From: Streptomyces sp. NBC_00775
Lineage (GTDB): Bacteria > Actinomycetota > Actinomycetes > Streptomycetales > Streptomycetaceae
Direction: 5' to 3'
Length of the DNA: 64,000 nt
NCBI RefSeq assembly: GCF_036347135.1
Contig: NZ_CP108938.1
Span: 10,230,001 to 10,294,000 of the forward strand
Shown: positions 1-64,000 of the stretch, one piece after another
How the letters are laid out: each line of letters opens with the position of its first letter
Position numbering within the stretch: position 1 is the first letter of the stretch
The notes under the pieces: generated by a model
What the model was told of the DNA's origin: nothing
What the model saw: the letters and a program-made list of their open reading frames with translations, nothing else
Databases searched by the model: none
Translations under genes and position numbers: made by a program

Positions 1-231
1 ACGTCCGGCATCTCGGGCGCGTTCGTCATGGCCGCCGTCTTCGCCCTCCTCGGCGCGCTGATCGCTCTGCTTGTCATCCAGGTGCGCCCTTCCGACCTGG
101 AGCGGCTCCGCGGCGGCGGCGCCCTTCCGATCGCACCGGCCGAGGAGGCCACGGACGACGCGAGCGGGACGACGCACTCGGCGCCCGCGGCGGAGGAGGA
201 CGTACGCAGAGGTCCCTCGCCACCCGGCTGA
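1..231 (+). CDS. MFS transporter, C-terminal end (partial)
   Basis: The frame is open from base 1 and stops at 229-231, so only the last 76 residues are present. A hydrophobic stretch (AAVFALLGALIALLVIQV) is the last membrane helix. A short cytoplasmic tail rich in Ala, Glu and Asp follows. This is the usual ending of a 14-helix drug-efflux MFS protein (DHA2/EmrB-QacA type), but no motif that fixes the substrate is visible. It converges on the sensor phosphatase with about 50 bases between them. Confidence 0.6.
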   Translation, partial: TSGISGAFVMAAVFALLGALIALLVIQVRPSDLERLRGGGALPIAPAEEATDDASGTTHSAPAAEEDVRRGPSPPG

Positions 232-284
232 GCGCCGACGCCTCCAGCGCGCCCGTACCAGCCGGTCCCCGGTGGTGCCTCGGC

Positions 285-3017
285 TCAGGCCAGCGACTGC
301 TCGGCCCAGATCACCTTGCCGGCGGGGTTGTAGCGGGTGCCCCAGCGCTCGGCGAGCTGGGCGACCAGGAACAGGCCGCGTCCGCCCTCGTCCGTGGTGG
401 CCGCGTAGCGCAGGTGGGGTGAGGTGCTGCTGCCGTCGAAGACCTCGCAGATCAGGGTGCGGTCGCGCAGCATACGGACGCGGATGGGGCCGCTGCCGTA
501 ACGGATCGCGTTGGTGACCAGCTCGCTGAGGATCAGCTCCGTGGTGAACGCCAGCTCGTCCAGCCCCCACTCCGCCAGCTGCCGGGTGACCGAGGCGCGC
601 ACCTCGCCGACGGCCACCGGGTCGGACGGCACCTGCCACTCGGCGATCCGGTCGGGACCGAGCGCGTGGGTGCGGGCGACGATCAGGGCGATGTCGTCGC
701 TCGGCCGGGCCGGCAGCAGGGCGTCGAGTACGGCCCGGCAGGTGTCCTCCGGCGACGGGTCGGCCCCGGCCAGAGCGGTGCGCAGCAGCTCAAGGCCGGT
801 GTCGATGTCCCGTTCCCGGTCCTCGACGAGCCCGTCCGTGTAGAGCACCAGGCGGCTGCCCTCCGCCAGCTCGAGCTCGGCCGTCTCGAACGGGAGGCCG
901 CCCACGCCGAGCGGGGGACCGGCCGGCACCTCGGGGAACTCGACGCCGCCGTCGGGGCCGACCAGGGCCGGCGGCGGGTGTCCGGCCCGCGCGACCGTGC
1001 AGCGCCGGGAGGCCGGGTCGTAGATGGCGTACAGACAGGTGGCGCCGGTGACGGCGGCTCCGCTGTCCTCCGCGACCTCGTCCTGGTCGATACGGCCGAC
1101 CAGCTCGTCCAGGAGCCCGAGGAGCTCGTCGGGAGGCAGGTCGAGGGCGGAGAAGTTGTGGACCGCCGTACGCAGCCGGCCCATCGTCGCCGCCGCGTGC
1201 AGCCCGTGGCCGACGACGTCGCCCACGACGAGCGCGACACGGGCGCCCGGCAGCGGCAGGACGTCGAACCAGTCGCCGCCGACTCCCGCCTGGGCGGGAA
1301 GGTAGCGGTAGGCGATGTCCAGGGCGCTCTGCTCGGGCAGGTTGCGAGGCAGCAGACTGCGCTGCAGCGTCACGGCCATGGTGTGCTCGCGGGTGTAGCG
1401 GCGCGCGTTGTCGATGGAGACCGCCGCACGGGCCACCAGCTCCTCGGCGAGGGCCAGATCCTCCACGTCGAAGGGCTCGGGCTTCTCGGAGCGCCAGAAG
1501 TTGGCCACGCCCATCACCAGGGGGCCCACCCGCAGGGGAACCGTGATCAGGGAGTGGATTCCGTAGTCCACGACCTGGGCGGTGCGCGGGGGGTCCTGTG
1601 CCAGCCATCCCGGAGACCCGCCGAGGTCGGGTTCGACGACCGCCTGGCCGGTGCGGAGGCTGTGGGCCTGTGGTGTGGAGGAGGCGAATCCGATGTGTTC
1701 GCCGACCGGATACAGCGGAGCGTCCTTGCGGATTCCGCCGGACGCCGCGCGGCGCAGATCGGTGCCCGCGTCCGGCTCCTGCCCGTTCAGCACGGCGTCG
1801 GCGAGGTCCACGGTGACGAAGTCCGCGAACCGCGGGACGGCCACCTCCGCGAGTTCCTCGGCGGTGCGGGTCACGTCCAGGCTCGTACCGATGCCCACCC
1901 CTGCGTCGTACAACAGTTTGAGTCGCTCGCGTGCCACGTCGGCCCGGCCGGAGAGCGCGCGCAGTTCGGTCGAGTCACGGAGCGTCGCGACGCTGCCGGC
2001 CGGGCCGCCCTGAAGGTCCGTGGGCCGTTGGTTGATGGCCAGCAGCCGGTCGCCGACCAGGTGCACCTCGTCGGTGGCGACTCGTCCCGAGGCCAGCAGG
2101 CCGGCGGTGTCCGAGTCGAGGCCGAGGTCGAGGACCTGCTGCCCCTCGGCGTCGTCGGGCAGGTCGAGCAGCCGGCTCGCCTCGTCGTTGGCGAGCAGCA
2201 GCTGCCCCTCACCGCCGACGATGATCACTCCCTCCCGTACGGCGTGGAGCACCGCGTCATGGTGCTCGTACATGCGGGTCATCTCGTACGGGCCCAGGCC
2301 ACGGGTCTGGCGCAGCAGCCGTCTGCTCACGAGCGCCGTCCCCGCCGTGGCCAGGGCGAGGGCGACGCCCGCGGCAGCCAGCAGGATCGGCAGTTGCCGG
2401 TCCGCGACACCGCCGACATTCGCGGTGGTGATCCCGGCCGACACCATGCCCACGACCTTGCCGTCGGGCGCCTTGACGGGAACGGTGGCCTGCACCAGCG
2501 GCCCGAGGGTGCCCGTGATCTGCTCGGTGATGGAGTGGCCGGCGAGTACGGGGGCGGTGGTTCCGACGAACTTCTTTCCGATCCGGTCGGGCTTGGGGTG
2601 GGTGTAGCGGATCGCGTCGGTGTTCATCACGACGATGAAGTCCACCTTCGACGCCTTGCGGGCGGCTTCGGCCGACGGCTGAAGGATGGCCGTGGGGTCG
2701 GGGGCGCTGAGCGCCGCGGCGGTGCCCGGTGCGTTGGCGAAGGTCTCGGCGACGGCGAGCGAACGGTTGCGGGCCTCCTGTGTGCTGTCGTGCCGGACCT
2801 GCAGCACCAGGGCCACGACCGCGGACAGGACCAGGAGCAGCACGATCACCACTTGCAGGAGGAAGACCTGTCCGGCGACGCTGCGCCCGCTCAGCGCCGA
2901 CCGTGGCCCGGCGGACGGGCTGCGTCGGTGCCTGCCTCCGTGTGGCTCACGCTGACCGAGCGCTGTCTTGAGGCGGCGGGTCGACTGAGCCCGGGATCGA
3001 CCCAATAGTCCGACCAT
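285..3017 (-). CDS. Membrane sensor SpoIIE-type protein phosphatase with anti-sigma kinase domain
   Basis: A 910-residue regulator. Order: basic N-terminus; TM helix at about 51-74; extracytoplasmic Cache-like sensor at about 75-205; TM helix at about 209-231; PAS domain at about 250-350; GAF domain at about 370-545; PP2C/SpoIIE phosphatase at about 555-770 with GGDWFD and GDVVGHG metal-site motifs; and an HATPase_c anti-sigma kinase domain at the end (ELVTNAIRYG, GGRGLFLV). This architecture belongs to the Streptomyces family that signals through phosphorylation of anti-anti-sigma factors: the phosphatase activates them and the kinase domain inactivates them. No partner gene is adjacent. The start is uncertain because no strong Shine-Dalgarno precedes 3017; a start nearer the first TM helix is possible. 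Confidence 0.9.
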   Translation of the reverse strand: MVGLLGRSRAQSTRRLKTALGQREPHGGRHRRSPSAGPRSALSGRSVAGQVFLLQVVIVLLLVLSAVVALVLQVRHDSTQEARNRSLAVAETFANAPGTAAALSAPDPTAILQPSAEAARKASKVDFIVVMNTDAIRYTHPKPDRIGKKFVGTTAPVLAGHSITEQITGTLGPLVQATVPVKAPDGKVVGMVSAGITTANVGGVADRQLPILLAAAGVALALATAGTALVSRRLLRQTRGLGPYEMTRMYEHHDAVLHAVREGVIIVGGEGQLLLANDEASRLLDLPDDAEGQQVLDLGLDSDTAGLLASGRVATDEVHLVGDRLLAINQRPTDLQGGPAGSVATLRDSTELRALSGRADVARERLKLLYDAGVGIGTSLDVTRTAEELAEVAVPRFADFVTVDLADAVLNGQEPDAGTDLRRAASGGIRKDAPLYPVGEHIGFASSTPQAHSLRTGQAVVEPDLGGSPGWLAQDPPRTAQVVDYGIHSLITVPLRVGPLVMGVANFWRSEKPEPFDVEDLALAEELVARAAVSIDNARRYTREHTMAVTLQRSLLPRNLPEQSALDIAYRYLPAQAGVGGDWFDVLPLPGARVALVVGDVVGHGLHAAATMGRLRTAVHNFSALDLPPDELLGLLDELVGRIDQDEVAEDSGAAVTGATCLYAIYDPASRRCTVARAGHPPPALVGPDGGVEFPEVPAGPPLGVGGLPFETAELELAEGSRLVLYTDGLVEDRERDIDTGLELLRTALAGADPSPEDTCRAVLDALLPARPSDDIALIVARTHALGPDRIAEWQVPSDPVAVGEVRASVTRQLAEWGLDELAFTTELILSELVTNAIRYGSGPIRVRMLRDRTLICEVFDGSSTSPHLRYAATTDEGGRGLFLVAQLAERWGTRYNPAGKVIWAEQSLA

Positions 3018-3206
3018 GTGCTATGTCTACACTGCCCGGCGCCGGGTGGCGAGGGGCGTCACACATGGTGAGTGGCGGTGGGCTCGGGCCTGTGGCACGG
3101 TCCGGGGGCGTTCGCCGTCGCCGGGTGCTGCTGCCGAGGGGATCTGGCCGCATCATGGAGGGGTATCTATTTGCCCGCATTTGTCTCCCGAGCGTGGGAG
3201 GTCGTC

Positions 3207-3443
3207 ATGAAGACCCCGGACCAGTATCGGCTGAGCTTCACCCATCCCGGATCGGGCACCAGCCTCGTGACGGACGAGGTGGTCGTCGAACGGACCGACG
3301 CCCTCGGACCGGGCGGCAACCCGGTGTACTGCGATCCCACCGGCATCCTCCGCGCCGAGATCAGCGCGGCGGGGGAGGTGCGCATGCTGGCCAGTGGCGC
3401 CTACCAGTCGCCGATCAACCCCTCCGCCGAACCGATTCCCTGA
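3207..3443 (+). CDS. Small conserved Streptomyces protein (DUF6296-like)
   Basis: A 78-residue cytosolic protein without signal or TM segment. The ATG at 3207 is chosen because GGGAGG lies six bases upstream and the amino-terminal MKTPDQYRL matches my recollection of the DUF6296 family. The core (ERTDALGPGGNPVYCD, then a GILRAEIS strand) looks like a compact beta-rich fold. Function is unknown. Its last 29 bases overlap the end of the convergent acetyltransferase gene. Confidence 0.65.
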   Translation: MKTPDQYRLSFTHPGSGTSLVTDEVVVERTDALGPGGNPVYCDPTGILRAEISAAGEVRMLASGAYQSPINPSAEPIP

Positions 3444-3960
3444 CGGCCGGCGCACCTTCCGGCGCCACCTCGTCGGTGTCCCGCAGCTCCCGGAGGAAGC
3501 GGAGACCCGGGCGACCGTTCAGGAGCATGTCACCGGCGGGCCGGAATCCCGTACGCGCCAGGACGGCTCGCGAAGCGGCGTTGTCGAGAGTCGTCTTGGC
3601 GCGCAGCGTGTTCAGGCCGTACTCCGCGACAGCCAGGGCACAAACCTCGCGCACGGCGGCCGTGGCGAGTCCCCGCCCTGCGGCCCGCTCGGCGATCCGG
3701 TATCCGAGCTCGGCCGAACCGCCCGCCGCATCGATCAAGTTGACCCGCCCCAGCACCGCCCCGCTGTCGTCCACCACAAGGTGGAAGAAGCACAGCCCGT
3801 CCGCCTGCTCGGCCAGCAGCGCATCGTGCCGGGCGTCGAAGTGCGCGAAGTACGCGTCGCCGCGGTCGGGAATCGACGCCGCGAAGTACTCGCGATTCTC
3901 CCGCTCGAACTCAAGAAGAGCGGGGGCGTGATCGAGGCGCAGGCGCTGAAGTCGAGGCAT
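3415..3960 (-). CDS. GNAT-family N-acetyltransferase
   Basis: A 181-residue acetyl-CoA-dependent acetyltransferase of the RimJ/RimL-like branch. The N-terminal residues (RLRLDHAPALLEFERENREYF) are the usual substrate-side helices. The central strand GRVNLIDAAGGSAELGYRIAE leads into the acetyl-CoA loop (AAGRGLATAAVREV), followed by TTLDNAASRAVLARTGF, the typical last motif. The start at 3960 is supported by family length; the frame stays open upstream only because it runs antisense to the amidohydrolase gene. The substrate may be a protein N-terminus or a small amine and cannot be told from sequence. Confidence 0.85.
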   Translation of the reverse strand: MPRLQRLRLDHAPALLEFERENREYFAASIPDRGDAYFAHFDARHDALLAEQADGLCFFHLVVDDSGAVLGRVNLIDAAGGSAELGYRIAERAAGRGLATAAVREVCALAVAEYGLNTLRAKTTLDNAASRAVLARTGFRPAGDMLLNGRPGLRFLRELRDTDEVAPEGAPAVRESVRRRG

Positions 3961-4111
3961 CCGGCCATGGTAGGCACCCTCGCGCCGAGGGAGGTGCGAT
4001 ATCGGCGCGTTCCCCGTTGACGTGCGGACCAAGTCGCCTTGCTGGGCGCGGTGTTGGTGCCCGAGCCGGACGGCGGCGCTACCACCGGGGCCAGTTGAAG
4101 GGCCACGTGCC

Positions 4112-5158
4112 TCAATCGGTGCCGGGTTGGACGAGCTTGAAGAAGAGGCGGGCCGCGGCCCGTTGGGCGGCCTGGCGCAGACGAATCGGGACCGGACGGG
4201 ACGGAGTCGGTGCGGGGGTGGCGGCCAGGCGGGGGAACAGGGCTTCGGCGTTGGTGTGGTTGATGGCCCCGAGGGTGTCGGGGTCGACGCCGGTGTCGAG
4301 GCCGTTGGCGAAGTACTGGCCGGCGGGGGTGGGGGCGAAGGGCCAGTCGCTGCCGAAGAGGACGTGCCCGGGGCGGGCGAAGGCGAGCAGGGTGGGCAGG
4401 GCGGCGGGGCTGGAGGACAGTGCGGTGTCGAAGTAGAAGTCGCGGAAGTCGTCCAGCACGTCCAGGGGGCTGCGTCCGGTGTCGCTCGCGATGGCGACGG
4501 CCATGCGGTGGGAGGCGTAGGGCGCGAAGCCGCCGGCGTGGCTGAGGATGAACCGGATGTCCGGGTACGTGCGCGCGATGCCGTTGCGTACGAGGAGGTA
4601 CGCGGCCCGGGTCGTGTCCAGGAGGAAGTCGGCTGCGAAAGGCGGGACGCCCTCGACGGCCGGTGCGGGCAACTCGGCGGGGTGCACGAAGACGACCGCG
4701 CCCCGCTCGTCCAGGACCCGCCACAGCGCGTCCTGGCCGCCTGCGCCGAGGTAGGCGCCCTGGTTGTTGGCCAGCAGGGCGACTCCGTCGGCGCCGAGTT
4801 CGTCCAGCGCCCGCCGGGCCTCCGCGGCGGAGGCGGTGGCATCGGGCATGGGCAGGGCGGCGAAGTACCCGAAACGGCCCGCGTGATCGGCGGCGAGGGA
4901 CGCGGAGAAGTCGTTGAGCTGCCGCGCCAGGTCGGCGGCCTCGCCGGGGTCGGTGAGGAAGCCGGTGCCGGGGGTGGAGACGGACACGATGGCCGTGCTG
5001 GTGCCCAGCAGGTCCATCGGCTCCAGCGCGACCTGCGGGCTCCACTCGGGCAGGCCGCGGCCGCCGGCTTCGGCGATGCCCGCCTTGGTCAGGAGGTCGC
5101 GGTAGAAGGAGGGGACGATGTACTGGTGGACGTCGACCCGGCCTGTCCTGTCGGTCAT
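4112..5158 (-). CDS. Amidohydrolase family protein (ACMSD-like metal-dependent hydrolase/decarboxylase)
   Basis: A 348-residue TIM-barrel enzyme of the amidohydrolase-2 group. Seen: VDVHQY (a degenerate first HxH site), FVHPAE with a metal-ligand His, SHAGGFAPY with the third His, and FGSDWPF with the catalytic Asp. Members include aminocarboxymuconate semialdehyde decarboxylases and other ring-cleavage decarboxylases. The ATG overlaps the stop of an upstream aldolase fragment (ATGA), so it was once translationally coupled to a 4-hydroxy-2-oxovalerate aldolase. That points to a role in a meta-cleavage pathway for an aromatic or steroid ring. The first HxH is HQY here, so metal binding may be altered. 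Confidence 0.8.
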
Positions 5159-5343
5159 GACGTGGCCTCCCGGGCGGCGAGCAGGTCGAGGGCCATGTCG
5201 GTGATCATGTCTTCCTGGCCGCCGACCATGCCGCGCCGGCCGACCTCGACGAGGAGGCTGCGGGCGTCGATGCCGTAGCGGGCCGAGGCCGCCTCGGCGT
5301 GGCGCAGGAAACTGGAGTACACGCCGGCGTAGCCGAGGGTGAG
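5155..5343 (-). pseudogene. 3' fragment of 4-hydroxy-2-oxovalerate aldolase
   Basis: About 63 C-terminal residues are recognisable: [17 protein letters not shown], then a helix with [10 protein letters not shown], then [14 protein letters not shown], the characteristic end of the MhpE/HsaF/BphI aldolase family, normally about 340 residues long. Upstream of about 5343 the similarity stops abruptly and the DNA becomes the antisense of a Na+/H+ antiporter fragment. The catalytic barrel is therefore missing and the gene cannot make an active aldolase. Its stop overlaps the start of the amidohydrolase gene. Confidence 0.8.
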
Positions 5344-6125
5344 GCCACCTTCCTGCTCAACGGCTCCCTGTTCGTCCTCGTCGGCCTGCAGGCCCAGGCG
5401 GCCGTACGCGAACTCCACGGCGACGACCTCACCCACGCCCTCATCGCCGTCGGAGCGGTCTCCGCCGTGGTCGTCGCGGCGCGCTTCGCCTTCAACTTCA
5501 GCTTCCCGTACCTGATCCGCCTGCTCGACCACCGCCCGCGGCAGCGCCTTCGCCGGATGAACTACCGGGCCCGGGTGGTCACCTCGGTCGCGGGCTTCCG
5601 CGGCGCGGTCTCGCTGGCGGTGGCCCTGTCGGTGCCGATGACGCTCGACTCGGGCGCCCCGTTCCCCGACCGCGACACGATCGTCTTCGTCACCTCAGGA
5701 GTCATCGTCACCACGCTCGTCGTACAGGGACTGCTGCTGCCGGCCGTGGTGCGCTGGGCCCGGCTGCCCCGCGACACATCGGTGGAGGAGGAACGCTTCC
5801 TCGCCGAGACGACCGCAACCGAGGAGGCACTCAAGGCACTCCCGGAGGTCGCCGACGACCTGGGCACCGACCCGGCCGTCGCCGAACGCCTGCGCCAGGA
5901 GTACGAGACCCACCTCCTCCTTGTCCGTGCGGGCGGCGGCGAGACCGAGGACGAGGAAGCCCTGCGCCACGACCGGCACTACACCGCCCTGCGCCTGGCC
6001 CTCCTCTCCCGTAAACGCGCCTCTGTGCTCCGCCTGCGCGACGACAACGAGATCGACGACACCGTGCTGCGCCAGGTCCAGCGGCAGCTCGACATCGAGG
6101 AGGTGCGGTTGTCCCGGCGCCGGGT
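5343..6125 (+). pseudogene. 3' fragment of a CPA1-type Na+/H+ antiporter
   Basis: The + frame reads [15 protein letters not shown], then [14 protein letters not shown], the conserved [14 protein letters not shown] helix, a further TM segment ([20 protein letters not shown]), and a long cytoplasmic helical tail ending QRQLDIEEVRLSRR. This is the second half of an NhaP-like antiporter. The first seven or so helices are absent: homology starts within a few bases of where the aldolase fragment ends. The reading frame then runs past the expected stop into antisense of the next gene, so the natural stop is also lost. Confidence 0.8.
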
Positions 6126-6183
6126 GGGGACTGAGCAGCAACGGCCGGGCTCCCGTGTGCAAGCCGCGCAGCGGAGGATGTGG

Positions 6184-7188
6184 TCAGGCGTGGCGGGTGG
6201 GGTGCAGTCCGAGTCGGCCGGGGGTCGGCTCCCCGGTGACTTCGCCGAGGTAGAGGTTCATGGTCTGGCGCCAGCGTTCGACCTCGGCGCGGTCTTCCAT
6301 GAAGGCGGGGAATTCGGTCAGCCCGGCGTTGGGATAGTCCCAGATGGCGCGGCCGTCCTCGGGCAGGGTGTCGGTACGCACGCCCCAGCCGTGGAAGCCG
6401 GCGGCCTGCCACTGGGGTGAGACCAGCCAGTTCAGATAGAGCTTCGCGGCGGCCGGATGGGGTGCCGCACGTAGGATCGCGGCCCGCTGGCCCCAGGCGA
6501 GGAAGGGGTGGTCGTCGCCGGGGACGGCCCAGGTGGAGCCTGGGCCGCCGGTGGCCGCGCCGCCCACGCCAACCTTCTTGCGGCCTTCGTCGACGGCCTC
6601 GCCGGGTGTGTTGGTGCCGCGGTGGAAGTCGACCTGCTGGTCCGCGAACGCTTGAAGCCACTCCCAGCCGTACGCCTCGACGTAGCTCTTGAACAGGAAC
6701 AGGCTTGCGTCGTCGTCGCCCGGGTGGGAGGACGCGATCTGGCCCTTCCACTGCGGGTCGACGAGGTCTTTGGGTGTTGCCGGACCACCGCCGGGTCCGT
6801 ACATGTAGCTGAACGCGAAGACGTTGCCCGCCACCCAGAATCCGTCCGGATCCTTGAACAGGTCGTGGATCGTGTCCCAGCCGGCCGGCTTGTACTGCAG
6901 CAGTACCCGAAGGCCCTTCCAGCGCGGATAGTCGAAGGTGGTCTGCAGATGGGTCACGTCCGGCACCAGCGTGCCGGCGGCCAGCTGACGGTCGATGCGT
7001 ACGTCGTGGTATTTGCTGTAGTCCACGATCATGTTCAGCTCGATGTCGGGGAACTCGGCGTTGAACGCCGCCACCGTCATGTCCTGCTGATTGGCGATGT
7101 CACCGCCCGCGTAGACGGTCAGGGTGCCGCCCTCGGCCCGGGCTTCGTCGTACAACTCGGCCGGCGACCTGGTCTCCTCCTGCGTCAC
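6184..7188 (-). CDS. ABC transporter substrate-binding protein (iron/polyamine-like), apparently without signal peptide
   Basis: A type-2 periplasmic-binding-protein fold: TLTVYAGGD opening strand, AFNAEFPDIELNM, RQLAAGTLVPDVTHLQT and a C-terminal helix pair ending GEPTPGRLGLHP. The best start is a GTG at 7188 with GGGAG five bases upstream, giving 334 residues. The protein then begins directly with VTQEETRSPAELYDEARAEGG and has no Sec, Tat or lipoprotein signal, although this family normally needs one. The frame stays open further upstream but the residues are not signal-like. Either the 5' end was lost or the protein works in the cytosol. No permease or ATPase gene is adjacent. A fragment of a paralogue lies at about 10.2 kb. 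Confidence 0.75.
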   Translation of the reverse strand: MTQEETRSPAELYDEARAEGGTLTVYAGGDIANQQDMTVAAFNAEFPDIELNMIVDYSKYHDVRIDRQLAAGTLVPDVTHLQTTFDYPRWKGLRVLLQYKPAGWDTIHDLFKDPDGFWVAGNVFAFSYMYGPGGGPATPKDLVDPQWKGQIASSHPGDDDASLFLFKSYVEAYGWEWLQAFADQQVDFHRGTNTPGEAVDEGRKKVGVGGAATGGPGSTWAVPGDDHPFLAWGQRAAILRAAPHPAAAKLYLNWLVSPQWQAAGFHGWGVRTDTLPEDGRAIWDYPNAGLTEFPAFMEDRAEVERWRQTMNLYLGEVTGEPTPGRLGLHPTRHA

Positions 7189-7506
7189 AGCTACTCCCAC
7201 AGCTCTCGTTGTTCCCGGCGGTCCCGGTTCACGTGGAGCGCGCTGCTGAGGCGGCGGGCATCCGAACCGGCGTGAGGAACGTTCTCCATCAGAGTGCGGT
7301 GAGTCACCGGCGCCCGCCAATCGGGCAGTTTGGGGCCCGGCCAGCCATCTCGGATGACCTTTCGGTGTCCGACGGCAGCCCCGAGCCCCCTGGGCTGAGC
7401 CCGTCACCGACGGGCGGTACAACCGGCCGCGCACACGCAATGAGTAACTGCGGCATGAAGGGTTCCGGCGACGCAGAGCGGGCATTGCCGCCGGAACAAG
7501 AACCGT

Positions 7507-7917
7507 TCAGTCGCTCATGGCCTCCCGCACGAGTGCGGTGTCGACGAACTGTTCGAAGCGCACGATGAGTCCGCCGCGTACGACGAAGTGGTGGGCGACG
7601 CGGACGGCGATCGGCTTGCCGGTGGCCTTGTTGACGGCCGTGTAGCGGGCCAGGACGACGACGTTCTCGCCGTCCACGACGTACGTGTCGTCGTGGGCGG
7701 CCCAGTCGTCCCACTCCTTGCCGAGTTGCTCCATGACGTTGGAGGTGACGCCGTCCGGGGTCCGGTAGGTGCCGGCGAGCGGGAAGCCTGCCATCTCGGT
7801 CCACTCCACGTCGGGCGCGAGGGTGGTCCGCAGGGCTTCCAGGTCACCGGCGGCGGAGGCCAGGTACTGGCGGCGTACGACGTCGGCGGGAGCGGTGGAC
7901 GTGGCGAACTCGCTCAT
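7507..7917 (-). CDS. SnoaL-like / NTF2-family protein
   Basis: A 136-residue single-domain cone fold. The N-terminal helix (VVRRQYLASAAGDLEALRTTLAPDVEWTE) and the strands VVVLARYTAV and AHHFVVRGGLIVRFEQFVDT are typical of SnoaL/ketosteroid-isomerase-like proteins, which bind small hydrophobic substrates or catalyse isomerisation or hydration. It starts only two bases after the MBL gene stops, so it is the last gene of a three-gene operon (DsbA-like, MBL, SnoaL). Its true substrate is not visible. Confidence 0.8.
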   Translation of the reverse strand: MSEFATSTAPADVVRRQYLASAAGDLEALRTTLAPDVEWTEMAGFPLAGTYRTPDGVTSNVMEQLGKEWDDWAAHDDTYVVDGENVVVLARYTAVNKATGKPIAVRVAHHFVVRGGLIVRFEQFVDTALVREAMSD

Positions 7918-7919
7918 GG

Positions 7920-8726
7920 TCAGCCCCACTTCATCTCGCCCTTGGCGACCTTCGCCCCGATCTGGGCGGCGATCAGCATCCCGTTGTCCGGGTAGCGCGT
8001 GACGAGCGCCTCGGTCAGCGCAGCGCCGTCGGCGGCCTTGTCGAGCTCCTCCTCGAAGGCGAGCAGGTAGTCGCGGGTGGCCGTGATGGCGGTCGCGTCG
8101 GCGGCGGTGTCGGGCAGGCGGTGGCCGGGGACGACCAACCCCGGCTTCAGGGCGGCCATTTCGTCCAGCAGGTCGATCCAGGACGCGCGGTCGCCCGGGG
8201 TGGGGGTGTCGGCGACCCAGACGTGCTCCTGCTGGAAGAGCAGGACGCCGCCGAGGAGCGCGCGGTGCTCGGCCTGCCAGAGGTAGTGGCGGTCGGGCAG
8301 ACCGGCCGGGCCGCCCTTGAGCTGGAAGCGGTGGCCTTCGAGGGTGAGGTCGCCGGTCAGCGGGGTGAGGTCGACCAGGCGGGTGGGGAGGTTGGGGCCG
8401 AGCGCCTCCCACGCCTTGAGCTTGCCCTCGTAGGAGTCCTGGATGTGCTCGATGACGATCGGGGTGGCGACGAAGACCGCGTCGGGGAAGGCGTCGGCGA
8501 TCACTTCGGCGCCGAAGTAGAAGTCCGGGTCGGCGTGGCTGACGAACACGGTGGTCAGTTTCTTGCCGGAGTCGAGGATCTCGGCGGCCAGGCGGTGTCC
8601 GTCGGCGCGGGTGAAGGCGGCGTCGACCAGCAGCGCCTCGCTCTCCCCCGTGACGAGCGTGGCGGTCTTGTTCTTGCTGCCGGCGGGGAAGTCGAGGTCC
8701 AGGATCTTGAAGGCGAGCGTGGTCAT
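7920..8726 (-). CDS. MBL-fold metallo-hydrolase with altered metal motif
   Basis: A 268-residue metallo-beta-lactamase-fold protein. The segment ESEALLVDAAFTRADG is the usual first sheet with the conserved Asp. The canonical HxHxDH is replaced by SHADPDFYFG, which keeps the first His and two acidic residues but loses the second and third His. A later PGHR provides another ligand. Such variants occur in MBL subgroups of unknown reaction, so the enzyme may bind one metal or be specialised. It lies 30 bases after the DsbA-like gene and two bases before the SnoaL-like gene. Confidence 0.8.
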   Translation of the reverse strand: MTTLAFKILDLDFPAGSKNKTATLVTGESEALLVDAAFTRADGHRLAAEILDSGKKLTTVFVSHADPDFYFGAEVIADAFPDAVFVATPIVIEHIQDSYEGKLKAWEALGPNLPTRLVDLTPLTGDLTLEGHRFQLKGGPAGLPDRHYLWQAEHRALLGGVLLFQQEHVWVADTPTPGDRASWIDLLDEMAALKPGLVVPGHRLPDTAADATAITATRDYLLAFEEELDKAADGAALTEALVTRYPDNGMLIAAQIGAKVAKGEMKWG

Positions 8727-8756
8727 GCGGGGCTCCTTGCGAAGGGGGGTGGGAGG

Positions 8757-9371
8757 TCAGGCGGCCACGGTGGCGAGGCGTTCAGCGACCTCGTCGGCGG
8801 TGGCGTGGCCGTAGGCCAGGGGAGTGACGGAGTGGCCGTCGACGGCCAGCAGGGTGGGGAAGCCGGTGACGCCCAGCGCGGCGGCGCGGCGGAAGTCGGC
8901 CTCGGCGGCCGCCCGTGTCTCGGGTGCTGAGAACGCGGCGAGTACGGCGTCGGAGTCCAGCCCGGCCGCCGCGGCCACCGTCCGGTACGTGACCGGGTCG
9001 GACAGGCTCAGGCCGTCGACGTAGAAGGCGTGCTGCAGGGCGACGGCGAGCTCGGCCGCGCGGGCCGGAGCCGCCTGGCGCAGGGCGGCGACGCCGCGGG
9101 CGGCAGCCTCGGAGTCCATCACGAACGAGCCGTCGGCGATCAGCCGCTCGTAGCCTTCGCCGAACTCGGCGCCGGTCAGCTCGGCGATCTTGGCATTGGC
9201 GCCCTGGACGTAGCCGAACTCACGGATCGGGACCCGGCGCGGTCCGGTGAACAGGCCGCCGGAGATTACGTGGACCGGCAGTTCGGGGTGGCGGGTGGTG
9301 ACCTCGCGCAGTGTTCCGGAGAATCCGTGCGACCAGCCGCAGTAGGCGTCGAAGACGTAGACAAGCTTCAT
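8757..9371 (-). CDS. DsbA-family thioredoxin-fold protein (CxxS active site)
   Basis: A 204-residue cytoplasmic DsbA-like protein of the HCCA-isomerase/FrnE branch. The start at 9371 (MKLVYVFDAYCGWSHG) has GAGG seven bases upstream. The thioredoxin site is CGWS, so the resolving Cys is a Ser; this argues against ordinary disulfide oxidase chemistry and for an isomerase-like or glutathione/mycothiol-type role. The cis-Pro region VTGFPTLLAVDG and an inserted all-helical domain are present. It is the first gene after the MarR regulator and its promoter carries a perfect palindrome. Confidence 0.8.
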   Translation of the reverse strand: MKLVYVFDAYCGWSHGFSGTLREVTTRHPELPVHVISGGLFTGPRRVPIREFGYVQGANAKIAELTGAEFGEGYERLIADGSFVMDSEAAARGVAALRQAAPARAAELAVALQHAFYVDGLSLSDPVTYRTVAAAAGLDSDAVLAAFSAPETRAAAEADFRRAAALGVTGFPTLLAVDGHSVTPLAYGHATADEVAERLATVAA

Positions 9372-9432
9372 TGATGACCTCGAAGGCGTGCCCTGCCCAC
9401 CGGGTGCGGGCATTCATCTGACAAAACAGTAA

Positions 9433-9444
9433 CTGACGCGTCAG
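9433..9444. promoter_or_regulatory. Perfect 12-bp palindrome, likely MarR operator
   Basis: CTGACGCGTCAG is a perfect inverted repeat in the 151-bp gap between the MarR gene and the DsbA-like gene, about 60 bases before the latter's start. A further GTCAGAT-like half-site lies close by. Position and symmetry suit a MarR dimer, so it probably controls the DsbA-MBL-SnoaL operon. Binding by the neighbouring regulator is inferred. Confidence 0.5.
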
Positions 9445-9522
9445 ATATTTCCTGGGCGGTGTGAGGTGGGACACACGGCTGGAGCAGTGGTCATTACATC
9501 AGGGCAGTCGCCGGTCCGCAGG

Positions 9523-10017
9523 TCAGGGCAGTCGGGGCAGCACGTCCCGGGCCGCGTGGCTGAGGATGCGGAGGTCCTCCGCGAACCGCTCGCGGTCCTC
9601 GGCGGGGAGCGGCTCCACGAAGTGCCGCTTGATGTTCGCCACGTGCACCTGAGAAGCGCGCACCACCGTCTCCTCACCCAGCGGAGTGAGTCGCACCAGC
9701 TTCGCGCGCCGGTCCTCGGGGGAGTCGGTGCGCGCCACGAGTCCCGCCGCCACCATGCGGTCCACCAGTCGGGTGGCGCCGCCCGTGGTCAGGACCTGTT
9801 CCTGGGCGATGGCCCGCATCGACATACCCGGTGCGCCCGCCCGCCCGAGGATCAGCAACACCTCGAACATCAAATGGCTGATCCCGCACTCCTCCTCCAG
9901 GGCCCGCCCGAGGATGTACTCCAGTCGGTTGGCCGCCCCCTGCAGCCGCCCGAACGCGAGGATCAGCTCGTGGTCGGCGGCCTCCTTCGCCGTACTGATG
10001 CCCGCCTGCTCGCTCAC
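9523..10017 (-). CDS. MarR-family transcriptional regulator
   Basis: A 164-residue winged-helix regulator. An N-terminal dimerisation helix precedes the HTH (GMSMRAIAQEQVLTTGGATRLVDRMVAAGLV) and the wing with the diagnostic DRRAKLVRLTPLGEE. The C-terminal helices complete the dimer interface. It is transcribed in the same direction as the DsbA-MBL-SnoaL genes and probably represses them through the palindrome at 9433-9444. The inducer is unknown, but these operons usually respond to phenolic compounds or electrophiles. Confidence 0.9.
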   Translation of the reverse strand: MSEQAGISTAKEAADHELILAFGRLQGAANRLEYILGRALEEECGISHLMFEVLLILGRAGAPGMSMRAIAQEQVLTTGGATRLVDRMVAAGLVARTDSPEDRRAKLVRLTPLGEETVVRASQVHVANIKRHFVEPLPAEDRERFAEDLRILSHAARDVLPRLP

Positions 10018-10060
10018 GGCCTCGCCGCCCCTTCTGCCGTCCCGGGTATCACCGTACCGA

Positions 10061-11020
10061 TCATGCCCGGGGCGGCAGGGTGCCTGGTGCGGAGAGAGGG
10101 GCGCCCCCCGCCCCAGGTCTATGCCCCTGGGTGCAGTCCCAGCCAGCCGGGCGTCGGGTCGCCCTTGACCTCGCCGAAGTAGAGGGCGAAGGTCTGCTTC
10201 CAGCGTTCAACCGCGGCGCGGTCGGCCATGAAGAGGGGCCTTCCAGCCATTCGACGTTCGGGTGTGAGCCGATGCCCACCACGACGTCGTCCGCCGGGAC
10301 GGCGGTCCCGTCCGCCAGGCCGACGCCGGTGACCTGGCCGTCGTACGAGAGGACCTCGCTGACCGTGGCCCCGGTGCGGAGGTCGACACCGTGGTCGAGG
10401 TGGGGCCGGGTCAGGGCCCGGCCCACGGCTTCGCCCACGGCGTGCGCCAGCGGTATGGGCGCCGGTTCGATCATCGTCACGTCGATGCCGAGCCTACGGG
10501 CCGCCGCGGCGGCCTCGGCGCCGATGAAACCTGCGCCGACGACGACCAGGCGCCGCCCGGGAGTCAGCCGTGTCTTGAGAACCGTCGCGTCCTCCAGGGT
10601 GCGCAGCACATGCACCCCGGAGACGCCCGTGCTGTCTGGAAGGCGCCGCGGCCGGACTCCGGTGGCGACGACCAGGGCGTCGTAGGGCTGGGGCTGGCCG
10701 TCCGAGAGGGTCACGGTGCGCTCGTCGCGGTCCACGCTGGTGGTCGAGGTGCCCAGCCGCAGGTCGATGTCCAGTGCGTCGATCTCCGCCGGTGGACGCA
10801 GCCTGAGCCGCTCGGGCTGCCATTCGCCTCTCAGGAACTGCTTGGACAGCGGGGGACGGTCGTACGGCAGATGCGGCTCGTCGCCGATGAAGGTGAGCGT
10901 TCCCCGGTAGCTCTGCCTGCGGAGTGCTTCGGCCGTGGCCAGGCCGCCGGCGGATGCGCCGACGATCACGACGCGGTCCGGGAGGCCGGCGGAACTCAGG
11001 GGGTTCGTGCTGGGGGTCAT
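10061..11020 (-). pseudogene. Ferredoxin reductase, C-terminally truncated
   Basis: An FAD/NAD-dependent reductase that would pass electrons from NAD(P)H to a ferredoxin for a P450. Present: FAD motif VVIVGASAGGLATAEALR, the PLSK motif (YDRPPLSKQFL), VATGVRPRRLP, the NAD(H) motif VVVGAGFIGAEAA, and the final Asp-containing strand up to VVVGIGSHPNVEWLEG. Family members are about 400-420 residues; here the native sequence ends near residue 262 (about 10241), and the open frame continues 57 more residues through an unrelated fragment. The C-terminal domain that caps the FAD is missing. Its ATG overlaps the ferredoxin stop (ATGA). Confidence 0.85.
10119..10238 (-). pseudogene. 3' fragment of a second ABC substrate-binding protein gene
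   Basis: The minus strand reads MADRAAVERWKQTFALYFGE and then ends in PTPGWLGLHPGA and a stop. This lines up residue by residue with the C-terminus of the binding protein at 6184-7188 (MEDRAEVERWRQTMNLYLGE, PTPGRLGLHP). Only about 38 codons survive. At about 10238 the DNA switches within a base or two to a ferredoxin reductase gene. It is a diverged paralogue, not a recent duplicate. Confidence 0.85.
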
Positions 11021-11219
11021 GACTCCACCAGCCGGATCGCGGCGGCCGGGCAGACCAGCGCCGACTCGCGGACGCTGTCGTGCAGTTCGGGTGCGGGGTC
11101 TCGTCGAGCAGGACGACCATGCCGTCGTCGTCCCGTTGGTCGAAGACCTCCGGGGCGAGCAGCGCGCACTGTCCGGAAGCGACGCACTTGGGGACGTCTA
11201 CTTCCACCTTCATGTTCAT
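11017..11219 (-). pseudogene. Small [3Fe-4S]/[4Fe-4S] ferredoxin with frameshift
   Basis: The start MNMKVEVDVPKCVASGQC is a P450-partner ferredoxin. After VVLLDETP the frame shifts by one base at about 11096-11099; in the adjacent frame the sequence resumes as PELHDSVRESALVCPAAAIR and ends in VES followed by TGA. The last cluster cysteine (CP motif) is in the second frame, so the protein as read lacks a complete iron-sulfur site. A sequencing error would mimic this. The good Shine-Dalgarno (GGAG) and the ATGA overlap with the reductase show that it was an operon gene. Confidence 0.8.
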
Positions 11220-11280
11220 GGGGGGTCTCCGCTTGGTTCGCCGAGTGGTGACGGGTTCGGGCCGGGTGGCGGCGGTTCGC

Positions 11281-11550
11281 TCACCAGGTCACCGGCAGTT
11301 CGCTGACTCCGTCGACGCCCGAGGTTTCTTTGAAGGAGAGGTCCTCCAAGGGCGCGTCGAGACGCAGTCCGGGCAGCCGTCGGAACAGCTCGGGCAGGAC
11401 GATCTGGAGTTCGGCGCGGGCCAGCGGCTGGCCGAGGCACTGGTGGATGCCCTACCCGAACGCGACGTGCTGACGTGCGTTGGTCCGGCCGAGGTCCAGG
11501 CGGTCGGGGTCGGTGAAGGTGAACCCGCGATCCAGCAGAGCGCCCCGAGC
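11281..11550 (-). pseudogene. Cytochrome P450 C-terminal remnant with in-frame stop in the heme loop
   Basis: Only the last 85-90 residues are recognisable: FTDPDRLDLGRTNARQHVAF, then FG-stop-GIHQCLGQPLARAELQIV, then the end SELPVTW and TGA at 11281. The signature FGxGxHxCLG holds a TAG codon in place of the second residue after FG, just before the heme-ligand Cys region. The I-helix, ExxR and N-terminal half are gone. With the adjacent ferredoxin and reductase it forms a dead P450 electron-transfer operon. Confidence 0.85.
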
Positions 11551-11824
11551 CGGACGGCGGCGCGCTCGCGCGGACGTGAAGTGATGGCCATATGGATCAT
11601 GACATCACCGGCACGCGAAGCGGTCGCCGTGGCCAGCCACCCGATCTCGGGTGGGGACAGCGCCCGTCACACCAGGCGCGTCCGGCGTCTTCCTCCGCCC
11701 TGTTCGACCTTTTCCGTCCCGTTCGACGGAACGGCGCCGGGCCCTGTCGATTCCGCGGGTGGCCGTTCGTTCAGACAGTGAGCCGCCGGTGCGGTGCCGG
11801 TGCGGAACGAGGGCTGTGGTGAGG

Positions 11825-12670
11825 ATGAACGAGGTACGGACGCTGCTCGGCGGACGGGGACTGGTCGAGTCGCCGCGCTGGCACGGTGACCGGTTGTACT
11901 TTTCCGACTGGACCGCCGGCGAGGTCGTCGCCGTCGATCCGGCGGCCGGTCACAGCGAGGTGATCGCGCGCGTGGCGTCGCTGCCGCTGTGCACCGCCTG
12001 GCTCCCCGACGGGCGGATGGTGATCGTCTCGTCGCCGGACGGGCGACTGCTGCGCCGGGAACCCGACGGCTCCCTGGCCACGTATGCGGACCTGGGCAGG
12101 CCGGGATGGAACGACATCGTGATCGACGGCCGCGGCAACACCTATGTCAACCGCGGCGACTTCAACCCGATGGCGGGGGAGGAGTTCAGGCCCGGCTCGG
12201 TCTCGCTGGTCACGCCGGACGGCTCGGTGCGCCAGGTGGCCGACGACATCGCGTTCCCCAACGGGATGGCGGTGACGCCGGCCAACTCCACGCTGATCGT
12301 CGCGGACTCCTACCGGCACAGCCTGGTGGCCTTCGACATCGGCGCGGACGGCGGGCTGTCCGGCCGGCGTGTCTGGGCCGACCTCGGCGAGGGCACGCCG
12401 GACGGCATTTGCGTCGACGCGCGGAACGCCGTCTGGTACGCCGACGTGCCGGGCCGGTGCTGCGTGCGCGTCGCCGAGGGCGGCGAGGTCCTGGACCGGA
12501 TCGATCTGGACCGTGGCGGCTTCGCCTGCGCGCTGGGCGGCCCCGACGGCACCACCTTGTTCATCGTGGCCGCCGAGTGGCGGGGGATGACGGAGTCCGA
12601 GATGGTCACGCCCGGATCCGGCCAGGTGCTGGCAACGGAAGTCGAGGTCCCGGGTGCGGGCCGGCCGTGA
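11825..12670 (+). CDS. SMP-30/gluconolactonase-family sugar lactone hydrolase
   Basis: A 281-residue six-bladed beta-propeller. The metal-site Glu lies in GLVESPRWHGDRLYFSD; WNDIVIDGRGNTYVN carries the conserved Asn/Asp; FPNGMAVTP the conserved Asn; and GTPDGICVDARNAVWYAD the catalytic Asp. The enzymes hydrolyse sugar or aromatic lactones with Ca or Zn. GTG codons at 11816 and 11819 are alternative starts; ATG 11825 follows GAGGG at a workable distance. No sugar-catabolic genes flank it, so the lactone is unknown; the surrounding ring-catabolism remnants make an aromatic or terpenoid lactone possible. Confidence 0.85.
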   Translation: MNEVRTLLGGRGLVESPRWHGDRLYFSDWTAGEVVAVDPAAGHSEVIARVASLPLCTAWLPDGRMVIVSSPDGRLLRREPDGSLATYADLGRPGWNDIVIDGRGNTYVNRGDFNPMAGEEFRPGSVSLVTPDGSVRQVADDIAFPNGMAVTPANSTLIVADSYRHSLVAFDIGADGGLSGRRVWADLGEGTPDGICVDARNAVWYADVPGRCCVRVAEGGEVLDRIDLDRGGFACALGGPDGTTLFIVAAEWRGMTESEMVTPGSGQVLATEVEVPGAGRP

Positions 12671-12718
12671 GACCGTCGGGCGTCGCGGCGGGCGGACGTA
12701 CCTCCGCAACCGCCTCGC

Positions 12719-13315
12719 TCACACGGGGGGACGTACCTCCAGGACCACCGCAGTGCCGCCCACGGACCGGTCCTCGTACAAGTCGATCCGCTGGCCGGGC
12801 TCAACATGCCGCCACCCGGAGGGAACGAGGGGTACGAGCCGCACCAGCGCCCGCCCGCCGGGCTCCAGGAAGGGCTTCTGCTCGACCCAGAGTGCCGCGA
12901 TGTTGACGGACAGTTCACCCGCGGGGGTTCTGTGGCCGATGTCCCACATCGGCCGCAACGCACCCGCTCCGCCGATGGGCGTCGTCCGTCGGCTCTCCCC
13001 GGCCGGACGGAGTGTCAAGTCCGCCCGGATCACGCCTTGACGGATCTCGTGGCAGCGCCAGTGGCACCAGGCCGCGCTCCGCTCCATCCGCAACTGCTCG
13101 GCGGCTCCGGCGAGCGTCTCCCAGAAGCTCAGCGGCAGGGGACCGGCGTCGCCGAGCTGCTCCAGCAGGCCGAGGGCGATCTCCCACTCGTCGGCGACGA
13201 GGTGGTCCCAGACGTCGCGCACCGTGAGGTCGTTCTCGGTGGCGGTCTCCTCGGGCACCAAGAGGGAAGCCGCTTCGAGCAGTTCGGTCACGTCCATGCG
13301 CCGATTCTCGGACAT
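12719..13315 (-). CDS. Conserved hypothetical protein
   Basis: A 198-residue soluble protein I do not recognise by name. Residues 1-95 are helical (DVTELLEAASLLVPEE, then DEWEIALGLLEQLGDAGPLPLSFWETLA) with WCHWRCHEIR. The C-terminal 90 residues (MWDIGHRTPAGELSVNIAAL, then ALVRLVPLVPSGWRHVEPGQ) look like a beta-barrel similar in pattern to an EF-Tu middle domain; that similarity is only my impression. It converges on the SMP-30 gene with 48 bases between them and diverges from the M4 protease. Confidence 0.6.
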   Translation of the reverse strand: MSENRRMDVTELLEAASLLVPEETATENDLTVRDVWDHLVADEWEIALGLLEQLGDAGPLPLSFWETLAGAAEQLRMERSAAWCHWRCHEIRQGVIRADLTLRPAGESRRTTPIGGAGALRPMWDIGHRTPAGELSVNIAALWVEQKPFLEPGGRALVRLVPLVPSGWRHVEPGQRIDLYEDRSVGGTAVVLEVRPPV

Positions 13316-13563
13316 CGCGTCCGCGAGGGTGCAGCGGCGGGGTGCTCCAACGCGGAGTAGGGATAACCCTTGATTACCCCCAAGTAGGTGTCATGCATCG
13401 GTCAACGATGCAATCCTTCCCCCACCTGTCGCGCGGGTCGCACACGGCCTGCCCCACGGTCTCGTTCCCGCACGCCCCTGCTCAGCTCGTCCCGGACAGC
13501 ACACCCGTCTGCCCGGGTCTGTCACCGGCCGCCCCACATGTGGCCGTCGCAGAAGGAGTACGA

Positions 13564-15951
13564 GTGAGACGTATCCCCCGTCAGGCGACCGCGGCCGGAG
13601 CCCTCGTGGCCACCGCCGCATTCCTGGCCGTCGGCATACAGGCGGTCCCGGCGGCCGCCAAGCCCGCCCCCCACGCAAGTCCCCTCAAGGCAGGCGCACT
13701 TCAGGCCAAGCTCTCCCCCGCACAGCGCACCGCGCTCATCAGGACCGCGACGGCGAAGACGGCTACGACCGCCGGCTCGCTCGGCCTCGGGGCCAAGGAG
13801 AAGCTGGTCGTCAAGGACGTCGTCAAGGACGCCGACGGCACCCTCCACACCCGCTACGAGCGCACCTACGCCGGCCTTCCGGTCCTCGGCGGTGACCTCG
13901 TCGTCCACACCCCGGCCTCCGGCACCGGCACGCTCGGCACGACCTTCAACAACAAGCACACCATCAAGGTCGCCTCCACCACCCCGAAGCTCGCCGCGGC
14001 CACCGCCCAGGGCAAGGCGCTCAAGGCCGCCAAGGCGCTCGACGCGGTCAAGCCCGCCGCCGAGAAGGCGCGCAAGGTGATCTGGGCCGGCACCGGCACC
14101 CCTGTCCTGGCCTGGGAGACCGTGGTCACCGGCCTCCAGGACGACGGCACCCCGAGCAAGCTGCACGTCATCACCGACGCCGCGACCGGGGCGAAGCTCT
14201 CCCAGTTCCAGGGCGTCGAGACCGGTACGGGCAACAGCCAGTACAGCGGCACCGTCAGCATCAACACCACGCTGTCCGGCTCGACGTACCAGCTGTACGA
14301 CACCACGCGCGGCGGCCACAAGACGTACAGCCTCAGCAACGGCACGTCCGGCACCGGCACGCTGATGACCGACGCCGACGACACATGGGGCACCGGCTCC
14401 GGCTCCAACACCCAGACCGCCGGTGTCGACGCCCACTTCGGCGCCCAGACGACCTGGGACTTCTACAAGAACACCTTCGGCAGAAGCGGCATCAAGAACG
14501 ACGGTGTCGCCGCCTACTCCCGCGTCCACTACAGCACCGCGTACGTCAACGCGTTCTGGGACGACGACTGCTTCTGCATGACCTACGGCGACGGCTCGGG
14601 CAGCACCCACGCCCTCACCTCGCTCGACGTCGCCGGCCACGAGATGAGCCACGGCGTCACCTCCAACACCGCGGGTCTGGACTACACCGGTGAGTCCGGC
14701 GGCCTCAACGAGGCGACCTCCGACATCTTCGGCACCGGCGTGGAGTTCTACGCCAACAACAGCAGCGACGTCGGCGACTACCTCATCGGCGAGAAGATCG
14801 ACATCAACGGCGACGGCACGCCGCTGCGTTACATGGACGAGCCCAGCAAGGACGGCGGCTCCGCCGACAGCTGGTACTCCGGAGTCGGCAACCTGGACGT
14901 CCACTACTCCTCGGGCCCGGCGAACCACATGTTCTACCTGCTCTCCGAGGGCAGCGGTACCAAGACCATCAACGGCGTCACCTACGACTCGCCGACCTCC
15001 GACGGTGTCGCCGTCGCGGGCATCGGCCGGGCCGCGGCGCTGCAGATCTGGTACAAGGCGCTGACGACGTACATGACGTCCAGCACCAACTACGCGGGCG
15101 CCCGCACCGCCGCGCTGAACGCCGCCGCGGCGCTGTACGGCACCAGCTCCACCCAGTACGCCGGGGTCGGGAACGCCTTCGCCGGTATCAACGTCGGCAG
15201 CCACATCACCGTGCCGACCACGGGTGTCACGGTCACCAACCCGGGCAGCCAGTCCTCCACCGTCGGCACCGCCGTCAGCCTGCAGATCTCGGCCAGCAGC
15301 ACCAACAGCGGCTCGCTGACGTACGCCGCGACCGGACTGCCGACCGGCCTGTCGATCAGCAGCTCGACCGGCGCCATCACCGGCACTCCGACGACGGCGG
15401 GCACGTACAGCACGACCGTCACGGTCACCGACAGCACCGGCGCGACCGGCACGGCGTCGTTCACCTGGACCGTCAGTTCCTCCGGTGGCGGCGGCACGTG
15501 CACCTCGGCGCAGCTGCTCGGCAACCCCGGCTTCGAGTCCGGCAACACGACCTGGACCGCGACGAGTGGTGTCATCACCAGCTCCAGCAGCCAGGCGGCC
15601 CACGCCGGTTCGTACAAGGCCTGGCTGGACGGCTACGGCTCGACGCACACCGACACGCTCTCCCAGTCGGTGACCATCCCCTCCGGCTGCAAGGCCAGCT
15701 TCACCTTCTACCTGCACATCGACAGTGCGGAGACCACGACCAGCACCCAGTACGACAAGCTGACGGTCACCGCGGGGTCGACGACTCTGGCGACGTACTC
15801 CAACCTCAACAAGGCCACCGGGTACACCCAGAAGACGTTCGACCTGTCCTCCTACGCCGGTACCACCGTCGCGCTGAAGTTCAGCGGCGTCGAGGACTCC
15901 TCGCTCCAGACCAGCTTCGTCGTCGACGACACCGCCGTCACGACCAGCTGA
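13564..15951 (+). CDS. Secreted M4-family (thermolysin-like) zinc metalloprotease
   Basis: A 795-residue preproenzyme. The GTG at 13564 has AAGGAG seven bases upstream and is followed by a Sec signal (RRIPRQATAAGALVATAAFLAVGIQAVPAAA). A FTP/PepSY propeptide follows, then the M4 catalytic domain with HEMSH at residues 359-363 and the third zinc ligand Glu at about 383 (GGLNEATSD), plus GPANHMFY. A putative-Ig (He_PIG) domain follows at about residues 555-635, and a final beta-sandwich (LGNPGFESGNTTW, DTLSQSVTIP) acts as a substrate-binding or P-type domain. It is probably an extracellular nutrient protease. A strong terminator lies 31 bases after the stop. Confidence 0.95.
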   Translation: MRRIPRQATAAGALVATAAFLAVGIQAVPAAAKPAPHASPLKAGALQAKLSPAQRTALIRTATAKTATTAGSLGLGAKEKLVVKDVVKDADGTLHTRYERTYAGLPVLGGDLVVHTPASGTGTLGTTFNNKHTIKVASTTPKLAAATAQGKALKAAKALDAVKPAAEKARKVIWAGTGTPVLAWETVVTGLQDDGTPSKLHVITDAATGAKLSQFQGVETGTGNSQYSGTVSINTTLSGSTYQLYDTTRGGHKTYSLSNGTSGTGTLMTDADDTWGTGSGSNTQTAGVDAHFGAQTTWDFYKNTFGRSGIKNDGVAAYSRVHYSTAYVNAFWDDDCFCMTYGDGSGSTHALTSLDVAGHEMSHGVTSNTAGLDYTGESGGLNEATSDIFGTGVEFYANNSSDVGDYLIGEKIDINGDGTPLRYMDEPSKDGGSADSWYSGVGNLDVHYSSGPANHMFYLLSEGSGTKTINGVTYDSPTSDGVAVAGIGRAAALQIWYKALTTYMTSSTNYAGARTAALNAAAALYGTSSTQYAGVGNAFAGINVGSHITVPTTGVTVTNPGSQSSTVGTAVSLQISASSTNSGSLTYAATGLPTGLSISSSTGAITGTPTTAGTYSTTVTVTDSTGATGTASFTWTVSSSGGGGTCTSAQLLGNPGFESGNTTWTATSGVITSSSSQAAHAGSYKAWLDGYGSTHTDTLSQSVTIPSGCKASFTFYLHIDSAETTTSTQYDKLTVTAGSTTLATYSNLNKATGYTQKTFDLSSYAGTTVALKFSGVEDSSLQTSFVVDDTAVTTS

Positions 15952-15982
15952 CCGGCACCACCTGATCCCTTCCGAACCGGCC

Positions 15983-16018
15983 GTGGCCCGGGGCGTCCGC
16001 GAGGACGCCCCGGGCCAC
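15983..16018. terminator. Bidirectional hairpin terminator
   Basis: A perfect 16-bp stem (GTGGCCCGGGGCGTCC and its complement) with loop GCGA sits between two convergent genes, the M4 protease and the DHFR-fold reductase. There is no U-tract, as is usual in Streptomyces. Confidence 0.85.
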
Positions 16019-16026
16019 GCTGACTG

Positions 16027-16584
16027 TTATCGCGTCGGCCGCGCGTATCGGGCGAGGACGGCGGCGCCCGCCCGCTCGGCCGACAGGCACTCCAGGTATG
16101 CGGGCGGACCGCCGGCAGGGAAGAGCCGGTCGCCGGTGCCGAGGACCGTGGGGAAGGTCAGGAGCCGGAACTCGTCGATCAGGTCCGCGGCCATCAGCGC
16201 GCGTACCACGCTCAGGCTGCCGGTGACGATCACATCGCGTTGTTCGTGCTTGACGGCGTCGACGAGGTCGTGGTCGAGGACCCGGGAGTTCGCCCATGCC
16301 GATGTGCTGGTCAGCGTGCGGGTGGCGACCAGTTTCGGCGCGGCGTTCATCCGCGCCGAGAACGCGTCGTCGCGTCCCGGCCAGATCCGGGAGAACAGCT
16401 GCCAGGTCGTACGGCCCAGCAGCAGGACCCCGGTGTCCAGCGTGCTCCCGAGCCGGAACTTGTCCCCTGCGGCCGTCTCGGGACCGTGCCGGAACGCCCA
16501 GCCTCCGGTCGCTGTGCCCCCGGACCCGTCCGGGTCGGACACGATTCCGTCCAGGGTGATGAACTGAATGACGATGACGCTCAT
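16027..16584 (-). CDS. Dihydrofolate reductase-fold (RibD C-terminal-like) reductase
   Basis: A 185-residue NADPH-binding reductase-like protein: MSVIVIQFITLDGIVSDPD at the start, LLLGRTTWQLFSRIWPGRDD, VIVTGSLSVVRALM for the nucleotide site and LLTFPTVLGTGDRLFP. These proteins share the fold of bacterial DHFR and RibD but rarely act on folate. It follows the ECF sigma gene by 56 bases on the same strand and may be co-transcribed with it. Confidence 0.85.
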   Translation of the reverse strand: MSVIVIQFITLDGIVSDPDGSGGTATGGWAFRHGPETAAGDKFRLGSTLDTGVLLLGRTTWQLFSRIWPGRDDAFSARMNAAPKLVATRTLTSTSAWANSRVLDHDLVDAVKHEQRDVIVTGSLSVVRALMAADLIDEFRLLTFPTVLGTGDRLFPAGGPPAYLECLSAERAGAAVLARYARPTR

Positions 16585-16640
16585 GGTGAATGTCCCTTCG
16601 GTCGATGCTCACCTGTACATACCGGCGGCATCGGCCGAAC

Positions 16641-17579
16641 TCATCGCGCCCGGCGCGACTTGTCGGAGGAGATCCCCGGGGGCAGGTCGAATGCCTGGAA
16701 CACGTGTGGATCGGCGAACACGACGTTGTGTGCGACCCGGCCGCCGGTGATCGTGAGGACCTGGAGCGTGTGCAGCCGATGACCGCCGCCCGGTTCCGGC
16801 GCGTACGCGGCGAGCGCGGGCTGGCCGTTGGCGGCCAGGCGCCGCATGTGCCAGCCCGTCCCGCGCAGGTCGAACACGCGGCGCATGAACAGGCCGTAGT
16901 CGTGACGGCCCCGGTACCACAGCGGGACCGGCGGCATTTCCAGGATGGCGTCGTCGGTGAGGAGCCGCACGAGCGCGGGGACGTCGGCCGCCTCGAACGC
17001 CCGCAGGTACCGCTGGACCACCGCGCGTACCTCGGGATCGTCCGGCTCCGCGACCTCGTCCGCCTCACCCACCTCCACGAGGGCGGCGCGGGCCCGCTGC
17101 AGCGCGCTGTTGACGGCCGGGACCGTGGTTCCCAGCTGCGTGGCCACCTCGGCGGCGGTGAACTCCAGCACCTCGCGGAGCACGAGCACGGCCCGCTGCC
17201 GAGGCGGCAGGACCTGCACCGCCGCGACCCACGCGAGCCGTAGGTCGGCCCGTGCCTCTGTGCCGAACCGCGTGTCGGGGAACGGCTGCAGCCAAGGGAT
17301 GTCGTACGCCGGTGTGAGCGGGGCCCCGGGATCGTCGCTCGGGGCGCCCAGCCCGGACGGCAACGGACGCCGCGCGCGCCCCTCCAACGCGGTCAGGCAC
17401 ACGTTGGTGGCGATGCGGTACAGCCAGGTCCGCGGGGACGCCCGCGTACCGTCGTACCGGTCGCGGGCCTTCCACGCGCGCAGCAACGTCTCCTGCGCCA
17501 GGTCCTCGGCTTCGTGGAACGATCCCAGCATCCGATAGCAGTACGTGACCAGTTCACCGCGGTACGGTTCGAAGTCCAT
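16641..17579 (-). CDS. ECF sigma factor with C-terminal SnoaL-like domain
   Basis: A 312-residue RNA polymerase sigma factor. Region 2 (ELVTYCYRMLGSFHEAEDLAQETLLRAWKA) and region 4 (VLPPRQRAVLVLREVLEFTAAEVATQLGTT) are clear. The residues after about 190 form a SnoaL/NTF2-type domain (LRAFEAADVPALVRLLTDDAILEMPP). In ECF groups of this kind the domain replaces a separate anti-sigma factor and adjusts activity. The ATG at 17579 is seven bases after the upstream Sua5/YciO-like gene. The DHFR-fold gene downstream is a candidate target or partner. Confidence 0.88.
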   Translation of the reverse strand: MDFEPYRGELVTYCYRMLGSFHEAEDLAQETLLRAWKARDRYDGTRASPRTWLYRIATNVCLTALEGRARRPLPSGLGAPSDDPGAPLTPAYDIPWLQPFPDTRFGTEARADLRLAWVAAVQVLPPRQRAVLVLREVLEFTAAEVATQLGTTVPAVNSALQRARAALVEVGEADEVAEPDDPEVRAVVQRYLRAFEAADVPALVRLLTDDAILEMPPVPLWYRGRHDYGLFMRRVFDLRGTGWHMRRLAANGQPALAAYAPEPGGGHRLHTLQVLTITGGRVAHNVVFADPHVFQAFDLPPGISSDKSRRAR

Positions 17580-17586
17580 GGGCCTG

Positions 17587-18207
17587 CTACTCGAACCGTG
17601 AGGGGTCGCCCGCCCCGAGGCGGACGATTTCCGGCTCCGCGCCGGAGAAGTCGATGACGGTCGTCGGCTCGGTGCCGCAGTCACCGGAGTCGATGACCGC
17701 GTCCACCACGTGATCGAGCTCTTCCTTGATCTCCCAGCCCTGGGTGAGGGGTTTGTCCTCGTGGGGCAGCAGCAGGGTGGTCGACAGCAGCGGCTCGCCG
17801 AGCTCGGCGAGGAGAGCCTGGGCAACGACGTGGTCGGGGATCCTGACCCCGACCGTCTTCTTCTTCGGGTGCAGCAGCCTGCGCGGCGCCTCCTTCGTCG
17901 CCGGGAGGATGAAGGTGTAGCTGCCGGGGGTCGCCGCCTTGACCGCGCGGAACACCGCGTTGTCGACGCGTACGAAGTGGCCCAGCTGCGCGAAGTCCTG
18001 GCACATCAGGGTGAAGTGGTGCCGCTCGTCGAGCTGGCGGATCGAGCGGATGCGGTCGAGCCCGTCCCGGTTGCCCAGCGCGCACCCGAGTGCGAAGCAG
18101 GAGTCCGTCGGGTATGCGATCAGCCCGCCGCCTCGGACGATCTCGGCCACCTGGCCGATGATGCGTCGCTGCGGGTTTTCCGGGTGCACGTCGAAGTACT
18201 TGGCCAT
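17587..18207 (-). CDS. Sua5/YciO/YrdC-family protein (L-threonylcarbamoyladenylate synthase-like)
   Basis: A 206-residue protein with the YrdC fold: GLIAYPTDSCFALGC, RHHFTLMCQDFAQLGHFV, PGSYTFILPATKEAPRRLLHPKKKTVGVRIPDH and STTLLLPHEDKPLTQGWEI. The Lys/Arg-rich KKKTVGVRIP segment is the nucleotide/carbamoyl site. Length and the FxLMC variant are typical of the YciO branch, whose role in tRNA t6A formation is less certain than that of TsaC. Streptomyces normally has another sua5 gene near prfA, so this is probably an accessory copy. It leads an operon with the sigma factor. Confidence 0.85.
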   Translation of the reverse strand: MAKYFDVHPENPQRRIIGQVAEIVRGGGLIAYPTDSCFALGCALGNRDGLDRIRSIRQLDERHHFTLMCQDFAQLGHFVRVDNAVFRAVKAATPGSYTFILPATKEAPRRLLHPKKKTVGVRIPDHVVAQALLAELGEPLLSTTLLLPHEDKPLTQGWEIKEELDHVVDAVIDSGDCGTEPTTVIDFSGAEPEIVRLGAGDPSRFE

Positions 18208-18346
18208 ACGCCGAGCTTAGGACCGCGCGGGCCCCTCCCCGGACCACCGACGCCGGTGAACCGCCGGGGCGGCCGGCGCCCGGATCCGGCATCTTCACCG
18301 GTCACGGCTATAGGAACCTTGAGGTCCTCTCGCTACCCTCCGCCGC

Positions 18347-19420
18347 ATGATTTCCACGGTGGTCTGGGGTACCGGCAATGTCGGCCGCGCGGCCATCCGC
18401 GCCGTAGAGGCCCACCCGGCGCTGAAACTCGCGGCGGTGCTCGTCCACAACCCGGGCAAGGTCGGCCGCGACGCGGGCGAACTCGCCGGGCTCGACCAGG
18501 AGTTGGGGGTCGCCGCGACCGACGACATCGACGCGGTACTGGCCCTTGGTCCCGGGGCCGTGGTGTACGCGGCGTCCGGCGACATCCGGCCCGACGAGGC
18601 CCTCGCCGACATCGGCAGGGCGATCCGGGCTGGTGCGGTGGTCGTCACCCCCGCGCTGTACCCGCTCTACGATCAGCGCAACGCCCCGCCGGAGTTCCGC
18701 GATCCGGTGCTCGCCGCCATCGAGGACGGCGGCGGCTCACTCTTCGTCTCCGGCGTCGACCCCGGCTGGGGCAATGACGTACTGCCCCTGCTGATCAGTG
18801 GTCTTGGCACCGAGGTGGACGCCATCCGCTGTCAGGAGATCTTCGACTACTCCACGTACGAACAGGAAGAATCCGTCCGCTACCTGGTCGGCATGGGCCA
18901 GCCGATGGAGTACGAGCCGCTGATGCTCGCGCCCTCCATTCCCACCATGGTGTGGGGCGGGCAGATACGGCTGATGGCCAGGGCCCTCGGCGTCGAACTC
19001 GACGACATCCGCGAGACCATGGACCGGCGCCCGCTCGAGACCACGGTGCGCACCCGGACGATGGGCGAGTTCGCGGCAGGCACCCAGGGCGCGGTGCGGT
19101 TCGAGGTGCGAGGGATCGTCGGGGGCGAACCCCGGATCGTCATCGAGCACGTCACCCGCATCCATCCGTCCTGCGCACCGGACTGGCCGACGCCGCCGGA
19201 CGGCGACGGCGCCCACCGCGTGATCATCGAGGGCCGCCCGCGCATCCAGGTCACCGTCGAGGCCACCGACGAGGGCGAGAACCGCTCCGCGGGCGGGAAC
19301 GCCACCGCGGTCGGCCGGCTGGTGAGCGCCATCGACTGGCTCGTCGACGCGGCACCCGGACTGTATGACGCGCTCGACGTCCCGCTGCGCCCCGCAGCCG
19401 GCAGACTCGGAAGGAAGTGA
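18347..19420 (+). CDS. DapB-like NAD(P)-dependent dehydrogenase
   Basis: A 357-residue Rossmann enzyme: STVVWGTGNVGRAAIRAVEAHP binds the dinucleotide, AVLALGPGAVVYAASGDIRPD follows, and the C-terminal half is a DapB-type alpha/beta substrate domain (GVDPGWGNDVLPLLISGL, YEQEESVRYLVGMGQ). Relatives are listed as dihydrodipicolinate reductase or NAD(P)H-dependent amine dehydrogenase and often lie in actinobacterial lipid or steroid clusters. It is not the housekeeping DapB, which is about 250 residues. The downstream CMD gene starts five bases after its stop, so the two are one operon. Confidence 0.75.
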   Translation: MISTVVWGTGNVGRAAIRAVEAHPALKLAAVLVHNPGKVGRDAGELAGLDQELGVAATDDIDAVLALGPGAVVYAASGDIRPDEALADIGRAIRAGAVVVTPALYPLYDQRNAPPEFRDPVLAAIEDGGGSLFVSGVDPGWGNDVLPLLISGLGTEVDAIRCQEIFDYSTYEQEESVRYLVGMGQPMEYEPLMLAPSIPTMVWGGQIRLMARALGVELDDIRETMDRRPLETTVRTRTMGEFAAGTQGAVRFEVRGIVGGEPRIVIEHVTRIHPSCAPDWPTPPDGDGAHRVIIEGRPRIQVTVEATDEGENRSAGGNATAVGRLVSAIDWLVDAAPGLYDALDVPLRPAAGRLGRK

Positions 19421-19424
19421 CCCA

Positions 19425-19910
19425 ATGACCATGCGCATCGACATTCCCGAGGACCAGGAGCCGATCGGGTACGTGTGGGGCGAGATGGTCCCCGGTATCG
19501 GCATGGCCGCCGCGAACTTCTCGCTGTCGGTGTACGAGCACTCGACCCTGGGCCTGCGCGAGTTCGAGGCCGCGCGGCTGCGCGTCGCGCAGATCAACGG
19601 GTGCCAGTTCTGTCTCGACTGGCGCACGGAGCGCGAGGGGCAAAAGGTCGAGGAGGAGTTCGCGGACGCGGTGACCCAGTGGCGTACCACCGACGCCTTC
19701 GACGACCGCACCCGGCTGGCCGCGGAGTACGCCGAGCGGTACGCCCTGGATCACCACGGTCTCGACGACGAGTTCTGGACTCGGATGACCGCGCTCTACA
19801 GCCAGCGCGAGATTGTGGAGCTGAGCATGAGCATCGGATCCTGGCTGGCCTTCGGCCGGCTCAACCATGTGCTGGGCCTGGACACCGTGTGCGTGCTGCC
19901 CACCCACTGA
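19425..19910 (+). CDS. Carboxymuconolactone decarboxylase (AhpD-like) family protein
   Basis: A 161-residue all-helical protein. LREFEAARLRVAQINGCQFCLDWR holds the CxxC of the AhpD/CMD fold with the helix that follows; FDDRTRLAAEYAERYAL and QREIVELSMSIGSWLAFGRLNH are typical. Such proteins reduce peroxides or act on lactones. The ATG at 19425 has GGAAGGAAG upstream and lies in the shadow of the preceding stop, showing coupling to the DapB-like gene. The retained CxxC favours a redox role. Confidence 0.85.
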   Translation: MTMRIDIPEDQEPIGYVWGEMVPGIGMAAANFSLSVYEHSTLGLREFEAARLRVAQINGCQFCLDWRTEREGQKVEEEFADAVTQWRTTDAFDDRTRLAAEYAERYALDHHGLDDEFWTRMTALYSQREIVELSMSIGSWLAFGRLNHVLGLDTVCVLPTH

Positions 19911-19944
19911 GCGGGGTCCGGGCCGCCCGGTCGGCCCGGACGCG

Positions 19945-21627
<1,683 letters not shown>

Positions 21628-21836
21628 CTGTTGCTTGCGTGTTAAGTCACTACATACCGGTTGGTAACTTCTGCCCGATCTTGGGGTGGTAGGGGAGTTG
21701 CGGTCCGGGCCTCTTGACTTCACAAGACCCCCGCGCCACATTCCTGACGCCGCATCAGAATCGGTACGGCGGGGGCCCGTTGGTTCCCGGAGCACTGCAC
21801 GCCTCACATTCCTTCGCCCTGCTGGAGCGCCCTGCC

Positions 21837-23639
21837 ATGTCCACGAGCGCGGACCCCGCAAGACGTACCGAAATCCCCGCCGCACCCGGCCCCTCGCGGC
21901 GCCGCGTGCTCGGTGCCGCGACGGGAGCCGGGCTCGCGCTCGCGGCCGGCCTCCCAGGTGTCACCGAGGCGGCCGATCTGCCCCTGCTCGGCACGTACGA
22001 CGTCGTGGTGATCGGTTCCGGAGCGGCGGGGATGACCGCCGCGCTGACGGTCGCGAAACAGGGCCTCAGCTGTGTGGTCGTGGAGAAGGCCGCCACCTTC
22101 GGGGGCTCGGCGGCACGCTCCGGCGCGGGCATCTGGATCCCGAACAACCCGGTGATCCTCGCCGCCGGCGTCCCCGACACCCCGGCGAAGGCCGCCACCT
22201 ATCTCGCCGCGGTGGTCGGTTCCGCCGTCTCCGCCGACCGCCAACAGGCCTTCCTCGGCAACGGACCCGCCATGATCTCCTTCGTCATGGCCAACAGCCC
22301 GCTCCGCTTCCGCTGGATGGAGGGCTACAGCGACTACTACCCCGAGCTGCCGGGCGGCCTGCCCAATGGCCGTTCCATGGAGCCGGACCAGCTCGACGGG
22401 AACATCCTGGGCGCCGAACTCGCCCATCTGAACCCGCCGTACATGGCGGTGCCGAGCGGCATGGTCGTCTTCAGCGCCGACTACAAATGGCTCACGCTCT
22501 CCCTGGTCAGCGCGAAGGGCGCCGCCGTCGCCACCGAATGCCTCGCCCGCGGCACCAAGGCGTCACTCCTCGGCCAGAAGCCCCTGACGATGGGCCAGTC
22601 ACTGGCGGCCGGGCTGCGCGCCGGGCTGCTCGCCGCCCAGGTGCCGGTGTGGCTGAACACCCCGCTGTCCGACCTGTACGTGGAGAGCGGCGCCGTCACC
22701 GGTGTGGTGGTCACCCAGAACGGCGTATCCGGCCTGGTCCGCGCCCGGCGCGGGGTGATCGTCGGCTCCGGCGGCTTCGAGCACAACGCGGCCATGCGCG
22801 CCCAGTACCAGCAGCAGCCCATCGGCACCGCCTGGACGGTGGGCGCCAAGGAGAACACCGGCGACGGCATCCGGGCGGGGCAGCGGGCCGGCGCCGCACT
22901 CGACCTGATGGACGACGCCTGGTGGGGCCCGGCGATCCCGCTCCCCGACGAGCCCTACTTCTGCCTCGCCGAACGCACTCTGCCCGGCGGCCTGTTGATC
23001 AACGCCGCCGGAGCGCGCTTCGTCAACGAGGCCGCCCCCTACAGCGACGTCGTGCACACCATGTACGAGCGCGACGCGGCCGCGCCCGACATCCCGGCCT
23101 GGCTGATCGTCGACCAGAACTACCGCAACCGCTACCTCTTCAAGGACGTCGCGCCCACGTTCACGTTCCCGGACGCGTGGTACACCTCCGGCGCCGCGCA
23201 CAAGGCCTGGACGCTGGACGCCCTGGCCACCGCCATCGGCGTACCCGCGGCCGCCCTGCGCACCACCGTCAGCCGCTTCAACGGCCTCGCCCAGAACGGG
23301 AAGGACACCGACTTCCACCGCGGCGACAGTGTCTACGACCACTACTACACGGATCCCGCGATCCTCCCCAATTCCTGTCTGGCACCCCTGTGGCTCGCCC
23401 CGTACTACGCCTTCAAGATCGTCCCGGGCGACCTCGGCACCAAGGGCGGGATGCGCACCGACGCCCGGGCGCGCGTGCTGCGCTCGGACGGCACCGTGAT
23501 CCCCGGCCTGTACGCGGCCGGGAACGCCAGCGCGGCGGTCATGGGTCACAGCTACGCGGGCGCGGGCTCGACGATCGGTCCGGCGATGACGTTCGGCTAC
23601 ATCGCGGCGCTGGACATCGCGGCGGGGGCGGCGGGCTGA
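21837..23639 (+). CDS. Tat-exported FAD-dependent 3-ketosteroid Delta1-dehydrogenase-like protein
   Basis: A 600-residue flavoprotein. Residues 1-45 carry a Tat signal (SRRRVLGAATGAGLALAAG). The FAD motif YDVVVIGSGAAGMTAALTVA is followed by GGSAARSGAGIWIPNNPV, and the C-terminus has GLYAAGNASAAVMGHSYAG and GSTIGPAMTFGYIAA, characteristic of 3-oxosteroid 1-dehydrogenases. These desaturate ring A of 3-ketosteroids. With choA it could convert external sterols to 1,4-dien-3-ones outside the cell; a Tat signal is unusual for KstD. ATG 21837 follows GGAG. Confidence 0.82.
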   Translation: MSTSADPARRTEIPAAPGPSRRRVLGAATGAGLALAAGLPGVTEAADLPLLGTYDVVVIGSGAAGMTAALTVAKQGLSCVVVEKAATFGGSAARSGAGIWIPNNPVILAAGVPDTPAKAATYLAAVVGSAVSADRQQAFLGNGPAMISFVMANSPLRFRWMEGYSDYYPELPGGLPNGRSMEPDQLDGNILGAELAHLNPPYMAVPSGMVVFSADYKWLTLSLVSAKGAAVATECLARGTKASLLGQKPLTMGQSLAAGLRAGLLAAQVPVWLNTPLSDLYVESGAVTGVVVTQNGVSGLVRARRGVIVGSGGFEHNAAMRAQYQQQPIGTAWTVGAKENTGDGIRAGQRAGAALDLMDDAWWGPAIPLPDEPYFCLAERTLPGGLLINAAGARFVNEAAPYSDVVHTMYERDAAAPDIPAWLIVDQNYRNRYLFKDVAPTFTFPDAWYTSGAAHKAWTLDALATAIGVPAAALRTTVSRFNGLAQNGKDTDFHRGDSVYDHYYTDPAILPNSCLAPLWLAPYYAFKIVPGDLGTKGGMRTDARARVLRSDGTVIPGLYAAGNASAAVMGHSYAGAGSTIGPAMTFGYIAALDIAAGAAG

Positions 23640-23730
23640 CGGCGACGCGAGTGCTTCGCCGGAGGTCCCACGCCTCCGTGATCACGACCGTACATACTAG
23701 TAGGTACAGCCCCGGGGGTGTGCTGAGTCC

Positions 23731-24870
23731 TCAACCGAGGTGCCCGCCGGGGCCGGCCGGGCCGCCTTCCGCGTCTTCCGGCAGCGGTGTGAGGACCAGC
23801 ATGGTGACGTCGTCACGCACCGTGGTGCAGAACCGGACAAGGTCCTCCCACACGCTGTCGATCAGAGCGGCCGGCGTCTCCTCGTCGAACTTGGGCAGAC
23901 GCTCGGCCAAGGGGTAGAAGGCGCCGCTCTTGTCCCGGCTCTCCGTCACCCCGTCGGATGCCAGGAACAGCCGGTCACCGCGCTCCAGCCGGACGGTGCG
24001 CCCCTTCGGCGTGGAGACGTCCAAGAGCCCGAGACCCAGCGGAGCCCCCGGTTCGAGAGCGAGTTCGACTGCCTCCGCTCCCCGCAGAAGCAGCGGATGC
24101 GGATGCCCGCAGGACATCAGTCGCACCTCATCCGCGCCGGGCGAGAACTCCAGGAGTAGGGCGGTCGCGAACAACTCGGCGTGTTCGGTTCCCGCGGAGT
24201 CCACGACCAGCCTCCGATCGAGGCGGGCCGCGGCCGCCTCCAGCTCGGGCTGGTCGAGAACCGCCTCCCGGAACGCTCCGAGAAGCGACGCGACCGTACC
24301 GACGGCCGACAGCCCGTGTCCCTGCACATCACCCATGACGGCCCGGACTCCGTAGGGTCCCTCGCGCACCTCGAAGAAGTCGCCGCCGACCAGCGTCCCG
24401 CTCTGTGCCGCCCGGTACAGACCGGCGCAGCGCACCCGGCCGACGCGCTCGGGAAGCGGCGGCAGGACCGCGAGCTGGGCGGCTTCCGCGACGGTCCGTA
24501 CCGTGACCAGGTGGGCGTCCCGACGGCTGCGCACCAGGGACACGAACACGCTCAGCACGGCGATGAAGCTGATGGTCAGCAGGTCGGTGTTGCCCGGGTG
24601 GTTGAGCTGCAGAGCGGGCACGTTCATCAGAACGACGACGGCGCAGCCGAACAGTGCCGTCGCCACAGGCCCGTAGGAGAGCACGGCCAGCGACGGAATG
24701 GTGCCCAGCAGAAAGCCGATGTCCAGCGGCTGGCTACTCGCGAACCCCGCCGCGCAGACCCCCACCAGCAGCGCCGGCGGCAGCATCCGAACCCAGCGCG
24801 GAGGCGGCGAGCCACGCAGCCAGCCCCGCTCCTCACCGTCCCGTCGCCCGGAAGCGGCCCTGCTGGCCAT
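23731..24870 (-). CDS. Membrane SpoIIE-type PP2C phosphatase
   Basis: A 379-residue protein. The first 125 residues hold three or four TM helices (MLPPALLVGVCAAGFAS, GFLLGTIPSLAVLSYGPVATALF, ISFIAVLSVFVSLV). The rest is a PP2C/SpoIIE domain with the metal-ligand motifs GGDFFEVREG, AVMGDVQGHGLSAVG, LFLASDGVTESR and RDDVTMLVL. It should dephosphorylate an anti-anti-sigma factor; there is no sensor domain apart from the membrane part. It shares this type with the much larger phosphatase at the left end but has no anti-sigma kinase domain. Confidence 0.88.
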   Translation of the reverse strand: MASRAASGRRDGEERGWLRGSPPPRWVRMLPPALLVGVCAAGFASSQPLDIGFLLGTIPSLAVLSYGPVATALFGCAVVVLMNVPALQLNHPGNTDLLTISFIAVLSVFVSLVRSRRDAHLVTVRTVAEAAQLAVLPPLPERVGRVRCAGLYRAAQSGTLVGGDFFEVREGPYGVRAVMGDVQGHGLSAVGTVASLLGAFREAVLDQPELEAAAARLDRRLVVDSAGTEHAELFATALLLEFSPGADEVRLMSCGHPHPLLLRGAEAVELALEPGAPLGLGLLDVSTPKGRTVRLERGDRLFLASDGVTESRDKSGAFYPLAERLPKFDEETPAALIDSVWEDLVRFCTTVRDDVTMLVLTPLPEDAEGGPAGPGGHLG

Positions 24871-25010
24871 GTCACTCCTCCTTACACCACCACGCTCCTC
24901 CGTTCCGTCTCACCGCGCACTCCGGTCCGCGTGCCGACGGCGGCAGAGCCATCACGGTGATCATGGCCGCCCGGTCTCTTCACCTCTGCGCGGAAGCGGT
25001 CCGTACACAC

Positions 25011-25050
25011 ACCGAGCGCTGCCGTACGCACTCGCACGGCAGCGCTCGGT
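25011..25050. terminator. Isolated perfect hairpin in the gap upstream of the rifamycin unit
   Basis: A 15-bp perfect stem (ACCGAGCGCTGCCGT and complement) with a 10-base loop. It lies 140 bases upstream of the SpoIIE-like gene and 240 bases before the rifamycin-associated element, with no confirmed gene ending at it. It may shield the inducible promoter from read-through, or belong to an untranslated or lost gene. The remainder of the 24871-25369 gap shows no convincing gene. Confidence 0.5.
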
Positions 25051-25291
25051 GGCACCCGCTGCGCGGCGCGGCGTTCTCCCATTCGAGCAAGACGACCGGT
25101 GCAGCCGGTCGAGGAACCTCGCCCGCCGCCACCGATCCATACGGCGACAGCAGGTCTGTCCGGAGTCGAACCGATGGCACCGTCGTACGCGGCGCGTCGG
25201 CGCTTCGCGAGGAGGTTGTCCGTCCACAGCGGACGATGAAGGGAAAGGGGGAGTACCCACTCCTTTCCACTCTCAACGTATAGCGCACTGG

Positions 25292-25311
25292 GGGGCTTGC
25301 GGCAAGGCCCC
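25292..25311 (+). promoter_or_regulatory. Rifamycin-associated element (RAE)
   Basis: GGGGCTTGCGGCAAGGCCCC is an imperfect inverted repeat that matches my memory of the RAE motif conserved upstream of rifamycin-inactivating genes (rgt, rph, arr, rox) and helR in actinobacteria. A TATAGC hexamer lies eight bases before it, as a possible -10. It is 58 bases upstream of the glycosyltransferase start, so it should make that gene, and probably helR behind it, inducible by rifamycins. Confidence 0.75.
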
Positions 25312-25369
25312 GGTCGTGGCGCAGAATCTCCGGCCGAGGCCAGAATCCGCGGAAATCGGGAGTCGCAGA

Positions 25370-26611
25370 GTGCGTGTGTTGTTGTCGACGTATGGGTCGC
25401 GTGGGGATGTCCAGCCGATGGCGGGACTCGCGGTGCGGTTGCGGGAACTTGGCGCGGAGGTGAGGGTCTGCGCGCCGCCGGACGAGGAGTTCGCGAAGCT
25501 GCTGGCCGGTGTCGGCGTGGAGCTGGTGCCGGCCGCCGAGCCGGTGCGCACACTGGTGACCGGGACGGCGTCACCGACACCGGAGGGCTTGCCCCAGCGC
25601 GCGGCCGCCTTGGTCGCCGCGCAGTACGAGGCGGTCGCCGCGGCGGCCGAGGGATGTGACGCGGTGGTGGCGACCGGCCTGGTCCCGGCCGTGGCCGCCG
25701 CGCAGTCGGTGGCCGAGGAACTGGGCATCCCCTTCGTGTACGTGAGCTACTTCCCGACCATGCTGCCGTCCCCGCACCACGCACCGCACGCGCTGCCGGG
25801 CCGGCCGTTCCCACCGGGCATGACCGACAACCGTGCGCGGTGGGACTGGAACGCCGAGAGCTTCAACGCGCTGTTCGGCCCCGGGCTCAACGCTCACCGG
25901 GTGTCGATCGGCCGGCCTCCGGTGGACGACGTCCGCAGCCATGTCTTCACCGACCGGCCGTGGCTGGCGGCGGACCCGGTCCTGGGTCCGTGGCAGGAGA
26001 CGGCGGACCTCGATGTCGTGCAGACCGGCGCATGGCTTCTTCCGGACGAACGCCCGCTGCCGGCCGAGTTGACGGCGTTCCTGGAGGCCGGCGCACCGCC
26101 GGTGTACGTGGGCTTCGGCAGCATGCCCATGCGCGACTCGACGGACGTCGCCCAAGTGGCCATCGAGGCGGTGCGCGCGCAGGGCCGTCGCGCCATCGTC
26201 GCCCAGGGCTGGGCCGACCTTGGCCTGATCGACAAGGGGGACGACTGCTTCGCCGTCGGCGACGTCAACCACCAGGCACTGTTCGGCCGGGTGGCCGCCG
26301 TCGTGCACCACGGCGGCGCGGGTACGACGACGACGGCCGCCCGGGCTGGCGCGCCGCAGGTGGTGGTACCCCAGATCGTGGACCAGCCGTACTGGGCCGC
26401 CCGGGTGGCCGAGTTGGGCATCGGCGCGGCACACGACGGTCCGACTCCGACCTTCGAGTCCCTGTCGGCCGCGCTCACCACCGCCCTGACCCCCGAGACC
26501 CGCGCACGAGCGAGGGCCGTGGCCGGCACGATCCGCACCGACGGGGCGACGGTGGCCGCGAAGCTGCTGCTCGACGCGGTCGGCCGAGAAAGGCCGCCGG
26601 TGCCCGCGTGA
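25370..26611 (+). CDS. rgt: Rifamycin glycosyltransferase-like GT1 enzyme
   Basis: A 413-residue GT-B-fold transferase. The N-terminal acceptor domain starts VRVLLSTYGSRGDVQPMAGL, and the C-terminal donor domain carries the GT1/GT28 signature VVHHGGAGTTTTAARAGAPQ and VDQPYWAARVAELGIG. The GTG at 25370 has GGGAG eight bases upstream. On sequence alone it could glycosylate many macrolide, glycopeptide or sterol-like acceptors. The RAE directly upstream and helR directly downstream argue that it transfers glucose to the C23 hydroxyl of rifamycins, as described for Rgt. Confidence 0.8.
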   Translation: MRVLLSTYGSRGDVQPMAGLAVRLRELGAEVRVCAPPDEEFAKLLAGVGVELVPAAEPVRTLVTGTASPTPEGLPQRAAALVAAQYEAVAAAAEGCDAVVATGLVPAVAAAQSVAEELGIPFVYVSYFPTMLPSPHHAPHALPGRPFPPGMTDNRARWDWNAESFNALFGPGLNAHRVSIGRPPVDDVRSHVFTDRPWLAADPVLGPWQETADLDVVQTGAWLLPDERPLPAELTAFLEAGAPPVYVGFGSMPMRDSTDVAQVAIEAVRAQGRRAIVAQGWADLGLIDKGDDCFAVGDVNHQALFGRVAAVVHHGGAGTTTTAARAGAPQVVVPQIVDQPYWAARVAELGIGAAHDGPTPTFESLSAALTTALTPETRARARAVAGTIRTDGATVAAKLLLDAVGRERPPVPA

Positions 26612-26801
26612 ACCACGCGGGATCGTCGAGCCAGGACCCAGAACACGAGAACCTGCGATCCCTGGCGACCTGGACCGGCTACGGCCGCGGAGTCCACCTC
26701 GGGCGGAGCGTCGCTCGTCATGTCCGCCAGGTTCGTCACGCCGGTCCAGACCCCCTGCCGCACGCAATGGTCGCAAGTGACCTCAGATCGGAGCCCATCA
26801 C

Positions 26802-28955
26802 GTGAACCCCCTGACCACCAGGGCGTTTGACCTTCCCGACCACCTCTCCGCAAAGGGCGACCCGACGCTGATCGCCGGCGACGACCAGCACTTCGCGGCC
26901 ATCGCGGAGTGCCTTGAGCAGTCGATCGCCGAGCTGTCCGACCGCCTCGAAGCCGCGCGCAGGGCGCCCGGAGGCCTGGGCCGGCAAGGGATGGACCGGG
27001 ACATGGAGATCCATCGGCTGACCGCTCGCCTGCGCGCGCTGCGCCGCTTCGGTTTGGACCTGTGCCTCGGACACATGGTCGGCGTGGACGACCCCGAACC
27101 CGTGTATGTAGGACGACTTGGCCTTACGGACAGTGCGGGTCGTCGGCTGCTGGTCGACTGGCGCTCGCCCGCGGCCGAACCGTTCTTCGGAGCCACCCAC
27201 GGCAACCCGATGGGTTTGGCGAGCCGCCGCAGGTATCGCTGGACCGGCGGCCGGATCAGCGACTACTGGGACGAGGTGTTCACCTCGGACGGGATTGTGG
27301 GGCACGCCGCGCTCGACGACCAGTCCGCTTTCATCGCCAGCCTGGGCAGCAACCGGTCGCCACGGATGCGAGACGTGCTCGGCACCATCCAGGCCGACCA
27401 GGACGCCATCATCCGCGCGGGATCCCGCGGCGCTCTTGTCGTCGACGGCGGTCCGGGTACCGGGAAGACCGTCGTCGCCCTGCACCGCTCCGCCTACCTC
27501 CTCTACTCCGATCCTCGCCTCGGTCACCACCGGGGCCGCGTCCTGTTCGTCGGACCGCACCGGCCCTACTTGGCCTATGTCGCCGACGTCCTCCCCAGCC
27601 TCGGAGAGGAGGGCGTGCAGACCTGCACCCTGCGGGACCTGGTCGACGAGGGAGCCGCAGCGGCGATCGAGGCCGACCCGAATGTGGCCCTCCTCAAGTC
27701 GTCCGCGCACATGGTGAAAGCGATCGAGACGGCCGTCAGGTTCTACGAGGAGCCGCCCATCAAGGGGATGACGGTCACGACCCACTGGTCCGACATCTGG
27801 CTGAGCGCCGATGAATGGGCCACAGCGTTCGAAGCGGCAGAACCCGGTACTCCGCACAACGAGGCGCGCGACCAGGTCTTGGAGGAGCTGCTCACGATCC
27901 TGGTGGACAAGCACGACGGCGACGCCCCTGATGACCTGCTCCGCAAGTCGCTGCTGCGGAACAGGGAGCTGCTCACGGCCTTCAACCGCGCGTGGCCGCT
28001 CCTCGAAGCGGCCGACCTGGTCGGAGACCTGTGGTCGGTACCCGCCTACCTGCGGATGTGCGCTCCCTGGCTCAGCCCCGATGACGTGTCGCTGCTGCAG
28101 CGCGGGGAAGCCCAGGCCTGGACGGTGTCCGACCTGCCGCTCCTGGACGCGGCACGGCAGCGGCTCGGCGACCCGGAGGCGTCCCGACGCAAGCGTCGGA
28201 ACGAGGCCGCTGTCGCCGCCGAACGCGCGGGCAGGGCCGATGTCATCGAGATCCTGCTGCGGGACACCGAGATCGACGAGAGTCAAGGCGCGGTGGGGAT
28301 GCTGCGCGGAAGGGACCTGCAGGACACCCTGATCGACGAGAGCGCACTGCCCGGCACCGAACCGGACCTGCTCGCCGGCCCGTTCGCGCACATCGTCGTG
28401 GACGAGGCCCAGGAACTGACCGACGCCGAGTGGCAGATGCTGCTGCTCCGGTGCCCGTCCCGGAGCTTCACCATCGTCGGAGACCGCGCCCAGGCGAGGC
28501 ACGGGTTCACGGAATCGTGGCAGGAACGGCTCGAACGGATCGGGCTCGACCGGATCAACCTGGCCTCCCTGAGCGTCAACTACCGGACGCCGGAAGAAAT
28601 CATGACGGAAGCCGAGCCGGTCATCCGGGCCGTGCTCCCGGACGCCAACGTGCCGACCTCCATCCGCAGCGGCGGCGTCCCCGTCGTCCACGGATCCGCT
28701 TCGGATCTGAGCTCGATCCTCGACACCTGGCTCGCCGCACATGCCGACGGGATCGCCTGCGTCATCGGCGATCCCACATTCCGCACGACGTCCCGTGTCC
28801 GGGCGCTGACCCCGGAGCTTTCGAAGGGGCTCGAGTTCGACCTGGTCGTCCTCATCGACCCAGAGGCGTTCGGCAAGGGCATCGAAGGAGCGGTCGACCG
28901 CTATGTCGCGATGACCCGGGCGACCCAGCAACTCGTCATCCTCACGAGCTCCTGA
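26802..28955 (+). CDS. helR: HelR: HelD-like ATPase that recycles RNA polymerase and protects it from rifamycin
   Basis: A 717-residue SF1 (UvrD-like) ATPase. An N-terminal coiled segment (ECLEQSIAELSDRLEAARRA) is the arm that enters the RNA polymerase channel. Then LLVDWRSPAAEPFFGAT, Walker A GGPGTGKT at 216-223, Walker B VVDEAQELTDAEW near 530, SVNYRTPEEI, and the final motif YVAMTRATQQLVILTS. This is the HelD/HelR family: it displaces bound rifamycin and frees stalled polymerase. GTG 26802 has GGAG nine bases upstream. It follows rgt by 190 bases with no terminator between, so both probably respond to the RAE. Confidence 0.88.
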   Translation: MNPLTTRAFDLPDHLSAKGDPTLIAGDDQHFAAIAECLEQSIAELSDRLEAARRAPGGLGRQGMDRDMEIHRLTARLRALRRFGLDLCLGHMVGVDDPEPVYVGRLGLTDSAGRRLLVDWRSPAAEPFFGATHGNPMGLASRRRYRWTGGRISDYWDEVFTSDGIVGHAALDDQSAFIASLGSNRSPRMRDVLGTIQADQDAIIRAGSRGALVVDGGPGTGKTVVALHRSAYLLYSDPRLGHHRGRVLFVGPHRPYLAYVADVLPSLGEEGVQTCTLRDLVDEGAAAAIEADPNVALLKSSAHMVKAIETAVRFYEEPPIKGMTVTTHWSDIWLSADEWATAFEAAEPGTPHNEARDQVLEELLTILVDKHDGDAPDDLLRKSLLRNRELLTAFNRAWPLLEAADLVGDLWSVPAYLRMCAPWLSPDDVSLLQRGEAQAWTVSDLPLLDAARQRLGDPEASRRKRRNEAAVAAERAGRADVIEILLRDTEIDESQGAVGMLRGRDLQDTLIDESALPGTEPDLLAGPFAHIVVDEAQELTDAEWQMLLLRCPSRSFTIVGDRAQARHGFTESWQERLERIGLDRINLASLSVNYRTPEEIMTEAEPVIRAVLPDANVPTSIRSGGVPVVHGSASDLSSILDTWLAAHADGIACVIGDPTFRTTSRVRALTPELSKGLEFDLVVLIDPEAFGKGIEGAVDRYVAMTRATQQLVILTSS

Positions 28956-29009
28956 CACCCGCACCGCTCCGCTAACATGTTCGAACTCACGGCGAGTGTC
29001 TTGATCGTC

Positions 29010-29052
29010 CGCCCTTCATGCCGGAAAACCATGCCATCCGGCATGAAGGGCG
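29010..29052. terminator. Terminator after helR
   Basis: A perfect 15-bp stem CGCCCTTCATGCCGG with its complement and a 13-base loop, 54 bases beyond the helR stop. It closes the rifamycin unit. AT-rich sequence follows it directly. Confidence 0.8.
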
Positions 29053-29091
29053 ACCAATGTAACCAACATCTACAAATCGGCCAAACGACAA

Positions 29092-30468
29092 TTGATATCT
29101 ATAGCGTCGCGGATATTTTCGCGAATAAAGTGCAGAACTCCGTTCGCCGCGTGGCGTCAACCGCGGGCGATGCTGTGGGCCACGGCGGGTGTGGTGGCAC
29201 TCGGATTCCTCATCATTCTGGAGATCGTCGCGCGTCGCTACGGCCTGCCGGGGCCGATCACCAACCAGGTGCGAGAGCTGATATTCGCCCCCAAATCGGG
29301 GCCGCTGTTGTACGCCAGTATGGCGTTGATGATGGTGGTGCTCACCTGGCGACAGCGGTTCATCGCGGCTGGTGCCGCGATCGGTATCGATGTCGTCTTC
29401 GCGCTGGTGCGGTGGGCGGTCGACGCCAGGACGACCGACGGCCAGCCCTTCGGTAACGGCGCGTTGTGGGTGATTCTGGGCTGCGCGGTCATCGCCGTCA
29501 CCCGCCGCACCGGCCGGGAACGTGTCCTGCTGCTGAAGGGCGTCGGGCTGGCCCTGCTGCTGGTGGCCGGCCGTAAGACCGGCGACACCTGGCTACTCGT
29601 CACCTCGAAGACCCGCCCAACTGTGCTCGACCAGTACGTGGCTACCGCCGATCACGCGCTGGGCAACCCGTCGTGGCTGGCAGGCCGGGTTGTCGAGGCC
29701 ACCGGACCGATCGGCGCCCATGTTCTCGACTACGTCTACGTTCAGCTCGCGGTGGCCGCGGTCGTCGTCGCGCTGTACCAACTGCGCAACGTGGCGGTCG
29801 AGCGCCGCTTCCCGCGCCATCATCTGGTGCGCACCTTTCTGGTCATCGGCCTCCTCGGGCCGGCCATCTACATGATCTTCCCGGTGGTCGGACCGGTCTT
29901 CGCCTACGGCACCGGCGCCTTCGGTACTGGCGGCGGGCACTGGCCGGTGGCCAACCTGTGGCCGGACACGCCGCCGCCGCTCACTACCCCGCACCCGATG
30001 CCGTTCGACGAGATCACCCCACGCAACTGCATGCCCAGCCTGCACACGGCGTGGGCCACCGTGATCTTCGTTCATTCCCGCAAAGGGCCACGGATTCTGC
30101 AATGGGCGGGCGCGTTCTGGCTGATCGCCACGCTCAGCGCAACGCTGGGATTCGGCTACCACTATGGCGCGGATCTCATTGCCGGCGTGGTGTTCGCGCT
30201 CACGATCGAGGCGGCACTGCGCGCGCACGACCGCGGCTGGGACCGGCCGGGAATCCAGCTGGTCACCTACGGCGCAACGGTCTTCGCCGCGCTCTTGGTG
30301 TCCTATCGCTATCTGCCGATGGAGATGGCCCAACATCCGTGGGTGGCTGGACCACTTCTCCTTCTGGCGATGACCTCAGTGGTCCACCGCTACGTACGGA
30401 CCACCAAAATGTGGGAACCGAAGGCCGCACCGGTACGGCAACCGGAACCGCAACCCGAACTGGTGTGA
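29092..30468 (+). CDS. PAP2-family membrane phosphatase/phosphotransferase
   Basis: A protein of up to 458 residues with about ten TM helices. The PAP2_3-type active site appears as NCMPSLHTAW and GFGYHYGADLIAG, which carry the catalytic His residues of the superfamily that includes inositol-phosphorylceramide synthases. Lipid phosphate removal or phosphodiester transfer is expected. The start is unsure: TTG 29092 keeps a basic N-terminus, ATG 29170 starts at the first TM helix, and neither has a good Shine-Dalgarno. The 5' region is markedly AT-rich for this genome, suggesting acquisition. A Pro/Glu/Gln-rich tail ends the protein. Confidence 0.8.
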   Translation: MISIASRIFSRIKCRTPFAAWRQPRAMLWATAGVVALGFLIILEIVARRYGLPGPITNQVRELIFAPKSGPLLYASMALMMVVLTWRQRFIAAGAAIGIDVVFALVRWAVDARTTDGQPFGNGALWVILGCAVIAVTRRTGRERVLLLKGVGLALLLVAGRKTGDTWLLVTSKTRPTVLDQYVATADHALGNPSWLAGRVVEATGPIGAHVLDYVYVQLAVAAVVVALYQLRNVAVERRFPRHHLVRTFLVIGLLGPAIYMIFPVVGPVFAYGTGAFGTGGGHWPVANLWPDTPPPLTTPHPMPFDEITPRNCMPSLHTAWATVIFVHSRKGPRILQWAGAFWLIATLSATLGFGYHYGADLIAGVVFALTIEAALRAHDRGWDRPGIQLVTYGATVFAALLVSYRYLPMEMAQHPWVAGPLLLLAMTSVVHRYVRTTKMWEPKAAPVRQPEPQPELV

Positions 30469-30479
30469 GTCATGTTGCA

Positions 30480-31058
30480 TCACTGATTGGCTGTCCCGCC
30501 GCGGCTGATGGCGTTGAGCCAGTCCTCGACGGCAAGGACATCTGCCCACTGCGGGAACAGCTTTTCGGTGAGGACCCGGTGCACCTCGGGGTCGGTGTCG
30601 AGGCAGGCATCCGCCAGGACGGTGAGGCCGAAGTCCAGGTCGATGGCGTGCCACAGGGTGGACAGCACTACAGCGCTGGTGGCGATGCCGGTGAGAACAA
30701 GGCTGTCGATATCGCGAGCCCTGAGTACCAAGTCGAGGTCGCTGCCCGAGAACGCGCTTCCCCGCCTCTTGGTGACCACGACGTCGCCCTGCTGGGGCGC
30801 GACGTCATGATGGATCTCGGTGCCAGGGGCACCCTCGGTGAACAGGCCGGCCCGCACGGCGTTTGTGATCACCCTGTTGCGAGGGCTGACTTCAGGATCG
30901 CCCGGCCGTAACCCGATGACCACGTAGATCACGGGGATGCCGGCAGCCCGGGCACCGTCGATCGCCCTGCGCAAGCGCGGCAGATATCCGGAGCCATCGT
31001 CGGCGATGGCCACGATGTCCCGTTGAACGTCCATCACGAGTAAGGCGCTGTTCGCCAT
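30480..31058 (-). CDS. Isochorismatase-like family protein lacking the catalytic cysteine
   Basis: A 192-residue cysteine-hydrolase-fold protein. ALLVMDVQRDIVA contains the conserved Asp, KRRGSAFSGSDLDLVL the conserved Lys region, and LVLTGIATSAVVLSTLWHAIDLDF the loop where the nucleophile Cys should sit. Here that residue is Val, so ordinary isochorismatase or amidase chemistry is unlikely. Non-Cys members are a known minority with unknown function. It is transcribed towards the PAP2 gene, with 11 bases between their stops. Confidence 0.82.
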   Translation of the reverse strand: MANSALLVMDVQRDIVAIADDGSGYLPRLRRAIDGARAAGIPVIYVVIGLRPGDPEVSPRNRVITNAVRAGLFTEGAPGTEIHHDVAPQQGDVVVTKRRGSAFSGSDLDLVLRARDIDSLVLTGIATSAVVLSTLWHAIDLDFGLTVLADACLDTDPEVHRVLTEKLFPQWADVLAVEDWLNAISRGGTANQ

Positions 31059-31444
31059 GCTTGCCGTCCCTTCGTCACTGGGAAACCAGAGCAAGTCTGC
31101 GGGAACGACCGAGCTGCGGTGGGGGATTCGGAGATCCTCATCGGCGTCGCGCCGCATTGTCCACCGGTCGCCAGTCGACGGAAAGATCACCAAAGCGAAC
31201 GCCCGGTGGGGTTCCAATGGGAAGTGCTTCTTGTGCATGAACTTGGGTGGCGCGGGGCGGGCCTGGAACGACTCGCGTATATGCGTGGCCAGGTCAGCGG
31301 CGCATCTCGACTACGGCGAACCGCTATTGCCCCTGGTAGACCGCACGATGTGGCACGGCCGTGGCGCGCCTCTGCCAGACTGCCTGCTACTGCGCCCTGT
31401 GCGCAGTCCAAGGGTGCGATCGCTCTGTCGTTCGGGAGTCGGAA
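31059..31444. other. Intergenic stretch
   Basis: A gap of 386 bases between two divergent genes. It must hold both promoters. I see no strong inverted repeat and no open frame with coding character. Confidence 0.5.
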
Positions 31445-31918
31445 ATGCAGATTACGGGACTCGTCGTCTCGGCTATCGCTCTACTCGTGAGTGGTGTCGC
31501 CGTTCGCTATACGACGCGGACGGATAAGAGGGATGTATTCCTGAAGCTACACGAGACACTCATTTCTCCTGAATTGCAGAGAGGGAGAAGGGTATTGTTC
31601 GATCTCTATCGTCGGCAGGGTGTAGTCGAGGACCTCAGGCAGGAAGACTACGAACTCGCCAATAGGGCCCTGGCGGCTCTAGACGTTGCCGCATATTACT
31701 GCGAGAAGAAATACGTGAGTGAGCAGGATTTCCTGGATCTCTGGGCTCCGACTCTGGGCCGGTTGAAGTACGCCGCCGCACCCTTTATTGAACATCGAGA
31801 CAGAATGTTTCCAGGAATCCCTGTTTGGCCTCACTACAGGCGACTGGCAAGTCAAGCTGAGTTGCGCCTCACTTCCTCGGGTGTGGCCGCATCTGTCCTC
31901 TCTGATCGAAACCTGTAG
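31445..31918 (+). CDS. Hypothetical protein with one N-terminal membrane helix
   Basis: 157 residues. The ATG at 31445 follows GGGAG by five bases. A signal-anchor helix (MQITGLVVSAIALLVSGVAV) is followed by a cytosolic helical part (FLKLHETLISPELQRGRRVLFDLYRRQG, LANRALAALDVAAYYCEKKYVSEQDFLDLW) resembling DUF4760-type proteins. Its codons are noticeably poorer in G/C at third positions than the flanking genes, a sign of recent transfer. Function is unknown. Confidence 0.65.
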   Translation: MQITGLVVSAIALLVSGVAVRYTTRTDKRDVFLKLHETLISPELQRGRRVLFDLYRRQGVVEDLRQEDYELANRALAALDVAAYYCEKKYVSEQDFLDLWAPTLGRLKYAAAPFIEHRDRMFPGIPVWPHYRRLASQAELRLTSSGVAASVLSDRNL

Positions 31919-32128
31919 TGCGGCAGCTGCCCACGAGGTCGGCGCCGGCCAAGCGCGCCGCCTGAGTCTTGGAGCCCCAGTTCGGAAGATCGCCCATGCG
32001 GATCGGGCCCGAGCTGCCGAGACGCTGACGTGCGGGTTCTCGCGCTGTTCGCCGACGTTCCCCGTGGCTCCCCTGGGGCCTGTTGCGAAAGTGGACCGTC
32101 TGTCAGACCTGCCTGGGATGCTCCGATC

Positions 32129-32584
32129 ATGGAGATGACAGTGCAGCTGACGATCGACTGCTCCGATCCGCAGAGAATGGTGACTTTCTGGGCCGAGGCC
32201 CTGGGCTACGTGCCCGAGCCTCCGCCGGGCGGGCACGCCACGTGGCGTTCTTACTGGGCGGCTGTGGGGGTGCCCGAGGCAGAGTTGCCGGCAGGTGCCG
32301 GGGATATTCCGGAGTCGATCATCGATCCCGCGGGACGTGGACCGAGGGTGTGGTTCCAGCAGGTTCCGGAGCCGAAGGCCGCCAAGAACCGGTGGCACTT
32401 CGACCTGAAGGTCGGCGGTGGCCGTGACGTCTCGCTGGACGTCCGCACACAGCGGGTCAAGGCTACGGTGGAACGGCTGGTCATAGCTGGTGCCACCGTG
32501 CTGCGGATCAAGGATGAGCCGGACATGGGTCTCTACGCCGCCGCCATGCAGGACCCCGAGGGCAACGAATTCGACGTCGTCTGA
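32129..32584 (+). CDS. VOC-family (glyoxalase/bleomycin-resistance-like) protein
   Basis: 151 residues, made of two babbab vicinal-oxygen-chelate modules: VQLTIDCSDPQRMVTFWAEALGYVP, and the second half KNRWHFDLKVGG with its metal-ligand His, then MQDPEGNEFDVV with the ending Glu. Such proteins bind a divalent metal or sequester drugs. ATG 32129 has only a weak ribosome site; ATG 32135 is an alternative. Short GGGCC(T)GTTGCGA-type words flank it on both sides, perhaps old IS ends. Confidence 0.78.
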   Translation: MEMTVQLTIDCSDPQRMVTFWAEALGYVPEPPPGGHATWRSYWAAVGVPEAELPAGAGDIPESIIDPAGRGPRVWFQQVPEPKAAKNRWHFDLKVGGGRDVSLDVRTQRVKATVERLVIAGATVLRIKDEPDMGLYAAAMQDPEGNEFDVV

Positions 32585-32605
32585 GGGCCGTTGCGACATT
32601 GCTGG

Positions 32606-33031
32606 TCACAGCCACTCGTTCACGGCTGCGACCAGCACAGTCGCCTCGGCCGGCACTCCGCCCGGTGGTTCCTTCTGTAGGTCCCCCTGCTTCCTGGCCT
32701 CTGTCGCATGCTGATGGGCGCGACACGCTGTGGAATCGACGCTCAGGTCCCACGTGATCCCGCGCTTCGCGTCGGCCTGGGACTGAAGTCGGGTGAGGAC
32801 CCGGTGCCAGGTGCCGTCTCGTTGCCATCGGCGGAACAGATCGTAGATCCGGCCCCAGGGACCGTACTCGACGGGCGTATCCCGCCAAGGAACTCCTGTC
32901 CGGACCCGGAACCGTATGCCGTCGATCAACTGCCGCTGGGGCCAGATGGGCGGCCGTCCCACCTTCGCTGCCTTGGACAACAACGGCTCCAACAACGCCC
33001 ACTGCGCATCCGTGAGATCTCCCCGCGCCAT
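32606..33031 (-). pseudogene. IS5-family transposase, 5' fragment
   Basis: The first 115 or so residues are a good IS5-type transposase: LTDAQWALLEPLLSKAAKVGRPP, LIDGIRFRVRTGVPWRDTP, YDLFRRWQRDGTWHRVL, and the first catalytic Asp in WDLSVDSTACRAHQHA. After QKEPPGGV the native sequence ends and the frame runs into EATVLVAAVNEWL and stops. The DDE core with the second Asp and Glu is missing. Confidence 0.85.
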
Positions 33032-33040
33032 GAACCACGA

Positions 33041-33532
33041 TCATTCATCACTCAAGATCCACTTTCGATACACGCCCTGGTCGGGGACGCACATCATGCG
33101 GTGAGCCGGCACGACGGGCTCGCTCGGCAGCGGATCGACGCCACGGACCCGTACGGCGACGATGTCAGTGACGATGGAGGACCGGGCCGAGAGCTTCGTC
33201 AAACGCCAGCGGAAGGGCTCTGGGACGTCCTTGGCGGGCAGCTCCACCGTGGCGAGGCTGACCCACCGATCGTAATTAGTGGGACGCACCTGGATCATTA
33301 CTCCGCATTTGGGGCAGATGGGCGGTTCGATCCATGTCGTGTCGTCGGGGTCGGGATCGGGTCGCGGGGCGGCTGTGGCTCCATCGACTTCGGCCATCTC
33401 GTTGGCGATGGTGTTCCAGCAGGCATCGCAGAGCTTGGCCATGAGGTCGATTCGCCCTCGCTCGCGCACGGTGGAGCTCGCCTCGCCGCAGCGATCACAT
33501 ATGAACTGGTATTGATCGGATAAACCCCCCAT
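33041..33532 (-). CDS. Zinc-ribbon hypothetical protein (DUF6083-like)
   Basis: 163 residues. Cysteine pairs CDRCGEASS, CDACWN and CPKCG indicate at least one zinc ribbon. The C-terminal block (YDRWVSLATVELPAKDVP, RWRLTKL, then VVPAHRMMCVP) has the pattern I associate with Streptomyces DUF6083 proteins. Role unknown; nucleic-acid or protein binding is possible. It sits between two IS5-type fragments. Confidence 0.6.
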   Translation of the reverse strand: MGGLSDQYQFICDRCGEASSTVRERGRIDLMAKLCDACWNTIANEMAEVDGATAAPRPDPDPDDTTWIEPPICPKCGVMIQVRPTNYDRWVSLATVELPAKDVPEPFRWRLTKLSARSSIVTDIVAVRVRGVDPLPSEPVVPAHRMMCVPDQGVYRKWILSDE

Positions 33533-33676
33533 GTGTCTAAGTGTGGTTGATACCGATTGGATCCGAGTAGGTCGCGATTTGGCCTCGTTTAAGAGTCACG
33601 TACTCGCGCGGTCGGTGGCGCCTCATGACCTGGACATGCTGGCGCGGCTCGTCATGGACAGACGGTTCGTTTTGGA

Positions 33677-33800
33677 TCACCTTGCGGACCAGGGGATGGT
33701 GGCGGTCTTCTCGTAGAGGGTGGCAATGTCGCGCCACTGCTTCAGTCTCTTGATGCACCGCTCGACGGTGTTACGCGCTTTCCGAGCGGAACCGCATGAG
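33677..33800 (-). pseudogene. IS transposase, 3' remnant
   Basis: The minus strand reads KARNTVERCIKRLKQWRDIA, then TLYEKTATIPWSAR and stop. The first part is the conserved end of IS5-type DDE transposases (RxxVERxxxxLKxWRxIATRYDK). About 15 residues before the end appear deleted. It is separate from the 5' fragment at 32606-33031 and might be the other end of the same or a related element. Confidence 0.75.
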
Positions 33801-33836
33801 TGCGGCACCCGAACGATGATGCAAGGAAGGAACGTT

Positions 33837-34379
33837 GTGAGCGAACTGGCTACGGGTGTCTTGGTGCGCGTCGTCGCATCCGGAGCGGGCGAAGCTGTGG
33901 CAGGCACCTCCGTGGCTGTGGTGCTGGACACCGTGCTCTTCATCGAGCGGGGCGACCTCAGGCTCTCGGGCCGTGCCGGAGTGATCCAGATAGGTGTCCT
34001 GGTTGCGGTGGCTGCTCTGTGGACCGTCAATCTCCTCGCAGGGCGTTCTCGCGAGCTGCGCGCCCACGAGAGCGCGGTACCGGTCGGCGATCCGCAGGCG
34101 CTGAGCGGGCAGGAGCCAGAGCAGCGGCGGCTCATGAGGCGGGGACGGATCCGTCTCGCGGCAGCCATGCTGGTGTACACGCTGGTGTGCGTGTACTTCT
34201 TCCACCAGCCGCTGCTCGCGCTGACGCTGCCGGCCGTCTTGCTGATCTCGCTCGTTCACGCGTGGCGGATCGCGGTCTGGGAACGACGGCACGGCGTGGT
34301 CCTGTGGAAGCCGGCGCTGTCCTCGGTGGGCCGCGAGGAGTGGCGGCGATCGCCGTACTACTCGACTCCGGCCGAATGA
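33837..34379 (+). CDS. Hypothetical membrane protein
   Basis: 180 residues. The GTG at 33837 has AAGGAAGG six bases upstream. TM helices: one at about 43-63 (VIQIGVLVAVAALWTVNLLAG) and two at about 105-150 (LAAAMLVYTLVCVYFFH, ALTLPAVLLISLVHAW), with a C-terminal cytosolic tail (RHGVVLWKPALSSVGREEWRRSP). No family recognised. The IS remnant lies directly upstream. Confidence 0.6.
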   Translation: MSELATGVLVRVVASGAGEAVAGTSVAVVLDTVLFIERGDLRLSGRAGVIQIGVLVAVAALWTVNLLAGRSRELRAHESAVPVGDPQALSGQEPEQRRLMRRGRIRLAAAMLVYTLVCVYFFHQPLLALTLPAVLLISLVHAWRIAVWERRHGVVLWKPALSSVGREEWRRSPYYSTPAE

Positions 34380-34815
34380 CCGGTTCGGACCGTCGCCTGG
34401 TGCTGGTCGTCAGTCGGCCGAGCCAGTGACGCGTGCACCGCGCTCACGCCCGTGCGCGCCCGTAGACCTTCACCAGCTGGCACCGGCACGACTCAGGGAT
34501 CTTGTTTCCCTCCACCCTGGGTCGGGTGACGATTGAGAGGTGCACGTCGTCAGGTCCTTTCGCCGTTGCCGCCTCTGGTACTTCACGATCGCAGCAAGAC
34601 ACGGGCGCGGAGGAGCCGGAAGGATCCACGGCCGCAGTCCACAGCGCAGCTTGATCAACATGGGTTTCTTCCAACACGCCCGCCCCTTCCCCCGGGTCTC
34701 CCTTGCAGGGGAAGCCTTCCCGCCCGGCGTGCGGCGGTCACCAGTCCGGCCGCGTGATCGAGGTCATCGTCAGGTCAGGCGTGCACGTGCTGAACCCGAA
34801 CGCGTGGGAGGGGAC
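34380..34815. other. Intergenic stretch
   Basis: 436 bases. A 77-codon frame on the minus strand (34444-34677) is possible but has no good ribosome site or family. Otherwise I see no gene, repeat or hairpin. Confidence 0.45.
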
Positions 34816-35175
34816 TCAGGGTTCGATGACGAGGCGTTCGATGAGGCCGTCGCGGAGTGTGAACTGGTAGCGCAGATCGATGGTGCCGCCGGGGAAGTTG
34901 CCTTCGAGGTGGTGGGTGGCGATGTAGCGGGTTGCGTCGGTCTGCTGGGCGTCGGTGAGGTGGATGGTGTACGTGAATTCGGTGGCGGAGCGGTCGAGCC
35001 ATCCCTCGATCGCCTTGATGCCGTCGTAGGTGTTGCCGTCGTCGATCACCGTGGCTTCGCGGGTGAACGCCGTGATGGCGGTGGCGGTGTCGTGGGCGCG
35101 ATGCGCTTTCAGGTAGCGGGTGATCACCTCGGGCAGGGTGTCCGGGGTGATGGTTCGGGGCTGGTTGTCGTGCAT
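34816..35175 (-). CDS. NTF2-like / SnoaL-fold protein
   Basis: 119 residues. VITRYLKAHRAHDTATAITAFTREATVIDDG and the strands RYIATHHLEGNFPGG and IDLRYQFTLRDGLIERLVIEP define a small SnoaL-like cone fold with an Asp-rich pocket. It starts 25 bases after the SDR gene and is probably co-transcribed with it under the HxlR regulator. Substrate unknown. Confidence 0.8.
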   Translation of the reverse strand: MHDNQPRTITPDTLPEVITRYLKAHRAHDTATAITAFTREATVIDDGNTYDGIKAIEGWLDRSATEFTYTIHLTDAQQTDATRYIATHHLEGNFPGGTIDLRYQFTLRDGLIERLVIEP

Positions 35176-35200
35176 GACGCTCCTTGGGGTGGTGGAGGCT

Positions 35201-35986
35201 TCAGACGGTGGGGGTGGTGCCGCCGTCGATGACGTGTTCGGCGCCGACGATGGCCGAGGCGCGGTCGGAGACGAGGAAGGCGACGAGTTCGGCGACTTCC
35301 TCGGGCCGGTTGGGACGGCCGAGCGGGATGCCACCCAGAGAGTCCATGAGCCGGCCCAGCGCCGCTTCCTGGGTGATGTCCGCGTCATGGGCGATCCGGG
35401 CGACGAGGTGGTCGGCGGCCGAGGTCTGCACGAAGCCCGGTGAGACGGTGTTGACTCGGATGCCGTGCGGGGCGACCTCGTTGGCCAGACCCTTGCTGTA
35501 GGTGGTCAGGGCGGCCTTGGCGGCGGCGTAGGCCAGGGTGCCGTTCCACAGCGGCATGCGGCGTTGGATCGAGGTGACGTGCACGACGGCCCCCTTGCCC
35601 GTGGCGATCATGTGCGGCAGGAGTGCGCGGTCCAGGCGGACGGCGGCCAGCAGGTTGGTGTTCAGTTCCCTGGCCCAGTCGTCCTCGCCGAGCGCCCTGA
35701 ACCCCCCGGCCGGTGCCTCGGACCCGCCGAGGGTGTTGACCAGGATGTCGACGCCTCCCGCACGGGCGTCCACCTCGGCGGCTACGTGGGCTGCGCCCTG
35801 GGTGGTGGACAGGTCGGCGGTGATGAACGCCTTCTCCTCGACGTCGTCGGGGCGGCTGCGGGCGGTGACCAGTACGGTTGCGCCGGCCTGGGCGAGACGT
35901 CGGGCGATGGCGGCTCCGGTGCCCTTGGTGCCGCCGGTGACCAGAGCGCGTCGGCCTTCGAGGGATTCGCTGATGGGTGTGGTCAC
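35201..35986 (-). CDS. Short-chain dehydrogenase/reductase
   Basis: 261 residues, classical SDR: cofactor motif TGGTKGTG at about 17-24, NTLGG, catalytic Ser in [15 protein letters not shown] as YxxxK, and PGFVQT. The Arg in VTARSRPDD after strand 2 favours NADP(H). It is divergent from the HxlR regulator and directly upstream of an NTF2-like gene, a common actinobacterial arrangement for quinone- or aldehyde-stress reductases. Confidence 0.9.
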
Positions 35987-36038
35987 GGCGTGCTCCGTTC
36001 CCGGGTGCGGGCGCGGAAAGCGCCGCTCCCGTCATTCC

Positions 36039-36073
36039 TGCTAAAATAGAAGCTACTAACTTCGACTTTAGCA
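36039..36073. promoter_or_regulatory. Palindromic operator in the SDR/HxlR divergent promoter
   Basis: Half-sites TGCTAAAATAGAAG and CTTCGACTTTAGCA form a 35-bp interrupted inverted repeat (outer TGCTAAA/TTTAGCA, inner GAAG/CTTC). It is AT-rich inside GC-rich DNA, 22 bases upstream of the HxlR start and 53 bases upstream of the SDR start. It is the likely binding site of the HxlR protein, controlling both directions. Confidence 0.7.
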
Positions 36074-36094
36074 GTAACTGGAGGGGTGGTCGCC

Positions 36095-36601
36095 GTGGCG
36101 AGCCGGATCAGGCTGGAGGACCGGGAGTGCCCGCTGTCCACGACGGTGGAACACGTGGGCGAGTGGTGGACGCTGCTGATCCTCCACGACGCCTTTGACG
36201 GCTACACCCGCTTCGACCAGTTCCAGGAGAGCCTGGGCATCTCCTCCAGCATGCTCACCACCCGGCTGAAAACCCTCGTCGCGGACGGGCTGTTGGAGCG
36301 CCGGCCCTACCAGACCAACCCGGTACGTCACGAGTACGTTCTCACCGGACTCGGGCGCTCCCTGCGACCGGTGATCGTCGCCCTGGCCGCGTGGGGCAAC
36401 TCCCGCCTCACACCGGCCGAACGCAGCATGATCCTCGTCGACGCACACAGCGGCGAGGAGGTCGAGCCCGTCGTCGTCGACGCCAAGACCGGCCGCCGAC
36501 TCGACGACAGCGACACCTACGTCTTCACGGCGGGTCCCGCGGCCAGCGACGGCATGCGTCACCGTTACGCGACACGACCGGCCACCCCCGCGGAGGCGTA
36601 A
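36095..36601 (+). CDS. HxlR-family transcriptional regulator
   Basis: 168 residues. ECPLSTTVEHVGEWWTLLILHDAF is the HxlR opening with its single conserved Cys, followed by the winged helix (RFDQFQESLGISSSMLTTRLKTLVADGLLERRPYQT, RHEYVLTGLG). The tail of about 65 residues is longer than in basic members. The GTG at 36095 is preferred because GGAGGGG lies nine bases upstream; GTG 36086 is too close. It probably senses reactive aldehydes or quinones and represses the divergent SDR-NTF2 genes. Confidence 0.88.
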   Translation: MASRIRLEDRECPLSTTVEHVGEWWTLLILHDAFDGYTRFDQFQESLGISSSMLTTRLKTLVADGLLERRPYQTNPVRHEYVLTGLGRSLRPVIVALAAWGNSRLTPAERSMILVDAHSGEEVEPVVVDAKTGRRLDDSDTYVFTAGPAASDGMRHRYATRPATPAEA

Positions 36602-36623
36602 GGCTGCCGGCGCGCTCACAGCA

Positions 36624-37988
36624 CTAGCCGGAGCCGGTGGGCAGAGAGAGGCCGGCGTAGACCTGGTTGAGGACGGTGGGCAGCAGGGCCTGGGCCGTGG
36701 TCCGGCCGTCGGGCGACAGGGTCAGGTTCGTCCAGATCACGAGCGTGACGTCGTTGTCCGGGTCGTAGCCGATGAAGGAGTTGAATCCGGGGAGTTCACC
36801 GCCGTGGTAGTACATCGAGGCGTTCGGACCGAAGCGCTGGTGGGCGATGCCGTACCCGTACTTCTGCCCGTCGGGCGCGGCCGGGTCCTCGGCTTGCGGG
36901 CTGTGGAGCCACTGCTGCTGGTACGCGGCGTTCAGGACCTTGCCCGTCACCAGGGCCCGGATCCATGTGGCCAGGTCGTCCGCGGTGGAGATGACGCCTC
37001 CGGGGGCGGTGGCGTAGGAGGGGTTCTGGTGGGTGTAGTCCAAGGGCCGGAGCTTTCCCGACCGTGCCGCCGCCTGCATGTCGACGGGGTAGGGCTGGTC
37101 GACCAGCGCGTAGGCCGTTCCGCCGTACATGTAGCCGTGCGAGTAGGGGACGGGGAGGGACAGGTTGTCGGAGGCCGGCAGCGACGTACCGTCCAGTCCG
37201 AGCGGGGTGAACAGCCGGTCCCGGAACTGCTGGGCCAAGGGGCGGCCACCCGCCTTCTCGGCGACCAGGCCGAGCAGTACGTAGTTGGTGTTGTTGTATT
37301 CGTAGGACGCGTCGGGCGCGAAGTTCGGCGGGCGTCGGAACGCGATGTCCAGCAGCGCCTGCGGCGTCTCGGCCTTCCCCGGGTCGGCGTCCATGCTCGC
37401 GGCCAGTTCGGGTGCGCTGGTGTAGTTGTACAGCCCGCTGCGCATCTTCAGCAGCTCGGCGATGGTGATGTGGTCCCCGTTGGGCACTCCCGCGACGTAG
37501 GCGGACACCGGGTCGCCCAGCCGGAGCCTCCCGTCCTGGGCGAGGAGGGTGATCAGCGCCGAGGTCATGGTCTTGGTGTTGGAGGCGATCCGGAAGTGGT
37601 CACCCGTAGTGGGCGGTGTGGCCGTGCCCAGCTCGGTCGTGCCGACGACCGCCCGGAAGGTTCCCTGCGGAGTGCGGAGCAGGACCACCGCGCCGGGGAC
37701 CATGAGCTCCTTCGCCGCACGCTCCACGGCGGACTGGAGCGCGGCCGGATCGATGGGCTTCAGCGCCGACGGAGTGGGGGCGGAGGCGCTCGCCGTAGCC
37801 GCGGGCGTGGCCGACGCGGCAGAGAGCGCCGTGCCGCTCGTCCCCGGGGGCAGGGCGCAGCCTCCGATCAGCAGGGCCGCGCACGCCGCGGGCAGAGCCG
37901 TACGCCGGGCAGCGCGCGAGGTCCCGGGACGGGCTCCTCTCCGGCACGCGCGGTTCGGAGGGTCGTCGTCAGCGCGGGAATTTCTCAT
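36624..37988 (-). CDS. Secreted lipoprotein, beta-lactamase/D-alanyl-D-alanine carboxypeptidase-like serine hydrolase
   Basis: 454 residues. The basic N-terminus and hydrophobic stretch end in a lipobox (LLIGGC), so it is probably a lipoprotein. An Ala/Ser/Thr-rich linker precedes the catalytic domain: SNTK as the SxxK motif, YNNTNY as the Tyr motif, and HGGELPGFNS as the H/KxG motif. It belongs to the class C-like serine hydrolase group and may trim peptidoglycan or hydrolyse esters; beta-lactamase activity is not implied. The frame continues upstream through antisense of glpK, but ATG 37988 fits the signal sequence. Confidence 0.88.
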   Translation of the reverse strand: MRNSRADDDPPNRACRRGARPGTSRAARRTALPAACAALLIGGCALPPGTSGTALSAASATPAATASASAPTPSALKPIDPAALQSAVERAAKELMVPGAVVLLRTPQGTFRAVVGTTELGTATPPTTGDHFRIASNTKTMTSALITLLAQDGRLRLGDPVSAYVAGVPNGDHITIAELLKMRSGLYNYTSAPELAASMDADPGKAETPQALLDIAFRRPPNFAPDASYEYNNTNYVLLGLVAEKAGGRPLAQQFRDRLFTPLGLDGTSLPASDNLSLPVPYSHGYMYGGTAYALVDQPYPVDMQAAARSGKLRPLDYTHQNPSYATAPGGVISTADDLATWIRALVTGKVLNAAYQQQWLHSPQAEDPAAPDGQKYGYGIAHQRFGPNASMYYHGGELPGFNSFIGYDPDNDVTLVIWTNLTLSPDGRTTAQALLPTVLNQVYAGLSLPTGSG

Positions 37989-38110
37989 GTCGGCATCACA
38001 GCCCTCGTGCCCGCCGGCATGGATGAGCCGGGGACGGCCGTGCCCCCGTCCGGCAGGGCATCGCGGTGCGGGACGGGGCCGCGGCAGTGGGCGCCGGTGG
38101 CGCGGCCGGT

Positions 38111-39628
38111 CTATTCGACCTTGGCCCAGTCGAGCGTGCGCTCCACCGCCTTCTTCCAGCCCGCGTAACCCTCCGCGCGCTGGTCTTCGGACCATTGGGG
38201 CTCCCAGCGCTTGGACTCCTGCCAGTGGGTGCGCAGTTCGTCGGTGTCCTGCCAGAAGCCGGTGGCCAGACCGGCCGCGTAGGCGGCGCCGAGCGCGGTG
38301 GTCTCGGCGACCACCGGACGGCTGACCGGTACGCCCAGAACGTCGGCCTGGATCTGCATGCACAGGTCGTTGGCGGTCACACCGCCGTCGACCTTGAGCA
38401 CATCGAGGTGGACTCCGGAGTCCTGCTCCATGGCCTCGACGACGTCGCGGCTCTGGTAGCAGATGGCTTCCAGGGTTGCCCGGGCCAGGTGGCCGTTGTC
38501 GTTGTACCGGGCGAGGCCGACGATCGCGCCGCGCGCGTCGGAGCGCCAGTACGGGGCGAACAGGCCCGAGAACGCGGGGACGAAGTACATGCCGCCGTTG
38601 TCCTCGACGGTACGGGCCAGCGTCTCGCTGTCGGCTGCGTCCTTGATGATCTTCATCTGGTCGCGCAGCCATTGCACCGCGGACCCGGTGACCGCGATGG
38701 AGCCCTCCAGGGCGTAGATCGCCGGGCTGTCGCCGAACTGGTACGCCACGGTGGTGAGCAGGCCGTGCTGCGAACGGACCAGCTCCGTGCCGGTGTTGAG
38801 CACCAGGAAGTTGCCGGTGCCGTAGGTGTTCTTGGCCTCGCCGGGCGCGTAGCAGACCTGACCGACGGTGGCCGCCTGCTGGTCGCCGAGCACCCCGGCG
38901 ATGGGGATGGCGGCGCGCAGCGGCCTCGAGCTGCGCGTCACTCCGTACGCTTCCCGGTGGGACGAGGGGTTGATGGTGGGCAGCATCGCTCGCGGGATGT
39001 TGAAGAAGCCCAGCAACTCGTCGTCCCAGTCGAGGGTTTCCAGGTCCATCAGCATGGTGCGGCTGGCGTTGGTCACGTCGGTGGCGTGGATCCCGCCGTC
39101 GGGGCCGCCGGTCAGGTTCCACAGGACCCAGCAGTCCGTGTTGCCGAAGATGGCATGCCCTTGTTCTGCCGCCTCGCGGACGCCGTCGACGTTCTCCAGG
39201 ATCCACTGGATCTTGCCGCCGGAGAAGTAGGTCGCCGGCGGCAGGCCCGCCTTGCGGCGGATGACGTCGCCCTGGCCCGAGCGTTCCAGGGCCGCGGCTA
39301 TGGAGTCGGTGCGGGTGTCCTGCCAGACGATGGCGTTGTAGTAGGGACGGCCGTTGCGCGGGTCCCAGACAACGGTGGTCTCCCGCTGGTTGGTGATGCC
39401 GATCGCCGCCAGATCTTCGGGGGACAGATTCCCGTGCCGCAGGGCGTTCTGGATCACCGAGTTGGTGCGCTCCCAGATCTCCACCGGGTCGTGCTCGACC
39501 CACCCGGAGCGCGGAAGGATCTGGGCGTGTTCCAGCTGGTGCTTCGCCACCTCGTTGCCGGCGTGGTCGAAGATCATGAATCGGGTACTGGTGGTGCCTT
39601 GGTCCACCGCGCCTACGAAGTCAGCCAT
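38111..39628 (-). CDS. glpK: Glycerol kinase
   Basis: 505 residues, full length. [19 protein letters not shown] is the first ATP motif; [22 protein letters not shown], and [20 protein letters not shown] with [12 protein letters not shown] are FGGY kinase signatures. It phosphorylates glycerol to glycerol-3-phosphate. It follows glpF by 24 bases, giving an operon glpF-glpK. No glycerol-3-phosphate dehydrogenase or GylR regulator is present, so this is not the complete gyl locus. Confidence 0.97.
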
Positions 39629-39652
39629 GGGTTACCGCCTCTGTTGTCGGTG

Positions 39653-40498
39653 TCAGTCCTCGGGGACGGCGATGCGCCCGGGAGGCTCCGGCTCCGCCCC
39701 AGGCAGGAACCGACCGATGAAGGTCTTGTACACGCCAGCGCCGACCAGACCGCCGATCAGCGGACCGATGATCGGCACCCAGAAGTAGAAGTTCCCGTAC
39801 TGATCTCGCCACGCTCCGCCGTAGCCCGTGAGGAAGCTGGCCAGCCGGGGACCGAAGTCACGTGCCGGGTTGATCGCGTAGCCCGCGTCGGTACCCCAGG
39901 CCATGCCGATGCCCACCACGACCAGGCCGATGATGAACGGGGCCAGGTTGGCGCCAGGAGGTGTGTTGAGCAGGTCCGTGATGGCCAGGATCATCAGCAG
40001 CAGGATGGCGGTGCCGATGATCTGGTCGCGGAACGCGCCCCACTCGTGGACCGGCAGGTTCGGGTTGCCGTTGGCGGGCAGCGTGGAGAAGACACCCTGC
40101 GTCTTGATGGTGTGACCGGGGTCGTACGTCCCCAGCGCTTCGGTGTAGTTCCAGCGCACGATGAGGGCCGCCACGAACGCGCCGATCGTCTGGGCCACCA
40201 TGTAGGGCGCCACCTTTTTCCAAGGGAAACCCTTGAACGCGGCGAGGGCGAGCGTCACCGCGGGGTTGAGGTGGGCTCCGCTCAGCCGTGCTGCGACATA
40301 GACACCCATGGTGACGCCGATACCCCACGCCCAGGCGATGCTGTCGTGGTTTCCAAGGCCGCCTGGTGGCGTCGTGAGCCCTCCGCCGGCGACCACTTGG
40401 GCCACCACGCCGACACCGAAGAGGATGAGGATCATGGTGCCGGCGAATTCAGCCGACAGCTCGCCGATCAGCCCAGAGTTTTTGAAACGCTCAGCCAT
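39653..40498 (-). CDS. glpF: Aquaglyceroporin (MIP family glycerol facilitator)
   Basis: 281 residues with six TM helices and two half-helices. The two pore motifs are HLNPAVTLA and INPARDFGPR; the Asp after the second NPA marks glycerol-conducting members. It allows glycerol diffusion into the cell for the kinase encoded next. Its promoter is in the 294-base gap to katG, beyond three tandem hairpins. Confidence 0.95.
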   Translation of the reverse strand: MAERFKNSGLIGELSAEFAGTMILILFGVGVVAQVVAGGGLTTPPGGLGNHDSIAWAWGIGVTMGVYVAARLSGAHLNPAVTLALAAFKGFPWKKVAPYMVAQTIGAFVAALIVRWNYTEALGTYDPGHTIKTQGVFSTLPANGNPNLPVHEWGAFRDQIIGTAILLLMILAITDLLNTPPGANLAPFIIGLVVVGIGMAWGTDAGYAINPARDFGPRLASFLTGYGGAWRDQYGNFYFWVPIIGPLIGGLVGAGVYKTFIGRFLPGAEPEPPGRIAVPED

Positions 40499-40682
40499 GG
40501 AAGCCCGCTTCCCGCCGGCCCAGGACCGGCCGTCACAAATGCCCGAGCCCTCCCGAGATCAGCATAGGACGTTCAAGGGCTCACCGCAGAAATGGCGAGA
40601 TATCGGGCTTTAGGGCTATCCGTGGGATGAGCGGAGCCGGTTCGCGGTGGGGGCGGACGGTGTCGGGAATCTTCGGGCTGAG

Positions 40683-40788
40683 GACGCCCAGGTCGGCCCG
40701 CGCGGGCCGACCTGGGCGTCGTGATCAGGCGCTCGTGATCAGGAGCGCCTGATGGGACGGTCTGATCAGAGGTCCCTGATCAGACCGT
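40683..40788. terminator. Three tandem hairpins downstream of katG
   Basis: Hairpin 1: 40683-40720, perfect 17-bp stem (GACGCCCAGGTCGGCCC) with a 4-base loop. Hairpin 2: 40724-40753, 11-bp stem (ATCAGGCGCTC) with an 8-base loop. Hairpin 3: 40757-40788, 13-bp stem (ACGGTCTGATCAG) with a 6-base loop. All lie within 110 bases of the katG stop. They form a strong terminator between katG and glpF; the repeated GATCAG words suggest they arose by local duplication. Confidence 0.85.
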
Positions 40789-40792
40789 CGTG

Positions 40793-43385
<2,593 letters not shown>

Positions 43386-43449
43386 GTCTCTGTCTCCTGC
43401 CGTACTGGAATCTTCCTGTCCCTCTGTCCCTTGGCTATCGCCAGAACTG

Positions 43450-43477
43450 ATCCTACGATGGACAGAGTCCAAGTCAA
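43450..43477 (-). promoter_or_regulatory. Promoter of the catR remnant-katG unit with overlapping palindrome
   Basis: On the minus strand TTGACT and TAGGAT are separated by 16 bases. Between them GGACTCTGTCC (43460-43470) is a perfect inverted repeat apart from its centre. The layout fits a peroxide-responsive Fur-family operator over the promoter. Confidence 0.55.
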
Positions 43478-43565
43478 GAAGCGCGCCAAACCCATATCCA
43501 ATCGGAACCCGGATGTCCATAGGTAAACTTCCGGTATCCCACCGAACCTGAATAGGTGAACCGAT

Positions 43566-43976
43566 ATGAGTGACCTGCTGGAGCGGCTGCGAGCGCGTGG
43601 CTGGCGGTTGACATCCCAGCGGCGTGTCGTTGCGGAGGTCCTCGACGGCGACCACGTGCATCTCACGGCCGACGAGGTGCACGCCCGCGCGGCACGGCGG
43701 CTGCCCGAGATCTCGCGGGCGACCGTCTACAACGCCCTGGGCGAACTGGTGTCGCTCGGTGAGGTCACAGAGGTCTCCACCGACGGCCGTGCCAAGCGCT
43801 ACGACCCTAACGCGCACCACCCGCACCAGCACCTCGTCTGCTCCAGCTGCGGCACCATCCGCGATGTCCACCCGGCAGGCAACCCGCTGTCCGACCTCCC
43901 GGCGGAGGAGCGGTTCGGTTTCACGGTGTCGGCGGTCGAGGTCACCTACCGAGGGCTGTGCCCGTCCTGCGCCTAG
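43566..43976 (+). CDS. Fur-family regulator, FurA/PerR-like, divergent from katG
   Basis: 136 residues. The winged helix (RLTSQRRVVAEVLDGDHVHLTADEVHARAARRLPEISRATVYNALGELVSLGEV) and metal-binding HHPHQHLVCSSCGTIRDVHP and GLCPSC are complete. It should sense Fe or Mn and peroxide and control iron or oxidative-stress genes. It is intact, unlike the catR remnant immediately upstream of katG, and could have taken over control of katG. ATG 43566. Confidence 0.9.
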   Translation: MSDLLERLRARGWRLTSQRRVVAEVLDGDHVHLTADEVHARAARRLPEISRATVYNALGELVSLGEVTEVSTDGRAKRYDPNAHHPHQHLVCSSCGTIRDVHPAGNPLSDLPAEERFGFTVSAVEVTYRGLCPSCA

Positions 43977-44118
43977 GCGCTGCTTGGCCTGTCCGGGCCG
44001 CGGCATCGCTCCCGTGAGCATCGGTGCCGCTGGATAGGGTCATGGTCCGCAGGGTGGTTGTGATCAAGCCATGCTCAACTCGCATAGTTCATGAGGTTTG
44101 AGTGGTAGGTTCGGTGGC

Positions 44119-44430
44119 ATGGGGATGTCTCTGGCCGACCGGGTCCGTTCGGCGGTGGCGGCGCTCATGCACGCCACGGGCGAGTCGCAGACCGATCTCG
44201 CCGCCGCTCTAGGGGTGAGTCAGGGCCAGGTGAGCCGCCGGCAGTCCGGTGCGGCCGCATGGAGCCTGGACGACTGCGAGGCGGTCGCCGAACACTTCGG
44301 TATCGATGTGCTGGACCTGATGGCCGGGCCGACCCGGGCCTCCGAATCCCTGCCGGACCTCCGGCGCCGCGCGCTCGGCCGGCGTGGCCCTGGCGATGGC
44401 TCGGCTGTGCAGGAGAGGGTCGCCCGATGA
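44119..44430 (+). CDS. Small HTH protein coupled to tap
   Basis: 103 residues. An XRE-type helix-turn-helix: VAALMHATGESQTDLAAALGVSQGQVSRRQSG, then WSLDDCEAVAEHFGIDVLDLMAG. Its stop overlaps the tap start (ATGA), so the two are translationally coupled. It may regulate tap or help Tap bind telomeric DNA. It is not the terminal protein Tpg. ATG 44125 is an alternative start. Confidence 0.75.
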   Translation: MGMSLADRVRSAVAALMHATGESQTDLAAALGVSQGQVSRRQSGAAAWSLDDCEAVAEHFGIDVLDLMAGPTRASESLPDLRRRALGRRGPGDGSAVQERVAR

Positions 44431-46013
44431 CGAACTTCGACGCGATCGACGCGTTGTTGGCAGCCGCCAAGCAGGAGGTTCCGCTGCCGCCCGTCGAGGT
44501 ACGACGCGGGCTGCGCGAGGAGTTGAACCTGTCGCGCACGCAGGTGGCACAGGCTCTCGGGGTGAGCCCTTCCACGGTCGGTGGCTGGGAGTCGGGCCGG
44601 GACCCGGGCGGCGAGGTCCGGGAGAAGTACGCGTACTTCCTTGAGAGCGCACAGGCCAAACTGCAGGCTCAGACCGAGGCCCAGGAAGCGGTCGTTGTCG
44701 CGGACGAGGGCGCGGACGTCGGCTCCGATACCGGCGAAGACGAGGGTGAAGCCGAGGCCGAGGCGGCCGACGGCATCGCGTACGAGGTGGAGACCCTCGC
44801 GGAGCCCCGGCCCTGCGTGCTGTGCGGCAGTCCGGCCTACGACCAGGTCGCCGGCTTCCCGCAGCACCTGGACCCCGCCGACTGCGGCACGGCAGAGCCC
44901 GCACAGGCGTCGCGACCGTCCCAACCGGCCCTGCGTGAGGGCGATTCGGAAAGCCCCGGTCCGCGCACGCGGGTGAAGCCGGAAGGCTCCGGTCTGCGCA
45001 AGCAGGTGAAAATCGTCCCCGTCGGACGCCGCATCCAGGCCGCGTCCGACGCTCCCGACTTGATCGGTGAGGCCGTCGTGGCCGCACTCGCCCAGCACGC
45101 CGGCGATGTCGAGGAAGCGACCGCGGCGCTGGTGAAGCGGGCGATCCCGGACGCGATGGCGCTGCTGGACGAGACCCGCAAGGGCGGCCGCTACGACATC
45201 GTCGCCCACCCGTGGATCCCCGAGATCCTGCGCAAGCAGACCGCCCGCGGCGCCGACCGGATCTGGGAGGCCCGTCCGAAATGGACCCGCCCCGAACTCC
45301 CTTCCGGACGCCACGAGGTGACCGCACTCGACATCAACGGCGCCTACCTGTCCGCACTCAAGACCCACCTGCCCATCGGCCAGCTGGAACACTCCACCGA
45401 CCCCACCCACGACCGCCGCCGCGCCGGGGTCCACCTCATCACCCCACCGGCCTGGGACCATGACACCGTCCTTCCCAGCCCGCTCGGCAACCGCGACGAA
45501 CCCGGCCCGTTGTGGGTCACCGAACCCACCCTCCGCCTCCTGCTCCGCCTGTCCTCACCCGCCTACGCCCTGTGCGACCCGCCCGAAATCCACGAGTCGT
45601 TCACCTCCGGAGCGACCGAGGGCCTGCTGGAGAAGTTCCGCATCATCCTCAAGGACGCCCGGGACGCGGCGATCGCGGAGCAGGACGAGGTGACGCTGGA
45701 GTACGTGAAGGCGATGTACTCGAAGTTCGTCTCCACGATGGGGGAGTCGAACTACAACCGTGAGTTGTACCGCCCCGACTGGATGCACCTCATCCGCTCC
45801 CAGGCCTTCGCCAATCTCTGGATGAAGGCCTACAAGGCATACGACGAGGGCCTCACCGTCGTCCGCGCGATGGGCACCGACGAACTGCACGTCGTCGGTG
45901 ACTGGCGCGGCGTCTTCGCGGAAGGCCGCGGTGTCGCTCAAGTGAAGGTCAAAGACACCTACTCCGTCGGCGACGACATCGATCCGGCCGCTGCGGGCGA
46001 GCACGACGACTGA
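44427..46013 (+). CDS. tap: Telomere-associated protein Tap
   Basis: 528 residues. An N-terminal HTH (LNLSRTQVAQALGVSPSTVGGWESGRD) is followed by an acidic Glu/Ala-rich linker, a CVLCGSPAYD element, and a large C-terminal domain with VTALDINGAYLSALKTHLPI, RRAGVHLITPPAW, LWVTEPTLRLLLRL, YVKAMYSKFVSTMGESNYNR and VVRAMGTDELHVVGDWR. This arrangement belongs to Tap, which binds the 3' overhang of Streptomyces linear replicons and positions the terminal protein for end patching. S. coelicolor Tap is about 740 residues, so this is a shorter version. No tpg is next to it. Confidence 0.85.
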   Translation: MTNFDAIDALLAAAKQEVPLPPVEVRRGLREELNLSRTQVAQALGVSPSTVGGWESGRDPGGEVREKYAYFLESAQAKLQAQTEAQEAVVVADEGADVGSDTGEDEGEAEAEAADGIAYEVETLAEPRPCVLCGSPAYDQVAGFPQHLDPADCGTAEPAQASRPSQPALREGDSESPGPRTRVKPEGSGLRKQVKIVPVGRRIQAASDAPDLIGEAVVAALAQHAGDVEEATAALVKRAIPDAMALLDETRKGGRYDIVAHPWIPEILRKQTARGADRIWEARPKWTRPELPSGRHEVTALDINGAYLSALKTHLPIGQLEHSTDPTHDRRRAGVHLITPPAWDHDTVLPSPLGNRDEPGPLWVTEPTLRLLLRLSSPAYALCDPPEIHESFTSGATEGLLEKFRIILKDARDAAIAEQDEVTLEYVKAMYSKFVSTMGESNYNRELYRPDWMHLIRSQAFANLWMKAYKAYDEGLTVVRAMGTDELHVVGDWRGVFAEGRGVAQVKVKDTYSVGDDIDPAAAGEHDD

Positions 46014-46266
46014 ACGCAGCAACGGAATGCATCGGCAGCGGTGCTTTCCTGCGGTGGACCAGCTGGGGCCGTCGGCCCGAACCACCTCCTGATCACCGAC
46101 CCTCGCCTCGATCGAGCTCAAACGAGCGGTGGGCGGTCCGCGGTCGGGGCGGGAGTACGGTGGCGGTACCGAGCGCACCTCGCACGCCGTCATCCATGTC
46201 GGCGTCGCCCTCGGGGAACGGCAAGGCCGGAGCACATAGCGTCCGGTCGGAAATGAGCCGCCCCAC

Positions 46267-47439
46267 ATGAGCCTGATGAGTCTCGGAGTACTCGCCTCCT
46301 CCCGCAAGGAGAACGAGTTCCGGCTGCCGCTGCACCCCCGCCACCTCGACCGGATCGCCCCGGACGTACGCGAGAGGATCTTCCTCGAACAGGGCTACGG
46401 CCAACGGTTCGGCGTCGCCGACGACGCGCTGCGACCACTCGTGGGCGGCCTACGCTCGCGCGAGCGGCTCGTCGCCGAGTGCGACGTCCTGCTGCTGCCC
46501 AAACCGATGCACGACGACATCGCCGAGCTGCGCGAGGGCCAAGTGCTGTGGGGATGGCCGCACTGCGTGCAGGACGAGAAGATGACCCAGATCGGCATCG
46601 ACCGACGGCTGACCCTGATCGCCTGGGAAGCCATGAACCACTGGACGTCCACGGGCGCCTTCAGCGTCCATGTCTTCCACAAGAACAACGAACTCGCGGG
46701 CTACTGCTCGGTGCTGCACGCCCTGCAACTCGGCGGTCTGACCGGCAGCTACGGGCGTCGCCTGCGCGCGGTGGTCATCAGCTTCGGCGCCACGGCGCGC
46801 GGAGCGGTCACGGGTCTGGGCGCCATGGGGGTTTCCGACGTCACGGTGCTCACCCAGCGCGCCGCCGCGGCGGTGGCCTCGCCGATGCCCTCGGTCGTGA
46901 TGGGTCACTTCGAGGAGCAGGAGGACGATCCGTCGCGCCTGCGGGCATTCACCGCGGCCGGTTCCGTGCCGCTGGCGGAGTACCTGTCCGGGTTCGACAT
47001 CATCGTCAACTGCGTCCTGCAGGACACCGACGCGCCGCTCATGTTCGTCACCGACGAGGAACTCGCCCTGTTCCGTCCGGGGACCTTCTTCATCGACGTC
47101 GCCTGCGACGAGGGCATGGGCTTCGAATGGGCCCGCCCGACCACCTTCGGCGAGCCCATGCCCGTGGTGGGGTCGGGCTGCCACTACTACGCGGTGGATC
47201 ACAGCCCGTCCCACCTGTGGAACTCCGCCACTTGGGAAATCAGCGAGGCGCTCCTTCCCTACTTGCGCAAGGTCATGAGCGGCCCCGCGGCATGGGACAC
47301 CGACGTCACGGTCAGAAAGGCCATCGAGATCCGCGACGGCGTCGTCCAGAACCCGAAGATCCTCTCTTTCCAGCACCGGTCAGCCGCCTACCCCCACGCT
47401 CCCGAGGTCCTGGCGACTCCACTGAGCTCAGTGGTCTAG
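46267..47439 (+). CDS. N5-(carboxyethyl)ornithine synthase-like (alanine dehydrogenase/PNT family)
   Basis: 390 residues. The N-terminal domain begins LGVLASSRKENEFRLPLHP, the pattern of alanine dehydrogenase/transhydrogenase enzymes. A Rossmann domain follows (AVVISFGATARGAVTGLGAMG) and then NCVLQDTDAPLMFVTDEELALFRPGTFFIDVACDEGMGFE. Members reductively condense pyruvate with ornithine using NADPH, or act on related amino acids. It stands alone; the 253-base gap to tap shows no element. The start at 46267 lacks a clear ribosome site. Confidence 0.78.
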   Translation: MSLMSLGVLASSRKENEFRLPLHPRHLDRIAPDVRERIFLEQGYGQRFGVADDALRPLVGGLRSRERLVAECDVLLLPKPMHDDIAELREGQVLWGWPHCVQDEKMTQIGIDRRLTLIAWEAMNHWTSTGAFSVHVFHKNNELAGYCSVLHALQLGGLTGSYGRRLRAVVISFGATARGAVTGLGAMGVSDVTVLTQRAAAAVASPMPSVVMGHFEEQEDDPSRLRAFTAAGSVPLAEYLSGFDIIVNCVLQDTDAPLMFVTDEELALFRPGTFFIDVACDEGMGFEWARPTTFGEPMPVVGSGCHYYAVDHSPSHLWNSATWEISEALLPYLRKVMSGPAAWDTDVTVRKAIEIRDGVVQNPKILSFQHRSAAYPHAPEVLATPLSSVV

Positions 47440-47641
47440 AGATCATTCATAGTGGGCTCGGCCTGGTGACGGTTGACGGTGGGTACAGGTCGATGTCGTC
47501 GGTGCCGAGCCGCTTCAGCGAGCCCTGGACCGCGGTGGACGGCCCGTACGCCTTCCTCGTGCCGGGGAGCGCGGTTCCGGGGTGCGACACGGCCCCCTTC
47601 GCGCCTACCGCGCGGTCACCGGTGCCCGCACACTCGAAGAC

Positions 47642-47840
47642 ATGACACATGAGCAGCAGTCCGGCAGGGGTACCGAGATGGGTCGCTTCCTGCGCGCCCG
47701 CCGGGCCGGGGAGACCCACGCCGAGGCCAGTCTCACAGTCGGCTCCGGGCGGCGCCGCACCCCCGGGCTGCGCCGCAAGGACCTGGCCACCCCGGGGTGA
47801 AACTGCTGCTGGAGAGCCTGCGTCCCAACCCCGCGTGGAC
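47642..47840 (+). pseudogene. Remnant of an MmyB-type XRE regulator
   Basis: Frame 47642-47800 reads MGRFLRARRAGETHAEASLT and RTPGLRRKDLATPG, then stops; the family continues with LAGVSxDYYxRLEQG. Directly after the stop, another frame gives KLLLESLRPNPAW, the start of the ligand-binding half (LLLxRLRPNPAYV). About 70 residues, including most of the HTH, are deleted between them. Confidence 0.75.
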
Positions 47841-47866
47841 AGGAGGGCCCCGTCGAGGCCGGCGGA

Positions 47867-48046
47867 GTGTCCAAGGAGGTCACCTTCGTCGACGTCGACG
47901 GCGGCACTGCCCGCCTCGTCGGCCGGATCGTCACCGACGCGACCGTTTACGGTGCGCACGCGGCCTGGCCACTGCAACTCACCATGGACTACGCCCGCGA
48001 GAGCGACACCTGGACCGCCCTCCGCTCAGTCGCCACGACCTGGTGA
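47867..48046 (+). CDS. Short coding-like frame, unidentified
   Basis: A GTG-started frame of 59 residues: SKEVTFVDVDGGTARLVGRI, then VTDATVYGAHAAWPLQLTMD, ending RSVATTW. Composition and third-position GC look coding. It may be a remnant of a longer gene cut by the same rearrangement that broke the MmyB-type gene. No family recognised. Confidence 0.35.
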   Translation: MSKEVTFVDVDGGTARLVGRIVTDATVYGAHAAWPLQLTMDYARESDTWTALRSVATTW

Positions 48047-48122
48047 TCCACCCGGCGCGAGCACACGGGCGCCCCATCGAGCCGCCAGGTGGTCCCGGCC
48101 ATGAGCGGATTCTCGTTGGCTC

Positions 48123-48157
48123 GCCCCCTGTCCGCATCAACGATTCGGACAGGGGGC
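48123..48157. terminator. Hairpin terminator
   Basis: A perfect 12-bp stem (GCCCCCTGTCCG and complement) with an 11-base loop, 42 bases beyond the convergent cyclophilin stop. It probably serves the cyclophilin gene. Confidence 0.7.
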
Positions 48158-48199
48158 AGGCTCATGATCGGCCGGACGAATCCTGGGCCGTCAGGCTCC

Positions 48200-48691
48200 T
48201 CAGACGGTGCCGCAGTCCGAGATCACGATCTTCTTGGCGGTGGTCCCGGAACGGCTGCCGAGCCCCTCGATCGCCTTCACGACGTCCATGCCCTCGACTA
48301 CCTCACCGAAGACGACGTGCTTGCCGTCCAGCCAGTCGGTGACGATGGTGGTGATGAAGAACTGCGAGCCGTTGGTGTTCGGGCCCGCGTTGGCCATGGA
48401 CAGCAGGCCCGGCTTGGTGTGCTTGAGCTTGAAGTTCTCGTCGGCGAACTTCTCGCCGTAGATGCTCTTGCCGCCCGTGCCGTTCTGGTTGGTGAAGTCG
48501 CCGCCCTGGAGCATGAAGTCCGGGATGACCCGGTGGAACGGCGAGCCCTTGTAACCGTAGCCGTGCACGCCGGTGGCCAGTTCGCGGAAGTTCTGCGCGG
48601 TCTTCGGGACGACGTCGTCGAAGAGTTTGAACTCGATACGGCCGATCAGCTCGCCGTTGGCGGACACCTCAAAAAAGACGTTGTCGCTCAT
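48200..48691 (-). CDS. Peptidyl-prolyl cis-trans isomerase, cyclophilin type
   Basis: 163 residues of a single cyclophilin domain: [40 protein letters not shown] with the catalytic Arg, and [14 protein letters not shown]. It isomerises prolyl bonds during folding and has no signal, so it is cytosolic. The sequence is closer to eukaryotic CypA-like forms than to PpiB, as in Streptomyces SccypA-type proteins. The frame is open upstream, but ATG 48691 matches the family start. Confidence 0.93.
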
Positions 48692-49119
48692 TGCTCTGCT
48701 CCTCTGGATTCGAATGGTTGCCCCCCCAGGGTAGGAGGCGGAGGAGGTGGGCGCGTGATCCGGGTCGATCATGCGTCGTGTCGCTCGGGACCATGGAGTG
48801 ACGAGGCGTCGGCGGACCGTGCCGATGAGGTCGCGCAACTGCGGTCGCGTCCACGCGTCCAGTTCGAGATCGGGGTACGCATTCCGGAGCCCGGCGAACC
48901 CGTCTCGGGGAGACCCCGTGTTCCGCCATCGCACTCCGCCGCCCCGAACAGCCTCTGTCCGGCTGCGTCGGCGACCCGGCCGACGGGAAGGCCTTCGTGG
49001 GCGACCCGCCGGATGGGGACCGCAGCCCGGCTCTGGCACCGGCACAGGTCGTGACGCACTCCCGTACGGAACGCATCATCGGATGGCCCGACCCCGGCTC
49101 GTTGGACCCGAGATTCGCC
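48692..49119. other. Intergenic stretch with a coding-like remnant
   Basis: 428 bases. On the minus strand about 48785-48905 reads [20 protein letters not shown] then [20 protein letters not shown], which has strong coding character and no start or family that I can name. It is probably the tail of a deleted gene. Nothing else is recognisable. Confidence 0.4.
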
Positions 49120-49449
49120 CTACGCGCTTGTCGGTGCCGCCTGCTGCACGACCTCGAAGGACCACAGGGTGGACCCGCTCGCGGCCGGCTTGGGGCGTTC
49201 GCCGCCGGCCGTGTCACCGCCCTGGTGGGCTGTCTTCATGGGGCCTTCCATCCACGCTTGGAAGGATTCCTCGTCACGCCACCGTGTGTAGACGAGATAG
49301 CTGTCGGTGCCTTCGACGGGGCGGAGGAGTTCGAACCACTCGAACCCGTCGGAGTTCTCCACGGCATGGGCGCGAGAGGCGAAGCGCTTCTCCAGCGTCT
49401 CTCGCTGCTCGGCGGGGACGGTCAGTACGTTGATCTTGACTACGCTCAT
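49120..49449 (-). CDS. Antibiotic biosynthesis monooxygenase (ABM) domain protein
   Basis: 109 residues with a dimeric alpha/beta ferredoxin-like fold: VVKINVLTVPAEQRETLEKRF, then GFEWFELLRPVEGTDSYLVYTRW, RDEESFQAWM. Members oxidise polyphenols without cofactor or degrade heme (IsdG-like). The Phe/Trp pair (GFEWFELL) and the lack of the usual catalytic Asn-His pair leave the substrate open. It stands alone. Confidence 0.85.
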   Translation of the reverse strand: MSVVKINVLTVPAEQRETLEKRFASRAHAVENSDGFEWFELLRPVEGTDSYLVYTRWRDEESFQAWMEGPMKTAHQGGDTAGGERPKPAASGSTLWSFEVVQQAAPTSA

Positions 49450-49778
49450 GGCCCCATCCTGCCGTACGGGCGTGGGACGGCTGTGCAGCGGCTCGTGCCG
49501 GGGGCGGTGTTGCTGCGTACATGCGCGGACCGTACGGGGCTGACCAGCGCGTCGGTGAAGGTGCTGCCGACCGGAGTGGGCAACGGCTGGAGTGATGGGG
49601 CTCAACTCACTGTCCAGTTCGCAGTCGCAGCAGTCGCAGCAGTCGCAGCAGTCGCGGAGCAACTGCGCCCGCACCACCGGCCGCTGTTCGGTACGGCCGA
49701 CTCCCACGTGTCAGGGATGGCTGTCGGGGTCCGAATCCCGGACCGCCACCCCTCACACTCCCGGAGGACGGGCGTGGA
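49450..49778. other. Intergenic stretch with a 9-bp tandem repeat
   Basis: 329 bases. Four near-perfect copies of GCAGTCGCA lie at 49621-49656. A short stem (GGTCCG/CGGACC) near 49728-49744 resembles a tRNA T-arm but no tRNA surrounds it. No gene recognised. Confidence 0.5.
49621..49656. repeat. Tandem repeat, unit GCAGTCGCA x 4
   Basis: The unit GCAGTCGCA (9 bp) is repeated about four times with a slight change in the last copy. It lies in non-coding DNA and could vary in number by slippage. Confidence 0.8.
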
Positions 49779-51170
49779 TCAGTATCCGTAACGACTCTTG
49801 ATGTGGCGCCAGAAGTCGCGCACCATCCACTTGTCAAACTCGGTGATCTCCGTCGCGCTGCCGGCGTTCATGATGAAGCCGCCGACGCCTGTCGGGGTCC
49901 AGTCGTAGAAGTCGTCCAGGCCGAAGGTGTGGCCGACCTCGTGAAGATAGATGTGCAGGTTCTCCTCGTCCAGGGCGTCCGTGAAGTACTCCTGGTCGAC
50001 GCGCTGGCCCCAGTCACCGCCGGCGCCGCCGAAGCCCATCCCCTTGGTGAGCCAGAGGGACTGGTCGTAGTGGTGCTCTTCCTTGCCGGGGCACTGGGAG
50101 TAGTCGCCGTCCTGGTGGAAGAACCGGCCGCAGGGCGGGGCACATTGGGGGGCGCCTCCCTCGTCGAGGTTGCCGGCGTAGATGTCGACGGAGTCATCGG
50201 TCCACTTCAGGGTGGAGCGGTCCTTGACGGCCCAGCCGACGACCTTGACCGAGACCTTGGCGTACGGCCACTGGTTGTAGCCCTTGCCGTCCTCGGTGAG
50301 GGCGGCCATCCACTTCCCGAACTGCTTCTGCAGGGTGGACTCGATCCGGTCGCGGAGGGTGGCGGTGACCGGGTTGTCGGAGTCCCAGCGGACGCAGTAG
50401 TTGATGCTGCCCTTGTTGGCCATGATCTGGTCGAAGCCGTAATTCTTGAAGCCGTAGATGTCGGGGTACGTCGATGCCATGTGGTCCCAGACCTGGCCGA
50501 GCGGCGTGACGAGGCCGGACGGCGGGTTCCACTCGGCCGCGCTCGTCGCCGTCGCCGTGGCTGCCGCGGAGGCGGTGGCGGTGGCGGTGGCGGTGGGGGT
50601 GGCCGTAGTACTGGCCTTGGGGGTGGCGGTCACCGACGGCGTGGCCGCGGCGGTCGGGGTGGCCGTGGGGGAGCTGGACTCACTGAAACTGGGGGCGACG
50701 GTCGAACCGGCACTCGGGCTCGAGTCCACGCCGGAGTCGCAGGCCTTGCCATTGAGCTTGAACGACCCGGGCACCGAGGTGGCGCCGGACCGCGATCCCA
50801 CGAATCCGGTGGAGACCGTGCCTCCGGTGGCCAGCGAGCCGTTCCAGCTCACATTCTTCACCGTGACGGTCGTACCAGACTGGGTCCAGGACCCGTTCCA
50901 GCTCTGGGTGATTTTCTCGCCGCCGGCGAGTTCGAAGGTGAGCTTCCAACGGGCGAGCGGCTTACCGGAGTTGGCGATCTCGACGGCCCCCTGGAAGCCA
51001 TCGGCCCACTCGCCGGTCACGCGGTAGTCCACCTTGCAACTGGACTCAGCGCCGTTCGCCAGCATGGGCACCAGAGCACCGGTCGCCGCCACGAGTGTGG
51101 CGGCGACCGCGACAGGGATCGGGCGCATGAGGCGTTTGCGCAGGCGGTGGGTCGTACGGGGCGGTCTCAT
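49779..51170 (-). CDS. Secreted CBM2-containing metallopeptidase
   Basis: 463 residues. A Sec signal (LMRPIPVAVAATLVAATGALVPMLANGA) is followed by a family 2 cellulose-binding module (CKVDYRVTGEWADGFQGAVE, then TQSWNGSWTQSGTTVTVKNV). A long Thr/Ala/Ser-Pro linker leads to a catalytic domain with the zinc motif HEVGHTFGLDDFYDW and a downstream FIMNAG (Met-turn). The metzincin-like HExxHxxGLDD with CBM2 suggests a protease that acts on cell-wall or biomass-bound protein. ATG 51170 has GAAGGA eight bases upstream. Confidence 0.85.
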   Translation of the reverse strand: MRPPRTTHRLRKRLMRPIPVAVAATLVAATGALVPMLANGAESSCKVDYRVTGEWADGFQGAVEIANSGKPLARWKLTFELAGGEKITQSWNGSWTQSGTTVTVKNVSWNGSLATGGTVSTGFVGSRSGATSVPGSFKLNGKACDSGVDSSPSAGSTVAPSFSESSSPTATPTAAATPSVTATPKASTTATPTATATATASAAATATATSAAEWNPPSGLVTPLGQVWDHMASTYPDIYGFKNYGFDQIMANKGSINYCVRWDSDNPVTATLRDRIESTLQKQFGKWMAALTEDGKGYNQWPYAKVSVKVVGWAVKDRSTLKWTDDSVDIYAGNLDEGGAPQCAPPCGRFFHQDGDYSQCPGKEEHHYDQSLWLTKGMGFGGAGGDWGQRVDQEYFTDALDEENLHIYLHEVGHTFGLDDFYDWTPTGVGGFIMNAGSATEITEFDKWMVRDFWRHIKSRYGY

Positions 51171-51406
51171 GAGGTGGATCCTTCGGGAAGGTCTCGGGAT
51201 GTCAGACCTAAGTGGCCGCCCAGGCAAGGTTGGTTGCCATCGGCCTGCAACCCGTCGCCGAACTGGTCGAGACGATCCGGTCGGGCGGCCTCATGAGGCA
51301 GGTTCTGTTCGCGGGCTGTTGGTACACCTGGCCGTCGAGGGTCGTGGCCGGATTAGGAGAATCACCTTCTCGTCGCCTTGCTATTGGGGTGCCTGTCGGA
51401 AGTGGA

Positions 51407-52102
51407 TCAAGTCGCAGTGGCGAGTTCGACGAGATGCCGGGCTGTGCCGGCAGGATCGATGATCTGATGGAGGTGCGCGCCGGGCAGGTGTGCCACGCGC
51501 CAGCCGCGTTCGCGTGCCTCGGCGGCAGGGTCGTCATACGGAGGGCCGAACAGCAGGTAGGAGCAGGGATGGTCGTCCCATCCGTCGGGGACCGGGATGT
51601 GCTGCTCGTAGTAGGACAGCGGCAGGGTGGGCTGCTCCTCAATGACTGTCTGTCGCACCATCGGATCAGAGAACATGGGTGCGACGTCTGCCTCGTCCCA
51701 CCAGTCGGTCCAGCGTGGCAGCCTGCCGTTCACAGCCATCGGGCCGAGGAACTCCAGCAACTCGGGTGAGGCAACAGGGGTTGGTCCGATCAGGGCCGGC
51801 AGCGCGGCATCGACAAAGACCGAGCTGGTCACCGGATGGTCGAGGCCCGAGCGAATCGCCGGGAGAAACAAGCCTGCGTTGCTGTGGGCCACCAAGGTGA
51901 CGGGACTGCCGGCCGAGACCTGCCGGAGGTCGTCGCGGACGGCATTGACGATGCGGGGCCAGAATGGCGGAGCACCGGCGCCTATGTGCAGCAGGGACGG
52001 CACCCGTACGCGGTGTCCCGCCGCCGTCAAGTGTTCGGCCACCGGGTGCCAGGTCGAGGGACCTACGGACGGACTGTGCACGAGAACGAAGGTCGGCTGC
52101 AT
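51407..52102 (-). CDS. Alpha/beta hydrolase
   Basis: 231 residues. FVLVHSPSVGPSTWHPVAEHL provides the oxyanion loop, VTLVAHSNAGLFLPAI is the nucleophile elbow with Ser, DPAAEAR gives a possible Asp, and PGAHLHQIIDP holds the catalytic His. Length and sequence fit small EstA-like esterases. It is separated from the next hydrolase by 244 bases, and the pair are not obviously one operon. Confidence 0.85.
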   Translation of the reverse strand: MQPTFVLVHSPSVGPSTWHPVAEHLTAAGHRVRVPSLLHIGAGAPPFWPRIVNAVRDDLRQVSAGSPVTLVAHSNAGLFLPAIRSGLDHPVTSSVFVDAALPALIGPTPVASPELLEFLGPMAVNGRLPRWTDWWDEADVAPMFSDPMVRQTVIEEQPTLPLSYYEQHIPVPDGWDDHPCSYLLFGPPYDDPAAEARERGWRVAHLPGAHLHQIIDPAGTARHLVELATAT

Positions 52103-52346
52103 GTGACGATCCTGTCGCCCGTGTCATCGGAGCCGCGACAGTCTTGGCCGACAGCAGAACGCTTCGCTTCGAAGAAGCCCATGCGCCGCCACACCACGGC
52201 CGTTCACACCCTTCGTTGTTGGCAGCGAGGAAGACGGTGTCCTGGCGGGGCTTCAGTTGCGTGGATCCGTCATGTGGATGCGCGGTCTCGACCCGGGCCG
52301 CGGTGGCGGCGTCCCGCTGGCAGGCCGGACGCCGCCACCGCTCACG

Positions 52347-53111
52347 TCAGGCCGGCGAGGTGACCGCTCGGCCGAGGTGCCGGGCGAAGAACCGGACCGC
52401 GCTGTCGGCCTCGAACCTGGGCAGTTCCTTGTGCCGGCCAGCGTTGGCGTGCAACGTCTTGTCCTTCGAGGCGAAGGCGTCGAACAACGCGAGACCGGAC
52501 TGGCGCGGGATGTGCTCGTCGTCCCACTGGAGCGCGAACTGGATCGGGATGGTGATCCGCTTCGCCGTTTCGGCCAGGGGATCGGGCCAGAAGAGACCGA
52601 AGACCGCGGCGGTGATCCTGGGTTCGATCGCCGTCAACGGCACTCCGATCGCGGTGCCCATGTTCAGGCCGAAGTAGCCGACCGGCCCATCGGTGCCGAT
52701 CTCCGGCAGTTCCTGGAGGGCGTCCAGGGTCGCCTGCCACTCGGGCACGGCGCGCTCTGCCAGGTGGGCGTTGTAGCGGACGACGATCGGGCCGACCGGC
52801 TCACCCGCCGCCATCGCCCGCTGCATCACGGCGATCTCCTGCTCGTCGTGCGCTGTGCGCGGCCGGTCGCCGTGCCCGGGCGCGTCGATGCAGGCGACGT
52901 GGAAGCCGCAGCCGGTCACGAGGAGGTGTGCACGGCCCGTCATCGCCGGTGCCTTTTTGTGCGTGCCGCCGCCGTGGCCCATCAGCACCAGGGGCGCGCG
53001 ATCGGCGCCGGATGCGGGTGACCAGAGCACGCCGGGGAGCTCGCCCACGGTGAAGTCTCGTTCGAGGACACCGTTCGACGATGTCTCCGCAGTGAACTGC
53101 ACAGAATGCAT
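52347..53111 (-). CDS. Dienelactone-hydrolase-like alpha/beta hydrolase without nucleophile Ser
   Basis: 254 residues. LVLMGHGGGTHKKAPAM is the oxyanion region, ACIDAPGHGDRP the second strand, and VGYFGLNMGTAIGVPL the nucleophile elbow. In relatives it reads GLSMG; here the Ser is Asn (codon AAC), so ordinary ester hydrolysis is doubtful. FALQWDDEHIPRQSGLALFDAFASKDKTLH retains an Asp and AGRHKELPRFE a His. The protein may be a pseudo-enzyme or bind a ligand. A 19-codon peptide with a strong ribosome site lies just upstream. Confidence 0.82.
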   Translation of the reverse strand: MHSVQFTAETSSNGVLERDFTVGELPGVLWSPASGADRAPLVLMGHGGGTHKKAPAMTGRAHLLVTGCGFHVACIDAPGHGDRPRTAHDEQEIAVMQRAMAAGEPVGPIVVRYNAHLAERAVPEWQATLDALQELPEIGTDGPVGYFGLNMGTAIGVPLTAIEPRITAAVFGLFWPDPLAETAKRITIPIQFALQWDDEHIPRQSGLALFDAFASKDKTLHANAGRHKELPRFEADSAVRFFARHLGRAVTSPA

Positions 53112-53162
53112 AGGTTGTTGCCTTTCGGGAGTGCCTTGTTGTTGCGGCGCTCCCGGCGACAC

Positions 53163-53222
53163 CTACGTCAATCGCCCGACCGTGACGAACAGGGGGAGCA
53201 CCCAAACGAATACAGCGTTCAT
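53163..53222 (-). CDS. Candidate 19-residue hydrophobic leader peptide
   Basis: A short frame, MNAVFVWVLPLFVTVGRLT, preceded by GGAGGTGA at ideal distance and ending 52 bases before the alpha/beta hydrolase start on the same strand. It is hydrophobic enough to be a membrane micropeptide or a leader that regulates the next gene. No family known. Confidence 0.4.
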   Translation of the reverse strand: MNAVFVWVLPLFVTVGRLT

Positions 53223-53537
53223 GGGTCTCACCTCCTCGGGCGGTGTCTCGGTCGTCTGCAAGCTACCAGCGCGAACATCGCCTCGCCCAACCCTTTTTCC
53301 CTGGCGCGTGACCAGAGCTCCGGACAGGCCCTGGGAGCAGTTCGAGGAGACCAAGTGGAAGGGGTACGCCCGCCGTTGGAGCGTGCGGTTGCACGGCGCG
53401 GGGGTGGCGGGATCCGGGCGATGCCCGGGCAGTTCCCGCGCCGAGGCGGACTGTCACCTGATGTGCCCGCTCCCGTACAGTCCGTGGTGCCGGCGCTCCG
53501 CTACGGCCAAGCCCAGCGGTTGACCAGGAGAGGAAAC

Positions 53538-54869
53538 ATGGACACCGAAGCCAGTCTCGGCTCCCTTCCGTACGTTCCCGGAACGGGGCGGCCGGTTCCC
53601 GAAGCCGAGCCTGGAGTCGTGGAGCGGTGGCGATCAGGGGGAGGCGAACTGGTTGAACTGCTGTTCCAGGTGCGCGAGCGGGTCGGCGGCATCGCCGCGT
53701 TCCGCCTCGGGCCGGCCCCCACCGTTCTCGTCACCGACCCGCAGGCGGTCCAGCACGTACTCGCCCGGCACCCGGAGCGGTACGTCAAGCGCTCCCACCG
53801 TGCCCGTGTGCTGATCGGCGACGGCGTCCTCGCCGCCACCGGTACGGCGTGGAAGCGGCAACGCCGCTTGCTGCAGTCCCAGTTCACCGGTACCGGCATG
53901 CGCCGCTACGAGCAGCGGATCACCGAGGCTGCCCGGACCACCGCCGGGCGCTGGGACGGGTACGCCCGTACCGGGCAAACCCTCGATGTCGGGCGGGAGT
54001 TGCGCCGCTTCGCCCTGGACGCCATTTGGCGTTCCCTGACCGGGCACCCTCTCGACGAAGGGACCGAGCGCGAACTGGCCGCCGTGGCAGCCGTGGCGAC
54101 CGCCCTACCGACTCTGCCCGCCGATGTCACCGACGCCCAGGACGCCGTTGCCGCCGATCTCGCCCGGATCGATGCGGTCGCCCAGCACGCCATCGAGGCC
54201 GCCCGCAGCGGGGCGGCCGGCCCCGACGGCCCCGGCCTGCTGCACGTCCTGATCGACGCCGCCACTGAGCGCCCCGAGTACACCGACCGGCTGATCCGCG
54301 ACGAGCTGGTCACGTTGCTCGTGGCTGGGCACGAGACCACCGCCACCACCCTGACCTGGCTCTACCTGCTCCTCGACCGGCACCCCGCCGCACGCGAAGA
54401 AGCTCTTGCCGTCGGCGGCGAAGGCTCAGCGCAACGCCGCCAGGCCATCCAGGCGCTGGTCCACGAGACGCTCCGGCTCTACCCGTCCGCCTGGATCCTG
54501 CCCCGCCACGCCACCGAGGACGACACCCTTGCCGGCTACGCCGTCAAGGCGGGCACCGACATCCTGGTCTGCCCGTACCTCACGCACCGCGATCCCGAAC
54601 TGTGGCCAGACCCGGAGGACTTCGACCCCCGGCGCTTCATCACCCCGGACGGCCGGCCCACTCACCCGGGCGCCTATTTCCCCTTCGGTATCGGTCCCCG
54701 CGCCTGCCTCGGTCTGCAATTCGCGCTCCGCGAATCGACGGTCCTGCTCGAACATCTGCTGCCGGTCCACACGTTGGCCTTCCACTCCACCCCGACGAAG
54801 GCGGTGTACGGCATCACCGTCCGCCCCGACGGGCCCACCCCCGCAACCCTGGCACCGCCACTCACCTGA
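53538..54869 (+). CDS. Cytochrome P450
   Basis: 443 residues, complete. I-helix AGHETTATTLTWLYLL, ETLRLYP for ExxR, and heme loop FPFGIGPRACLGLQFALRE with the Cys ligand. RDPELWPDPEDFDPRRFI supplies the PERF region. The sequence is of the class-I soluble bacterial type with resemblance to CYP family members that carry HETTATTL. No ferredoxin or reductase gene is adjacent, so electron partners must be elsewhere. Clear Shine-Dalgarno (AGGAGAGG) before ATG 53538. Substrate unknown. Confidence 0.93.
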   Translation: MDTEASLGSLPYVPGTGRPVPEAEPGVVERWRSGGGELVELLFQVRERVGGIAAFRLGPAPTVLVTDPQAVQHVLARHPERYVKRSHRARVLIGDGVLAATGTAWKRQRRLLQSQFTGTGMRRYEQRITEAARTTAGRWDGYARTGQTLDVGRELRRFALDAIWRSLTGHPLDEGTERELAAVAAVATALPTLPADVTDAQDAVAADLARIDAVAQHAIEAARSGAAGPDGPGLLHVLIDAATERPEYTDRLIRDELVTLLVAGHETTATTLTWLYLLLDRHPAAREEALAVGGEGSAQRRQAIQALVHETLRLYPSAWILPRHATEDDTLAGYAVKAGTDILVCPYLTHRDPELWPDPEDFDPRRFITPDGRPTHPGAYFPFGIGPRACLGLQFALRESTVLLEHLLPVHTLAFHSTPTKAVYGITVRPDGPTPATLAPPLT

Positions 54870-55073
54870 AGCGGACCATGCGGGGAACGGTCCGGAGAGG
54901 ATCGCGAGCCCAGGGATCCGGCTGGGGAGCGGTGGGATGGGCGTCGCGACGCGGAGGCAAGACATCGGCTGCCTTGCCTCAGCGCGCTGTTCCCCTTCCC
55001 GATCAGTGCAGGAGCTCTTCCGAGCCAGTGCCCATCCCACCCAGCGGGTGGCGGCCGGCCACCCGCCACTGGG

Positions 55074-57143
55074 TCACACGGAGCCGCGTCTGATACGGCG
55101 CAGCAGCACCAAGCCCGCGATCACGAGAATCCCTCCGGCCGCGGCCGGCCACAGGTTCGTGCCGGTGTTGGCCAGATCGCCCGTAACCGCTTGCGGTTCG
55201 GTCTGCGCCTGCGACGTGCTCTGCGCCGTCGCCTGCGCGGACGGAGCATCTACACCTGAGGCCGGCGTCTGCCCGGGGTGGGACGATTCGCTGCTGTGGT
55301 CGTCGTCCGTGCCATCCTGCGGTGTGGCGGCCGCGTCGCTTCCTGCGGCCGAGGGCTTCGTGTCCGCCTTGGGTACCACACCACCGTCGCCGGTGGCCGA
55401 GCCGCCGCCTGCCGGTTCGGTGCCCCGCGTGCTGGTCGGGGGCGGCGGAGTCTGCGTGCCCGCGGGGGTGCCGGGGTCCGTCGCTTCGTCGCCACCGGAC
55501 GAGGCGTCAGGACTCGGTGTCGGCTCGTCCTGCGACGGCTCAGCCGTGCCAGAACCGCCACCGCCATCGTCGCCTGCACCGCCACCGCCACTGCTGCCCG
55601 CACCGTCACCGTCGTCGCCACCGCCTGCACCGTCGCCGCACTGGCGGCCGGAGTTGATGCAGTCCACCATCTCCCGCATGAGGGACGCGTCGAAGACGTT
55701 GATGAAGTCGTCGTGGTCGGTGATCGCCTTGTGCAGCTGCTCGGGGAACCCGTCCACGGCGTACGGGTTCTTCACTTGGCCGTTCTCGATGGTCGGCGCC
55801 GGTACGTCGTAGACCAGCCGCATGGTCAGCTGCGGAATCGCCTTGAAGCCGCCTGAGCAGTTGCCGTCGGCGTCGGTGAAGGCAACGTGCGCGCGGTGGT
55901 TGGCGCTGTCGATGTTCTGACCGTCCCAGCAACTCTGGAAGGCGAACGTCCGTACCACGCTGCTGTTCTGGGGACAGATCGGGTACTTGTCCGTCAACTG
56001 CACCTTGTCCTCGAAGCCGGTGCAGCTCCAGTGGGCGTTGGCGTTCGCGGTGCCGTTGATGAACGCCTTCGCGTCGCCGGTGATGATGCGCAGGAACGTC
56101 GGCATCTCGACGACCTTGCTCTGCGGGTTGCCGATGAACTCGATCTGCGCCTGCTTTGCCTGCAGGACCTTCCCGACGTTGCCCTCCAGGCCGCCACCGT
56201 TCTTGTCGGCGTCGAACTCCTGCGTACCGTCCTGCAGCCGGACCACCGGCCAGTAGTACGTGGACTTGTCGCCCTGGTTCTGGCACGTGGTCGAGGCGTT
56301 GGCGAGATCGTCGTTGCTGGCGAACCCGTCGTTCGACTGGTTGCCGACGTAGTCGTGCAGGTGGTGGGCGCCGTTGGCGACACCGGGCGCCACGATCACG
56401 TTGTCGGTGTTGAACTTCTTGTTGGCGTTCACACCACACGAACTGGTGAACGTGCCGGTCGAGGCGTCGCCGCCGCTGCGCGGCTTCGGCTGCACGTTCG
56501 GCTGAACTGTCGTGATGTCCACGAAGTCCGCGGCGACGGGACTGCTGACACCGTTCGCGTTGCCGCCCTGCTGCCCGTTGTTCTGATCGCCGTTGTTGTT
56601 CTGCTGCTGGCCGTTGTCGCTCTGGCCACCTGCGTTGTTCTGGGCCGGGTCGGCGGGGACCGCGGTGCAAGAGGCGAGACCGTCGAGCGAATTCGGCGCC
56701 TCGGCGCCCGCGCCCTTGAAGCCGGCTTTGATGCGCTCGATGACCGCGCCCCGCTTCTCGTTCAGCGGGCCGAGGATCGAGTTCTGCACGAAGTTCGCAT
56801 CCTCCGCCTGTGCCTGCTGCGTCGAGGCCAGTCGGGCATACGCTTCGGAGATCTGCTCGTCGAGGAGGGCGAGTTGCTTGTCGGTGTCCGCCCTCGCTTG
56901 CTGCGGAACCTCCGTGAGTTGGCTGCCCACGTCCGGGCAGTCGATTGTGGCGGCTCCCCATGCCTTGGTCTGGTTACTGCCAGTTGGGTTCCCCTGCTGG
57001 CTGGGCGCGCCGCTCGAGCTGCCTTCCGTCGCTGAAGCGTAGACGTTGACCGCTACCAGCCCACCTCCGCCCAATATCAGCGCGGCTGCGGCAAATGTCG
57101 CACGACGCGCACCCGTGGGCCGTCTGCGTGTGTTGCGTCTCAC
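55074..57143 (-). CDS. DUF1996 cell-wall-anchored protein with LAXTG sorting signal
   Basis: 689 residues. A Sec signal ([18 protein letters not shown]) is followed by a coiled segment ([20 protein letters not shown], repeated Gln/Ala), an Asn/Gln-rich linker, and a DUF1996 domain ([51 protein letters not shown]). A long Gly/Ser/Thr/Pro linker then leads to LANTG, a TM helix and RRIRR. LANTG fits the LAXTG motif used by Streptomyces class E sortases. DUF1996 occurs in fungal and bacterial secreted proteins of unknown activity. Confidence 0.88.
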
Positions 57144-57339
57144 GTGTGTGCTCCTACGCTTCGTAGCAGGCCAGGCATGAAAATCCCCCGTCCCATACGT
57201 AGATGAGCCCAGTCGCGTTCAACCGCCTCACAGATTCACAGCAGCCTCATATCCGGGGGCCAGGCGACGCCCGACCAATGGGCAGGTCATACGCGAACGT
57301 TCATCCCCCGCAGGCCGGTGCTTCGTTGAGGCGGGGCGC

Positions 57340-57565
57340 CCGGTGTGGCCGGCTGGCCGCCACCGTTGATCGCGCCACCCGGCACGAGATGCTGCGGCCC
57401 GAGGCCGAGGCGCTCCGATCGAGAATCGCGGCGGCCCGGGCTTCATTGGAACTCATCGAGGGCGGCCTGAACTGCGAGCACGAGGACGTCACCCAGTGCC
57501 CGAACTACCGGCGGCTCATCGCTGAGCGGGTCGGCCCCCGAGTCCCGGCGCAGGGGTGGGCGTGA
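57340..57565 (+). pseudogene. C-terminal fragment of a MerR-family regulator
   Basis: The + frame reads RPEAEALRSRIAAARASLEL then CEHEDVTQCPNYRRLIAERV, which matches the dimerisation coil and the Cys-rich end of MerR-type regulators. No HTH precedes it; the frame begins in unrelated sequence at 57203. It is therefore a remnant. Confidence 0.55.
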
Positions 57566-57785
57566 AGCGGGAAGCCGCCTGCTTCGCGGGACGGTCGAGT
57601 ACGCGACCGTATGCACTCACCGATGACTCAGCCGTCACCCGCCTCCCGGCCCACTGTGGCTGGGCACACCTATGTCCTCCTTCATGGCACCAACGTCATG
57701 AGATGGCACACCAGCCCTCACCAGATGAGTTCGTCCCACCGCACCGCCTCATCGGCGCGAGCGGTTGTGCTCCTCTGTCCGGGCG

Positions 57786-58940
57786 TCACGGCATGGATTG
57801 CAGCGGGGGGTGCTGCGCCGTTATCCCCGGCGGCTGGAGCAGCGGCGGGGGCTCAGGGCCGGGGTCCTCGGTGACGACGACGCCGGCGGCCGCATGGTCG
57901 AAGTCGGCGGGCCAGCGAGTGTGAGCGCTGGCCCGGGCGCCGGTCAGGCGCGCCTGGAGAAGGTCGGCCGTGCTCAAGTCGGTGCCGCGCAGGTCGGCCA
58001 GGCGCAGGTCGGCCCGGCGGAATATCGCACCGCGCGCGTTTGCCTTGCGGAGGTTCGCCTCGCGCAGATCGGCCCCGGTGAAGTCGGAGTCCCGCAGGTC
58101 CGTCTCGGCCAGCCGCGCACCGCGCAGGTCGGCCAGTGCACAGCGGGCCCGGCGGAGGATCGCGGTCTTGAGGTCGGCGTGCCGCAGGTTGACCGAGACC
58201 AGGGACGCCTGGGTCAGGTTGGCGTGGTACAGGCCCGCTGCCTCCATGCAGGAGCGGTCGAGATTGACCTCGGGCAGCCACAGCCCGTCGCAGTCGGCCC
58301 GTCGCAAGTCGGTGGCGCTGAGATTGACCCAGGACTGCTCCCGGTGCTGGCACAGCACGCCGAGGCCGGTCAGCGCCACCTGCGAGTCGGCGGCGCGGGC
58401 CTCCAACGGTGCAATGTCGTTGATGGGCACGTCCGCCGCCGGCGCCTCCGGCCCGGTGGGCGGCCAGGGCAGGTGCGTCCGCAGATACGCGGCCTGGATG
58501 GAGATGACGGCCTCGCGGTCACGAGCGGACTGCTCCGCGACCCGCCACAGCGCGTGGAGCCCGCCGACGCGCACATCCAGTTTGTCGCTGCCGAGCTGAT
58601 CGACGGCCCGGCTGAACCGGTCGGTGACGTAGCCCTCCTGGGTAGCACGCAAGCCATCCTGGCTGACCCGAAGTTGCCGCCAGGTGGCATAGGCGCCGAA
58701 GAGCACCACCAGGCCGCCGACCACCTGCAGGAGAGTGGTCCGGACGTCGTTCACGGCCTTCAGTCGATCCTGCGGCGTGACGACGGCCCCGGCGAGATCG
58801 TGGTCGACCACCACACCCGGCAGAACGACGAACACGGTTCCCAGAACGGCCAGTCCCACCGCCCCGAGCAGTGCCGCGACCGCACGACGACCGCCCGGCC
58901 GCTCGCGCCACGGCCGACGGCCGTGGTCCGGTTCCCCCAT
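57786..58940 (-). CDS. Pentapeptide-repeat membrane protein
   Basis: 384 residues. Two N-terminal TM helices (AVAALLGAVGLAVLGTVFVV, LQVVGGLVVLFGAYATW), a linker with VTDRFSRAVDQLGSDKLDVRVGGLHALWRVAEQS, which is a feature of this Streptomyces family, then about 14 A(D/N)LxX repeats (for instance ADLRGARLAETDLRDSDF) forming a quadrilateral beta-helix. The C-terminus is Pro-rich. Function unknown; some members act in immunity to antibiotics or toxins. ATG 58940 is preferred. Confidence 0.9.
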   Translation of the reverse strand: MGEPDHGRRPWRERPGGRRAVAALLGAVGLAVLGTVFVVLPGVVVDHDLAGAVVTPQDRLKAVNDVRTTLLQVVGGLVVLFGAYATWRQLRVSQDGLRATQEGYVTDRFSRAVDQLGSDKLDVRVGGLHALWRVAEQSARDREAVISIQAAYLRTHLPWPPTGPEAPAADVPINDIAPLEARAADSQVALTGLGVLCQHREQSWVNLSATDLRRADCDGLWLPEVNLDRSCMEAAGLYHANLTQASLVSVNLRHADLKTAILRRARCALADLRGARLAETDLRDSDFTGADLREANLRKANARGAIFRRADLRLADLRGTDLSTADLLQARLTGARASAHTRWPADFDHAAAGVVVTEDPGPEPPPLLQPPGITAQHPPLQSMP

Positions 58941-59061
58941 GGCACGGGAGCCTAGACGCACCTCAGAAAGCGATCAAGATGCACCAAGTGGAGCAGCAGT
59001 ACTGAGGAGTTCCGCAACTACACGAGCCACACTGCGATCATCTCGCATGCGACCGGCACCC

Positions 59062-59637
59062 CTAACGTCGGCTGCGCACCAGCGATCCGAGCGCCAGGCC
59101 GGCGCCCAGGCCGATCAACGCGCCCACCGATGTCCGCAACGCGGGCGACGCCCCCGCACCGGGCACGGCAGGCGGACGGGAGGCGAGGGGCGAGCGAGTC
59201 GGCGGTCCGGAAGCGACAGCCCGAGCATGCTCCTCGCCCACAACGGCCAGGAAGCGACGACCGACGCGGCTTCCGGACGAACTGGCGATCCACGAGGTGT
59301 GGGCTCTGCTCCAGTAGTGCCGCCCGGCCTCTCCGGTGAACATCCCGGCGAGCATGTCCCGCAGCAGACTCTCGCGTATGGTCCCGATCTCGAAGCCCAT
59401 CCACGCATAGTTCATCATGAGGTCGGCGTAGACATGCCGCTTCTGCTCGTGAGGATCGACGATGTCGGTGTCGCCCCAAACGGGCTGGAAGAGTGGCATG
59501 TCGTCAAGTTCCAGGCGGACCAGCTCAAGGTAGTAGCTGCGGATCCCTTGGACCTGGTCCGCCCTGGCCTGCCGGTTCTGAACGCTCAGGGACAGGCGGG
59601 CAGCCCGCAGTAGAGCGGAGCGATGCCAGGTCAGGCG
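59062..59637 (-). pseudogene. 5'-truncated DUF6082-like protein
   Basis: From ATG 59499 the frame gives 145 residues (HVYADLMMNYAWMGFEIGTI, TGEAGRHYWSRAH) with a C-terminal TM helix. Homologous coding continues upstream of that ATG (LLRAARLSLSVQNRQARADQ, YYLELVRLELDDMPLFQ) up to about 59637, where it meets an in-frame TAA and the end of the DUF2199 gene. No start codon exists in that part, so the natural N-terminus has been deleted. Confidence 0.7.
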
Positions 59638-60152
59638 TTACTGCTCTTGGGATGCAGGACCGCCTCGGCGATCTCTCGGACACGGTCCATGGTGATGCCG
59701 GTCCGCTGTTCGACCGCGAGGGGGTGGTCAGTGGGCTCCAGCTCGATGAACGGACGCCGGCCGACAGGACGCGTGTGAGCGTGCGTCTTCAGGTTGGTGG
59801 TGCTGGGGGAGTAGAGCCCCAACTCGGTGGTCAGCCAGCCGAAATAGGGGGGTTCGGCTTCTCGGCCGGGTGCCTCCCAGAGGTCGAGGGCACGGGCGAA
59901 GTTGTCCCTGCTGAGGGAGACCCAGACACCCCAGGAGAAGGCGTCATCGCTGTCGATCACGGGTATCTCGATCAGGCCTCTGATGAAGAAGTGCTCGTTC
60001 TTGATGATGCACTGGTCGGAGGAGAGCATGCTGGCGGAATCGTCTGCAAAGTTCTCGGACCAGACGTCGGGCGCCATGGTGGAGAACCCCATCGGGAGTT
60101 CTGCGTGGTGTTCGCCGCAGCAGGAGCAGGTGAAGCCGAGATCGTTAGCCAT
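59631..60152 (-). CDS. DUF2199 domain protein
   Basis: 173 residues. FTCSCCGEHHAELPMGFSTM is the diagnostic DUF2199 start with a CxxC zinc site, then DQCIIKNEHFFIRGLIEIPV and SWGVWVSLSRDNF. The role is unknown; the family is found next to other small secreted or regulatory genes. It is read towards the truncated DUF6082 gene and ends at its junction. Confidence 0.85.
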   Translation of the reverse strand: MANDLGFTCSCCGEHHAELPMGFSTMAPDVWSENFADDSASMLSSDQCIIKNEHFFIRGLIEIPVIDSDDAFSWGVWVSLSRDNFARALDLWEAPGREAEPPYFGWLTTELGLYSPSTTNLKTHAHTRPVGRRPFIELEPTDHPLAVEQRTGITMDRVREIAEAVLHPKSSNA

Positions 60153-60385
60153 GGCCGGGACCCTAGCGACGTGCTGCACCACCGATCCGAACGGGTGACG
60201 GCAGGCTGGGCCGGACGGTTGCCGGGCGGTGGCCCGCAGGGCTCCTGCCGAGATGAGCCTTGCTGACTCCTGTGACCGGCGACCTCTGTGGTGACAGTCA
60301 GATCCGGTTGGCGGCACTCGCATGGGGACGGCCGACGGGAGTGGATACTGGCCCCGAATGCAGGCACGGATGAGGAGCACGGTCA

Positions 60386-60895
60386 GTGACCAGCGACAAC
60401 CGCATAGGACCGCCCAATTTTGGCAGCGAACGCGACATGCTGCGGGCTTTTCTCGACTACCACCGCGCGACCCTCGCCATGAAGTGCGAAGGGCTTACCG
60501 ACGAGGAGTTGCGACAGCAGTCGATGCCGCCGTCGACGCTCTCGCTGCTGGGCCTGGTGCGGCACATGGCGGAGGTCGAGCGTGCTTGGTTCCGTCGGGT
60601 GTTCGAGGACAACGACGCGCCCATGGTCTGGTCCGACAAGATCGATTTCCAGGCGGCGTACGACGCGAGCGCGTCGACCAGGGGCGAGGCGTTCGCAGCC
60701 TGGGAGGCCGAGGTGGAGAACTCGCGCCGTATCGAGCGGGAGGCTGAGTCCATGGACTTGGCCGGGTATCAGCCAAGATGGGAGGAGGAGGTGTCGCTGC
60801 GGATGGTGATGGTGCACGTGCTCCTGGAGTACGGCCGCCACAACGGACACGCGGACTTCCTGCGTGAGGGTGTCGACGGGACCGTGGGGGCCTGA
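60386..60895 (+). CDS. DinB-family (DUF664) protein
   Basis: 169 residues in a four-helix bundle: ERDMLRAFLDYHRATLAMKCEGLTDEELRQ, LSLLGLVRHMAEVERAWFRRV with the first metal His, and VHVLLEYGRHNGHADFLREG with the other two. Members can be thiol-S-transferases that use mycothiol or bacillithiol; the three-His site supports this. The GTG at 60386 follows GAGGAG. Confidence 0.88.
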   Translation: MTSDNRIGPPNFGSERDMLRAFLDYHRATLAMKCEGLTDEELRQQSMPPSTLSLLGLVRHMAEVERAWFRRVFEDNDAPMVWSDKIDFQAAYDASASTRGEAFAAWEAEVENSRRIEREAESMDLAGYQPRWEEEVSLRMVMVHVLLEYGRHNGHADFLREGVDGTVGA

Positions 60896-60944
60896 GTCCG
60901 CAGGAGCCACCGATCGCCGGTGCAGTCCGAGTTGTCGCTGTGGA

Positions 60945-61359
60945 CGCGTGCGGCCGACCACGTACGCGGGGTTGGGACGCAGTCTCTCCAGGAGCAGCTC
61001 GGTGCCGGCGGGCACGGACGGGATGGGCACGGCCGCCGGTGCGGCCGGCTGCCCGTCGGCACGGGCGGCGAGGTCCCGCAGGTGCTTGTGTTCGGCGTCG
61101 CCCAGGCGAAGAGCGCGAGCGAGGGCGTCGATGGCGGAGGGGCTGGGGCGGGTCTCCGTGCCGTGCTCGCGATGTGCGTAGTAGTCGTTGCTGATCCCGG
61201 CGAGGGTGGCCACTTCCTCGCGGCGCAGGCCGGGCGTGCGGCGCAGCCTTCCGCTGACCGGCAGACCGACGTCGTCGGGTGTCACCGGGAGCGGCGGGCG
61301 CGCGGGAAACGCCCCAGCTCGGTACCGCCGCTGCCACCGCTGTGCTGCTCACGTGCCAT
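60945..61359 (-). pseudogene. MmyB-type XRE regulator, frameshifted and truncated
   Basis: ATG 61359 starts a frame (GTELGRFPRARRS) that stops after one base is lost near 61283; the adjacent frame continues VTPDDVGLPVSG, RRTPGLRREEVATLAGISND, YYAHREHGTETRPSPSAIDA, and the ligand-binding start ELLLERLRPNPAYVVGRT. At about 60945 the homology ends, leaving about 150 residues of the ligand-binding domain missing. The gene probably cannot make a working regulator. Confidence 0.8.
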
Positions 61360-61520
61360 GTTCTTCACTGCGGCAGCCCCGTGACCCCTCCGGGTGTGCG
61401 TGCTGAGTGTCCGTCGCCACTCCCGCCGGCCACATCGGCAGCCGGCCGCGCCTCCGGTCGAGGCAGGGCGATGGTGTCGCAGGTCCACACGCTGGAACCC
61501 ACGCGGACCGACCTCCGTAC

Positions 61521-61910
61521 TCAGTTCTCCAGTCGCGCCCGGTCCTTCTCCGTCACCGCGTAGCCGGGCACGGACGGCCACCGGACGGTCAGCACCACCG
61601 ACTCCTCCTCCGCGAACCACGAGTGGTCGACTCCGTGGCCCCACACGACGTAATCGCCCTGCTCTTGCAGAACAACGCTGCGGCCGGGTAGTTCAACGCG
61701 GAAGCGGCCGCTGACAAGAACCAGGAGAGCCGTGCGTTCTTCGCCTCTCACCCATTGCAATCGCTCGTCGCCGCGAGGATGGACGCCCCATTTGATCTCC
61801 ACGGCCTCGCTGTGACGAGGATCGTCGACGTCCTTGAAATGGCCGAGTAGCCACCCCCGGTCCAGTGGCGCGTCCTTGCCCGCATTGCCCACGTACACGC
61901 TGTCGTTCAC
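61521..61910 (-). CDS. Small cupin-fold signal/enzyme-like protein
   Basis: 129 residues. DSVYVGNAGKDAPLDRGWLL, VEIKWGVHPRGDERLQWVRG, ALLVLVSGRFRVELPGRSVV and EQGDYVVWGHGVDHSWFAEE form a single beta-barrel. WGVHPRGDE and HGVDHSW provide candidate metal ligands. GTG 61910 is a plausible start, but the ribosome site is weak. Function unknown. Confidence 0.65.
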   Translation of the reverse strand: MNDSVYVGNAGKDAPLDRGWLLGHFKDVDDPRHSEAVEIKWGVHPRGDERLQWVRGEERTALLVLVSGRFRVELPGRSVVLQEQGDYVVWGHGVDHSWFAEEESVVLTVRWPSVPGYAVTEKDRARLEN

Positions 61911-62192
61911 GTTGCGGGATGCTAGCAACCGCTCTCGCAGGCGCCATCCGCCACGAGGCGGTGCCCGAGCCGGCCCTTGTCCCAACTCCCCACCATCCGG
62001 CTCTGGCAGTGCGCGGCGGACGCAGCCTCGCACCCTGGCCGCCGCCACTCGACAGCGCGCCTCGATGACAGAGATGTTGCGCAATCCCTTGACGCGTCTC
62101 GTTCCGTTGCGTAGATATGTCTGCGCAGTCATGGCAGCGCAGTCAGGCGGGAACTGGCCGCGTTGTCACCTGCCGGAGATCAGGAGGCGCCC

Positions 62193-63266
62193 ATGGCACG
62201 ACTGACAGGCCGCAGCACAGGCACCGCGCCGCGCAGTATCGACGTGGCGCGTCTGGCGGGCGTCTCGCAGAAGACGGTGTCCCGGGTCATGAACGGTGAG
62301 CAGTACGTCTCCGACGACGTACGCCGACGTGTCCTGGAAGCCGCCGACACCCTCGGTTACCGGCTGAACCACGCCGCCCGGGCGCTGGCCTCCGGACGGA
62401 CCCAGACCATCGGTGTGGTGACGCTCGGAACGGCCCTGTACGGGCCCGCCTCACTGCTGATGGGCGTCGAACGCGCCGTACGGGACACCGGTTACGCGCT
62501 CCGCGTGGTCAACACGATGGAGGGCGACGCCGCGGGCATCGCCGGTGCCGTCGACTCGCTCCTCGATCAGGGCGTGGACGGCATCGTCATCTCCGAGCCG
62601 ATCGACGAGGAGGGCGGCGCGAACCTCTCCGTCCGCGTCGAGGTCCCGGTCCTGATCCTCGGCGCACCGCCGCCGTTCGCCGCCTCCCGCGTGGTGACCA
62701 CGGGGCTCGTCTCCCACCAGCTGGCCCAGGCCGTCACCGAGCACCTGCTCGAACTGGGGCACACGACCGTCCATCACCTCGCCGGTCCCCAACGCTGGTA
62801 CGCCGCCCGGGACCGTCTTGAGGGATGGCGGGCGACGCTGGCCGCGCACGGCAGACGGGAACCGCCCGTCATCGAGGGTGACTGGTCGGCCGCCTCCGGC
62901 TACGCGGCCGGTCGCCGGCTGGCCGCCGACGACAGCGTGACGGCCGTCTTCGCCGCCAACGACGACATGGCCATCGGTCTGATCCGCGCACTGCTGGAAG
63001 CCGGCCGGCGCGTACCGGAGGACATCAGTGTCGTCGGACTCGACGACATCCCGGTCGCCGCCTATGTGACACCGCCCCTGACGACGGTCCGACAGCCGTT
63101 CGACGCGACGGCGCAGGACGGCCTCAAGCTGCTCGTGCACGCCATCGAGAACCCGGACGCGGACCCGGTACCGGTGGACAACCCGCCGGTCAACCTCGTC
63201 GTCCGCGAGTCGACCGCACCCCCGCCGAACCGGACGACCCCGGAACGCCGACGGACCACCGACTGA
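62193..63266 (+). CDS. LacI-family transcriptional regulator
   Basis: 357 residues. The HTH is IDVARLAGVSQKTVSRVMNG with the hinge helix GYRLNHAARALASGRTQTIG. The rest is a periplasmic-binding-type sensor (ERAVRDTGYALRVVNTMEGD, DGIVISEPIDEEGG, VFAANDDMAIGLIRALLEAG, DDIPVAAYVTPPLTTVRQPF). Its target is probably the ABC importer that begins downstream. GGAGG is seven bases upstream of ATG 62193. Confidence 0.92.
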   Translation: MARLTGRSTGTAPRSIDVARLAGVSQKTVSRVMNGEQYVSDDVRRRVLEAADTLGYRLNHAARALASGRTQTIGVVTLGTALYGPASLLMGVERAVRDTGYALRVVNTMEGDAAGIAGAVDSLLDQGVDGIVISEPIDEEGGANLSVRVEVPVLILGAPPPFAASRVVTTGLVSHQLAQAVTEHLLELGHTTVHHLAGPQRWYAARDRLEGWRATLAAHGRREPPVIEGDWSAASGYAAGRRLAADDSVTAVFAANDDMAIGLIRALLEAGRRVPEDISVVGLDDIPVAAYVTPPLTTVRQPFDATAQDGLKLLVHAIENPDADPVPVDNPPVNLVVRESTAPPPNRTTPERRRTTD

Positions 63267-63662
63267 CTCCGCAAGAACCCCGTTCTCCGGCCCCGACCAC
63301 GAGGGGAGTTCCGCCCACTCATAGCCCGTCCACCCCTCCCACCTGCTACGACACCCGTACTCGAGTGAGCGAGCCGACCCACCTGCATCAGGTCGCCGCA
63401 CCTCCCACTCACCAGAGCCGCGGCCTGGGCACCTCCGCTTGAGCCGATCACCGCCCAGGCCGGCGCCCCTTCTCACGCCCTCACCGGCGCGAGCCCCCTT
63501 TCGGTCAACGAGCGTGACGTGCTCGGCCCCGGGATCCGCGAGGAAATGCGTTCGTCCCGCCGGCCTTGCCCCGCTCCTCACGCCTGAACGCTCCTCCCGG
63601 CATCCCTTCAGCACGCCGTCGCCCGGCGCGCGGATCCCTTACGCCTCACTGCGGAGTTCACC
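63267..63662. other. Promoter region of the ABC importer
   Basis: 396 bases. No gene or clear palindrome can be identified, although this is where a LacI operator is expected. Confidence 0.4.
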
Positions 63663-64000
63663 ATGTCCAGATATTCCACAGCCTCCTCCTCGGCCTCCCT
63701 GAACCGTCGTGGCTTCCTCGCCGCGACCGGAGCCCTGACGCTTGCGAGCACACTGTCCGCCTGCGGTGGCGGCGACTCGGGCGGCTCGTCCGCCACGTCC
63801 GCCAAGCCGGTCAGCCAGGCCGACATCGACAAGGCCATGAAGACCCCGACCGAGCTGACGTTCTGGACCTGGGTCCCGAACATCGCCCAGGAGGTCGCGC
63901 TCTTCGAGAAGAAGTACCCGGCCATCAAGGTCAAGGTCGTCAACGCCGGCCAGGGAACTCCGCAGTACACCAAGCTGCGCACTGCCCTGAAGGCCGGCAG
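63663..64000 (+). CDS. Sugar ABC transporter substrate-binding lipoprotein (partial)
   Basis: The first 112 residues are visible and the frame runs off the window. NRRGFLAATGALTLASTLSAC is both Tat-like (RR) and ends with a lipobox (LSAC), then GGGDSGGSSA. TELTFWTWVPNIAQEVALFE is the opening of a carbohydrate-uptake (CUT1) binding protein. It follows the LacI gene by 396 bases. Confidence 0.88.
   Translation, partial: MSRYSTASSSASLNRRGFLAATGALTLASTLSACGGGDSGGSSATSAKPVSQADIDKAMKTPTELTFWTWVPNIAQEVALFEKKYPAIKVKVVNAGQGTPQYTKLRTALKAG

Follow-up and report, generated by a model that had tools for sequence, protein, structure and literature searches.

How an actinobacterium senses rifamycins through the rifamycin-associated element (RAE) was called an open question in 2026 (available portions of PMC12802891). 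The window, by which we mean the whole 64,000-nt stretch of Streptomyces sp. NBC_00775 DNA that was analysed, raises this question at a locus where a single RAE stands ahead of two genes: what does the element control, and how could the drug be perceived? Our analysis indicates that positions 25242-28955 are a likely rifamycin-resistance operon under an RAE-centred module, for which we propose a two-promoter switch model.

Layout of the locus

The RAE palindrome (GGGGCTTGCGGCAAGGCCCC, 25292-25311) is the core common to both promoters predicted below, and this exact sequence occurs once in the 11.1-Mb genome. An earlier note on this DNA had placed a 20-bp inverted repeat matching the RAE before an Rgt-like gene. 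The exact RAE is indeed found there, 58 nt ahead of the GTG at 25370, but as an inverted repeat it is imperfect (CTTGC-G-GCAAG with GGGG on one side and, after an extra base, CCCC on the other). The gene for the Rgt-like glycosyltransferase, a relative of Rgt and GtfB, occupies 25370-26611 on the plus strand (413 aa; stop at 26609-26611). It is followed on the same strand by a 190-nt gap (26612-26801) and by helR (26802-28955, GTG to TGA, 717 aa), which encodes a predicted RNA-polymerase recycling/protecting ATPase of HelD class II. By direct reading, Shine-Dalgarno-like GGGAG/GGAG motifs lie 7-8 nt ahead of both starts, with the GGAG in the gap at 26790-26793. The claim that helR follows rgt without a terminator between them was borne out: no terminator-like site appeared in a scan of 25100-29300, no second RAE was detected in the gap, and the gap folds in an ordinary way (z -1.1). 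On the other side of the module, a divergent SpoIIE-type gene (23731-24870) is located 400 nt away. We take the RpoB resistance region of this genome to be wild-type in appearance.

The RAE has been described as a 19-bp palindrome before rifamycin-resistance genes (Spanogiannopoulos 2014, as cited in the available portions of PMC10719064, PMC8655204 and PMC10194278), and the window element is likewise a palindrome upstream of such genes. When up to 3 mismatches were allowed, the RAE gave 9 matches in its own genome against 7 for a backwards control. Four of the nine were the window site and a site at G000:C1:2312665 (2 mismatches), each read on both strands, so that only these two stand out. 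The latter precedes rox, whose product scored 850 bits in the NCBIfam rifampin monooxygenase family (cut-off 800). A longer pattern, TATAGCGCAC plus the RAE, had exactly two matches in the genome, before rgt-helR and before rox, and 0 control matches. Across 51 genomes, 84 module sites were found, again with 0 control matches. Of these, 31 were read, and every one of them stands directly before a rgt, helR, rox or rph-type gene (there were four rph-type genes, of which two were checked). What this element has in common with the published one is a palindrome before resistance genes, here rgt, rox, rph-type genes and helR; compared with the 19-bp element in the available descriptions, it forms the middle of a module of about 90 bp that also carries a leftward promoter signature and a hairpin.

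The two predicted proteins

The glycosyltransferase scored 547 bits against NF000354 (Rgt), below the equivalog cut-off of 800, and is therefore filed as Rgt-like. Rgt1438, said to date from work by Spanogiannopoulos in 2012, reportedly belongs to this family, and the window protein resembles the family model over its full length. No match in 199 genomes of the genus passed the cut-off (0/199). The low score leaves room for an enzyme that serves another natural product, with the RAE regulon joined by chance or through another RNA-polymerase inhibitor. The closest solved structure is GtfB (1iir, E 8e-147, 493 bits), the protein is also near GtfA/GtfB/GtfD of glycopeptide assembly, and several relatives are labelled vancomycin aglycone glucosyltransferase by one source. 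However, we regard this reading as unlikely: a RAE lies within 220 nt in 34 of the 40 rgt-family loci read, mostly at the spacing of the window (58 nt); the proteins that score best against NF000354, with up to 708 bits, fall within the same tree and have their RAE at 57-59 nt; and the remaining modules read precede rifamycin-type genes only. The window differs from the 10 best-scoring NF000354 loci read in that its rgt is linked to helR.

HelR scored 1290 bits (1289.6) against NF041254, over the cut-off of 750, and matched Mycobacterium smegmatis HelD (6yxu) with an E-value of 2e-96. The aligned protein carries DWRSP and has no class III insertion, which agrees with the DWR[A/S]P rule for class II HelD (PMC8655204, available portion). 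The RAE expected upstream of such a gene or its operon is the single one ahead of rgt-helR.

A probable single operon for rgt and helR

The order RAE-rgt-helR was present in 32 of the 125 Streptomyces helR loci read (126 listed, less G017, a partial HelR-type gene cut by the edge of its contig), and also in Actinomadura and another family. The RAE-to-rgt spacing was mostly 56-61 nt. At up to 2 mismatches, none of the 32 rgt-helR gaps contained a RAE, whereas among helR loci without an intact rgt a RAE was found within 600 nt in 86 of 91 (Fisher p 1e-24). A named/class set, which partly overlaps the genus set, gave 0/20 for the operon gaps and 81/89 for solo helR. In one genome, L127, the arrangement was RAE-rox-helR, with rox ending 138 nt before helR and the RAE before rox, none being in the gap.

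These patterns argue that rgt and helR very probably form one operon. Alternatively, helR could be merely the neighbour of rgt and be transcribed alone, its promoter lying in the 190-nt gap; a promoter would fit into this length, and the gap is partly conserved (86-88% in two close relatives). We consider this improbable, as the RAE is missing from all 32 gaps, some gaps measure just 20-45 nt, and the RAE with the rgt leader usually remains before helR after rgt has decayed (exceptions L068 and L187). The gap also has no sigma-70-like site in a scan that misses the proposed RAE promoters as well. An RAE-headed rgt-helR unit, as claimed in the earlier note, recurs in dozens of genomes and is echoed by rgt remnants between RAE and helR elsewhere; what that note overlooked was the two-way promoter module of about 90 bp and the wide spread of RAE-rgt-helR.

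Remnants of rgt in helR leaders

In many solo helR genes the leader is a fossil of rgt. Pieces of Rgt, for the most part beginning at the rgt start, are still encoded in 46 of 170 distinct solo helR leaders by tblastn (174 before identical leaders were dropped), with 0 in the controls. A profile of the rgt 5' end (at least 10 bits) hit 28/91 and 32/83 helR leaders, and neither the reverse complements nor 20 shuffles each gave a hit. All but two of these hits start 57-66 nt past the RAE. Internal and 3' pieces occur as well: L192 keeps, in collinear order, Rgt residues 1-40, 239-291 and 347-411, and L211 keeps residues 1-63, 148-274 and 363-413. It could be argued that they encode a leader peptide of independent origin, or that they are some conserved element close to the promoter, since several have about 36 codons open in frame. 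This is extremely unlikely in view of the collinear internal and 3' pieces in L192 and L211 and the frame breaks or stop in L175 and L143. The collinear remnants equally disfavour the idea that solo helR is older and that rgt was inserted later. Because leaders were defined by the presence of a RAE, its retention has to be read together with L068 and L187, in which a 3' rgt remnant was found and no RAE was detected in the 1,500 and 3,000 nt examined; helR does not always retain the element.

These leaders show that in related bacteria the rgt-helR pair has been repeatedly broken up while its control region usually stayed before helR; helR would thus have been served by the promoter of rgt and have mostly retained it after the decay of rgt. 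The HelR tree requires at least 26 changes between operon and solo states over 211 rows (218 minus 7 without RAE), their direction not being given by the tree alone. Solo RAE-helR is known from Streptomyces venezuelae and Mycobacterium abscessus (Surette 2022; Hurst-Hess 2022; both through available portions of reviews). The window gene belongs to the same protein family; in those species the RAE stands in front of helR, whereas the window copy lies behind rgt and lacks a separate RAE. The decayed rgt leaders come from the genomes read, which are other than S. venezuelae and M. abscessus.

Predicted promoters and hairpin of the module

The module contains a TTG-type -35 on both strands, each 19 nt from its -10. 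The predicted rightward promoter, which would drive rgt-helR, consists of TTGCGG (25297-25302, plus strand) and CAGAAT (25322-25327, plus strand). The predicted leftward one consists of TTGCCG (25300-25305, minus strand) and TACGTT (25275-25280, minus strand). The leftward -10 fits TANNNT in 230 of 234 modules, and no other offset between -40 and +5 showed this motif in more than 6 of 246. For the rightward -10, CANNNT was found in 221/234 modules, NANNNT in 233/234 and TANNNT in none. The counts out of 246 include 12 rox and rph modules; those out of 234 omit them because these 12 had been selected by a pattern containing TATAGC. Neither proposed promoter was detected by a consensus promoter scan of 25100-29300. 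We consider the predicted leftward promoter quite probably real.

A rightward promoter at TATAGC (-13 to -8) was considered and rejected, as a rightward TANNNT was absent from all 246 modules. Its letters also vary in distant taxa, where the leftward -10 mostly stays; this -10 was retained in 21 of 25 modules without TATAGC. The distant helR loci numbered 40 fetched, 37 of them with a module (L288 had a short flank, and L303 and L351 had no module). Nor does the leftward promoter look as if it simply served a gene that diverges from the module. By a crude ORF/GC3 guess, the upstream neighbour was divergent in 83 cases, tandem in 65 and undecided in 28, so no constant divergent gene lies upstream; the window copy alone may have such a role, given the SpoIIE-type gene 400 nt away.

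A hairpin (25242-25268, minus strand) opens the predicted leftward RNA, and in it 25242-25250 pairs with 25260-25268. By eye the stem has 9 pairs with one G-U, and the predicted fold gives a 7-pair outer stem (-13.1 kcal/mol, z -1.5, 17 of 200 shuffles being equally good). Its U-tract is poor, and we treat it as a predicted terminator. On the leftward strand, a hairpin followed by at least 4 T of 9 was found in 150/246 modules against 10/246 in a same-strand control, and a fold z below -2 in 148 modules against 13. Many distant loci have a weak hairpin or none: among the 37, 13 had z below -2 and 15 a leftward hairpin with U-tract. The arms vary together with pairing retained, both in relatives and between the two modules of this genome. 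A comparison of the arms covered 216 modules with TATA in place, of 435 counting both registers and strands. In a covariation count, two of five measures were no higher than shuffles; this set (n=19) comprised the window and 18 modules chosen from 32 printed, mostly with visible hairpins. Since both arms change together, even within one genome, a protein operator at this inverted repeat was disfavoured.

A model for rifamycin sensing

One RAE-centred module would drive both genes, the Rgt-like glycosyltransferase being predicted to inactivate rifamycins and HelR to strip them from RNA polymerase. The rightward promoter (-35 TTGCGG within the RAE, -10 CAGAAT) would transcribe rgt-helR. The leftward one, with the better -10 (TANNNT), would take the same palindrome as its -35 and yield an RNA ending within about 40 nt at the terminator-like hairpin. 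Without drug, the leftward promoter may capture RNA polymerase at the common RAE and keep the rightward promoter quiet; sub-lethal rifamycin would block productive leftward firing and free it. In this working model the polymerase is the sensor, because the drug would act by blocking leftward firing. That it senses rifamycin in this way, by competing back-to-back promoters, has in our judgement a little less than an even chance, going by the module's predicted anatomy. The sequence does not explain how polymerase that sits with bound drug on the leftward promoter would open the common -35 and not block it.

For Bacillus subtilis, a comparable regulator-free model was proposed to explain the dual-promoter rifampicin alarm at helD and pps (Sudzinova 2026, PMC12802891, available portions). 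In that alarm the antisense promoter has a 19-bp spacer and the better -10, the antisense RNA stops at an intrinsic terminator and the target is of helD type; the module is predicted to be alike in these respects. However, its promoters are convergent, whereas those predicted here are divergent, with overlapping -35 hexamers in one palindrome. In M. smegmatis, both mapped helD promoters are described as sense-oriented (available portions of PMC12802891 and PMC10719064), so a leftward promoter fits poorly there.

It is also quite possible, if somewhat doubtful, that the RAE is the operator of a rifamycin-responsive factor that activates the rightward promoter, the leftward one being a by-product or the source of a small regulatory RNA; the operon reading would be unchanged. 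Such an unknown rifampicin-responsive factor was proposed in the available portions of PMC10719064 and PMC12802891. The RAE is palindromic like dimer sites, and its outer GGGG/CCCC arms are conserved beyond the needs of the -35 hexamers. Furthermore, partial deletion of the RAE abolishes helD induction (Hurst-Hess 2022, through the available portion of PMC10719064), which fits an activator site equally well. Against an operator, the conserved parts match promoter elements on both strands with mirror-symmetric 19-nt spacing, and the hairpin alters its sequence yet keeps its pairing, also between the modules of one genome, unlike a protein operator. No regulator candidate was found, though not by a systematic search. 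We only tentatively put forward the wider reading, in which the RAE would not be the site of a missing regulator: it would be the palindromic -35 of two promoters, the leftward a self-terminating decoy, with polymerase as sensor across Actinobacteria and rgt-helR as the ancestral client, from which many solo helR genes arose by loss of rgt.

Implications

To judge from 0 control matches in 51 genomes and the 31 of 84 sites read, the module pattern seems to pick out rifamycin-resistance genes with precision. The rgt fossils account for the long leaders of many solo helR genes, and the module offers a concrete, regulator-free answer to how rifamycins may be sensed through the RAE. If true, it would bring the RAE of actinobacteria and the dual-promoter alarm of Bacillus under a single scheme, and in this Streptomyces the operon is predicted to put drug inactivation and target protection under one switch.

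Organization of the rgt-helR unit

The host genome consists of a single contig of 11,096,612 bases, with the window at 10,230,001-10,294,000. The earlier note had placed a repeat matching the rifamycin-associated element (RAE) 58 nt ahead of a glycosyltransferase gene, and it proved to be an exact copy (25292-25311), unique in the genome at full identity. The glycosyltransferase gene (rgt, 25370-26611, plus strand) has its GTG start 58 nt 3' of RAE and encodes 413 aa, and 190 nt separate its stop from the start of helR (26802-28955, plus strand). The proposal that no terminator intervenes was borne out by a scan of 25100-29300, where zero terminator-like sites were detected. A SpoIIE-type phosphatase gene pointing away from RAE (23731-24870, minus strand) and a PAP2/DUF5933 protein gene 3' of helR (29092-30468, plus strand) flank the unit.

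The HelR identity also held, as the curated family cut-off was passed by a wide margin; HelD of Mycobacterium smegmatis aligned with this HelR across almost the full length. The Rgt model fitted the whole length of the glycosyltransferase, in agreement with its first assignment, but the score (547) was below the cut-off of 800. Ten relatives scored 512-541, and no match among 199 Streptomyces genomes reached the cut-off, the best being 708. In a FastTree tree of 71 family members, in which helR-linked loci were over-sampled since many had been found via helR, the top NF000354 scorers formed one clade nested among helR-linked relatives. Because of the full-length fit, the sub-cut-off score and this nesting, we named the enzyme Rgt-like.

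Distribution of rgt-helR and position of RAE

A HelR-type gene was found in 126 of the 199 Streptomyces genomes, and 125 of the 126 loci were taken in with their upstream DNA. In 32 of these, rgt lay immediately upstream of helR in the same orientation, with a gap of 20-332 nt, and none of the 32 gaps contained an RAE with up to two mismatches. One further locus had a divergent rgt with its own RAE and one a broken rgt. Intact rgt was absent upstream in 91 loci, 86 of which had RAE within 600 nt of helR. Among the other five, RAE lay at 1096 nt (L092) and 743 nt (L143), the locus L113 begins at a contig edge, and L068 had no RAE in the upstream DNA examined. In the locus L127 (G005:C1:1062609-1066449), RAE was 1646 nt from helR because a rox gene intervenes, with 138 nt between rox and helR and no RAE in that gap. 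RAE-rox-helR is thus another type of shared RAE operon, with helR placed behind a different RAE-headed rifamycin gene. The named and class-wide set, which shares some genomes with the Streptomyces set, contained 20 operons in 109 loci, among them Actinomadura craniellae and a single representative of a further family; no gap had RAE, while 81 of 89 loci with helR alone had it within 600 nt.

At the locus L054, part of a second copy of rgt (G040:C1:9395194-9395505, residues about 214-318) directly 3' of helR suggests duplication or recombination around the operon. RAE-helR was observed on plasmid SNP1 of Streptomyces nigrescens (AP026074.1, L205), and an Rgt-like protein (P0003, 89% identical) on a plasmid of Streptomyces sp. 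NBC_01136; therefore, such units may be mobile.

Remnants of rgt upstream of helR

The start of rgt was frequent in the leaders, the DNA between RAE and a helR that lacks intact rgt. From 30 rgt loci we made a DNA profile covering the initial 60 codons of the gene; at a threshold of at least 10 bits it matched 28 of 91 Streptomyces leaders and 32 of 83 leaders of the second set, with no match in the reverse complements or in 20 codon-block shuffles of each set. The matches started 57-66 nt 3' of RAE, as intact rgt does, with two exceptions: L207 started at 83 nt and the match in L107 was internal. In tblastn searches with Rgt proteins, 46 of 170 distinct leaders matched at E 1e-4 or better and both controls gave none. 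Sorted by length, the 76 leaders below 110 nt, a size too small to be informative, gave no hit; hits were obtained in 2 of 19 at 110-160 nt, 25 of 48 at 160-250 nt, 14 of 21 at 250-600 nt and 5 of 6 longer ones. Remnants occurred in Streptomyces, Streptosporangium (L191, L196), Nonomuraea (L192, L211), Planotetraspora (L193, L199), Microtetraspora (L180, L207), Micromonospora (L212) and Actinopolymorpha (L237); both Nonomuraea loci retained several Rgt pieces in collinear order. L186 also has a remnant, its contig ending after 380 nt.

Since the remnants sit between RAE and helR and the HelR tree requires at least 26 changes between the operon and helR without rgt, rgt has been lost repeatedly, with helR generally persisting behind the former rgt promoter. 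The remnants provide comparative support for the predicted co-transcription of rgt and helR. L068 and L187 are exceptions to RAE retention: each has a 3' rgt remnant upstream of helR, and RAE was not found in the upstream DNA examined; their helR may be silent or be driven from a different promoter. In Streptomyces sp. PKU-EA00015 (L053/L203), a helR with an rgt fossil leader is divergent to a near-full-length rgt, each with its own RAE. In six leaders (L085, L053, L089, L102, L106, L114), about 36 rgt codons are open in frame before helR, perhaps as a neutral remnant, perhaps encoding a leader peptide.

Predicted promoters and hairpin of the RAE module

Alignment of upstream regions on RAE (24 rgt, 170 helR) revealed that ACTCTCAACnTATAGCGCAC 5' of RAE, a CAGAAT-type hexamer 10 nt 3' of it and an upstream inverted repeat are shared, which makes the conserved module larger than RAE itself. 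Of 234 modules selected solely on the RAE core and downstream rgt or helR (31 rgt, 166 helR and 37 distant helR from 13 family codes), 230 carried TANNNT on the minus strand at -12 to -17, and 233 carried NANNNT on the plus strand at +30 to +35 (CANNNT in 221). The spacing between each -10-type hexamer and a TTG-type hexamer of the palindrome is 19 nt, mirror-symmetric about the RAE centre; the pairs are predicted to form two back-to-back promoters. The leftward one should be the stronger by consensus, since its hexamer is nearly always TANNNT and the rightward hexamer never is (0 of 234). Elsewhere from -40 to +5, leftward TANNNT occurred in at most 6 of 246 modules at any offset. The leftward hexamer was retained in 21 of 25 modules without TATAGC, and distant families had variants such as TATCCT and TATGGT.

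From about -22, the predicted leftward RNA enters a hairpin, at which it would stop at once. Of the 246 modules, 148 had a fold z below -2, versus 13 of 246 upstream controls, and 150 versus 10 had a hairpin whose following 9 bases included 4 T or more. In 92 modules of one register, the third pair was C-G in 42 and A-T in 38, the arms changing together; in our genome it is A-T in the rgt copy and C-G in the rox copy. In a hand-picked set of 19 sequences, most with a visible hairpin, 94.5% of cells paired versus 84.1% in shuffles and both sides changed in 14 cells versus 3.7, while pairs with two-sided change (4 versus 2.6) and pair types (8 versus 7.8) were not above shuffles. The window hairpin is among the weaker copies (-13.1 kcal/mol, z -1.5, poor U-tract).

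Discussion

RAE, Rgt and HelR are already known, and the new part is the operon together with the two-way module. The open literature searched yielded no report of rgt and helR as one operon, of rgt remnants ahead of helR or of a leftward promoter at RAE; the primary papers (Spanogiannopoulos 2012, 2014; Surette 2022; Hurst-Hess 2022), outside that search, may mention linked rgt-helR genes.

RNA polymerase at either promoter would occupy RAE, so the two would be mutually exclusive and could form a switch without a regulator. In Bacillus subtilis, helD is reported to be held down by an antisense promoter that is the stronger of the two, has a 19-bp spacer and makes a terminated RNA, until sub-inhibitory rifampicin disables that promoter; of the mechanism at RAE, the same source says that it "remains to be elucidated", and it proposes a factor not yet known (PMC12802891). 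The actinobacterial module has the same predicted ingredients, but its layout is divergent and overlapping. The weakest step is the effect of drug-bound polymerase on the leftward promoter, as sequence does not show whether the rightward promoter would thereby be freed or blocked. Mycobacterial helD is described as preceded by two sense-oriented promoters (PMC10719064, PMC12802891), a serious obstacle to claiming the model for all cases.

The module extends beyond rgt and helR. A 32-letter module pattern matched 84 sites in 44 of 51 genomes, with no control matches. At the 31 sites inspected, those available as loci, the next gene was rgt at 12, helR at 7 (in one case after an rgt remnant), rox at 8 and rph-type at 4 (two of them checked, on N-terminal halves). 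In our genome, four further HelD-type loci (G000:C1:3325259, 5942922, 6660771 and 5827564; L010-L016) have 30-42% identity to HelR in matched segments, and none has an RAE module by this pattern. One rpoB was found (G000:C1:4290845-4294153; L346-L348), with a rifampicin-resistance region of 29 residues in what we take to be the wild-type form. The only other RAE module of the genome, at G000:C1:2312652 (L171), precedes rox (rifampin monooxygenase, at 1624-3087 of that locus) and shares ACTCTCAACnTATAGCGCAC, the CAGAAT-type hexamer and the upstream inverted repeat. The strain would therefore have three defences against rifamycins, arranged as two RAE units.
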